Shown: positions 1 through 29,204 of the stretch, one piece after another
Layout of the letters: every line of letters starts with the position of its first letter
How positions within the stretch are numbered: position 1 is the first letter of the stretch
Origin: a virus
Reading direction: 5' to 3' (one strand)
IMG/VR virus record: IMGVR_UViG_3300034012_002862
Span: 1-29,204 of that record
DNA: 29,204 bases
Program-made: the position numbers and the translations under genes
The notes under the pieces: model-generated
The model's database searches: none
Seen by the model: only the letters and a program-made list of their open reading frames with translations
What the model was told of the DNA's origin: nothing

Positions 1-61
1 GTCCCGTAAACGGGCGGGGGAGTTTTTCGGTTTTGGTGGGAACGAAGGAACAGGAGGGAGA

Positions 62-1180
62 ATGAACAGGCTCGTAACATCGGAGTCGGTCACGGGCGGA
101 CACCCGGATAAACTCTGCGACCAGATCAGCGACGGCGTGCTCGACGCGATCCTTGCCCAAGACAGGGACGCCAGGGTCGCCGTTGAAGCCGCGGCCAAAG
201 ACGGGACCATCTGGGTCTTCGGAGAGACCGCCACGCGCGCCACGATTGACGTCCGCGCCGTCGTTCAAGAAGTGCTCCGGACGAACGGCTACACGGACCC
301 GAGCGCAGGGATCACGGCGGACACGGTCGGCGTTCAAGTTTCCATCTCGCGCCAGTCGCCAGACATCGCCCTCGGCGTTGACGCCCAGGACCACCTCACG
401 GCTGGAGCAGGGGACCAGGGACTGATGATCGGATACGCCACACGCGAAGCCGCGGGCTTGATGCCGCTCCCGCTTTACCTCGCACGCGAACTCACAGACG
501 CGCTGCGCTACTACAGGGAGCAGGGACGATACGCCTGGCTGCGGCCAGACGGGAAAGCCCAAGTCACGGTCCGCTACATCAATGGGGAACCGGAGGAAGT
601 CACGAGCGTCGTCATCTCGGCGCAACACACGGCGGACGTTTCGCTCGCGGAAGTCAGGGAGACCTTGCGCGCGATCGCGGAGCGCGTCATCCCAGAGCAC
701 CTGCTCACGGAAGACACCGCCTACCACCTCAACCCCACCGGGCGATTCGTGATCGGCGGACCGATCGGGGACGCGGGACTCACGGGGCGGAAGATTATCG
801 TTGACACCTACGGCGGCGCAACCCGCCACGGCGGGGGCGCCTTCAGCGGGAAGGACCCGTCCAAAGTCGACCGCACGGGAGCATACGCGGCGCGCTGGAT
901 TGCCAAGAGCATCGTGGAGTCGGGCCACGCGAAGCGCGCGGAAGTTGAACTCGCCTACGCGATAGGGGTCGCGCAACCGGTCGCGCTCGCCGTTGAGACC
1001 TTCGGCAAAGCGAAGGATCGGGAACTTGAAAAGCACATCGCTGCTACGATTGATCTGCGACCAGGCGCGATCATTGAGCGGCTCGGATTGAAGAGCGTGA
1101 AATATCAACCCTGCGCCAGAGGGGGGCACTTCGGAAGGATTGACCTCGACCTCCCGTGGGAACAGCCCGTCAAGATTTAG
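62..1180 (+). CDS. metK: S-adenosylmethionine synthetase
   Basis: This enzyme makes S-adenosylmethionine (SAM), the universal methyl donor, from ATP and methionine in the cytoplasm. The 372-residue protein aligns in my reading over the whole length of bacterial MetK (E. coli about 384 aa). The N-terminal GHPDK motif holds the catalytic His14. GAGDQGLM lies near residue 120, and the C-terminal half carries NPTGRFVIGGP, GLTGRKIIVDTYGG and GGGAFSGKDPSKVDR. No key motif is broken, so I expect it to be active. One variant is TGGHPDK in place of the more common SEGHPDK. An AGGAGGGAG ribosome site precedes the ATG. The stop is 8 bases from a DNA methyltransferase, the obvious consumer of its product. 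Identification is very firm; that it is a phage metabolic gene rests on the surrounding phage genes. Confidence 0.97.
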   Translation: MNRLVTSESVTGGHPDKLCDQISDGVLDAILAQDRDARVAVEAAAKDGTIWVFGETATRATIDVRAVVQEVLRTNGYTDPSAGITADTVGVQVSISRQSPDIALGVDAQDHLTAGAGDQGLMIGYATREAAGLMPLPLYLARELTDALRYYREQGRYAWLRPDGKAQVTVRYINGEPEEVTSVVISAQHTADVSLAEVRETLRAIAERVIPEHLLTEDTAYHLNPTGRFVIGGPIGDAGLTGRKIIVDTYGGATRHGGGAFSGKDPSKVDRTGAYAARWIAKSIVESGHAKRAEVELAYAIGVAQPVALAVETFGKAKDRELEKHIAATIDLRPGAIIERLGLKSVKYQPCARGGHFGRIDLDLPWEQPVKI

Positions 1181-1188
1181 GGGGAACG

Positions 1189-2604
1189 ATGTCAAAAGTC
1201 GAATGGCGCAACAGGATCACACGGAGCGGAGAGATCGCCCCAGAGGGGCTCGTCCCGAATCCAGAGAATTACAGGGAGCACCCGGATAAGCAACAGCGCC
1301 TGATGAACGGCGCCCTCAACGAACTCGGATGGGTTCAGCCAGTCATCGTCAACGAACAGACGGGACGCCTCATCGACGGCCATATGCGCGTCGCGCTGGC
1401 GATGCGCAGGGGCGAAGCGACGGTCCCCGTCAACTTCGTAGACCTCAGCCCAGAGGAAGAGAAACTCGCCCTCGCCACGCTTGACCCGCTCGGGGAACTT
1501 GCCCGCCAGAGCGACGATGACCTCCGCGCGCTCCTTGCGCAGTTGACCGTCAACGATGCGGACCTCAAGGAACTCCTCGTCTCGCTAGACCAGGAAGCGG
1601 GGGGAGACCAGGACAATAGCGCGGAGAGCAGGGAAGCGGGAATGGCGAGCGACCGGGTCGATGCGCTCCGAGAAAAGTGGGGAGTTCGCACGGGCGACAT
1701 TTGGCAAGTCGGCAGCCACAGGATCGGATGCCTTGACGCAACGAATCCGAAAGCGATCGCCGCCTTGATGGGCGGAAAGAAAGCGCACCTCGTCTTCACG
1801 GACCCTCCATACGGCGTCGCCTACAAGAGTGAGGGCCACGCGGAGATCAAAAACGACGCGCTCACCGGCGACGAACTGATGGACTTCCTGCTCAAGAGTT
1901 TCAGGAATATGGAAGAGCACGCCTACGACGATGCGGCGTTCTACATTTGGCACGCCTCTGCAAGCCGGGACGCCTTCACAGAGGCGATGAAGCGAGCAGG
2001 CTTGATGGAAAAGCAGTACCTCATCTGGGCGAAGCCACAGCCCACGCTCGGACACGCGGACTATCAACAGGCGCACGAACCGTGCTTCTACGCTTCCAAA
2101 GCGATCCACCAGCCGCGCTGGTTCGGGGCACGAGACAAAAACACAGTGTGGGTTATTGCGCAGGCGGACGCGGAGCGGGCCGCCGCCGTGCTCACAGGCG
2201 GGCTGTTGATCAGCGCAGGGGACCGCCGCCTCTGGGTCAGCGACAAAGCGCCAAAGGGTAAAAAGATGCGCACCTTCCGAATCGATAAGGGGGAGCGCTT
2301 GGAACTAAACGAGCCTGGAGCAGAGGGCGACGTCTGGATCGTCGGACGGGATACAACTAAGCCCTTCCACCCCACACAGAAGCCGGTCGAACTTCCAGCC
2401 CGCGGCATCCGCAATAGCAGCGAACCGGGCAACATCGTGCTGGACCTCTTCCTCGGAAGCGGCTCCACCGCGGTCGCAGCGGAGCGCACCGGCCGCACTT
2501 GCTACGGCACGGACTACAACGAAGGATACGTCGCCGTCGTCCTCGAGCGCCTCAGCGAAGAGGGACTCAAGCCAGAGAGAGTCGAATCCTTCCAGGGCTC
2601 ATAA
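1189..2604 (+). CDS. ParB-like domain / DNA N6-adenine or N4-cytosine methyltransferase fusion
   Basis: This protein (471 aa) transfers methyl groups from SAM to adenine or cytosine amino groups in DNA. Residues about 10-110 form a ParB/sulfiredoxin-type domain (GRLIDGHMRVALAMRRGEA). The methylase follows, with catalytic DPPY at 205-208 and the SAM-binding DLFLGSGST at 419-427. That order, catalytic motif first, is the beta class. HPTQKPVELP precedes the SAM motif. About 50 residues between the two motifs (roughly 325-375, with GGLLISAGDRRLWVSDK) look like an insertion and may help target recognition. I use the ATG at 1189, which follows GGGGAACG and the metK stop, rather than an upstream in-frame ATG at 1156 inside metK. 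ParB-methylase fusions are familiar beside phage terminases. No restriction endonuclease partner is seen, so it probably protects or marks phage DNA. The target site is unknown. Confidence 0.93.
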   Translation: MSKVEWRNRITRSGEIAPEGLVPNPENYREHPDKQQRLMNGALNELGWVQPVIVNEQTGRLIDGHMRVALAMRRGEATVPVNFVDLSPEEEKLALATLDPLGELARQSDDDLRALLAQLTVNDADLKELLVSLDQEAGGDQDNSAESREAGMASDRVDALREKWGVRTGDIWQVGSHRIGCLDATNPKAIAALMGGKKAHLVFTDPPYGVAYKSEGHAEIKNDALTGDELMDFLLKSFRNMEEHAYDDAAFYIWHASASRDAFTEAMKRAGLMEKQYLIWAKPQPTLGHADYQQAHEPCFYASKAIHQPRWFGARDKNTVWVIAQADAERAAAVLTGGLLISAGDRRLWVSDKAPKGKKMRTFRIDKGERLELNEPGAEGDVWIVGRDTTKPFHPTQKPVELPARGIRNSSEPGNIVLDLFLGSGSTAVAAERTGRTCYGTDYNEGYVAVVLERLSEEGLKPERVESFQGS

Positions 2605-3090
2605 GTGGGAACACGGGGACCGGCGCCAAAGCCCACACGCCTGAAAGTCCTCGCAGGAGAGACCCGCCCGTCGGTGATCAACTACGCGGAACCGATCCCA
2701 GCGGGAGGACCGCTGACACCCCCAGAAGACTTGCGGCCAGAAGTGCGGACCATCTGGGAGCGCGTGGTTGAAGCGCTCGGGCCCACGGGCGTGCTGACTT
2801 CAGCGGACAGGGACCTGCTCCGGCTATACGCGGAAGCGCTGGCGCGATACATTGAAGCGGAACAAATGCTCGCCAAGTCGGGACCGTTGATCCGAGGGAG
2901 GGACGGGAACCTGGTGAAAAATCCGCTGCACCAAATCGTCAGGGATAACGGCGACGCGGTCAAAAAGTACGCGCGCGAACTCGGACTCACGCCCGCTGCT
3001 AGAGTTGGACTGAGAGGAGAAATCGATGGGAACGCGAACTCGGCAACGGCGAAACTCGACGCAATCATCCAAGCCGCGCGCAGGGCATAA
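2605..3090 (+). CDS. terS: Terminase small subunit, P27 family
   Basis: This 161-residue protein should recognise phage DNA and hand it to the large terminase for packaging. The start GTRGPAPKPTRLKVLAGE, a LRPEVRTIWERVVEAL segment, a helical middle with DRDLLRLYAEALARYIEAEQML, and an NPLHQIVRDNGDAVKKYARELGLTPAAR tail are typical of the P27 terminase small subunit family. The GTG start directly abuts the methyltransferase TAA with no intergenic base, so translation is probably coupled. The 3' end overlaps the large terminase gene by 65 bases. Family assignment is by recognition of sequence and position. Confidence 0.9.
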   Translation: MGTRGPAPKPTRLKVLAGETRPSVINYAEPIPAGGPLTPPEDLRPEVRTIWERVVEALGPTGVLTSADRDLLRLYAEALARYIEAEQMLAKSGPLIRGRDGNLVKNPLHQIVRDNGDAVKKYARELGLTPAARVGLRGEIDGNANSATAKLDAIIQAARRA

Positions 3091-4537
3091 GGGCGAAGGG
3101 GCGGTCGTCGCTGACTTCATTGAATCGTTCTGCAGGCTTTCACGAGGGGACGAAGCGGGGCAGTTGATCAAACTCCGCCCGTGGCAGCGGGAAATCCTAG
3201 AGGAACTCTTCAGGCACCGCGAAGACGGGAAGCGAAAGTACAGGCGCGGCCTGCTCTTGATGCCGCGAAAAAATGGGAAGTCCCTCCTTGCCGCGGGCAT
3301 CGCCCTCTATTCGCTTTTCACAGAAGTCGGTGCGGAAGTCGCCATCGTCGCAGGAGACCGCGCGCAGGCGCGCATCATCTTCAGGGAGTGCGCGCGAATG
3401 GTTGAACTAGACCCGATCCTTAGCAGGAAACTCCACGTGCTCAGGGACGTCATCGAGTACCCCGAGACCGGCAGCGTGCTGCGCGTTTTGTCTTCGGAAG
3501 CCACACGCGCGGAGGGCTACAACTTCAGCACCGTCCTATTTGACGAAATCCACGTCCAGCCCGATGACCGCCTCTGGTCCACCGTCAACCTCGGGAGCGG
3601 CGCGCGAAAGAATCCGCTCGTGCTCGGCATCTCCACAGCGGGCACGAAGACGGACACGCGCGGCCAGGACTCGCTCTGCTACCGCCTCTGGCAATACGGG
3701 AAGCGGCTCGAGAGCGGAGAGTTGGAAGATGACGCCTTCTACTTCCGCTCCTTTACCGCGCCAGATAATCTCGCGTGGGATTCGCCGGAAGCAGCGAAGA
3801 CAGCGAATCCAGCCTACGGGGACTTCCTAGACCCAGAAGACTTCACCGCCGCCGCGCGATCAATCCCGCGCCACGAGTACGAGACAAAGCGCCTATGCCG
3901 CTGGGTTTACTCGGCGGACCCTTACCTTCCAGCGGGAACGTGGGACGCCTGCGAAGCGGAGGGGCTGGAACTCAAGCCAGAGGAACCGATCACGCTCGGC
4001 TTTGACGGCTCCTACGCCGGGGACTCAACGGCCATCGTCGCGTGCAGAATCAGCGATAAGGCGCTCTTCGTTCTCGGCCACTGGGAAAGGGCGATCGACG
4101 GGGACCTTGCGTGGCGCGTTCCGATTGAGGAAGTCGAAGCCCGAATGCTGCAAATCTGCAAAGAGCACGCGGTGCGCGAAATCGTCTGCGACCCGTTCCG
4201 GTGGCAGCGATCAATGGAAGCCTGGGCGCAAGTCGGACTGCCCGTCGTTGAGTTCCCACAGACGCCCGCCAGAATGGTCCCCGCAACGGCGGGCTTCTAT
4301 GATGCGGTCGTCAATAAACAACTCACACACACAGGGGACCCGAGACTCGCCAGGCACGCAGCGAACGCAACGCCCCACTATTCCAGGGGCGGACTAATGG
4401 TCAAAAAGGAAAGCAAAAATAGCCTCAAGCGAATCGACCTCTTGGTCGCTGGGATAATGGCGCACTCGCGCGCTGCTACACTTGGAACCACACCGGGGCC
4501 GCAGCCGAAAGCGGAAGTCAAATGGATCGAATTGTAA
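3026..4537 (+). CDS. terL: Terminase large subunit (packaging ATPase/nuclease)
   Basis: This 503-residue motor pumps DNA into proheads and cuts the concatemer. The N-terminal ATPase carries a Walker A-like MPRKNGKS at 79-86 and Walker B VLFDEIH with D173/E174. The C-terminal RNase H-like nuclease has acidic residues at D327 (GFDGSYAGDST), D389 (VCDPFRW) and D471 (RIDLLVAGIMA), the expected three-metal-ligand pattern. Length and order fit HK97-type terminases. The ATG has an upstream GAGAGGAG. The gene starts inside the small-subunit gene, which suggests coupled synthesis. The DNA-end mechanism (cos or headful) cannot be decided from this sequence. Confidence 0.96.
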   Translation: MGTRTRQRRNSTQSSKPRAGHKGEGAVVADFIESFCRLSRGDEAGQLIKLRPWQREILEELFRHREDGKRKYRRGLLLMPRKNGKSLLAAGIALYSLFTEVGAEVAIVAGDRAQARIIFRECARMVELDPILSRKLHVLRDVIEYPETGSVLRVLSSEATRAEGYNFSTVLFDEIHVQPDDRLWSTVNLGSGARKNPLVLGISTAGTKTDTRGQDSLCYRLWQYGKRLESGELEDDAFYFRSFTAPDNLAWDSPEAAKTANPAYGDFLDPEDFTAAARSIPRHEYETKRLCRWVYSADPYLPAGTWDACEAEGLELKPEEPITLGFDGSYAGDSTAIVACRISDKALFVLGHWERAIDGDLAWRVPIEEVEARMLQICKEHAVREIVCDPFRWQRSMEAWAQVGLPVVEFPQTPARMVPATAGFYDAVVNKQLTHTGDPRLARHAANATPHYSRGGLMVKKESKNSLKRIDLLVAGIMAHSRAATLGTTPGPQPKAEVKWIEL

Positions 4538-4546
4538 GGGAGAACC

Positions 4547-5737
4547 GTGGGACTACTTGACCGCCTGCTCGGACGAACGGAACCACAGGAAGAGCGAACG
4601 ATCGGCGGCCAGTGGTGGTCGCCCGATCCGAACTACGCGGGAGTGCGAGTCACGGAGGAAAACGCTACCAGCATCGGCGCAGTTTACGCCGCCGTAAAAC
4701 TCTACGCGGACACCGTCGCATCGCTTCCGTGGGACACCTACATCCGCATCGATGGAACACGCCGCCCCTACCGCCCGCGCCCATCTTGGATGGATGCACC
4801 GATTCCGAATAACCCGAACTTCACGTCGTTCGAATTCAAGCATCGCGTGACCACCAGCCTGCTCATCGATGGCAACGCGTTCATCCTGGCACTCCGGGAT
4901 AGCAGCGATAACGTCGTCGAGACCCGAGTGCTTGATCCAAAAAAGGTTGAGATCAAGACGGGATCAAACGGGGAACCGCTCTACCACGTCACCACACGCG
5001 AAGGGGGCGCAGTCCTCACCTCCGATGACATCGTCCACATCCCGCTCTTCGCAACAGGAGAGAACCATCGCGGGCTTTCGCCGGTTGAGCACCACGCGGT
5101 AACGCTCGGGCTCGCCAGCGCCACGCAAATCTTCAGCGCAAAGTTCTACCAGAATGGCACCACGCTCGGTGGCGTCGTCAAAGTTCCAGGCGAACTCACG
5201 CAGGAGCAGGCCGAAAGCCTGCGCTCAGGATTCAGCCGCCGCCACGAAGGAGTCGACAAAGCCTGGAAAGTTGCGGTGCTTACAGGCGGCGCGGATTACC
5301 AGCAACTCGGAATGAAGATCAGCGACCTGCAACTGGTCGAGACAATGCACTACGGGGTAGAAGCCATCGCGCGAATCTATGGCGTTCCGCTTCACTTGCT
5401 GCAGTACCCCGGAGGGAACACTTCCTACAGCAGCGTAGAAGTGATCAGCATCGAATGGCTGCGACTCGGACTCGGCCCGCTCATCTCGCGCCTTGAGGCC
5501 GCCTTCCAGCGACTCGTTCCAGGAAGCCAACAGACGTTCCTCAAGTTCACACTTGAAGGGCTGCTGCGCCCGACCACACAGGAGCGCTACAACGCGTACG
5601 CCACTGCGCTGAATAACGGATTCCTCTCTGTCAACGAAGTCAGAGCGCTGGAAGATCGGTCGCCGGTTGACGGCGGCGAAGACTACTGGAAGCCGCTCAA
5701 CATCGGCACGCTTGGCGCAGGAGACCCGCCCGCGTGA
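4547..5737 (+). CDS. Portal protein, HK97 family
   Basis: The 396-residue portal forms the dodecameric ring at the head vertex through which DNA enters and leaves and to which the connector binds. Recognisable parts are the N-terminal GLLDRLLGR, the NATSIGAVYAAVKLYADTVA helix, LLIDGNAFILALRD, a central TSDDIVHIPLFATGENHRGLSP and the C-terminal GVPLHLLQYPGGNTSYSSVE region, all usual for HK97-type portals. It starts with GTG after GGGAGAACC and lies between the large terminase and the protease as expected. Its last codon overlaps the next gene's GTG as GTGA, so the protease fusion is probably made by re-initiation. Confidence 0.94.
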   Translation: MGLLDRLLGRTEPQEERTIGGQWWSPDPNYAGVRVTEENATSIGAVYAAVKLYADTVASLPWDTYIRIDGTRRPYRPRPSWMDAPIPNNPNFTSFEFKHRVTTSLLIDGNAFILALRDSSDNVVETRVLDPKKVEIKTGSNGEPLYHVTTREGGAVLTSDDIVHIPLFATGENHRGLSPVEHHAVTLGLASATQIFSAKFYQNGTTLGGVVKVPGELTQEQAESLRSGFSRRHEGVDKAWKVAVLTGGADYQQLGMKISDLQLVETMHYGVEAIARIYGVPLHLLQYPGGNTSYSSVEVISIEWLRLGLGPLISRLEAAFQRLVPGSQQTFLKFTLEGLLRPTTQERYNAYATALNNGFLSVNEVRALEDRSPVDGGEDYWKPLNIGTLGAGDPPA

Positions 5738-7236
5738 GTTACATCATCACAGACATCGATGGAACGCTGACCACCAGCGGGGACACGCCCAATCAGCCGT
5801 TCATTGACTGGCTCAAGAGTCAGGCAAACGATCACGGCGCGGAAGTGATTATCGTCAGCGCCCGGAGCATTGAGCGACAGGCGGAGACAGAGCGGTGGCT
5901 TAACGAAAACTCAATCCCATACGAGGAAATCTACCTGCAGGACTTCGGGGACGTGAACCCCGCCACGAGCGAAGCCTTCAAAGCCTACAAGTACAGCAAA
6001 CTCCAGGAAGAGTACGGGGACGAAATCGAAATGCTGGTCGATAACGATGCGGAAGCCAGGGACGCAGCGGAGGGAATGGGCATCCCAGCCTATACGCCAG
6101 AGCAGGCCATCGCGCTGACAATTGACGATGAGAGCGATGACGAAATGCGGGTCCTCATTGACGCGCCCGATTACGTCCAGGCCGCTGCAGCGAAGGGGAT
6201 CACCTACTACGAGCAGGGGCTCGCCGGCGACGGACTCCAGCCAGAGACCGTGGAGGAAGCGCGCCAATTGCGAGCAGGGCGAGTGCAGGATGAGAAAGTC
6301 ACACGCCTGCGCGCTTGGATTCTTCGGCACCGCGGAGACTGGGAAGGAGTCGCGCGCAACAGCGACGCGAACGATCCAGACTTTCCAGGACCGGGCGCAG
6401 TTGCGGCATACCTGTGGGGCGTTGATCCCACGAACGAAAACGGGACGGAGCGCGTCCTAGAATGGGCGGACAGAGCGCTCGCTCCGCTTGAAAGCGAAGA
6501 CAGGGAGACCATCGACGTGAAAGAAATCGAGACCCGCGCCTTGCCACTCGGGGACTTCGCCGTCACGGAATCGGAAGACGGCCAGAAGACGTTCACCGGA
6601 TACGCCGCCCTTTTCGGCTCGCCAAGCGCAGGGCTGCCGTTCACAGAAGTCATCGCCCCCGGCGCCTTCAAGCGAACGCTTAGCCGCGTCGCAGGCGGGA
6701 AGAAAATCGTCTCGTTCCTTTTCGGGCACGATGAGACCCGCGCCCTTGCGACCACGCTCAGCGGGCGGCTTGCCCTCAGCGAAGATGATCGCGGGCTCCG
6801 AGTAGAAGCGAAACTAGACCCCGCCGATCCAGACGCCGCGGGAGTGATTAGTAAACTCACCCACGAAGCCGCGGCGATGTCTATGTCTTTCGGCTTCACG
6901 ATTCCAAAAAACGGAGACCAGTGGGACGAAGACGTCCGCACCCTGCGCGAAGTCAACCTCTTTGAAGTCAGCGTGCTAAGCGCGGGCCAGACGCCTGCCT
7001 ATCCTTCCACTCTCGGCTTGACCTCGGTCCGGAAGATCGCGCCACGGATGGGCGTTGACGCGGACCGCCTTATCTCAGCAATCGAGTCCATCAAGTCAGC
7101 GACCCCGCTGACTGAAGCGGACGTCGAAGTGCTCGACACCGTCCGAGAGAGGCTCGGGCCAAAGCCGGAAGCGATCGATCCAACGATCGCAGCCGCCAGG
7201 CTCGTGCTTGCGAAGATGGAGTCGGAAGCGCTCTAA
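5734..7236 (+). CDS. HAD-like phosphatase domain fused to HK97-type prohead protease
   Basis: This 500-residue protein appears to have three parts. Residues 1-125 look like a haloacid dehalogenase-type domain: TDIDGTL at 6-12 with candidate nucleophile D7 and general acid D9, a SARS segment near 42, and VDNDAEARDAAE near 107. Residues about 136-250 form a helical module ending in DFPGPGAVAAYLWGVDP, resembling a domain I associate with phage head proteases. Residues about 262-440 match the HK97 prohead protease (TFTGYAALFGSP, GHDETRAL with H332, MSMSFGFTIP with S383/S385). The protease should cleave scaffold or capsid delta domains in the prohead. The HAD role is unknown; nucleotide or nucleic-acid end phosphatase activity is a guess. 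The start overlaps the portal stop (GTGA). Confidence 0.88.
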   Translation: MSYIITDIDGTLTTSGDTPNQPFIDWLKSQANDHGAEVIIVSARSIERQAETERWLNENSIPYEEIYLQDFGDVNPATSEAFKAYKYSKLQEEYGDEIEMLVDNDAEARDAAEGMGIPAYTPEQAIALTIDDESDDEMRVLIDAPDYVQAAAAKGITYYEQGLAGDGLQPETVEEARQLRAGRVQDEKVTRLRAWILRHRGDWEGVARNSDANDPDFPGPGAVAAYLWGVDPTNENGTERVLEWADRALAPLESEDRETIDVKEIETRALPLGDFAVTESEDGQKTFTGYAALFGSPSAGLPFTEVIAPGAFKRTLSRVAGGKKIVSFLFGHDETRALATTLSGRLALSEDDRGLRVEAKLDPADPDAAGVISKLTHEAAAMSMSFGFTIPKNGDQWDEDVRTLREVNLFEVSVLSAGQTPAYPSTLGLTSVRKIAPRMGVDADRLISAIESIKSATPLTEADVEVLDTVRERLGPKPEAIDPTIAAARLVLAKMESEAL

Positions 7237-7345
7237 CAGCCACGAGACCACGCCCCGCCGCGCGAAGTACGCGAGCCCGCGAACGGTCCTCCCGCTAGGC
7301 GAGCAGGAACCATCAAGGAAACCCATAGAAAAAAAGGAGTTCAAA
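7237..7345 (+). promoter_or_regulatory. Leader region before the major capsid gene
   Basis: These 109 bases between the protease and capsid genes are the largest gap in the packaging/head block. They end in an A-rich stretch with AAAAAAAGGAG at the ribosome-binding position, one of the strongest such sites in the window, which fits high capsid expression. A CTAGGCGAG at 7295-7303 recurs at 18783-18791 in another leader. I see no convincing -35/-10 pair, so a promoter here is possible but not shown. In frame, the stretch could extend the capsid ORF upstream to 7208, but that start lacks a good ribosome site and lies inside the protease gene. Confidence 0.4.
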
Positions 7346-8500
7346 ATGGCAGACATTCGTAAACTCCACGAGCAGCGCGCAACGGTTCTCACCCAGGCGA
7401 CGTCCATCGTCGCTGAGGCTGCAGAAGCCGGTGCTCCGCTCGAGGGCGAAAAGAAGGCGCAGTTTGATGCGCTCACGGCAGAGGCCGCAGTGCTCAACGA
7501 GACGATCCGCAGCGAGAAGTCCGCAGCAGAGGCGCGAAGCGCCGCTGACTCGGCACGCGCTGAGTTCGCCACGGTGATCGCTCCAGCCGCTGACAAGGAC
7601 CAGGACGAGACCGCGGAACTCCGCGCGCTCGGAAAGAATGGCGGCTCGCGCCTATTCGAGTACCGCGATGTGACACGCGCAACCGGACTCGGGAACCCAG
7701 TGGCGATCGCTGACAGGGTCAACGTCGTCGCCGCTCAGTTCAACCCTTTCCTGGACCCATCAATCATCACGGTTGTGCGCACCGCAACCGGCAATAACAT
7801 CCAGTTCCCACGCGTCACGGCGCTTGGAACCGCTGGCTCAGTTGCTGAAGCGGGCACGATTGGTGAGAGCGACGGAACGCTTAGCGCGCTTTCGCTTACA
7901 CCGATCAAGTACGCCACGATCATCCAAGTTAGCGAGGAACTGGTCGAAGACGCCGTCTTTGATTTGTCCGCGCTAATCGCAGAAAAGTGCGGGGCTGAAG
8001 TCGCAGTCGCTCACGGCGCCTTTGCGGGCACCGCGATTGCTGCATCAGCAACCCTCGGCGTGACCGGTGCGGGAACCACGATTAACCCGACATACACCGA
8101 TCTTGCGAAGTTGAAGGCCTCGGTCAACCAGGCATATCGCCGGGCACCAAAGGCTGGCTGGCTCTGCAATGACACCACGCTCGGCGTGATCACTGGACTC
8201 GTTGATACAACGGGCCAGCCAATCTTCCGACCAGGCGACTCGAATGCGCCTGACCGTTTGCTTGGCGCACCGATCTACAGCGCAGCGCTGATTGATCTCA
8301 CCGATAACACTGCAGGATCAATCCTGTTTGGTGACCTCGGGCAGATTTATACGGCACTCGTCGGGGGCGTCCGCGTTGACGTTTCACGCGAGTACGCCTG
8401 GAACACCGGCCTTGTTTCGTACAAGGTCGAAGTTCGCGGCGCCACTGGCCTGGCTCAGACCACGGCAGTGAAGTCGTTCAAGAGCGCAGACGTCGCCTAA
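7346..8500 (+). CDS. Major capsid protein, HK97 fold
   Basis: This 384-residue protein is the shell subunit. Residues about 1-95 form an alanine- and glutamate-rich helical region (ADIRKLHEQRATVLTQ onward) typical of the delta or scaffold domain removed by the prohead protease. Afterwards come NPFLDPSIITVVRTATGNN, VAEAGTIGESDGTLSALSL, PIKYATIIQVSEELVEDA and a C-terminal GVRVDVSREYAWNTGLVSYKVEVR, the usual HK97-fold landmarks. I chose ATG 7346 because of the strong AAAAAGGAG just upstream and because the protein then starts with a standard delta-domain helix. It is followed by a strong terminator-like hairpin. The cleavage site is not identifiable with certainty. Confidence 0.95.
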   Translation: MADIRKLHEQRATVLTQATSIVAEAAEAGAPLEGEKKAQFDALTAEAAVLNETIRSEKSAAEARSAADSARAEFATVIAPAADKDQDETAELRALGKNGGSRLFEYRDVTRATGLGNPVAIADRVNVVAAQFNPFLDPSIITVVRTATGNNIQFPRVTALGTAGSVAEAGTIGESDGTLSALSLTPIKYATIIQVSEELVEDAVFDLSALIAEKCGAEVAVAHGAFAGTAIAASATLGVTGAGTTINPTYTDLAKLKASVNQAYRRAPKAGWLCNDTTLGVITGLVDTTGQPIFRPGDSNAPDRLLGAPIYSAALIDLTDNTAGSILFGDLGQIYTALVGGVRVDVSREYAWNTGLVSYKVEVRGATGLAQTTAVKSFKSADVA

Positions 8501-8524
8501 GCCTTAACGCTTAGCGAAAGCGAA

Positions 8525-8558
8525 CGAAGGGGACCGGGAGCAACCCCGGTCCCCTTCG
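8525..8558 (+). terminator. Hairpin terminator after the capsid gene
   Basis: A perfect 14-bp inverted repeat (8525-8538 paired with 8545-8558) encloses the 6-base loop AGCAAC, 24 bases after the capsid stop. The right arm is followed by CTTTCAG rather than a run of T, so it may act as a weak terminator, an mRNA stabiliser or a 3' processing signal that raises capsid expression relative to downstream genes. Confidence 0.75.
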
Positions 8559-8576
8559 CTTTCAGAGAGGGGACAC

Positions 8577-8735
8577 GTGAACATCATCAAAAGACTCAAG
8601 GGACTCGTCACGAAGGAAATCGACGTAGACCAGCCAACGCGCCACGTAGAGCGCGCCCTGGTCGTAAGATGGGGCAATACAGCCACCGTCAAGCGAACGC
8701 CCGTCAGGGGGCGGGAAAAGGGGAAAAGCGAGTGA
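8577..8735 (+). CDS. Small hypothetical protein
   Basis: A 52-residue ORF starting with GTG, just after a GAGAGGGG ribosome site and the capsid terminator. The product begins MNIIKRLKGLVTKEIDVDQ and ends with a strongly basic KRTPVRGREKGKSE. It has no membrane segment or known motif that I recognise. Its stop overlaps the GTG of the next gene as GTGA, the same coupling seen at many junctions here, which supports it being real. Position between capsid and connector is compatible with a minor head or assembly factor, but no function can be assigned. Confidence 0.6.
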   Translation: MNIIKRLKGLVTKEIDVDQPTRHVERALVVRWGNTATVKRTPVRGREKGKSE

Positions 8736-9013
8736 GCACGAGCATTGTCCGATCAGCGCAATACGCGATCGGGGTCACGCGCCAGCGCGTGGCCGTCGGG
8801 AACAGCGGCGGGTCAAAGTTGTACCTTCACAGCCACGGCGGACAGAACCACGCGATCTTCATCGGCGGCGCGAACGTCACGAACACTAACGGCTTCGGAC
8901 TCCACGACGGACTCACCAATGAGTTCTATCTACCAGAGGGCGCGGAGTTGTATGCTGTGCACGAAGGTGGCGGCACCGAAACCCTATACGTTCTGCAGAC
9001 CGGAGGCTCCTAA
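8732..9013 (+). CDS. Small β-rich head-associated protein, possible decoration protein
   Basis: A 93-residue protein translated from the GTG that overlaps the preceding stop. Its pattern of short hydrophobic strands separated by glycines (SKLYLHSHGGQNHAIFIGG, NTNGFGLHDG, EFYLPEGAELYAVHEGG, TETLYVLQTGG) resembles compact β-sandwich phage proteins with a strand-GG-strand-G(F)xL-LPxGxxLYAV layout. I know such proteins mainly as unannotated or head/tail decoration-like products, so the role is inference from fold impression and from location directly after the capsid. A longer in-frame start at 8669 is rejected because it would overlap the upstream small gene in another frame and lacks a ribosome site. 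Confidence 0.65.
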   Translation: MSTSIVRSAQYAIGVTRQRVAVGNSGGSKLYLHSHGGQNHAIFIGGANVTNTNGFGLHDGLTNEFYLPEGAELYAVHEGGGTETLYVLQTGGS

Positions 9014-9619
9014 ATGTCATACGCAACCCTCGCAGAGTTCAAGAGCGCAATCGGGATCGGCACTGCCGACGTCACCGATGACACCGCGTTGCAGTCGGTG
9101 CTTGATGCAACCGACGCGCTGATCGATAACTACACGGACCGGGCTGGCGGCTTTGGCACGGCGACACAGACGCGCTACTACACCGCGGAAGACTTCTCCT
9201 ACGTTTTGACGGACGACCTTGTCAGCGTGACCACGCTGACCACGGACGATAACGGCGACGGGACATACGAGACCACTTGGACCGCGGGAACCGATTACGT
9301 GCTCGCGCCAGCGAATAACGCGCTCGACGGATGGCCATACACCAGCATTGAGACCAGCGTCACTTGGCCGCGCAACTTCCCGAAAGCCGTCTACCGCGCC
9401 GTCAAAGTCATCGGCGTCTTCGGCTGGCCCGCAGTTCCGAGCGCAGTAAAGCAGGCGGCAATCATCCAAGCCGGCGCAGTTTGGTCCAGCCGGACGTCCC
9501 CCTTCGGCATTATCGGAAGCCAGGACCTCGGCGGAATATTGCGCCAGACGCGCGCGCTGCACCCTGAAGCGGCGATCCTGCTGGAGCAATACCGGCGCAG
9601 GGAAGGGTTGGCCCGTTGA
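9014..9619 (+). CDS. Head-tail connector, gp6-like
   Basis: A 201-residue protein with the features of gp6/gp15-type head-tail connectors: N-terminal ATLAEFKSAIGIG followed by DDTALQSVLDATDALIDNYTDR (the paired helices with an aspartate-rich turn), a β-rich middle, then WPRNFPKAVYRAVKVIGVFGW and a helical end with AAIIQAGAVWSSR. This ring binds under the portal and closes the filled head for tail attachment. ATG follows the previous TAA directly and GGAGG lies just upstream. Its stop overlaps the next gene's TTG as TTGA. Confidence 0.82.
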   Translation: MSYATLAEFKSAIGIGTADVTDDTALQSVLDATDALIDNYTDRAGGFGTATQTRYYTAEDFSYVLTDDLVSVTTLTTDDNGDGTYETTWTAGTDYVLAPANNALDGWPYTSIETSVTWPRNFPKAVYRAVKVIGVFGWPAVPSAVKQAAIIQAGAVWSSRTSPFGIIGSQDLGGILRQTRALHPEAAILLEQYRRREGLAR

Positions 9620-10059
9620 GTTTCAGCGACGCCACCATCATCGCGGGACTCGCCACACACCTGCGCAACCAGACGCCCCCGAGCGGCTACGCGCTGCGCG
9701 CAGTGCACGCCTTCCCGCCAGACAATCTCCCAGTCGTTCCAGCGGCGGTGATCATCCCCGGCGATGACAGCATCGCCTACGGCGCAGCGAATCGCCAAGT
9801 CACCCTCACGCTGAACGCGACCATTTACATCCAGCCACAGGCGGACCTCGCCAGGAAATACGCGGACCTCAACGCCTGGCGGACCTGGCTGCGCGACAGC
9901 CTCATCGACGGCGTTACGCTTGACGGAACAGACGCGGTCGCGCAGGCGAGCGTCACTTCCACAAGCCTCGGAACGGACACGTGGGCGGACCAGGACTACC
10001 TTACAATCAGCGCGAGCATTGAAGTCACAGGAGTGGAAGCCATAAATGCCAGCGCATAA
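9616..10059 (+). CDS. Tail terminator/completion-like protein
   Basis: A 147-residue protein starting with TTG within a TTGA overlap. The opening SFSDATIIAGLATHLRNQTPP helix, then PDNLPVVPAAVIIPGDDSIAYG, strands such as VTLTLNATIYIQ, and a closing ADQDYLTISASIEVTGV give the α+β pattern of neck or tail terminator proteins that cap the tail tube. Gene position between connector and major tail protein agrees. I recognise the general pattern rather than a specific family. The use of TTG with overlap implies translation by re-initiation after the connector. Confidence 0.6.
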   Translation: MSFSDATIIAGLATHLRNQTPPSGYALRAVHAFPPDNLPVVPAAVIIPGDDSIAYGAANRQVTLTLNATIYIQPQADLARKYADLNAWRTWLRDSLIDGVTLDGTDAVAQASVTSTSLGTDTWADQDYLTISASIEVTGVEAINASA

Positions 10060-10258
10060 AACGATCAACGACCACACGAGCAGCCACATCGAAGTGCGCT
10101 ACGTCGCGGGCTCGCTCCCAGAGGGCGAGTTCGTGGGAGGGCTTCCACTCGACGGCTCTACAATCAGCGTACCCGCGGCCCTAGCAGAAGCCTGGATCGC
10201 AGCCGGAATCGCCCAACGAGTAAGCGCCGCGCGAGCGGTTGAAGTCGACAAGGAGTAA
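10046..10258 (+). CDS. Small hypothetical protein in the neck/tail block
   Basis: A 70-residue protein that overlaps the previous gene by 14 bases, with AGGAG about 12 bases before its ATG. It opens PAHKTINDHTSSHIEVRYVAG, has a hydrophobic middle with STISVPAALAEAWIAAGIAQ, and ends in a charged VEVDKE. I do not recognise a family. Its place directly ahead of the major tail protein is where many siphophages carry a short accessory neck gene; this is positional inference only. Confidence 0.6.
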   Translation: MPAHKTINDHTSSHIEVRYVAGSLPEGEFVGGLPLDGSTISVPAALAEAWIAAGIAQRVSAARAVEVDKE

Positions 10259-10263
10259 CCGCA

Positions 10264-11268
10264 ATGCCTGCAGCCTCAGCCGGTAACAGCCTGTTCAGCA
10301 AAGCCGTCGCATTCAAGGAGACCACGCCAGGAACGATCCCAACGCTCACGAGCGGCGGAAGAAAACTGTTGGTGGCGCCAACGGGCGTCATCAGCGACGG
10401 CGTCACGATTGAACTCGGCACCGAACGAAGCGTGGCACTGCGCAATCCACTGATCGCCACAACCGGCACGATCACCGCGATCGAGCCCACGCTTAGCGCA
10501 ACGGTTCCAGCGGTCAGCATCGGGGAACTTCCGATCTGGCTATCGATGACGAAGACGGACACGCCATCGGGCGCAGGCCCATACGAGTGGGACTACGACT
10601 ACTCAATGACAGCGGCGAACAGCCCCACCTCCTACACGCTTGTCGTCACAGACGGCGTCCAGGCTTACGCGGCGAACTATTGCCTGGCGGAGTCAATCAC
10701 AATCGCAGCGGACCGGAACGGGCTCACCAATCTCAGCGCGGCGCTTTTCGCCCAGAACATCGCCAAGAATTCAGCGACGCTCGCGGAAGGAACTCCGACC
10801 TCCCCATTCCTGAGCGGACGTCTGTGGAACGCCTACCAGAGCGGTACCGTTTTCCCAGGAACGGCAGACGGAACTGCCTATGAATATCTGCTGGACTTCA
10901 GCCTCGAGTTCAACGCCGGCATTACACGCCAGTCTTACCTCGCAGGGACTTCCACCTTCAGCACGCACGCTGAGAGCGCGCCATTCACCGGCACGCTGAC
11001 GATGACGGTGAGCAGCACCGCCAGCGCCGTCTCAGTTTGGTACGACGCCTACCGCGCAGCCAGGCCAGTGGGGGTCCGCCTTACTTGGAGCAACGGCACA
11101 TATTCCGCGCACATTCTCGCCTTTGTCGTTCCGACAGAAGTCCAGCAACTCGCTGGAGCGGAAGACGGACTGACCACGATGGCCGTCACCGGCACGCTGG
11201 TCTACGATCCAACGAGCGCGAAGAGCCTTCGCATTGTGGTGAACAGCGATCTAGCAGCCCTGCCATAA
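10264..11268 (+). CDS. Major tail protein (tail tube subunit)
   Basis: A 334-residue β-rich, threonine/serine/alanine-rich protein, likely the subunit that stacks into the tail tube. It starts PAASAGNSLFSKAVAFKETTPGTIP, carries GTITAIEPTLSATVP and GPYEWDYDYSMTAANSP, and shows typical tube features such as TLMLPDFSLEF-like strands (YLLDFSLEF) and a C-terminal LTTMAVTGTLVYDPTSAKSL. It lies immediately before the chaperone pair and tape measure gene, the standard siphophage order. GGAG precedes the ATG. The second half, with TMTVSSTASAVSVWYDAYRA, could be an extra surface domain, since many tail tube proteins are nearer 200 residues. Confidence 0.85.
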   Translation: MPAASAGNSLFSKAVAFKETTPGTIPTLTSGGRKLLVAPTGVISDGVTIELGTERSVALRNPLIATTGTITAIEPTLSATVPAVSIGELPIWLSMTKTDTPSGAGPYEWDYDYSMTAANSPTSYTLVVTDGVQAYAANYCLAESITIAADRNGLTNLSAALFAQNIAKNSATLAEGTPTSPFLSGRLWNAYQSGTVFPGTADGTAYEYLLDFSLEFNAGITRQSYLAGTSTFSTHAESAPFTGTLTMTVSSTASAVSVWYDAYRAARPVGVRLTWSNGTYSAHILAFVVPTEVQQLAGAEDGLTTMAVTGTLVYDPTSAKSLRIVVNSDLAALP

Positions 11269-11289
11269 CGCAGGGGAGAGGGGGGAACG

Positions 11290-11580
11290 ATGACGCAACA
11301 GAAGCCAGACTTCCGCACGGTTGAAGTCGCGCTCAGCGCGCCGTTTGACGGATGGAAAGCCACGATGAAAGCCGAGGGCGTACCAGCCCGCGTGTTTATT
11401 GAACTGCAAAGTGGGAATGTGGAACGATCGCTCACCGCGGTGGACCGCTTGATCGTAAGCCACAACTTCCTCGACGAAGCCGGACAGCCAGCGAAGAGCG
11501 TCCTCGATGCGCCGATGGATGCGCTCACGGACGCGATCACGAAGTGGAGCGACGCGGTAGCAGCACTCCCCCCTCGGTAA
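11290..11580 (+). CDS. Tail assembly chaperone, short form (G-like)
   Basis: A 96-residue protein (MTQQKPDFRTVEVALSAPFDG start) in the slot between major tail protein and tape measure, where siphophages encode a chaperone that coats the tape measure during tail assembly. It ends at TAA 11578-11580, just after a -1 slippery heptamer, so it is the zero-frame product of a programmed frameshift cassette. Its acidic, helical C-terminal part (VLDAPMDALTDAITKWSDAVAAL) fits such chaperones. Good ribosome site AGGGGAGAGGGGGGA upstream. Confidence 0.85.
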   Translation: MTQQKPDFRTVEVALSAPFDGWKATMKAEGVPARVFIELQSGNVERSLTAVDRLIVSHNFLDEAGQPAKSVLDAPMDALTDAITKWSDAVAALPPR

Positions 11581-11765
11581 GACTCGACGCCCAGCGGCTG
11601 GCGGCGGGTCGATCACTGGCGCCGCACCCGATCATCGTCGCGCACCTTATCGGGCGCGAGTTCGGAATTGCGCCACACGAAGTCCTAGAATGGGAAGCGC
11701 AAGACTTTCAGCGCGCCTTCACGCTCCTCGGAGACCTGCAGCGAAAGGAACCCCGTGGCCGCTAA
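11290..11765 (+). CDS. Tail assembly chaperone, -1 frameshift long form (G-T like)
   Basis: Ribosomes slipping one base back at 11568-11574 would join the first 95 residues (through 11574) to 63 residues of the overlapping frame read from 11574 to the stop at 11763-11765, giving a 158-residue fusion that continues SVRLDAQRLAAGRSLAPHP. The second part, with IIVAHLIGREFGIAPHEVLEWEAQDFQRAF, is characteristic of T-type tail chaperone extensions and has no ribosome site or sensible start of its own. The slip pairing is ideal: CCC to CCC in the P site and CCT to CCC in the A site. This fits the conserved lambda-like G/GT arrangement. Slippage frequency is unknown. Confidence 0.85.
11568..11574 (+). 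other. -1 ribosomal frameshift slippery site CCCCCCT
   Basis: In the frame of the upstream chaperone gene the codons read CTC CCC CCT CGG TAA, so C-CCC-CCT is a canonical X-XXY-YYZ heptamer placed two codons before the stop. The overlapping -1 frame is open through the site and encodes the T-like domain. A GC-rich stem (11588-11603, CGCC/GGCG with a bulge) lies 13 bases downstream and could stimulate slippage, though that spacing is longer than usual. Confidence 0.85.
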
Positions 11766-12267
11766 CGATTCCCTGGTCCTTGAAGTCAAGACGGACCGGA
11801 ACTACGACTCGCTCCGGCTTGGATTCCTCAAAGCGGATAACCCGTCAGCCTTCAAGCGCCTCTCTTCCTTTGCCACGCTGAACGCAGCCCGCACGCTGCA
11901 GAAGCCGATGCAACAGGCGGCCCCGAGGGGAGAGACCACGCGCAACCCTGGGCGGCTTCGGAAAAACGTCAAAGCGCGCGGGGTGCGCTTCAACAAGCCA
12001 GGCGCAGTCGTCGGGATCAAGGGCGGACGCACGGGCGTCTACTACGGCTGGTTTGTGACTTCAGGGCGCGGCGGAGTGCGCCAGACGAAGGAAGGGCCGA
12101 AAGCGGTCACGGCAGTTCCAGCGCGCCCATTCGTCACGGACACGGTCCAGAAGAGCGGTATGCTTGAGAAAGCGATGGAAGCCTTCTCCGCAACCATCGA
12201 GAAGTTCCTAAACGATGAACCGTTTCGCAATACGATACTGAAGTTCAAGAGAGGGAATCAACGCTGA
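11755..12267 (+). CDS. HK97 gp10-like tail/neck protein
   Basis: A 170-residue basic protein starting with GTG inside the last codons of the frameshifted chaperone. It shows the HK97 gp10 pattern: a helix with LRKAL-like FKRLSSFATLNAARTLQKPMQQAAPRG, then GRLRKNVKARG, a VVGIKGG/YYGWFVTSGRGG strand pair, and the hallmark ARPFVTDTVQ before an amphipathic C-terminal helix. Such proteins sit at the head-tail junction or tail. In many relatives the gene lies before the major tail gene; here it is between chaperone and tape measure, an order change worth noting. Family match by recognition. Confidence 0.75.
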   Translation: MAANDSLVLEVKTDRNYDSLRLGFLKADNPSAFKRLSSFATLNAARTLQKPMQQAAPRGETTRNPGRLRKNVKARGVRFNKPGAVVGIKGGRTGVYYGWFVTSGRGGVRQTKEGPKAVTAVPARPFVTDTVQKSGMLEKAMEAFSATIEKFLNDEPFRNTILKFKRGNQR

Positions 12268-13517
12268 TGGCAGCCTCCGATCGCTCCGCCAATTTCGTCG
12301 TCAAAGCGAAAGACGCCGCTACCGGGCCGCTCGGAAAGATCGGCGGCGCAATGGGGAAACTCAAGGGCGCTGCAGGGGCAGCCTTCAAAGCCATCGCAGC
12401 CGGTGCAGTTGCTGCAGCGGGGGCAGTTGCCGCCTTCACGATCGGCGCAATCAAGTCAGCGGCGGACGATGAGAAAGCCGCCATCCGGCTGAACGCCGCG
12501 CTCAAAGCCAGGGGGCAGAACCTCGACACGCTGGGCCCCAAGATTGAAAAGCAAATCGAAGCGCTGCAGCGCTTCGGCATCACCGATGACGAAGTCCGGG
12601 AAGGGCTGGAAGTAGGCTCCCGATTCTTCAAGGGGCAGAACACGCTCCTGAAGGCTAACGAAGTCGCCGCGAACATTGCTGCAGCCACGGGGAAGGACCT
12701 CTCCACCGTGATGCTTGCGCTGGGGAGGGGAACGCAGGGCAGCACACGGGCACTCGCAGGGCTCGGCATTGAAGTCGAAAAGGGCGCAACCGCCCAGGAC
12801 ATCCTCACCGCTGCGCAGGAAAAATACTCGGGCGTCGCGGAGGAAGTTGCGAACAGCACGAGCGGGAAGTTCACCGCTGCGCAAATTGCGCTAAACGAAA
12901 AAGTCGAAGCCTTCGGCGCCAAGTTCCTGCCAGCCGTCAACGAAGCGCTTACCTTCTTCACGGACACAATCCTGCCGATGGTCACGCCCGCGCTTGACCT
13001 GCTCGGTGACATCATCTTCAACATCGGTAACGCCTTCGCAGGGAAGGGCGGAGTTGCGGATTCAATCGGCAAAGTAGTCGGGCCGCTGCTTGACGATTTG
13101 ATGCCGGCGATCGGAGAGATCGCAGGAGCGGTCGGCGGACTCTTTGACGCGGTCGGTCGTTTGATCGGCGCGCTCTGGGGGGACGGAGAGGGAGCGCTTG
13201 CCAACGTGCTCAAAATCGTCGGGAGCCTTTTTACCGGGCTGCTTGAATTGATGAAGCCAGTCGTCGACCTTTTCGCGTGGATCATTGATAACCTCGCGGG
13301 CATCCTTGAGTTCTTCACGGCGAGCAGCAAAGCAAAGCCACCGGTGGCGCCACAACCAGGACAGCCTGGGGGCAATCCATATACAACAGGCGCGGGAACA
13401 ACAACAACAACCGTCAATACCAATCTCTATCTTGATGGCAGAACAATTGCCAATACAACAGACTCGTATCTAGGTCGCCAGGCCCGAGCAGGCGGAACCT
13501 CCCGCCTTTACCCGTAA
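12267..13517 (+). CDS. Tail tape measure protein
   Basis: This 416-residue protein should set tail length and travel with DNA into the host. The start is DRSANFVVKAKDAATGPLGKIGG, followed by an alanine/glycine-rich hydrophobic stretch at about 30-65 (AIAAGAVAAAGAVAAFTIGAI), helical segments, TQGSTRALAGLGIEVEKGATAQD and a second hydrophobic region at about 220-345 (FLPAVNEALTFFTDTILP, LLELMKPVVDLFAWIIDNLAG). The tail from 350 is Pro/Gly/Thr-rich. At about 0.15 nm per residue this predicts a short tail of roughly 60 nm. It overlaps the previous stop as TGATG. The last 50 codons differ in codon flavour from the rest. Confidence 0.9.
   Translation: MAASDRSANFVVKAKDAATGPLGKIGGAMGKLKGAAGAAFKAIAAGAVAAAGAVAAFTIGAIKSAADDEKAAIRLNAALKARGQNLDTLGPKIEKQIEALQRFGITDDEVREGLEVGSRFFKGQNTLLKANEVAANIAAATGKDLSTVMLALGRGTQGSTRALAGLGIEVEKGATAQDILTAAQEKYSGVAEEVANSTSGKFTAAQIALNEKVEAFGAKFLPAVNEALTFFTDTILPMVTPALDLLGDIIFNIGNAFAGKGGVADSIGKVVGPLLDDLMPAIGEIAGAVGGLFDAVGRLIGALWGDGEGALANVLKIVGSLFTGLLELMKPVVDLFAWIIDNLAGILEFFTASSKAKPPVAPQPGQPGGNPYTTGAGTTTTTVNTNLYLDGRTIANTTDSYLGRQARAGGTSRLYP
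13490..13507 (+). terminator. Small hairpin at the tape measure 3' end
   Basis: A 6-bp stem (AGGCGG with CCGCCT) and 6-base loop lies in the last codons of the tape measure gene, followed by TTTA, 10 bases before the next GTG start. It could be a weak attenuator, or hide the start of the next gene, which lacks a clear ribosome site. The stem is short and may be chance. Confidence 0.3.
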
Positions 13518-15695
13518 GTGGCAACCGCGCCGTATCAACTCTGGCTTGATTGCCCGCCAATCGCCTCAGCGATTCGGGTCTCTAGCACCGTCACCGTTAC
13601 GACCGTCTCCACGCACGGCCTGCTCGTAGGATCGGTCATCGCGCTGGAAGGCGTAACCGGAACAGCGGGCACCTCGATGAACGGCGCCTGGACTGTTGCG
13701 ACAACGCCAAGCGGCACGACCTTCACCATCTCATCGGCTGGCTCCGCAGGCACTGCGACCGTCACGGCAACGCTGGGAAGCGGCACCGCGTCGCAGACGT
13801 CGTACAGCGCGGCACTCTCGCAGGACCTTCTCAACCCGCTCATCAACTACGCCTCAACAGAGCGACAGCCAGCGCTTTATGTGCCAACGGAATCCGTGCA
13901 AATGGCGCAATCCGGGGACGGATCAGGCGCAACTATGTCCTTCGTCGTTCGCCAAGACGATACTCCAACGGCAGGACCCTGGTGGACTTTGATCCCAGAC
14001 GAGGCGCGCCTCCGATTGATTCAGAAAGACACAGGATCAAGCCCCGCAACAGACGGGACTGACGTCCTCTTTCTCGGAACGATTAGCGGAATAAGCGCGG
14101 GCCTTAACGGATCGGGTCAAGGATCAGAAACCTCCGTGCAGGTCGTGGACTCCAACGCGGCGCTCGACCGGCTGGTCGTCTTCGGCAAGCCTCTGAGCAG
14201 CAAGGCGGTGGACAACCCAGCGAATATGGTGCGCGCTTCCAACGTGGTCACGGTGACCACACGCGCAGCGCACGGCTATGGCGTCGGCCAGAAGATTGTC
14301 GTCAGCGGCGCGCTCGGCGGTGGTGGGACTTCGTTCAACGGCAACTTCACCATTGCGTCAATCCCAAGCGACTACACATTCACCTTCGCGCAGACAGGGT
14401 CAAACGCAACGGCACAATCCGCTCTGTCAATCACAGGCATCACCCGCGAAGGCAAGACTGGCTATATGCGAGTCGCCTTCAGCGTAGACCACGGTCTGCT
14501 CGATGGGCAGACCATCTGGATTGCTGGCGCGACCACCTCGCCAGCAGGCTCAGAGATGGAGAACCTCGTCAACAATAAGTTCACAGGGGCAGCCGTCACC
14601 TTCAAGAACCCAACCACGAAGGTTGCTGATACCACCCGCGTCTGGGTTCGCCTTGCCACAACGCCTGGCACCTATCGCTCGGTCACGGCGACCAGCGCGT
14701 ATATGTACGGCGCGCTGAACGGCACCATCACCATCACGCCAGACGCGATGCCAGACCAGGGCAGCATCGGCATCAACTCAGGCGAGACAGAGACAGCCGC
14801 CGTTGCCAAGATGCTCGGCGTCGTGAAGGCAAACAAAGCGCGCGACTATGCCGTGAACCGCATTGTCAACACGGCCAACACGAGTAAACTCTCGCCAACG
14901 ACGAACACGAATCAGGGCGGCATTACGCTCCCGGCAGGGACACTGCGCTCGGCGCTTGACGCAATCGTGGAAGCCTATAGCGGACAGGACCTGAAGGAGC
15001 GCCGCTACTTTGTGGACGCGGCAGGACGCTTAAACTACAACCTCATCGACACATCCTCGGTGCCAACCTACGCAACTGCTCCCTACAAACTCATCACAAC
15101 CGGCACACAGAACCCAAACACGACGACCGCAGCCGCAACCATTATCCCCTACCAGTTAACGTTGGACTGGGACTACAACACGACGAAGGAGGCGCTCGTT
15201 CTCACGGCGACGATAGACGCCAAAACGAGCAAAGTCAGTCCAGTGCAACGCGTCACGAACTATGTGAACAGCGGCTACACGGTGCGACCAGGCTCTCCGG
15301 CCTTTGATGACATCATCGAGGCGCCGACCAGCACGCAGGACACTGGCTCAGAGATCGACCGCATCTCGCGCGCATTCTTTCTAGAGCGGCATAAACCTGT
15401 CCTCTCAGGATCTTTCACGCTGCGCGGAAGCGGAACGCAGTCATTCAATCAGTACGGATTCAACAGCGGCTACGCGCAGACAGGCGTCTCTACCTTTGCG
15501 TTGGTGGAAGGATGGAAGCCAGGCCAGTGGGTCGATATCACCTGCGTTGAACTTGGCCTCAGCGGAAAATATCGCGTTGAGCAAGTAGACTGGGCGCTTG
15601 AGCCTGGGTCATTTACTTCAATCGTTACAATCACATTCAACCGGAAGCCGCCTAGCACACTCACGAGAATTCTAAGCGCAGCAGGAGCAGACTGA
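13518..15695 (+). CDS. Large tail protein with repeated HG β-modules (distal tail/tip)
   Basis: A 725-residue protein, the largest here, probably the distal-tail or tip hub protein. Three similar β-modules can be seen: residues about 25-75 (THGLLVGSVIALEG, SMNGAWTV), 241-296 (AHGYGVGQKIVVSG, SFNGNFTI) and 315-379 (DHGLLDGQTIWIAG, weaker). The pattern is x-HG-(L/Y)-x2-G-x2-I-x4-G with a following S-x-NG. The other half has EAPTSTQDTGSEIDR and a C-terminal GKYRVEQVDWALEPGSFTSIVTITFNRKPPS, like the end of tail hub proteins. GTG abuts the previous TAA without a good ribosome site, so translation likely depends on re-initiation. The precise tail role is inferred from position. Confidence 0.72.
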   Translation: MATAPYQLWLDCPPIASAIRVSSTVTVTTVSTHGLLVGSVIALEGVTGTAGTSMNGAWTVATTPSGTTFTISSAGSAGTATVTATLGSGTASQTSYSAALSQDLLNPLINYASTERQPALYVPTESVQMAQSGDGSGATMSFVVRQDDTPTAGPWWTLIPDEARLRLIQKDTGSSPATDGTDVLFLGTISGISAGLNGSGQGSETSVQVVDSNAALDRLVVFGKPLSSKAVDNPANMVRASNVVTVTTRAAHGYGVGQKIVVSGALGGGGTSFNGNFTIASIPSDYTFTFAQTGSNATAQSALSITGITREGKTGYMRVAFSVDHGLLDGQTIWIAGATTSPAGSEMENLVNNKFTGAAVTFKNPTTKVADTTRVWVRLATTPGTYRSVTATSAYMYGALNGTITITPDAMPDQGSIGINSGETETAAVAKMLGVVKANKARDYAVNRIVNTANTSKLSPTTNTNQGGITLPAGTLRSALDAIVEAYSGQDLKERRYFVDAAGRLNYNLIDTSSVPTYATAPYKLITTGTQNPNTTTAAATIIPYQLTLDWDYNTTKEALVLTATIDAKTSKVSPVQRVTNYVNSGYTVRPGSPAFDDIIEAPTSTQDTGSEIDRISRAFFLERHKPVLSGSFTLRGSGTQSFNQYGFNSGYAQTGVSTFALVEGWKPGQWVDITCVELGLSGKYRVEQVDWALEPGSFTSIVTITFNRKPPSTLTRILSAAGAD

Positions 15696-17416
15696 TGGGA
15701 ACACGCTACGGCTCTGACCGCTCCTTCCTCTCAACAAATACTGGCGGCGTCTACGACACCGACGGCAACGAAGTCATCAGCAGCAGCAACCAGTTTGGCT
15801 CGTTCCCGCTAGGGCCTGCGGCGCTTGCGCAGACGCTCTTCAGCGTGCCGAACGGAACCTTCAACCTGCTGCCGCCTGTTCTTGATGACCCTATCGGGCC
15901 GTCTAACCCGCTCCCATACTGGGACATCCCATTGGACAACTCTGAGAATTTGATGAGCGGCTCGGTCATCTTTGACACCACGACGAACACCTACGCGCTC
16001 AGGCTCACGCCAGGCTCCGCATTGAGCGGCGACACCTACGCCATCACGACGCGCTCTGCCGTCATCTCTGACGACAACCTTGCGCTGCGCCAGAAGGCCA
16101 TCGCAACGCTGGAGAAGGTCGGCACTTATGCCGGCACAACGCAGGTGAACCTCAGCCTCAGCGCGACCTACTACGACGCGCTCGGCTCAGCAATCAGCAC
16201 GCAGGCAATCGGGACGGTCTACGACAACGGCACGATTAGCAGCATCACTGGCTTCACCACCGCAGGCACGGCGGCGGTTGGCATCTCAGCCTCCTATGTG
16301 GACTTGACCTTCACGATGACGGCAACAGCCAATGTGACCAGCGGCATCTCGTTTGACATCAACACGATTCTCTTGCAGACCTCGCAGGGCGCAGGCGGCG
16401 GCTCCTCAAGTTTCCTGGTCACGGAAACTTTTACGAGCAGCACCACCTGGACGGTGCCAACTGGAGTGACGCAAATCGCTGCGTTGTTTATGGTTGGCGC
16501 TGGCTCTGGTGGCGGCGGCGGCGCTGGGCTTCTCACCAAAGACCGCGCCGTTGCTAGTATCGCGGGTGGAGGCGGCGGAGCATCTGGCGCGACTTGTCAA
16601 TTCCTGACCAACCTAGACATCACTGGCGCAACAACAATCAGCATTGGAATCGGCGCAGGCGGTGCAGGCGGCGCGGGTGGGACTGCGACAAAAGCGAGCA
16701 GCGGCACTGCTATCGTGAGCGCGGCTGGCTCCGACGGTACGAATGGTGGCTCAACCACTTTCGGTTCATACGCTTCGCGCACTGCTGCAGTGAGAGGGCG
16801 AGCAGGAAGTGTAGGTTCTGGCGGCTCTGGCGGCTCTGGCCCAGGTGGTTCTTCCCCAATCTATGGCGCTACTGCGTTTGGCTCTAACGGCAACGGGGGG
16901 ACAGGTGGAGCCAGCAGCAACCCAACTGCAGGGGGAACCACAAATGTCTCAGCAACAATCTTTCCGCTTGGATTCACCGCAAGTGGTACGGCTGGCGCTG
17001 GCACGGCTGGCTCTGTGACTGTGACAAACACAACAGGGATTACAGCAACTGGCGCTGGCGGGGCTGCTGGCTCTACAGACAGGCTACTCGGCAACGGCGC
17101 TGGCGGTGGCGGGGCTACTGCAACAGGCACCCCAGGTGTGACTGCACAAGCAGGCGCAACTGCTGCAACTGGAGGAGTTGGCGGCGGTGGCGGGGCGGGA
17201 TACTATCTGCAGTTCAGGACTGGCACGGCTGGCATTACGGTGCGCGGCGGCGCTGGCGGCGCACCCGCTGCTAACTCTGGCTCTGGCTCTGGTGGCGGCG
17301 GCGGCGCGGTGGTTTATGTGGAAAGTGCTGACTACCCTTTCGCAGCGGGAACAGCAATCGGTGGTGCTGGCGCGTCTGGTAAGGACGGCGTCATTGTCAT
17401 CGCTTATATCGCGTAA
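15695..17416 (+). CDS. Glycine-rich tail protein, candidate receptor-binding protein
   Basis: A 573-residue protein. Residues 1-230 are β-rich and may anchor to the tail or form a jelly-roll (DNSENLMSGSVIFDTTTNTYALRLTPGSALSG). From about 240 a glycine-rich domain begins with TFTSSTTWTVPTGVTQIAALFMVGAGSGG, the usual opening of phage glycine-rich tail domains, and continues in stretches such as GAGGAGGAGG and GVGGGGGAGYYLQF. Comparable glycine-rich regions form sandwich adhesins with variable tips, so host binding is a fair inference. ATG overlaps the previous stop (TGATG). Codons here use many GGT, GCT and TCT, unlike the main genome body. Confidence 0.75.
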   Translation: MGTRYGSDRSFLSTNTGGVYDTDGNEVISSSNQFGSFPLGPAALAQTLFSVPNGTFNLLPPVLDDPIGPSNPLPYWDIPLDNSENLMSGSVIFDTTTNTYALRLTPGSALSGDTYAITTRSAVISDDNLALRQKAIATLEKVGTYAGTTQVNLSLSATYYDALGSAISTQAIGTVYDNGTISSITGFTTAGTAAVGISASYVDLTFTMTATANVTSGISFDINTILLQTSQGAGGGSSSFLVTETFTSSTTWTVPTGVTQIAALFMVGAGSGGGGGAGLLTKDRAVASIAGGGGGASGATCQFLTNLDITGATTISIGIGAGGAGGAGGTATKASSGTAIVSAAGSDGTNGGSTTFGSYASRTAAVRGRAGSVGSGGSGGSGPGGSSPIYGATAFGSNGNGGTGGASSNPTAGGTTNVSATIFPLGFTASGTAGAGTAGSVTVTNTTGITATGAGGAAGSTDRLLGNGAGGGGATATGTPGVTAQAGATAATGGVGGGGGAGYYLQFRTGTAGITVRGGAGGAPAANSGSGSGGGGGAVVYVESADYPFAAGTAIGGAGASGKDGVIVIAYIA

Positions 17417-17425
17417 GGAGAACCA

Positions 17426-17662
17426 ATGCGCTACGCCTTCCTCAACCAAGAAAGCACCGTGGTCAATGTCATCGTGGGCGAACTCACGCCAGAGCAACTC
17501 GGAATCTTCCTTGATGACTACGCAAAACTTTTTGGCGCAACGCAGGTCATCCCTGTTGGCGATGAGCAGGCCGTGTGGATTGGCGGCTCGTATACTGGCG
17601 GGGAGTTCCTGCCACCGGCGCCGCCGGTTGAGCCTGAGCCGGAGCCGGAGCCTGAAATCTGA
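17426..17662 (+). CDS. Small tail-fibre-associated protein with Pro/Glu tail
   Basis: A 78-residue protein with AAGGAG 7 bases before its ATG. It begins RYAFLNQESTVVNVIVGEL, a pattern common in short proteins encoded after phage tail fibres, and continues AVWIGGSYTGGEFLPPAP, then a PVEPEPEPEPEI run of proline and acidic residues. It may assist or decorate the glycine-rich tail protein; function is not established. Stop overlaps the next ATG (TGATG). Confidence 0.65.
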   Translation: MRYAFLNQESTVVNVIVGELTPEQLGIFLDDYAKLFGATQVIPVGDEQAVWIGGSYTGGEFLPPAPPVEPEPEPEPEI

Positions 17663-17853
17663 TGGCAACACAGAACAGCCGCAACGATGAAATCCTCCAG
17701 CGGCTGGACCGCATCGAAAGGGACCTCGGCACCATTAAACTCGAACTGGCCGAGACACGCGGTGCCTACCGCCTTGCCAAGTTTGTGATTGCGCTGCTTG
17801 GCGTTTCAGGACTCGGAGGGCTGACGGCTTGGTTCGCAGGTCAGGGGAAGTGA
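17662..17853 (+). CDS. Coiled-coil plus transmembrane protein, XhlA-like (lysis)
   Basis: A 63-residue protein with an N-terminal amphipathic coiled coil (NDEILQRLDRIERDLGTIKLELAETRG, heptads at about 8-32) and one membrane helix at about 40-58 (FVIALLGVSGLGGLTAWFAG). This is the layout of XhlA/haemolysin-type phage proteins that cooperate with holins. It is directly followed by the lysis peptidase (GTGA overlap) and holin, which supports a role in the lysis cassette. Confidence 0.72.
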   Translation: MATQNSRNDEILQRLDRIERDLGTIKLELAETRGAYRLAKFVIALLGVSGLGGLTAWFAGQGK

Positions 17854-18416
17854 CGCTCACCGTCCGATCGCAACTAGGACTGGCCGAGCGCCTCGGCGTC
17901 AAAGCGATGGATGACTGCGGACCTGCAAGCCTCGCTACCGCTGCCACCTACCTCGGGCTCCCCACGACCACAAAGGAAGCCCACAAAGCCTGCGCCCAGG
18001 CGGGACGGGTTGACACCCCCACCGGGGCGGAGGGCACGAGCGCGCGGGAACTTGCCAAAGCGGGGAACCTCCTGGGGCTGCACGCGCGCAACGTTTACGA
18101 CTGGAGCGAAGCCTCGAATCAAGTCAAAAACGGGGCGGCATTGATCCTCAATATTCAAGCCAGCCAGAAGAGCGTCCCCGAGGGGCTGCGATCCAAGTGG
18201 CAGCGGGACTATTGGCGAAAGCAGCCGCTCGCCACCTACGGCCACTACATCGTCCTCGTCTGGGAAGGAACCGGATGGCAATACGCCTGCCCTACAATGC
18301 AGGAAGGAAAGCCAGGGCGCAACGCAACGCCCGAGGAAGTCCGCACGCTACGAGACTCAAAGGGAGCGGCAGGCTTCCCCACACCGCCAGCGATGGTCCT
18401 AGTCCACAGAAAGTAG
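17850..18416 (+). CDS. C39-like cysteine peptidase, probable endolysin
   Basis: A 188-residue protein with a C39/papain-like core: DDCGPASLATAATYLG around C23 as nucleophile, and YGHYIVLVWEGTGW with H132 as the likely base; a later ACPTM segment follows the second strand. It should cut peptide bonds, most likely in peptidoglycan given its place between the XhlA-like and holin genes. No separate cell-wall-binding domain or signal peptide is seen, so it would depend on the holin for release. I place the start at the GTG of 17850 (GTGA overlap); a longer in-frame ATG at 17829 lies inside the previous gene. A protein-maturation role is the alternative. Confidence 0.75.
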   Translation: MTLTVRSQLGLAERLGVKAMDDCGPASLATAATYLGLPTTTKEAHKACAQAGRVDTPTGAEGTSARELAKAGNLLGLHARNVYDWSEASNQVKNGAALILNIQASQKSVPEGLRSKWQRDYWRKQPLATYGHYIVLVWEGTGWQYACPTMQEGKPGRNATPEEVRTLRDSKGAAGFPTPPAMVLVHRK

Positions 18417-18423
18417 GAGACAA

Positions 18424-18753
18424 ATGGAAAGCCTCACCAGCGACATCATCAACGCGCTCATCGTCGCGCTTGTCCCGGTCGGGATTGGAGCGCTCGGCTG
18501 GCTCGCTAGGAGCGTCGTGAATTATCTCAAGGCCCGCCTCGCAGCGGAGCACTACGCCCTCGTTGAGCAGATCGCAGCCTCCACCGTGGCAGCGATCAAT
18601 CAGACGCTGAACTCCAAAGCGGGAGAGGAAAAGCGCGCCGCGGCAATCGCCCTCGTCCGGGCGGAGTGCGCCAAGCGCGGGATCACGCTCGATGAGGAAG
18701 CGATCGGGAACGCGGTGGAAGCCGCCGTCTACCGCGCCAAGTTAGGGGCTTGA
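18424..18753 (+). CDS. Holin, LLH family
   Basis: A 109-residue protein with an N-terminal membrane helix at about 8-30 (IINALIVALVPVGIGALGWLA), a helical cytoplasmic part rich in Ala/Glu (VEQIAASTVAAINQTL, EEKRAAAIALVRAECAKRGITLDEEAIGNAVEAAV). The single helix followed by an EEK...A...GI.LDEE...IEAAV pattern matches the LLH-type phage holins. It forms the membrane lesion that lets the adjacent peptidase reach the wall. TAGGAGA precedes its ATG. Confidence 0.82.
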   Translation: MESLTSDIINALIVALVPVGIGALGWLARSVVNYLKARLAAEHYALVEQIAASTVAAINQTLNSKAGEEKRAAAIALVRAECAKRGITLDEEAIGNAVEAAVYRAKLGA

Positions 18754-18778
18754 CGCTGGCTAGGACACCCGTCAGGAT
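18750..18778 (+). promoter_or_regulatory. Candidate promoter after the holin gene
   Basis: TTGACG at 18750-18755 is followed after 17 bases by CAGGAT (18773-18778), a poor -10 match. The case rests on the 13-base identity TAGGGGCTTGACG (18743-18755) with the stronger promoter candidate at 20331-20343. Both sit at the end of a gene cluster before the next one. The first copy overlaps the holin stop codon. Confidence 0.4.
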
Positions 18779-18816
18779 TCCACTAGGCGAGTAGCCGCGC
18801 CAAAGAGAGGAGCAGG

Positions 18817-19029
18817 ATGGGAGGAAAACGGAAGGGGCCACGGTGCGCCCTTTACGCGCCCAAGTTAAACGAAGCGGACCTCACCAGCCTTCGGGCTGCG
18901 CTAGGGGCGCCAGAAGTCACAGGCTCGTCCATTTTCCGCTGGCTTGAACAGCGGGGCGTGCCGGTTTGCGTTGAGACAATCAAGCGCCACAGAAGGCGCG
19001 AATGCTACTGCAGGAGGGAAATTGAATGA
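18817..19029 (+). CDS. Small HTH-like protein
   Basis: A 70-residue basic protein with GAGAGGAG before its ATG. Sequence features are KLNEADLTSLRAALGAPEVTGSSIFRWLEQRGVPVCVETIKRHRRRECYCRREIE: two helices and a C-terminal RHRRR-CYC segment that resemble a small winged or helix-turn-helix DNA-binding unit, like those seen in some terminase- or resolvase-associated phage proteins. Its stop overlaps the phosphoesterase start (ATGA). Could regulate its operon; not proven. Confidence 0.55.
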   Translation: MGGKRKGPRCALYAPKLNEADLTSLRAALGAPEVTGSSIFRWLEQRGVPVCVETIKRHRRRECYCRREIE

Positions 19030-20051
19030 GCGACTATAAAGAATTCCAGGAGCACGACGAACTCGCGGAACTGAAAGCGGCCCACAATCGGGTCCTGCGC
19101 ACCCTTGCGAAAAAGGAGCGCCAGACGGAGGAACTCGTAGAAGCGGTCTACCGCGCGGCGAAAGACGCCGCGGTGGGAATGAAGATCGCCCCAGTGCCAG
19201 CCCCAAAGCCGGACACGCGGAAGGGGAAGCGCGAAGTTGCCGTGGTGCAACTTAGTGATTGGCAGTTAGGGAAAAAGAGCGCGGACTACGACATCGATGT
19301 CGCAGCGAAGCGCATCGCGCTGCTCGCCAAGAAAGTCAAGCGGGTCGTTGAGATTCAGCGAAAGGACCACCCGGTCGACGAAGTGAACATCTTGCTCACG
19401 GGGGACCTCGTCGAGAGCGACGGAAACATCTTCCCTGGCCAGGCTTACGAAGTGGAAGCGGGCGGGCTTTACGTTCAAATCTTCAAGGGCGCGGAAATCC
19501 TCGCAGGCTTCGTGCGAACGATGGCGGCGATCTTTCCGACCGTCAAAGTCTACGGCGCAATCGGTAACCACGGACGGCTGGGACGCTTCAGCGATCACAG
19601 CCCGGAGTCCAACAGCGACGCGATCCTCTACAACATCGCGCGCCAACTCGTCGCAGGCGAGAAGCGCGTGCAGTGGAAGGAAAGCCTCACCGTTGGCGGG
19701 CGCCATTGGTACGACACGCTGGAACTTCCAGGCGGGAAACTCGGAATGATTGTGCACGGCGACCAGTTCAGGGGCGGACTCGGAATGCCGTGGTACGGCG
19801 TCGCCAAGAAAGCCAGCGGCTGGCGCTTGAGCGTCGCACCGTTCACGCATCTCTGGTTCGGGCACTGGCATCAACCCGCGCGCCTCGTTTTGGCGGACGG
19901 GAAGATCACCACGTGGTGCAGCCCTTCGCTTGAGTCGAGTAACCGCTTCGCTCAGGAAGTCGTCGGCGCCAGCGGGGAACCGGGCCAGTGGCTGATGTTC
20001 TTTGACGCGGAGGGCGAAGTCAGCGCTGAGTATTTGATCCGCCTGCGCTAG
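19026..20051 (+). CDS. Calcineurin-like metallophosphoesterase
   Basis: A 341-residue protein with the full two-metal phosphoesterase signature after a coiled-coil N-terminal of about 60 residues: LSDWQLG (D78), TGDLVES (D127), IGNHGR (N181-H182), VHGD (H244) and GHWH (H280, H282). The first motif has Q where H is common (DxQ instead of DxH), which may change one metal site. It could cleave phosphodiesters in nucleotides or nucleic acid; position between lysis and early genes says little. ATGA overlap with the upstream HTH-like gene suggests joint synthesis. Family assignment is firm, substrate unknown. Confidence 0.9.
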   Translation: MSDYKEFQEHDELAELKAAHNRVLRTLAKKERQTEELVEAVYRAAKDAAVGMKIAPVPAPKPDTRKGKREVAVVQLSDWQLGKKSADYDIDVAAKRIALLAKKVKRVVEIQRKDHPVDEVNILLTGDLVESDGNIFPGQAYEVEAGGLYVQIFKGAEILAGFVRTMAAIFPTVKVYGAIGNHGRLGRFSDHSPESNSDAILYNIARQLVAGEKRVQWKESLTVGGRHWYDTLELPGGKLGMIVHGDQFRGGLGMPWYGVAKKASGWRLSVAPFTHLWFGHWHQPARLVLADGKITTWCSPSLESSNRFAQEVVGASGEPGQWLMFFDAEGEVSAEYLIRLR

Positions 20052-20275
20052 TGCCTTTCGTCCACGAGCGCAACGCACCGCCGCCGCCCGGCTGGTGCTC
20101 CGTTTGCGGAGACCAGGCGCGCACCTTCAAGTTCGCGGAGGAACCCGTGACGCTCGCAACCGGCCACACCGCGGTGGTCGGCTTCGGGCTTTGCCAGGAA
20201 TGCATCGCCACGGTGCTAGGCTTGATCGAAGAGGACGATGACGCCGCTGGCCCAGCCAGCGACCCCCCAGCCTGA
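20051..20275 (+). CDS. Zinc-ribbon protein
   Basis: A 74-residue protein with a four-cysteine zinc site: CSVCGDQ at about 16-19 and CQEC at about 48-51. An acidic Ala/Pro-rich tail (EEDDDAAGPASDPPA) follows. GTG overlaps the phosphoesterase TAG by one base. Its last four codons are the left arm of a terminator hairpin, so the gene end and transcript end coincide. Function unknown; such ribbons bind DNA, RNA or protein. Confidence 0.6.
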   Translation: MPFVHERNAPPPPGWCSVCGDQARTFKFAEEPVTLATGHTAVVGFGLCQECIATVLGLIEEDDDAAGPASDPPA

Positions 20276-20294
20276 CCTCCTCCAGGCTGGGGGG
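20263..20294 (+). terminator. Terminator-like hairpin closing the late transcription unit
   Basis: A perfect 12-bp stem (20263-20274 with 20283-20294) and 8-base loop overlap the end of the zinc-ribbon gene. No T-run follows. The run of six G in its right arm could instead pair with seven C at 20298-20304 (loop CTA), giving two mutually exclusive hairpins. This is consistent with a terminator or processing site ahead of the promoter at 20338. Confidence 0.72.
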
Positions 20295-20337
20295 CTACCC
20301 CCCCAGGCACCCCATAAATGAGCACGAAACTAGGGGC

Positions 20338-20367
20338 TTGACGGGACGGACTGGGACCGTTTACAGT
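20338..20367 (+). promoter_or_regulatory. Sigma70-type promoter for the early/replication operon
   Basis: TTGACG (20338-20343), 18-base spacer, TACAGT (20362-20367), i.e. 5 of 6 and 4 of 6 matches to the consensus, lying directly after a hairpin terminator and 56 bases before the first ATG of the next gene run. The -35 is preceded by the 13-mer shared with the candidate at 18743. It is the best promoter I can see in the window. Confidence 0.6.
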
Positions 20368-20423
20368 ACCCCTACCAGGGAGGAACCCCGCCAGACGGAG
20401 GGGCCTGGAAGAGGAGAAAAAAG

Positions 20424-20609
20424 ATGAACGGAACGAACGGAACCGGACGCGCAGCCTGGGAAAAGCGAAAGGCTGAAATCCTCAACGGGGCCCGCTGCGT
20501 TTGCGGAAAGATGGGCACCCGAGTTGATCCATACCTCGGCTGGCTTTGCGGCGCACCCGCCTGCCACCGGAACGTGGCCGCGATTGCGGCGAAGGGAGGG
20601 ACACGATGA
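20424..20609 (+). CDS. Small zinc-binding protein, first gene of the early operon
   Basis: A 61-residue protein with GAGGAGAAAAAAG before its ATG. It carries CVCG (about 25-28) and a later C-x4-CH (CGAPACH) pair, likely a zinc ribbon, with a charged N-terminal AAWEKRKAEIL helix. First gene after the promoter at 20338. Its stop overlaps the next ATG as ATGA. Function unknown. Confidence 0.6.
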   Translation: MNGTNGTGRAAWEKRKAEILNGARCVCGKMGTRVDPYLGWLCGAPACHRNVAAIAAKGGTR

Positions 20610-20908
20610 AGATCACAGTCGAGAACCTGATCAGGGCGATGAACACAAAGCGCGAACTCAGCCGGGCAGCGGACCGCGCAGAGACGGCACACGAGTACCT
20701 CGAGCGCATCGATGCGCACCTGGCGAAGGAAGTCAGCGCCGCGATTGAAACGCTCCGAGAGTGCGAGCGGTACATCGGGATGGCGATCGACCTGGATCGG
20801 ACTGACCGCGAAGCCGAGCGCGCGAAGGCCCTCGGGTTCCGACCCGCAACGGTCGATGCGCACCTAAGCGCAGAGACCGGAACATTTGTGAAGGGAGAGG
20901 GACGATGA
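20606..20908 (+). CDS. Hypothetical helical protein
   Basis: A 100-residue protein, mostly helical and charged (KITVENLIRAMNTKRELSR, AKEVSAAIETLRECERYIGMAI, DLDRTDREAERAKALG). No recognised family. I prefer the ATG at 20606 with GGGAGGGACACG upstream over an in-frame ATG at 20546 inside the previous gene. Belongs to the ATGA-coupled run of small early genes. Confidence 0.6.
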   Translation: MKITVENLIRAMNTKRELSRAADRAETAHEYLERIDAHLAKEVSAAIETLRECERYIGMAIDLDRTDREAERAKALGFRPATVDAHLSAETGTFVKGEGR

Positions 20909-21021
20909 GCGCAACGAAGACACGCCGCTGCTGGAACTGCCAGAAACGGATCGAAGTGCCAGCGGACAACGACAACATCTACACGCGGGTCTGCAAAGCC
21001 TGCGAAAGGAGGATCAAGTGA
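20905..21021 (+). CDS. Miniature zinc-ribbon protein
   Basis: A 38-residue ORF with CWNC and CKAC pairs, 20 residues apart, and a basic C-terminal CERRIK: a minimal zinc ribbon. ATGA overlap at the start and GTGA overlap at the end, and AGGGAGAGG upstream, place it in the coupled chain. Third of four small zinc-ribbon-type genes between 20051 and 21462. Function unknown. Confidence 0.6.
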   Translation: MSATKTRRCWNCQKRIEVPADNDNIYTRVCKACERRIK

Positions 21022-21101
21022 AGACGCTCCAGGAAGCGGCCACGGTCGCAACGTTCATCGCAGCGATGGTGCTGCTCCTCGCGCTCGGGTCAATGCGATG
21101 A
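21018..21101 (+). CDS. Very small membrane peptide
   Basis: A 27-residue peptide from a GTG with an AGGAGG upstream, almost entirely one membrane helix (ATVATFIAAMVLLLALGS), linked by GTGA at its start and ATGA at its end. The ribosome site and double coupling argue for real translation despite its size. Possibly a small membrane toxin, superinfection or lysis helper; nothing more can be said. Confidence 0.5.
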   Translation: MKTLQEAATVATFIAAMVLLLALGSMR

Positions 21102-21262
21102 GACTCGACAGGAGCACGCAACCAGCGACGATCACGGACCTCCGCGGGCTTGGCGCGAAGAGCACCATCCGCGGAAAGCGCAACCAGGCGCGCAACCGGG
21201 CGACGATTGCGATCAGCATCGCAGTCATCGCAGCGGGGGCGCTCTTGGCGGCAGCGAACTGA
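21098..21262 (+). CDS. Small basic protein with C-terminal membrane helix
   Basis: A 54-residue protein with a basic N-terminal half (RGLGAKSTIRGKRNQARNRA) and a C-terminal hydrophobic helix (TIAISIAVIAAGALLAAAN). By charge distribution the N terminus would stay in the cytoplasm. ATGA overlap with the preceding peptide. Unrecognised; two adjacent membrane miniproteins may act together. Confidence 0.5.
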   Translation: MRLDRSTQPATITDLRGLGAKSTIRGKRNQARNRATIAISIAVIAAGALLAAAN

Positions 21263-21273
21263 GGGAGGGCCCA

Positions 21274-21462
21274 ATGCCCGTCTACGAGTACCGCTGCGGC
21301 GAGTGCGGCGCACGGGAGGAGCACACGCACTCGATCCATAACACCTACACGCCGCGCTGCGAAAAGTGCGGGCGTTGGATGCGCCTGCTTTACACGCCGG
21401 CTGCTTCCGTTTTCGTCGGGGACGGCTGGGCAAAGAAAGACAGAAAGAAGGAGGGCAAATGA
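21274..21462 (+). CDS. FmdB-like zinc-ribbon protein
   Basis: A 62-residue protein beginning PVYEYRCGECGA, then a second CEKCG pair, the typical start and four-cysteine ribbon of the FmdB-type small regulatory proteins, which are widespread in bacteria and phages but of poorly known function. A basic lysine-rich tail follows. GGGAGGG ribosome site upstream; the stop overlaps the exonuclease start (ATGA). Confidence 0.75.
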   Translation: MPVYEYRCGECGAREEHTHSIHNTYTPRCEKCGRWMRLLYTPAASVFVGDGWAKKDRKKEGK

Positions 21463-22415
21463 GTAAGCAGTACGAGTTCGTAAAAGCGGAGCAGCGGAGC
21501 CCCGAGTGGCACGCGCTCCGAAAGGATGGGATCACGGCCACGGACGCCTCGGTCATTGCGGGGCACTCGCCCTACAAGACGCCATACCGCCTCTGGGCGG
21601 AGAAACTCGGCTACGTCGAGTCAGCCCCAGTCGGAGCAGCGGCGCACCGCGGCATCCTGCTGGAGCAGGCGGTGGCGGATTACTACGAAGCGGAGACCGG
21701 GCGGAAGTTGAAGCGCTCCAACGGGATTGTCCGACTCAAAGAGTTCCCCTGGGCGATGGCCAGCCTGGACCGGACGATCGTCGGAGAGACCGGGCTCGTT
21801 GAAATCAAAACGAGCACGAGCCCCCGCTGGACCCTTCACCCGGTCCCGCCGGAAGTTGAAGCCCAAGTGCAATGGCAAATGTTCGTCACGGGAGCGCCCT
21901 GGGTCGACATCGCCGTCTTGCTCGGCGGGCTCGTTTTCAGGATTGAGCGCGTCAAAGCGGACACGGACTACCAGGGGACGCTTTACCAGAAAGCGCTGGA
22001 GTTTAGGAAGATGCTCAAAGAGTGCACGCCCCCACCGGCGCAGGGGGAAGACAGCGACGCGCTCGCAGCGGTGAACCCGCAACGCAACGAAGACATCGAA
22101 GTCGCAACGGCCAGCATCGACCGGGTCGCACGGCTTTACGAGGAGCACCTCTACGAGTCGAAACTGCTCGACCAGACGCTGCAGAACCTAGCGGTGGCGC
22201 TGAAGGAAGCGATCGGGGAAAAGCAGGGGATCGCAGGGACCGGCTGGATCGCCACTTGGCGCCAAAATAAGCCCAGCACCAAAACGGACTGGGAGAAAGT
22301 CGCGGAGACCATCGGAGCGATCGCGCCCGAGACTTACGCGGAAGCGGTTAAGCGCCTCACCCAAGAGAAAGCAGGCGCGCGAGTGTTCAAGTTCAAGGGA
22401 GGAACAGGAGAATGA
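21459..22415 (+). CDS. YqaJ/lambda-type exonuclease (recombination)
   Basis: A 318-residue nuclease of the YqaJ viral recombinase family. N-terminal RSPEWHALRKDGITATDASVIAG is the hallmark; core residues are E69 (RGILLEQAVADYYE), D104 (ASLDRTI) and E115-x-K117 (LVEIKTST), a PD-(D/E)XK active site; a Q-x-Q helix (VEAQVQWQM) follows. It should resect DNA 5' ends to make single strands for the annealing protein encoded next (ATGA overlap). The C-terminal 110 residues are helical with GTGWIATWRQNKPS. I take the start at 21459, with AGGAGGG upstream, rather than 21366, which lies inside the FmdB gene. Confidence 0.92.
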   Translation: MSKQYEFVKAEQRSPEWHALRKDGITATDASVIAGHSPYKTPYRLWAEKLGYVESAPVGAAAHRGILLEQAVADYYEAETGRKLKRSNGIVRLKEFPWAMASLDRTIVGETGLVEIKTSTSPRWTLHPVPPEVEAQVQWQMFVTGAPWVDIAVLLGGLVFRIERVKADTDYQGTLYQKALEFRKMLKECTPPPAQGEDSDALAAVNPQRNEDIEVATASIDRVARLYEEHLYESKLLDQTLQNLAVALKEAIGEKQGIAGTGWIATWRQNKPSTKTDWEKVAETIGAIAPETYAEAVKRLTQEKAGARVFKFKGGTGE

Positions 22416-23134
22416 GTAAAAACATCGCAACGGCGCTGGCCGCGCCATTTGACGCGAAGGACCTGAAGACGCGCCCAGGGCGAGCAGGGATGACGTTCAC
22501 CTACGCCGACGCCAGGGCGGTCGCGCAACGGCTCGATGACGTCCTCGGGATTGAGGGCTGGCAGTTTGAAGTCAAAGTCGCGGACCCGGCCCGCTCGGTC
22601 GTCCACGGGACGCTCGCAGCGGTGATCGACGGGAAGACGACGATGCGCCAGGACTTCGGCTACCCGAACAGCGCCCAAGACGATGAACCGCTGAAGAGCG
22701 CGGCATCGGACGCGCTGCGACGCTGCGCCGCCCAGTTCGGCGTCGGCAGAAGCCTCTACAGCCCCGAGAAAGGTCACGGGGGCATCCAAGTGCCACCCCA
22801 GCGCCCAGCGCTCGCCAGAAGCCCGCAAATCGCCCCTGTAGGGGACGTGAGCACAGGCTCAGACGATGAGCGGCTCGCACGGGCGGCAATGGCATTTGTG
22901 GCGGACCTCAACGAAGGGGCCTGCAGCCACGGAACGCCGTGGACCTTGAAGCCGGGCGGGATCGCCAAAGGCAGCGGAAAGCCCTATGCGCCGTTCTTCG
23001 CTGCAAGCCACAAAGCCCCAGACGGCTCCTGGTGCAGGGATAAGCCCAGCGCAGGCTGGGTAGCGGCCCAGAAGCCGGCGGAGGAAAAGCCGCGCCTGGT
23101 TCCAGAAGACAATCTGGAAGAGTTGCCGTTCTAG
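22412..23134 (+). CDS. Rad52-like single-strand annealing protein
   Basis: A 240-residue protein. Residues about 1-115 match the Rad52/Rad22-like annealing domain seen in phages: LAAPFDAKDLKTRPG, FTYADARAVAQRLDDVLG, GWQFEVKVADP, and DEPLKSAASDALRRCAAQFGVGRSLY. The C-terminal part has a Cys/His cluster (CSHGTPW, ASHKAPDGSWC) that may be a zinc module, and ends in DNLEELPF, an acidic tip like that of single-strand DNA-binding proteins (DDxPF) used to recruit partners. Together with the adjacent exonuclease it forms a two-gene recombination system. Overlap ATGA. Confidence 0.9.
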   Translation: MSKNIATALAAPFDAKDLKTRPGRAGMTFTYADARAVAQRLDDVLGIEGWQFEVKVADPARSVVHGTLAAVIDGKTTMRQDFGYPNSAQDDEPLKSAASDALRRCAAQFGVGRSLYSPEKGHGGIQVPPQRPALARSPQIAPVGDVSTGSDDERLARAAMAFVADLNEGACSHGTPWTLKPGGIAKGSGKPYAPFFAASHKAPDGSWCRDKPSAGWVAAQKPAEEKPRLVPEDNLEELPF

Positions 23135-23144
23135 ATCAACGCCT

Positions 23145-23177
23145 GGGGAGGCGGCGAATGTGTGCCGCCGCCTCCCC
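23145..23177 (+). terminator. Hairpin after the recombination genes
   Basis: A perfect 12-bp GC-rich stem (23145-23156 with 23166-23177) and 9-base loop lies 10 bases after the annealing protein's stop and about 26 bases before the next ATG. There is no T-run. It may terminate or attenuate transcription or set a processing point between the recombination pair and the replication genes. Confidence 0.65.
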
Positions 23178-23203
23178 GCCAAAACGAGAGAGGGGGAAAA
23201 CAA

Positions 23204-23641
23204 ATGGGACTCTGGATCAAGTGGGACGCCAATGCCCACAAAGACGCAACCATCGCCAGCCTCACGGACACGCAACGCTGGGCGTTCATCGTGACGCTTT
23301 CAGAAGCGAAACAAATGCGCAACGGGGGCACCTTTGAATCGCGCCGCCACTTGGCCGCGGTGCTCGGGACCAGGCTCGCCAGAGCGGTGCCAGCGCTCAT
23401 CGCCAAGCGCCTGCTAACGGAGGATCAAGCCGGCGTCGTCGCCGTCTCGAACTGGAGTCGATGGCAAGTCGACCCGACGTCAACTCAGCGGACGCAATCC
23501 TGGCGAGCACGGAACGGGGGGCTGGGACAGTTCGGGGACGCTGTAGAGCAGAGCAGAGCAGAGAGAGAGAAGAGAGAGAATCTTACTAAAGCGCGAACGA
23601 TGCAAAGCGCAGGCGAAATCTTGATGGGGAGGAAGCGATGA
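23204..23641 (+). CDS. Winged-helix replication-type protein
   Basis: A 145-residue protein. GLWIKWDANAHKDATIASLTDTQRWAFIVTLSEAKQMRNGGTF, followed by helices and NWSRWQVDPTSTQRTQSWR, resembles the winged-helix domain at the N terminus of phage replication initiators and DnaD-like proteins. No ATPase or helicase domain is present. The C-terminal codons include a purine-only simple repeat (23545-23580). I start at ATG 23204, preceded by AGAGGGGG, instead of 23162, which is in the hairpin. Likely loads host replication proteins at the origin; that role is inferred. Confidence 0.7.
   Translation: MGLWIKWDANAHKDATIASLTDTQRWAFIVTLSEAKQMRNGGTFESRRHLAAVLGTRLARAVPALIAKRLLTEDQAGVVAVSNWSRWQVDPTSTQRTQSWRARNGGLGQFGDAVEQSRAEREKRENLTKARTMQSAGEILMGRKR
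23545..23580 (+). repeat. Purine-only simple repeat (AGAGC/GA)n inside the winged-helix gene
   Basis: Three AGAGC-type units run into GA dinucleotides, broken by one extra A, within the C-terminal codons for EQSRAEREKREN. The strand is almost purely purine. Unit slippage would shift frame and truncate or extend the protein. Confidence 0.75.
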
Positions 23642-24123
23642 GGGTCACACTTTCAGACTCTGAACTTCAACAGGCCAGAGAGCGCGGACAGCGACTCAAG
23701 GAAGCGAATGCCCACACGAAGGACACGCCTGCCTACAGCGACCAGAGTAAAAAGATCTACCAGGATGAAGCGGACGCAGGATTCGTGATGTCGGTCGCGG
23801 AATGCGCAGTCGCTAAAGCGACGGACCGGGAATGGCACGCGAAAGTGTGGCCAGCCTCGGAGCACCACCTCCACAAGGATGAACCGGACGTCGGACGGAA
23901 CATCGAAGTGCGCCACGTCACGCAGCCATCGGGCGGGCTCGTCGTTCGGCGGAAGGACCTCGGGAAGGGAAAGGTTCTCTTCCTCGCCTACCCCGATCCA
24001 GCGACGGACTACCGCGAAGTTGAAGTCATCGGCTGGCTCACCGCGGAAGACGCCTGGGAGCAGGGGAAAGACGTCGGAGACTACCGGCGCGTTCCACAGT
24101 TCCAACTGACGGAACTCCCGTGA
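23638..24123 (+). CDS. Hypothetical protein, possible PD-(D/E)XK-like fold
   Basis: A 161-residue protein. The segment DVGRNIEVRHVTQPSGGLVVRRKDLGKGKVLFLAY, followed by VEVIGWLTAEDAW, occurs in my memory of unassigned phage proteins with the D...ExR/K-strand layout of restriction-type nucleases (residues about 85-125), with a helical N terminus including EADAGFVMSVAECAVAKAT. Active-site assignment is uncertain because the ExK-type position is E-V-R. It is linked by ATGA to the winged-helix gene and by GTGA to the dNMP kinase. Confidence 0.55.
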   Translation: MRVTLSDSELQQARERGQRLKEANAHTKDTPAYSDQSKKIYQDEADAGFVMSVAECAVAKATDREWHAKVWPASEHHLHKDEPDVGRNIEVRHVTQPSGGLVVRRKDLGKGKVLFLAYPDPATDYREVEVIGWLTAEDAWEQGKDVGDYRRVPQFQLTELP

Positions 24124-24683
24124 GCAGGAGCGTCGCGTTCCTCGGACCACAGGGAAGCGGGAAGAGCACAATCGCCGCGCTCTTCGTTGAGCACCGCGGC
24201 TACCAGCGACACGGAATCGCGGACGCAATAAAAAACGTCGCAGGGATGGCGTACCCGGACCTGACGAAGACGGAGACCATCGTGCTTGATCGCTACAGCG
24301 GCCAGACGGTGATCACAGGGCGGGAACTCCTGCAGGACATCGGCGCCGCGCTGCGATCGGTTGATCCAAAGTTCTGGCTGCGCGTTTGGCGCCGCGATTA
24401 CTTCCAAATCCAAAGCCACGGCTACGGCGTCGTGATCGATGACGTCAGGCTCGACGCCGAAGTCGCCTACCTTCGGGCCGTTGACCCGGCGATCTATATC
24501 GTCGGACTTCACGCGGACGAAGCCACACGGAGCACAAGACTGGGAGGGCCACTCAAGGGGACCAGCGACGTCACGGAGAGGGGCTGGACTAAAGCGGGGC
24601 TCGACCTTATCCTCGACACATCGGGGATGACCCCCGAGGAAGCCTACAGGCGGATCACGGATGGGATGGAGGAAGCCGGATGA
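24120..24683 (+). CDS. Deoxynucleoside monophosphate kinase
   Basis: A 187-residue kinase. P-loop GPQGSGKST at 9-17, then HGIADAIKNVAG, TGRELLQDIGAALRSVDPKFW and VVIDDVRLDAEVAYLRA, a set typical of phage dNMP kinases (T4 gene 1-like), which turn dNMPs, including those released from host DNA, into dNDPs for replication. Starts with GTG in a GTGA overlap. Supports the nucleotide supply for this small phage that has no visible polymerase. Confidence 0.85.
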   Translation: MSRSVAFLGPQGSGKSTIAALFVEHRGYQRHGIADAIKNVAGMAYPDLTKTETIVLDRYSGQTVITGRELLQDIGAALRSVDPKFWLRVWRRDYFQIQSHGYGVVIDDVRLDAEVAYLRAVDPAIYIVGLHADEATRSTRLGGPLKGTSDVTERGWTKAGLDLILDTSGMTPEEAYRRITDGMEEAG

Positions 24684-24880
24684 ACTTCAACGAACTCCAA
24701 GTCAAAGCGGAGCAACTCGGCTACAGGCTTGACGCGCTGCTCGCAACGACAGACGGATACGTCGTCGTGCTTGAAGACTCGATGGGCGCAACGCTGGAGT
24801 TCAGCGCTCCAACACCGAACGGAGCGGTTGACCGCGCGAACGAAGCGCTGGGCAGAAGCCTGGGGGAGGAAAGCCGGTGA
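24680..24880 (+). CDS. Small hypothetical protein
   Basis: A 66-residue protein: an N-terminal helix (NFNELQVKAEQLGYRLDALLA), a strand pair with TTDGYVVVLEDSMGATLEF, and a final helix (NGAVDRANEALGRSL). A compact α-β-α pattern without a family I recognise. ATGA at its start and GTGA at its end keep it in the coupled chain. Confidence 0.6.
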   Translation: MNFNELQVKAEQLGYRLDALLATTDGYVVVLEDSMGATLEFSAPTPNGAVDRANEALGRSLGEESR

Positions 24881-25047
24881 CCTTTGAATTCATCGGGCTC
24901 TTGATCGCTGCCGCGCACTTGACGCTCGCCTTCCTGGTCGCTGCCACGCTGCCAGAAGCAAAGCGCAGGGGCACCGCGGCAGCGGGTACCATTTACATCG
25001 CGGTGGCAATCGCCACTGTCGTGTGGATTACCAGGAGCATCCAATGA
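24877..25047 (+). CDS. Small two-helix membrane protein
   Basis: A 56-residue protein with two hydrophobic helices, about 5-24 (FIGLLIAAAHLTLAFLVAAT) and 35-50 (AAAGTIYIAVAIATVVWI), separated by the polar loop LPEAKRRG. Starts with GTG (GTGA overlap), ends ATGA. Could be a small membrane factor such as a superinfection or antiholin-like protein; unrecognised. Confidence 0.55.
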   Translation: MTFEFIGLLIAAAHLTLAFLVAATLPEAKRRGTAAAGTIYIAVAIATVVWITRSIQ

Positions 25048-25337
25048 AAAGAATCGAACGCGCCGCGCCTTTCCTTGACGAACGGGTCGTCCTCGTTCAA
25101 GAGGGAGCGGACGCCTGGGCGGAGGAACCCGGCGCAACCGGACGCGTGTGGGCGAACTTGAGCATCCGATACACGGACGCGATCGCGCCAGAGGGCTGGT
25201 TCTTTCTCTACGAGAGCATCGGGAGCAGGAAGACGATTGCGGACTGCATCAAAAACGGAGCGCTTGAAATCGAGTCGGCGCGCTTCACCCTGAGCGACGG
25301 CGGAGGGGCCCTGCTCGCCAGAGTTGTGCCAGACTGA
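25044..25337 (+). CDS. Hypothetical protein
   Basis: A 97-residue α/β protein (RIERAAPFLDERVVLVQEGADAW, IRYTDAIAPEGWFFLYESIG, and IKNGALEIESARFTLSDGGGALLARVV). No family recognised. The ATG at 25044 (ATGA) is preferred to one at 25023 inside the membrane gene. Its stop shares one base with the next ATG (TGATG). Confidence 0.6.
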   Translation: MKRIERAAPFLDERVVLVQEGADAWAEEPGATGRVWANLSIRYTDAIAPEGWFFLYESIGSRKTIADCIKNGALEIESARFTLSDGGGALLARVVPD

Positions 25338-25705
25338 TGGGGAAGATGAAAGACGAAGCGATCAGGCTCGGCATTGACCCCGCGAAGAGCAGGCGCGGAA
25401 AAAACGCGCGCAACAGGGGCAACGCCTACGAGCGCGAAGTCGCAGCGCTGCTCAACGGCACACGAGTGGGCTGGGCAGGCGGCCCCACAGACGTCTCGAC
25501 CGGCGTCTACGACATCCAGTGCAAAGTCGGGGGTTCCTACCCCGAGCGGATCGACGGCTGGCTGCGAAAGGTTCCATTCCGCTACGAGAAACTCCGCGCC
25601 GTCGTGCTCGGGGACTCGCCAGGACCGGGAACGAAGCGACGAAGCCTGATCGCGTTTGACCTTGAAGAGTTCGCGGACTTCTTCGCGGAGACTCAGCCCG
25701 AATGA
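25337..25705 (+). CDS. PD-(D/E)XK nuclease, Holliday-junction resolvase-like
   Basis: A 122-residue protein. RNRGNAYEREVAALLNG is the first helix with the conserved Glu, GPTDVSTGVYDIQCKVGG gives D-(x)n-Q-C-K as the PD-(D/E)XK active-site strands (D near 62-70, Q-x-K near 73-75), and a final helix follows RSLIAFDLEEFADFF. This resembles small Holliday-junction resolvases and related phage nucleases, which would resolve branched DNA before packaging. The E-to-Q change in the E/QxK pair is seen in some families. Confidence 0.72.
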   Translation: MGKMKDEAIRLGIDPAKSRRGKNARNRGNAYEREVAALLNGTRVGWAGGPTDVSTGVYDIQCKVGGSYPERIDGWLRKVPFRYEKLRAVVLGDSPGPGTKRRSLIAFDLEEFADFFAETQPE

Positions 25706-26100
25706 TCGCCGCGCTGCTGGCCATCGCGCTCGCAGCGAACACAGGGGCTCCAGTGGTCACGGAACACGGCATCCCACAGCGGGGCGTCGCCTCTTGGTAC
25801 GACGCCACCCGCAACAACGCCTGGTACACCCGAGGGGGAACGCGCTACTACGCCGCCGTTGGCACCTTCCGCTGGGGCGACGATCCATACGCGATCAAGA
25901 TCTGCAGGAAGGATCAACCGCGCAAATGCGTGATCGCCACCGTCGTTGATTACTGCGGGCGCTGCGCTAGGGACCTCAAGCGCCCCTGGAATAAGCGCAG
26001 CCGGAACGTTGACCTTTCACCAGCCGCCTTTGCCGCGCTGCGGGGCTTGAACTTTGGCGTTGTCCAAGTCATACTTACGGAACTGACCACGGGGAAATAG
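25702..26100 (+). CDS. Secreted RlpA-like double-psi β-barrel protein
   Basis: A 132-residue protein with an N-terminal hydrophobic stretch (IAALLAIALAANTGAP) that looks like a signal peptide, then GVASWYDA, a conserved RlpA start, VGTFRWGDDPYAIKI, VVDYCGRCARDL and VDLSPAAFAALRGLNFGVVQV, the typical second half with DLSxxAF...L...G. RlpA relatives bind or cleave peptidoglycan. Four cysteines could form disulfides, fitting an exported protein. Its location among DNA metabolism genes is odd for a lysis protein; a role at the cell surface early in infection is possible. ATGA overlap with the nuclease. Confidence 0.78.
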   Translation: MIAALLAIALAANTGAPVVTEHGIPQRGVASWYDATRNNAWYTRGGTRYYAAVGTFRWGDDPYAIKICRKDQPRKCVIATVVDYCGRCARDLKRPWNKRSRNVDLSPAAFAALRGLNFGVVQVILTELTTGK

Positions 26101-26142
26101 TCAAGCGCACCGCGGGAATAACCCGCACCGGGGAGGGAACAC

Positions 26143-26769
26143 GTGCCAACACTGCGATCAATACGGGGCGGTTGGATGCGAGTCGTCGCAAAACAGGCCT
26201 TCCCGTTCAAGGGTCCACGCGGAAGGATTGAAGCGCTGGCGGACGCGCTCGAAATAAGCCGCCGCAGTTGCTACGCCTACGTCGGGGAAGAGCGCCGCGT
26301 GCCAGAGGAAATAGAGCAGCGCTTCATCGCGCTCTTCGGGCCGGTGGCAGAAGACGGCTGGCGGATGGTTGACGTGAAGCACACGCGGAGCAGGAAGCCA
26401 AAGCCACCAAAGGGGAAGCCAGGACAGACGAAGGAAATCGCCAAAGCCAGGAAAGACGGCTGGCGCTCCGCGGCGATCAACGCGAGCACCATCCTCGCCC
26501 AAGACGTCCTCGGGCACTTCATCCGGTGGGAGCAGAACCCGCTGACGATCGGGCAGTTGGCAATGCTGGAAGACGGCCTCGATGAGCAGGAAGCGCTCGC
26601 CAAGTACCCCAAGAATTACTACGCGCTGGCCGCGGACGAAGACTGGGTCGCCAAGTGCAGCATCTGCGACTTGATCGGAGCGGTTGATGACAGGGAAAAG
26701 GAAGTCAACGGGCTGCTCTTCCGAGTCACCTGCAAGACGGACTCCTACAAGATCAGGGAGGAAGGATGA
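26143..26769 (+). CDS. HTH- and zinc-ribbon-containing regulator-like protein
   Basis: A 208-residue protein that starts with GTG behind GGGGAGGGA. Residues about 28-70 (RIEALADALEISRRSCYAYVGEERRVPEEIEQRF) read as a Cro-type helix-turn-helix with a recognition helix around SRRSCYAYVG. A lysine/proline linker, a helical middle and a C-terminal CSIC...C part follow. It is the only candidate DNA-binding regulator of its size. Role not proven. The stop overlaps the next ATG (ATGA). Confidence 0.6.
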   Translation: MPTLRSIRGGWMRVVAKQAFPFKGPRGRIEALADALEISRRSCYAYVGEERRVPEEIEQRFIALFGPVAEDGWRMVDVKHTRSRKPKPPKGKPGQTKEIAKARKDGWRSAAINASTILAQDVLGHFIRWEQNPLTIGQLAMLEDGLDEQEALAKYPKNYYALAADEDWVAKCSICDLIGAVDDREKEVNGLLFRVTCKTDSYKIREEG

Positions 26770-27104
26770 GCGAGGGAGCGGTCTGCCTGCCCTGCCTCGC
26801 AATCCCGGTCTTCCGCCCGCTCGCCCTTTGCCTACAACACGGGCCAAAGCCAGAAAACAGGCGGAAGATTGTCCCAGGGGACGCCCACCTCACCCCTGAG
26901 CAGCGAAGGGAGCAGTCGATCCAAATGCGAAGGGAACGCAATAAGCGCTGCTACGAGCGCAACGCGGAGCGAAGGAAAGCCCAAATGCGCGAGCGCTACT
27001 GGCGCAACCGAGAAAGCGAAAAGATCAAGTGGGACGCCTACTACAGCCAGAACAAAGAGAGCCTCAACGCTAGGCGGAGAGCAGCCCGAGCAGCGAAGCG
27101 CTAG
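26766..27104 (+). CDS. Basic protein with N-terminal cysteine motif
   Basis: A 112-residue protein: VCLPCLAIPVFRPLALCLQHG at the N terminus has a C-x2-C...C-x2-H arrangement, possibly zinc-binding. The second half (RREQSIQMRRERNKRCYERN, ERRKAQMRERYWRNR, NARRRAARAAKR) is a long Arg/Glu-rich helix, likely nucleic-acid-binding. No family assigned. Confidence 0.6.
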   Translation: MSEGAVCLPCLAIPVFRPLALCLQHGPKPENRRKIVPGDAHLTPEQRREQSIQMRRERNKRCYERNAERRKAQMRERYWRNRESEKIKWDAYYSQNKESLNARRRAARAAKR

Positions 27105-27115
27105 AATCGCGGGAC

Positions 27116-27170
27116 GCCGCCCCCCATCCGGGCGGCCCAGCCTGCCGGCGGAGTCCTCCCGTCGGCAGGC
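27116..27170 (+). terminator. Tandem hairpins ending the early operon
   Basis: First hairpin: 7-bp stem 27116-27122 with 27130-27136, 7-base loop. Second: 10-bp stem with one G-T pair, 27140-27149 with 27161-27170, whose loop can add GGAG/CTCC pairing. They lie in the 90-base gap after the basic protein gene. No T-run is present, but two stems in series at a gene-block end fit termination or RNA processing. Confidence 0.65.
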
Positions 27171-27194
27171 GCCCAATACAGGGGAGGGGAATCA

Positions 27195-27599
27195 ATGCCG
27201 AAAGTCGATCGATGGGTTGCCGTTGAACGCTGGATCACAGACGCGCAGGAGACCCTCGGGATCACGCAGTGGCGCGTACGAGTGGTGCAAGACGCCGCGG
27301 ACATTGACGCCTGGGCGGACATTGACCCCCACACGCAGGCGACCACCGCGGACCTTCGCCTTTCGCACGACTTCTACCGCCAGGACCCTGAAAAGCAGCG
27401 GCTCATTTTGACGCACGAACTTCTGCACCTCATCACCTGCCGAACGGATAGAACCGTTGAGACGCTTGAGGAAGCGCTCGGCAAAGTCGCCTGGGCCGTC
27501 TACGAACCCCAATACACGGATGCAACAGAGCGAATGACGGAGCACCTCGCCACGATCATCGCCCCGTTCCTGCCCCTGCCAAAGTTGCCGCGCGCTTGA
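27195..27599 (+). CDS. HELLH zinc metalloprotease-like protein
   Basis: A 134-residue protein with the zinc motif H74-E75-L-L-H78 (LTHELLHLIT) after a β segment that includes ATTADLRLSHDFYRQD, and a C-terminal helical part with a candidate third ligand region. This is the layout of SprT/Wss1-like or gene-specific metallopeptidases of phages. It may process a phage or host protein. GGGGAGGGGA precedes its ATG; its stop overlaps the next TTG (TTGA). Confidence 0.75.
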   Translation: MPKVDRWVAVERWITDAQETLGITQWRVRVVQDAADIDAWADIDPHTQATTADLRLSHDFYRQDPEKQRLILTHELLHLITCRTDRTVETLEEALGKVAWAVYEPQYTDATERMTEHLATIIAPFLPLPKLPRA

Positions 27600-27910
27600 C
27601 CTTCCAGCGCCCCTGCCTTGATTGCGGAACCTTGAGCAGCGAAGGGGACCGCTGCGACGTGCACCGGAAAGCGGCACGAGCGCGATGGGAAGCCACACGC
27701 GGACCGTCGCCATACGCCGATCCAGCCTGGCGCAGGCTCAGCGCAACGCTGCGCAGGAAGCGCCCCTGGTGCGAACTTTGCGGCGCAACGCAGGACCTCA
27801 CGGTTGACCACCTCGATCCCGTCAGTAAGGGCGGCCCGCTGATTGCGCCAGAACATCGGCTGCGTGTAATATGCAGGCGCTGCCACGGAAGGAACACGCG
27901 GCACAAGTAG
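27596..27910 (+). CDS. HNH endonuclease
   Basis: A 104-residue protein: N-terminal CLDCG...CDVH, then CELCG, LTVDHLDPVSKGG and RVICRRCHGRN. The DH, the following D/N positions and the CxxC...CxxC zinc sites are the HNH nuclease pattern common in phages, where such enzymes often help terminase-based packaging. Here it is at the far end of the window from the terminase, which would be adjacent if the molecule were circular (only the glycosyltransferase, metK and methyltransferase between). TTG start in a TTGA overlap. Confidence 0.88.
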   Translation: MTFQRPCLDCGTLSSEGDRCDVHRKAARARWEATRGPSPYADPAWRRLSATLRRKRPWCELCGATQDLTVDHLDPVSKGGPLIAPEHRLRVICRRCHGRNTRHK

Positions 27911-27929
27911 GAGAAAGAGGGGGACACGG

Positions 27930-29174
27930 ATGGCTCGCATCGCCTGGTATTCCAACGCCTGCCATATCCCGAGTGGTTACGGTGCACAAAGTGCACAGGT
28001 CGTCCACCGGATGGTCAAAGACGGACACGAAGCCGCCATCGCAGCGAATCACGGCGCGCCAGTTCTTCTCAACTGCGCGCACGGGCATCCAATTCTTCCT
28101 GAAGGATTGCTGCGGTACAGCATCGACTCAGCGCCAGACGCGATGCAGGAGTGGATCGGAGACGGACCAGGATATGGCGTGGTCCTCTTTGATCTTTGGC
28201 CGCTCGTTGGCATTGAGGGATTCAAAAGACTCAACCTCGCCTGCTGGACCCCGGTGGATCACGCGCCGGCGCCCACCCTCGTCGCCAAGTTCATCCAAGA
28301 CGGAGAGCACGTGGCAATTGCGATGTCGCGCTTCGGTGAAGAGCAGTTGCGCAACGCAGGGATTCCAGAGGAGCGGCTCACCTACATCCCGCACGCTATC
28401 GACCGCAACACGTTCAAGGATCTCGGAAAGGGCCAGAAGACGGCGATGGGGATACCAGAAGACGCCTACCTTGTCGTTACCGTCGCAGCCAATCGCGGAC
28501 GCATTCCAGTGCGAAAGGGCTTCGGGGAAATGGCTGACGCAATGGCAGCGTTTATGAAAGACCGCCCAGACGTCTACTGGATGATCCACACGGAACCGAA
28601 CGGGCACAGCGAAGGGGTCAACATCCCACGCTTGATCAACGCGGTGGGAATTGATCCGCAACGAGTGCGCTACCCGCACCCGCGCCACTTCCGCAACGGC
28701 ATACCAGACACGGCACTCGCCGCAATGTATTCAAGCGCGAGCGCTCACCTACTCACATCGATGGGAGAGGGCTTCGGCATCCCGGTCGTTGAGGGCCAAG
28801 CCTGCGGCACGCCCGCAATCGTTTCAGACTTTAGCGCGCAACCGGAACTGCTCGGGCCGCACGGGAAGCGCGTGAAAGTCCAGCGCGTGTGGGACGAATA
28901 TCAGGCGTCCTTCTTTGGCATCCCGAACGTTGAGGGGATCAAGGCGGCGCTGCAGGAACTCTACGAGGAGACGAAGGGAGGGGGGGTAGACCGCGCGGCG
29001 GTCGCCAAGTCAATGGAGCGATACGACGCTGAGACCGTCTACCAGGAAGGATGGCGCCCACTCACGGAGCGGATGCTGGCACGAGGAAAGACACGAAGCC
29101 CAGGCACGAGGGAAGACACGCCTGCCCCAGTGAACAGAGCGGCACGCAGGGCTGCCGCACGGGGAGGGCGGTAG
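27930..29174 (+). CDS. GT4-family glycosyltransferase
   Basis: A 414-residue GT-B enzyme. The N-terminal fold begins ARIAWYSNACHIPSGYGAQS, with the acceptor side around residues 1-165; the C-terminal nucleotide-sugar site carries the GEGFGIPVVEGQACGTPAIVSD motif at about 285-306. RLTYIPHAIDRNTF is another usual element. It transfers sugars from an activated donor, for example to DNA bases, virion proteins or surface glycans; the acceptor is unknown. The end has a basic extension with NRAARRAAARGG, recalling short phage nucleic-acid-interacting tails. ATG follows AGGAGAAAGAGGGGG. Internal repeat GTGCACAAAGTGCAC at 27982-27996 encodes A-Q-S-A-Q. Confidence 0.9.
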   Translation: MARIAWYSNACHIPSGYGAQSAQVVHRMVKDGHEAAIAANHGAPVLLNCAHGHPILPEGLLRYSIDSAPDAMQEWIGDGPGYGVVLFDLWPLVGIEGFKRLNLACWTPVDHAPAPTLVAKFIQDGEHVAIAMSRFGEEQLRNAGIPEERLTYIPHAIDRNTFKDLGKGQKTAMGIPEDAYLVVTVAANRGRIPVRKGFGEMADAMAAFMKDRPDVYWMIHTEPNGHSEGVNIPRLINAVGIDPQRVRYPHPRHFRNGIPDTALAAMYSSASAHLLTSMGEGFGIPVVEGQACGTPAIVSDFSAQPELLGPHGKRVKVQRVWDEYQASFFGIPNVEGIKAALQELYEETKGGGVDRAAVAKSMERYDAETVYQEGWRPLTERMLARGKTRSPGTREDTPAPVNRAARRAAARGGR

Positions 29175-29204
29175 AAATCCTAAACGCACGAGGGGGGCGT
29201 CTAC

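Follow-up and report, generated by a model that had tools for sequence, protein, structure and literature searches.

A phage S-adenosylmethionine synthetase gene placed before a DNA methyltransferase may supply its cofactor

Why would a tailed phage with a genome of about 29 kb devote its first gene to a S-adenosylmethionine (SAM) synthetase? The stretch of viral DNA analyzed here, 29,204 bases long and referred to as the window throughout, raises this question: its metK gene lies directly before a DNA methyltransferase gene and ahead of the packaging genes. An earlier note on this DNA had reported that arrangement and proposed that the virus raises SAM to methylate its genome fully before packaging or to compete with host methylation. 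Our analysis confirms the observation and partly supports the interpretation; the two proposals about full methylation and competition are suggestions of that note. The reading that we favor, and to which we assign a probability of about two in three, is that the phage itself provides the SAM needed by the DNA methyltransferase that it encodes, an enzyme that would mark phage DNA against restriction.

The metK gene runs from an ATG at position 62 to a stop at 1180 on the plus strand, behind a leader (1 to 61) with an AGGAGG Shine-Dalgarno sequence at 52 to 57. Its product was described as a full-length SAM synthetase, and this holds: the 372-residue protein has intact GHPDK and GKDPSKVDR motifs, lies above cut-off for all three Pfam SAM-synthetase domains (PF00438, PF02772 and PF02773) and scores 473.7 bits over residues 5 to 371 against the NCBIfam equivalog TIGR01034, for which the cut-off is 309.4. 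Every column that is invariant across 22 MetKs (18 viral and 4 cellular) is kept, including H14, D16, K17, E42, E55, Q98, D118, D163, K165, D237, R243, K244, K264, K268 and D270, which we take to be conserved substrate-binding, metal-binding and catalytic residues. The gene is under purifying selection, as the earlier note had surmised, with a dN/dS of 0.064–0.200 against nine relatives (with high dS values for pairs that are further apart). Almost the entire MetK protein is covered by a match to phrog_1569, a PHROG family labeled unknown function.

Several observations show that metK is the phage's own gene and belongs to a phage-specific MetK lineage. In a rapidly built tree of 116 MetK sequences, sampled as every second cellular locus and every third of most metK loci from a wider search, with none of L143–L297, the window falls inside the starred set, with 14 viral rows. 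The closest cellular MetKs are 57–58% identical among the best 80 of 586 matches. On these two grounds we reject a recent acquisition from a host. An assembly join from a host contig, which the earlier note had named as a possible artifact, is excluded, because independent contigs share the gene order and three of them (L002, L004 and L005) run across the genome ends.

In those three contigs window base 29204 is followed by 10 nt, CCAGCGCCGA, and then by window base 1. The same 10 nt precede the shared start in L008, and the window, L003, L006 and L007 have a common first base directly after the 10-mer; the metK DNA of L006 and L007 is only ~70% and ~68% identical to that of the window, yet the contig start is identical. 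These common starts and 10-nt junctions establish fixed, cos-like genome ends and a genome of ~29 kb, as previously estimated, that is complete but for 10 nt. The 10 nt are absent from linear records and present in joined ones; a putative cohesive end whose overhang was trimmed or lost during sequencing would explain the missing bases. Assemblies do not display the physical ends as such. A 22-nt element, G-rich and then T-rich, occupies window positions 16 to 37. It begins at base 16 in L003, L006, L007 and L009 as well, and in 16 contigs that have a ParB-only gene before the terminase, 15 of them within a threshold of at most 6 mismatches in 22 and a better score than 50 shuffles; the consensus was drawn up after the contig starts were known. 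The recurrence of this element at base 16 points to one common physical end, and the element, whose distance from that end stays constant across divergent relatives, probably belongs to the packaging (cos) site.

The packaging and head genes follow the metK pair on the plus strand, as the earlier note had it: terminase small subunit (TerS, 2605 to 3090; PF05119, phrog_83), terminase large subunit (TerL, 3026 to 4537; PF03354, PF20441, phrog_9) and, by Pfam and PHROG matches, portal (from 4547), S78 prohead protease (5734–7236) and HK97-type capsid (from 7208). The protease reading frame may be a fusion, since its N-terminal 130 residues are similar to phage polynucleotide kinase/HAD proteins (phrog_415). 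At the right end (27596–29174) lie a small HNH nuclease gene (27596–27910) and, as the last gene, a plus-strand glycosyltransferase (27930 to 29174; PF00534, phrog_2170) that becomes the neighbor of metK once the ends join; in L380 an HNH-like reading frame likewise stands directly before the genome-end element. The statement that the genome lacks a polymerase is borne out among the 33 distinct reading frames scanned with at least one library, none of which matched a polymerase family; annotated-looking frames left unscanned are shorter than 150 residues. The position of metK at the genome end is, by itself, no sign of early or late expression.

The gene that follows metK is the ParB/methyltransferase fusion that had been reported, and the distance of 8 nt, with a GGGGG run inside, was given correctly. 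The 471-residue frame runs from an ATG at 1189 to a stop at 2604 on the plus strand (an alternative GTG start at 1156 would give 482 residues) and matches phrog_498 with an E-value of 2.7e-107. Its N-terminus is ParB-like according to phrog_620 (residues 19–129) and phrog_8071, and a Pfam scan of the fusion returned N6_N4_Mtase (PF01555; 103.2 bits, cut-off 26.7) and no ParB domain. The TDPPY motif at residues 204–208 precedes FLGSGST at 421–427; DPPY before an FxGxG SAM motif is the order of beta-class methyltransferases, and from the DPPY motif adenine-N6 is most likely the methylated base. The methyltransferase dN/dS is 0.024–0.106 against five relatives, with large dS in the more distant pairs, and comparison of the window with L006 gives identities of 39% for the methyltransferase, 72% for MetK and 84% for TerL. 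No restriction endonuclease lies beside the methyltransferase gene, whose neighbors are metK and TerS. The common strand, the short spacing and start-stop overlaps between metK and the methyltransferase gene in relatives (ATGA in L007–L010, GTGA in L006) suggest that the two genes are co-expressed.

What relatives carry at this position ties the two genes together more closely. We classed 79 terminase-anchored records by the genes before TerL: 76 from a TerL search, two (L379 and L380) that were reached through LuxS, and the window itself. A methyltransferase domain is present at the site in 17, of which 13 also have metK (only its last codons in L143 and only its C-terminal part in L199), two are cut inside the methyltransferase (L150 and L154) and two, L379 and L380, lack metK. 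These last two records are fragments of 11.9 and 5.9 kb that hold no metK anywhere, and in both the end element lies directly before the methyltransferase, with 4 and 6 mismatches respectively (no shuffle comparison). A gene with only the ParB part occupies the site in 44 of the 79; most of these genes match the fusion over residues 1–138 or so at 45–52% identity, that of L160 matches residues 4–249 at 35%, and none of the 44 has a DPPY-like motif. No metK was found upstream of TerS in any of the 44, and the result is decisive for 33 of them: in 28 the end element, by the threshold given above, stands just before ParB, and five more (L155, L156, L157, L165 and L210) have 1.2 kb or more of metK-free sequence upstream, the remaining 11 ending too near ParB to show it. 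A search of entire records for PF02772 gave no match in 50 further terminase relatives, beyond those already known to have metK; many of the 50 are fragments. These include 39 of the 44 ParB-only records, the other five being short contigs covered end to end, and nine of the 44 are longer than 25 kb; L199 is counted among the 50 because its record reaches only the end of its metK.

The final 18 of the 79 records matched neither ParB nor methyltransferase: in 14 nothing was recognized, 12 of these starting within 1 kb of TerL, and in four only a TET-associated glycosyltransferase (TAGT) was seen. A TAGT profile also matched in 11 of the 44 ParB-only records, four of which were tested against the family (PF20691), and TAGT is an alternative DNA-modification gene at the site where metK and the methyltransferase lie. 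It sits between the ParB-only gene and TerS, without metK, at L155:5857-6831, L160:880-1755, L170:671-1624 and L181:6688-7587. A search of 19 records for a TET dioxygenase (PF12851) gave no match, and neither did its control.

The site before TerS is a swap site that holds a ParB-only gene, ParB with TAGT, or a ParB-methyltransferase with differing add-ons, and at this site metK and the methyltransferase domain are mostly gained and lost together. The expectation that metK recurs beside the methyltransferase is borne out in 13 of the 17 records and fails in L379 and L380, which rule out a strict one-to-one coupling and leave a near-coupling. On the TerL tree each of the two traits needs four changes, and three independent pairs gave on average 2.3 concordant outcomes, 0 discordant outcomes and 0.7 with no difference between the members, which is not significant; the coupling is based on few independent changes. 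A plain swap site with so few changes is also what would be seen if metK and the methyltransferase half had come in as one recombination block at the genome end, with no functional dependence between them. We judge such hitchhiking decidedly improbable, since metK is under purifying selection, genes for SAH recycling join the pair in relatives, and the association recurs in other arrangements elsewhere among viruses.

These arrangements include a split architecture in the order ParB, methyltransferase, metK (L021), a metK between two D12-class DNA methyltransferases (L055, record positions 24981-27401) and C5 methyltransferases that adjoin metK (L354 and L355); the D12 and C5 profiles are home-made and narrow. 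A first metK search gave 51 unique loci, 39 of them with a DNA methyltransferase within 3 kb, and a wider one 66 among the matches listed, 25 of them with such a neighbor, in every case on the same strand. Methyltransferase midpoints per 100 kb around viral metK stand at 13.1 and 17.2 within 3 kb versus 3.5 and 0.9 at 3–6 kb, and their counts in 1.5-kb bands outward from metK are 42, 49, 9 and 2. When 50 records were searched over their whole length, 49 had a metK domain, and 35 of these 49 had a same-strand N6/N4 methyltransferase domain within 3.5 kb. The association of viral metK with methyltransferases is strong and local and is not obligatory: among the matches listed, no methyltransferase was detected within 3 kb in 41 of the 66 wider-search loci, and metK lies in the locus in only 15 of 80 ParB-methyltransferase-type loci. 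L024 has its metK 9 kb away from a methyltransferase that shares 69% identity with that of the window.

The 41 loci fit an account in which MetK is general metabolic cargo that lifts SAM for host-side processes favoring infection or the lysogen (AI-2, polyamines, methylations of other kinds, stress or Fe-S functions); the methyltransferase would then be its neighbor by chance. The literature places viral metK among auxiliary genes and proposes more than one role for it. Deletion of metK from the Streptococcus agalactiae prophage 12/111phiA altered aggregation and biofilm formation, with partial restoration by plasmid complementation (PMC8223999), and a Lake Baikal study interprets viral metK as related to Fe-S or stress functions (PMC9611531). 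A NifU N-terminal domain occurs in 3 of 60 scanned neighbors of metK loci that lack a methyltransferase. For the phages studied here we nevertheless regard this account as unlikely: metK appears at the site in none of the 44 ParB-only relatives, methyltransferases cluster tightly around viral metK, and metK and the methyltransferase gene have start-stop overlaps in L006–L010.

The bacterial activated methyl cycle consists of MetK, a methyltransferase, MTAN/LuxS or AhcY, and MetE/MetH. Parts of it accompany metK in relatives of the window. L006–L008, whose TerL is 83–84% identical to that of the window, have the order metK, ParB-methyltransferase, MetE-like, LuxS, TerS, TerL; L011 has metK, HNH, ParB-methyltransferase, MetE-like and LuxS alongside a very diverged terminase; and L379 and L380 combine the ParB-methyltransferase with MetE-like and LuxS. 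The four-gene cassette (L006:49-4410, L007, L008 and L011:2336-7012) is found in two groups of phages whose terminases differ greatly. LuxS of L006 matches PF02664 at 4.2e-43, the HxxEH, GCRT/GCQT and CG motifs are kept in L006–L008 and L011, and the NCBIfam scores of LuxS from L006–L008 are high, with none above the strict cut-offs. Among more distant phages, large contigs of 58–102 kb (L345, L363 and L388) have contiguous MTAN, LuxS and MetK genes, the GCRT/GCQT pattern being unmatched in LuxS of L345 and L363, and ahcY lies next to metK in six loci, of which two seem to have an identical metK sequence. Fifteen LuxS loci divide into seven with metK in the record, two that are cut and six without metK. 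No MTAN was found in the L006–L008 and L011 records, which are fragments. These phages thus share MetK, methyltransferase, LuxS and MetE-like (L006–L008, L011) or MTAN, LuxS and MetK (L345, L363, L388) with the bacterial cycle; the window, in which no profile for LuxS, MetE-like or AhcY matched, has the first two steps only, and no single phage here can be credited with every step.

The MetE-like proteins are of two types, between which thin profiles detected no relation; L007:2435-3457 and L006:2435-3490 occupy equivalent positions, after the methyltransferase gene and before LuxS, and encode proteins without detectable similarity in sequence. Those of L006, L379 and L380 are above cut-off for PF01717, and the best fold matches of the low-confidence L006 model (mean pLDDT 53.4) are B12-independent methionine synthases. 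The type found in L007, L008, L011 and L154 had no Pfam match at 0.001 or better; the L007 and L008 proteins had no NCBIfam match, and that of L007 no sequence match among solved structures. The L007 model, also of low confidence (mean pLDDT 60.2), best matches the fold of the methionine synthase/UROD superfamily, with Z 18.4 to 3rpd_B, up to 17.8 to UROD and at most 14.5 to the other barrels listed. That fold and an H.C...C pattern in L007, L008 and L011 are the grounds on which this type is tentatively called MetE-like; a common fold is no proof of function.

LuxS beside metK in several phages could also be read as a sign of signaling or counter-defense, with MetK offsetting a loss of SAM during infection or disturbing SAM-based signaling, and with the LuxS of relatives making AI-2. 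Type III CRISPR signaling through ATP-SAM conjugation has been reported (PMC10600005). We give this explanation very little weight, as metK of the window is flanked by the methyltransferase and, over the joined ends, the glycosyltransferase, and its recurring partner at the site in relatives is a DNA methyltransferase.

A metK gene beside or near a methyltransferase gene is already known from public phage genomes. In the Anaerosphaera phage IMGVR 8818211 (PV036460, Ca. Heliusvirales), as in the window, metK stands directly before a ParB-methyltransferase gene, here with a 4-nt overlap, and the terminase large subunit starts ~2 kb downstream; this phage differs in its 54-kb genome and in its MetK and methyltransferase, 48% and 32% identical to those of the window, and its metK is annotated only as a hypothetical protein. 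A metK gene near DNA methylation or restriction genes is also seen in Streptococcus prophages, namely the Javan set and 12/111phiA. In Javan424 an adenine methyltransferase lies ~1.5 kb downstream of metK, with a cytosine methyltransferase next; its MetK is 46% identical to that of the window and, unlike the window's, its metK does not occupy a genome end ahead of TerS in the stretch examined. According to PMC8223999, metK of 12/111phiA is found with an endonuclease in a module with a restriction-modification system, and the knockout work described there addressed host phenotypes and not phage methylation. By TerL comparison only, the annotated phages closest to the window are Pontimonas phage phiPsal1 (41.8%) and the Streptomyces phage phiC31 group (~40%). 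Helicobacter "prophage metK" matches were set aside as probable host flanks, the H. pylori prophage reportedly inserting beside host metK (PMC11321410), and unannotated "phage" metK records (the OR84 series, Listeria, Staphylococcus and Enterococcus) may be host fragments. Among the matches listed in searches of open-licence PMC text, none described an activated methyl cycle or a LuxS-MetK cassette of a phage.

The cofactor-supply reading rests on the coupling of metK and methyltransferase at the swap site, the clustering of methyltransferases near viral metK, the recycling genes of relatives and purifying selection on metK; it also accords with the pairing of SAM synthesis and SAM use that the earlier note had emphasized. 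Counting against it are L379 and L380, the few independent changes behind the coupling, the distant methyltransferase of L024, the 15 of 80 and 41 of 66 figures among the matches listed, and the window's lack of LuxS, MetE-like and AhcY matches. We envision a scenario in which MetK, by its predicted activity, converts methionine and ATP to SAM, which the ParB-methyltransferase fusion would spend on DNA methylation, most likely at adenine-N6 in phage DNA, so that methylated progeny could resist host restriction. In some relatives MetE-like and LuxS, together with a host SAH nucleosidase, may remove inhibitory SAH and rebuild methionine, and the LuxS/MTAN, AhcY and MetE-like genes of relatives more generally could clear SAH and regenerate methionine. 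Enzyme activity, methylation of phage DNA, its target and timing, and a benefit against restriction are predicted here from sequence.

A broader proposal, which we hold tentatively and at slightly less than even odds, is that small phages build modular activated-methyl-cycle cassettes at the swap site beside their packaging genes, which would both feed and detoxify DNA methylation. The window would then be the two-gene core, with variants made up of MetK, methyltransferase, MetE-like and LuxS and, elsewhere, MTAN-LuxS-MetK or MetK-AhcY. These findings suggest that viruses can carry parts of the methylation cycle. Natural variants with and without metK beside the same packaging genes tie metK mainly to the methyltransferase domain and lead to a testable account, in which the degree to which a phage protects its own DNA may be limited by the supply of cofactor and the removal of product.

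Follow-up and report, generated by a model that had tools for sequence, protein, structure and literature searches.

Is an HAD-like domain at the very front of a phage prohead protease a genuine part of that protein and, if so, what might it be doing there? The question is raised by a gene lying between those of the portal and the major capsid protein in the window (i.e., the whole stretch of 29,204 nucleotides analysed here, positions 1 to 29,204 of IMG/VR virus record IMGVR_UViG_3300034012_002862; Table 1). Head-maturation proteases are usually viewed as single-purpose assembly enzymes. The initial annotation, made from the letters alone, had described a continuous reading frame whose start is set by its overlap (GTGA) with the portal gene, both of which are indeed seen in the sequence, and had divided the product into an N-terminal HAD layout (TDIDGTL with D7 and D9, a SAR segment and VDND), on which profiles, the structure model and conserved residues now agree, a helical module, which stands as a separate part, and a protease with H332 and S383/S385, of which H332 and S385 turned out to be invariant in relatives but S383 did not.

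Table 1. Features of the window and of related loci (residues are those of the protease ORF product; positions are those of the window).
Feature	Position, sequence or difference	Strand	Basis or remark
Portal gene	4547..5737	+	phrog_12, 6e-93; GTGA overlap with protease ORF start
AGGAG, probable ribosome-binding site	5719..5723	+	10 nt upstream of GTG, within portal gene end; read directly
Prohead protease ORF with HAD front end	5734-7236	+	GTG start, 500 aa, single continuous frame
HAD domain (predicted), residues 1-130	5734..6123	+	PHROG_415, structure model, Foldseek, motif conservation
HAD motif I, D7/D9 in TDIDGTL	5752-5760	+	Sequence
HAD motif II, S42/R44 in SAR	5857-5865	+	Sequence
HAD motif III, K83	5980-5982	+	Sequence
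HAD motif IV, D103 in VDND (also D105)	6040-6042	+	Sequence
Acidic linker, residues 131-140	6124..6153	+	Low model confidence
Middle helical module, residues 141-260	6154..6513	+	No named family; helices in model
HK97-type prohead protease (S78), core residues 277-427	6520..7233	+	Pfam, TIGR01543, invariant residues
Catalytic H332	6727-6729	+	Invariant in relatives
Catalytic S385 (SFGF)	6886-6888	+	Invariant in relatives
Major capsid protein gene	7346..8500	+	phrog_10, 2e-51
Deoxynucleoside monophosphate kinase	24120-24683		Pfam DNMK 1.2e-9, phrog_139 7e-25
Module A	'MPYFVTD...GWATVK' ('YFVTD' module)		Sequence
Module B	Four-Cys, HiPIP-like		Weak Pfam match 0.0036, below cut-off
Module C	DUF5824		7.7e-9
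Module D	DUF3721		3.1e-7 in L226
Window vs. L033	HAD replaced by 2 kb ending in module A		Flanks 86 and 85% DNA identity
L020 vs. L054	HAD vs. A-B		Colinear both sides
L144 vs. L143	Module C inserted in linker		Sides 97 and 95%
L142 vs. L134	Module B inserted		Colinear both sides
L122 vs. L140	Module A added before HAD		Colinear both sides
L032 vs. L077	A-HAD vs. A-B		Sides 81 and 86%

The protease core matches both Peptidase_S78 (2.7e-29, 102.8 bits vs. a cut-off of 21) and TIGR01543 (3.2e-25, 89 bits vs. a cut-off of 59). The profile search matched no Pfam or NCBIfam family to the middle module and returned a weak PHROG_2859 match, the module also being present in Pontimonas phage phiPsal1. 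In relatives, the acidic linker ahead of the middle module accommodates insertions of module B, C or D. The full-length structure model was poor in the protease part (pTM 0.32) and was left out of the conclusions on that part. Near the protease C-terminus, L030 (7474-7842) and L031 carry ~120 additional residues with no Pfam match, which makes this region a second site where the protein takes up sequence.

Scans of IMG/VR yielded 289 loci with a related protease, 157 of which are distinct in the protease region (the cultured phiPsal1 included), and in about 130 of these 157 the HAD domain is in frame with the protease within one ORF; in five contigs, HAD is joined to a protease for which the middle module was not detected. 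A frameshift, or homologues having the domain as a separate gene, had been named at the outset as an observation that would speak against a fusion, and no such case was seen beside any protease in the loci examined, which rules out these accounts. The production of an HAD-less protease from an internal start was rejected as well: start codons with a Shine-Dalgarno sequence near residue 138 are not conserved (L005, L036 and L150 have no start codon there at all), nor was any conserved internal start of this kind found between HAD and the middle module in the relatives. The window is a single metagenomic contig, and so an error of sequencing or assembly, or an accidental join, might be suspected; the probability of this, however, is practically negligible, as the identical fusion recurs in ~130 distinct sequences from many metagenomes and is under purifying selection. 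That the HAD-protease fusion is real, and more than chance, is confirmed.

As to what the fused domain is, the profile hits of residues 1-130 include PHROG_415 (“polynucleotide kinase”, 7e-14) and Pfam Hydrolase_3 (7e-5, above the curated cut-off). The structure prediction proposed in the initial annotation found the HAD Rossmann-like fold: the AlphaFold2 model, built from an alignment of 22 relatives, is compact and confident (pLDDT 91, pTM 0.84), and a Foldseek search against the PDB matched it to solved HAD phosphatases, i.e., Pnkp1 (4xrp, E 6e-6), the T4 Pnkp 3'-phosphatase (5uj0; TM 0.77 by query and 0.72 by target, rmsd 2.3), lipin/Pah and Nir2. The domain is capless, its modelled secondary structure and its length leaving no space for a cap domain; capless HADs usually act on large substrates, e.g., nucleic-acid ends or phosphoproteins. 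Five residues, D7, D9, S42, R44 and D70, never vary among 75 distinct HAD domains of the relatives, the most distant pair of which is 34% identical; K83 and D103 are kept in 74 of them, and position 104 is occupied by N in 67 domains and by D in the other 8. Median dN/dS values (HAD, 0.11; middle module, 0.16; protease, 0.09; synonymous sites are close to saturation in many of the pairs) indicate that the HAD domain is under purifying selection. Conserved catalytic residues and low dN/dS together favour a working enzyme, most likely a Mg2+-dependent phosphatase as far as activity can be predicted from sequence; a counter-point to this is the N104 of motif IV in most members, where polynucleotide kinase/phosphatases (PNKPs) have Asp.

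Going by the model and the profiles, the predicted domain is closest to the 3'-phosphatase of PNKP, and yet it is not classed as one: when it is aligned with the PNKPs of four phages, it proves to lack the RxPFD/RxPYD loop with its Arg that follows motif I, and motif IV reads DND (DD in a minority) instead of DDR. The HAD_PNKP profile score also falls just under its cut-off (24.3 vs. 27.6 bits, 3.7e-5), and there is no 5'-kinase domain on the chain, for which Pfam shows HAD and S78 domains only. The nearest structures and profiles being nucleic-acid 3'-phosphatases, the domain could be imagined as a cytoplasmic phosphatase that acts earlier than head assembly or independently of it (e.g., on nucleic-acid ends), the fusion merely tying its expression to the late genes, and stand-alone small HAD proteins do occur in uncultured phages. 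We nevertheless find this doubtful, as HAD is never a separate gene adjoining the protease in the loci examined, no polynucleotide kinase or ligase partner was seen among the window proteins scanned, and a low-copy protease would seem a poor vehicle for a cytoplasmic enzyme.

The relatives are most telling in what they carry at the HAD position. The front ends found on related proteases, always in frame, are HAD, modules A, B, C or D, or combinations of these (HAD-B, HAD-C, HAD-D, HAD-D-C, A-HAD, A-B, A-B-C and A-C-B), and colinear genome pairs (81-97% DNA identity) differ in the N-terminal stretch only (Table 1). HAD presence changes at least nine times on the protease tree, albeit a quick one with a long outgroup branch, and four independent changes fall on well-supported branches in a 46-row subset. 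The protease N-terminus is thus, by these sequence comparisons, an exchangeable cassette in this group of uncultured tailed phages, of which HAD is one of several occupants, and, as relatives live without it, HAD is dispensable or replaceable. No HAD was found elsewhere in the four records of genomes with an HAD-less protease, a weak result from a search with no positive control. In L033, ~2 kb (4021-6020) at the HAD position have no DNA similarity to the window and end in module A, and, since the long open frame ahead of that module looks non-coding in its frame, another gene may have arrived with the swap.

We know of no enzymatic role for the modules that replace HAD. That unrelated modules replace each other could mean that they are all non-enzymatic, i.e., domains that serve the folding, targeting or spacing of the protease and for which several folds suffice, and targeting to the prohead core is among the roles of head-protein propeptides (PMC10052503). 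This appears rather unlikely to us, given that the HAD catalytic residues, needless for a spacer, are invariant over a wide divergence, and that the capsid scaffold (delta) region (the first ~100 residues of the major capsid protein, assigned by position) is unchanged whichever module is present. In the swap pairs measured, the identity of this region is 94-100%, and hence there is no matching of module to scaffold; an apparent pairwise association between cassette and scaffold followed the clade structure, in a comparison with four independent pairs on supported branches, which are too few for a test.

What we consider somewhat probable, on balance, is an HK97-type protease with an exchangeable N-terminal cassette, in which HAD is an accessory enzyme, competent in catalysis, that the protease carries along and plausibly brings into the prohead; phosphatase activity, prohead entry and release by self-cleavage are all three what we infer. 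As HAD is synthesised at the front of the protease chain, it would go where the protease goes, each copy travelling with it, in a small number, to the assembling prohead, where it could be freed, or else lost, upon self-digestion of the protease, the acidic linker being the most plausible point of cleavage. Cleaved head-protein propeptides are generally expected to exit the head (PMC10052503), and HAD may therefore act at or ahead of maturation rather than in the virion. A bolder and distinctly tentative extension is that the protease serves as a carrier: phages would fit its N-terminus with interchangeable small enzymes (e.g., the HAD phosphatase or the HiPIP-like redox module), and the few copies packed into the head and released by self-cleavage would act in the maturing head or enter the next cell together with the ejected DNA.

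Elsewhere in the window, a complete-looking S-adenosylmethionine synthetase gene with three Pfam domains (2-1180) is directly followed by a DNA N6/N4 methyltransferase gene (1156-2604) upstream of the terminase, and this adjacency suggests that the phage carries its own methyl-donor supply. A glycosyltransferase-like gene was recognised by eye at the window end (27930-29174), unlike the glycosyltransferases of phiPsal1, which are among the head genes; defence-system profiles gave no match.

Neither the fusion nor its domain arrangement was found described in the open-access literature searched; a study of phage domain mosaicism connects HAD domains with replication but makes no mention of proteases (PMC10684548). 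The HAD matches listed from 50,697 phage records are polynucleotide kinases, related enzymes and unannotated genes, with no protease among them, and in bacterial genomes only six remote proteases were found, their N-termini being without HAD. In BFVD, on the other hand, HAD-like folds are present in “prohead protease” proteins of distant uncultured phages (23-60% identity; entries include A0A6J5R419, A0A6J5S5M9 and A0A6J7WPK9), as well as in one XkdF-like protein (A0A6J7WLI9), and thus the association of HAD with head proteases seems to recur beyond this lineage, judging by fold matches in entries known by automatic names. The parts (an HK97-type protease and an HAD domain) are known; what is new, as far as that literature goes, is their combination and the exchangeable N-terminus.

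In Roseobacter phage CRP-823 (L309 3153-6081), the middle module occurs together with DUF5824 in a gene that has the portal on one side and a protease-capsid fusion on the other, and that gene overlaps, in another frame, the next one, which fuses an S78 protease to a capsid protein, both being annotated as “major capsid protein”. A programmed frameshift at the overlap is possible, and the arrangement implies a wider association of these two modules with head genes.

The significance of all this is that a protease bears what looks like an intact enzyme, and bears it where its relatives change the sequence repeatedly with the scaffold and portal genes untouched, which makes it testable whether phages load proteins into heads via the protease and may provide a natural handle for capsid cargo loading. 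It further shows that names assigned automatically (“prohead protease”, “polynucleotide kinase”) can mask such fusions.

Set against known systems, the window protein shares with HK97-family prohead proteases (Peptidase_S78, TIGR01543, PHROG_80) the catalytic His and Ser, the protease domain and the terminase-portal-protease-capsid gene order, and adds to these an N-terminal HAD, the middle module and an exchangeable N-terminus. With T4-type PNKP 3'-phosphatases (5uj0; Pnkp1, 4xrp) its HAD domain has the fold, motifs I-III and the absence of a cap in common, whereas the kinase domain, the RxPFD Arg loop and DDR are found in the former only, the latter having DND. The BFVD “prohead protease” entries, which bear automatic names only, contain an HAD-like fold as the window protein does, one of them being A0A6J5R419 (“Prohead protease [uncultured Caudovirales phage]”, UniProt/BFVD; 501 aa, 60% identity in the HAD domain). 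Finally, the prohead protease of phiPsal1 (MG835450), the sole cultured relative found to match the middle module along its length, aligns over residues 139-474 (middle module and protease, 39% identity), but its N-terminus is A-B (YFVTD and the four-Cys HiPIP-like module), where the window protein has HAD.
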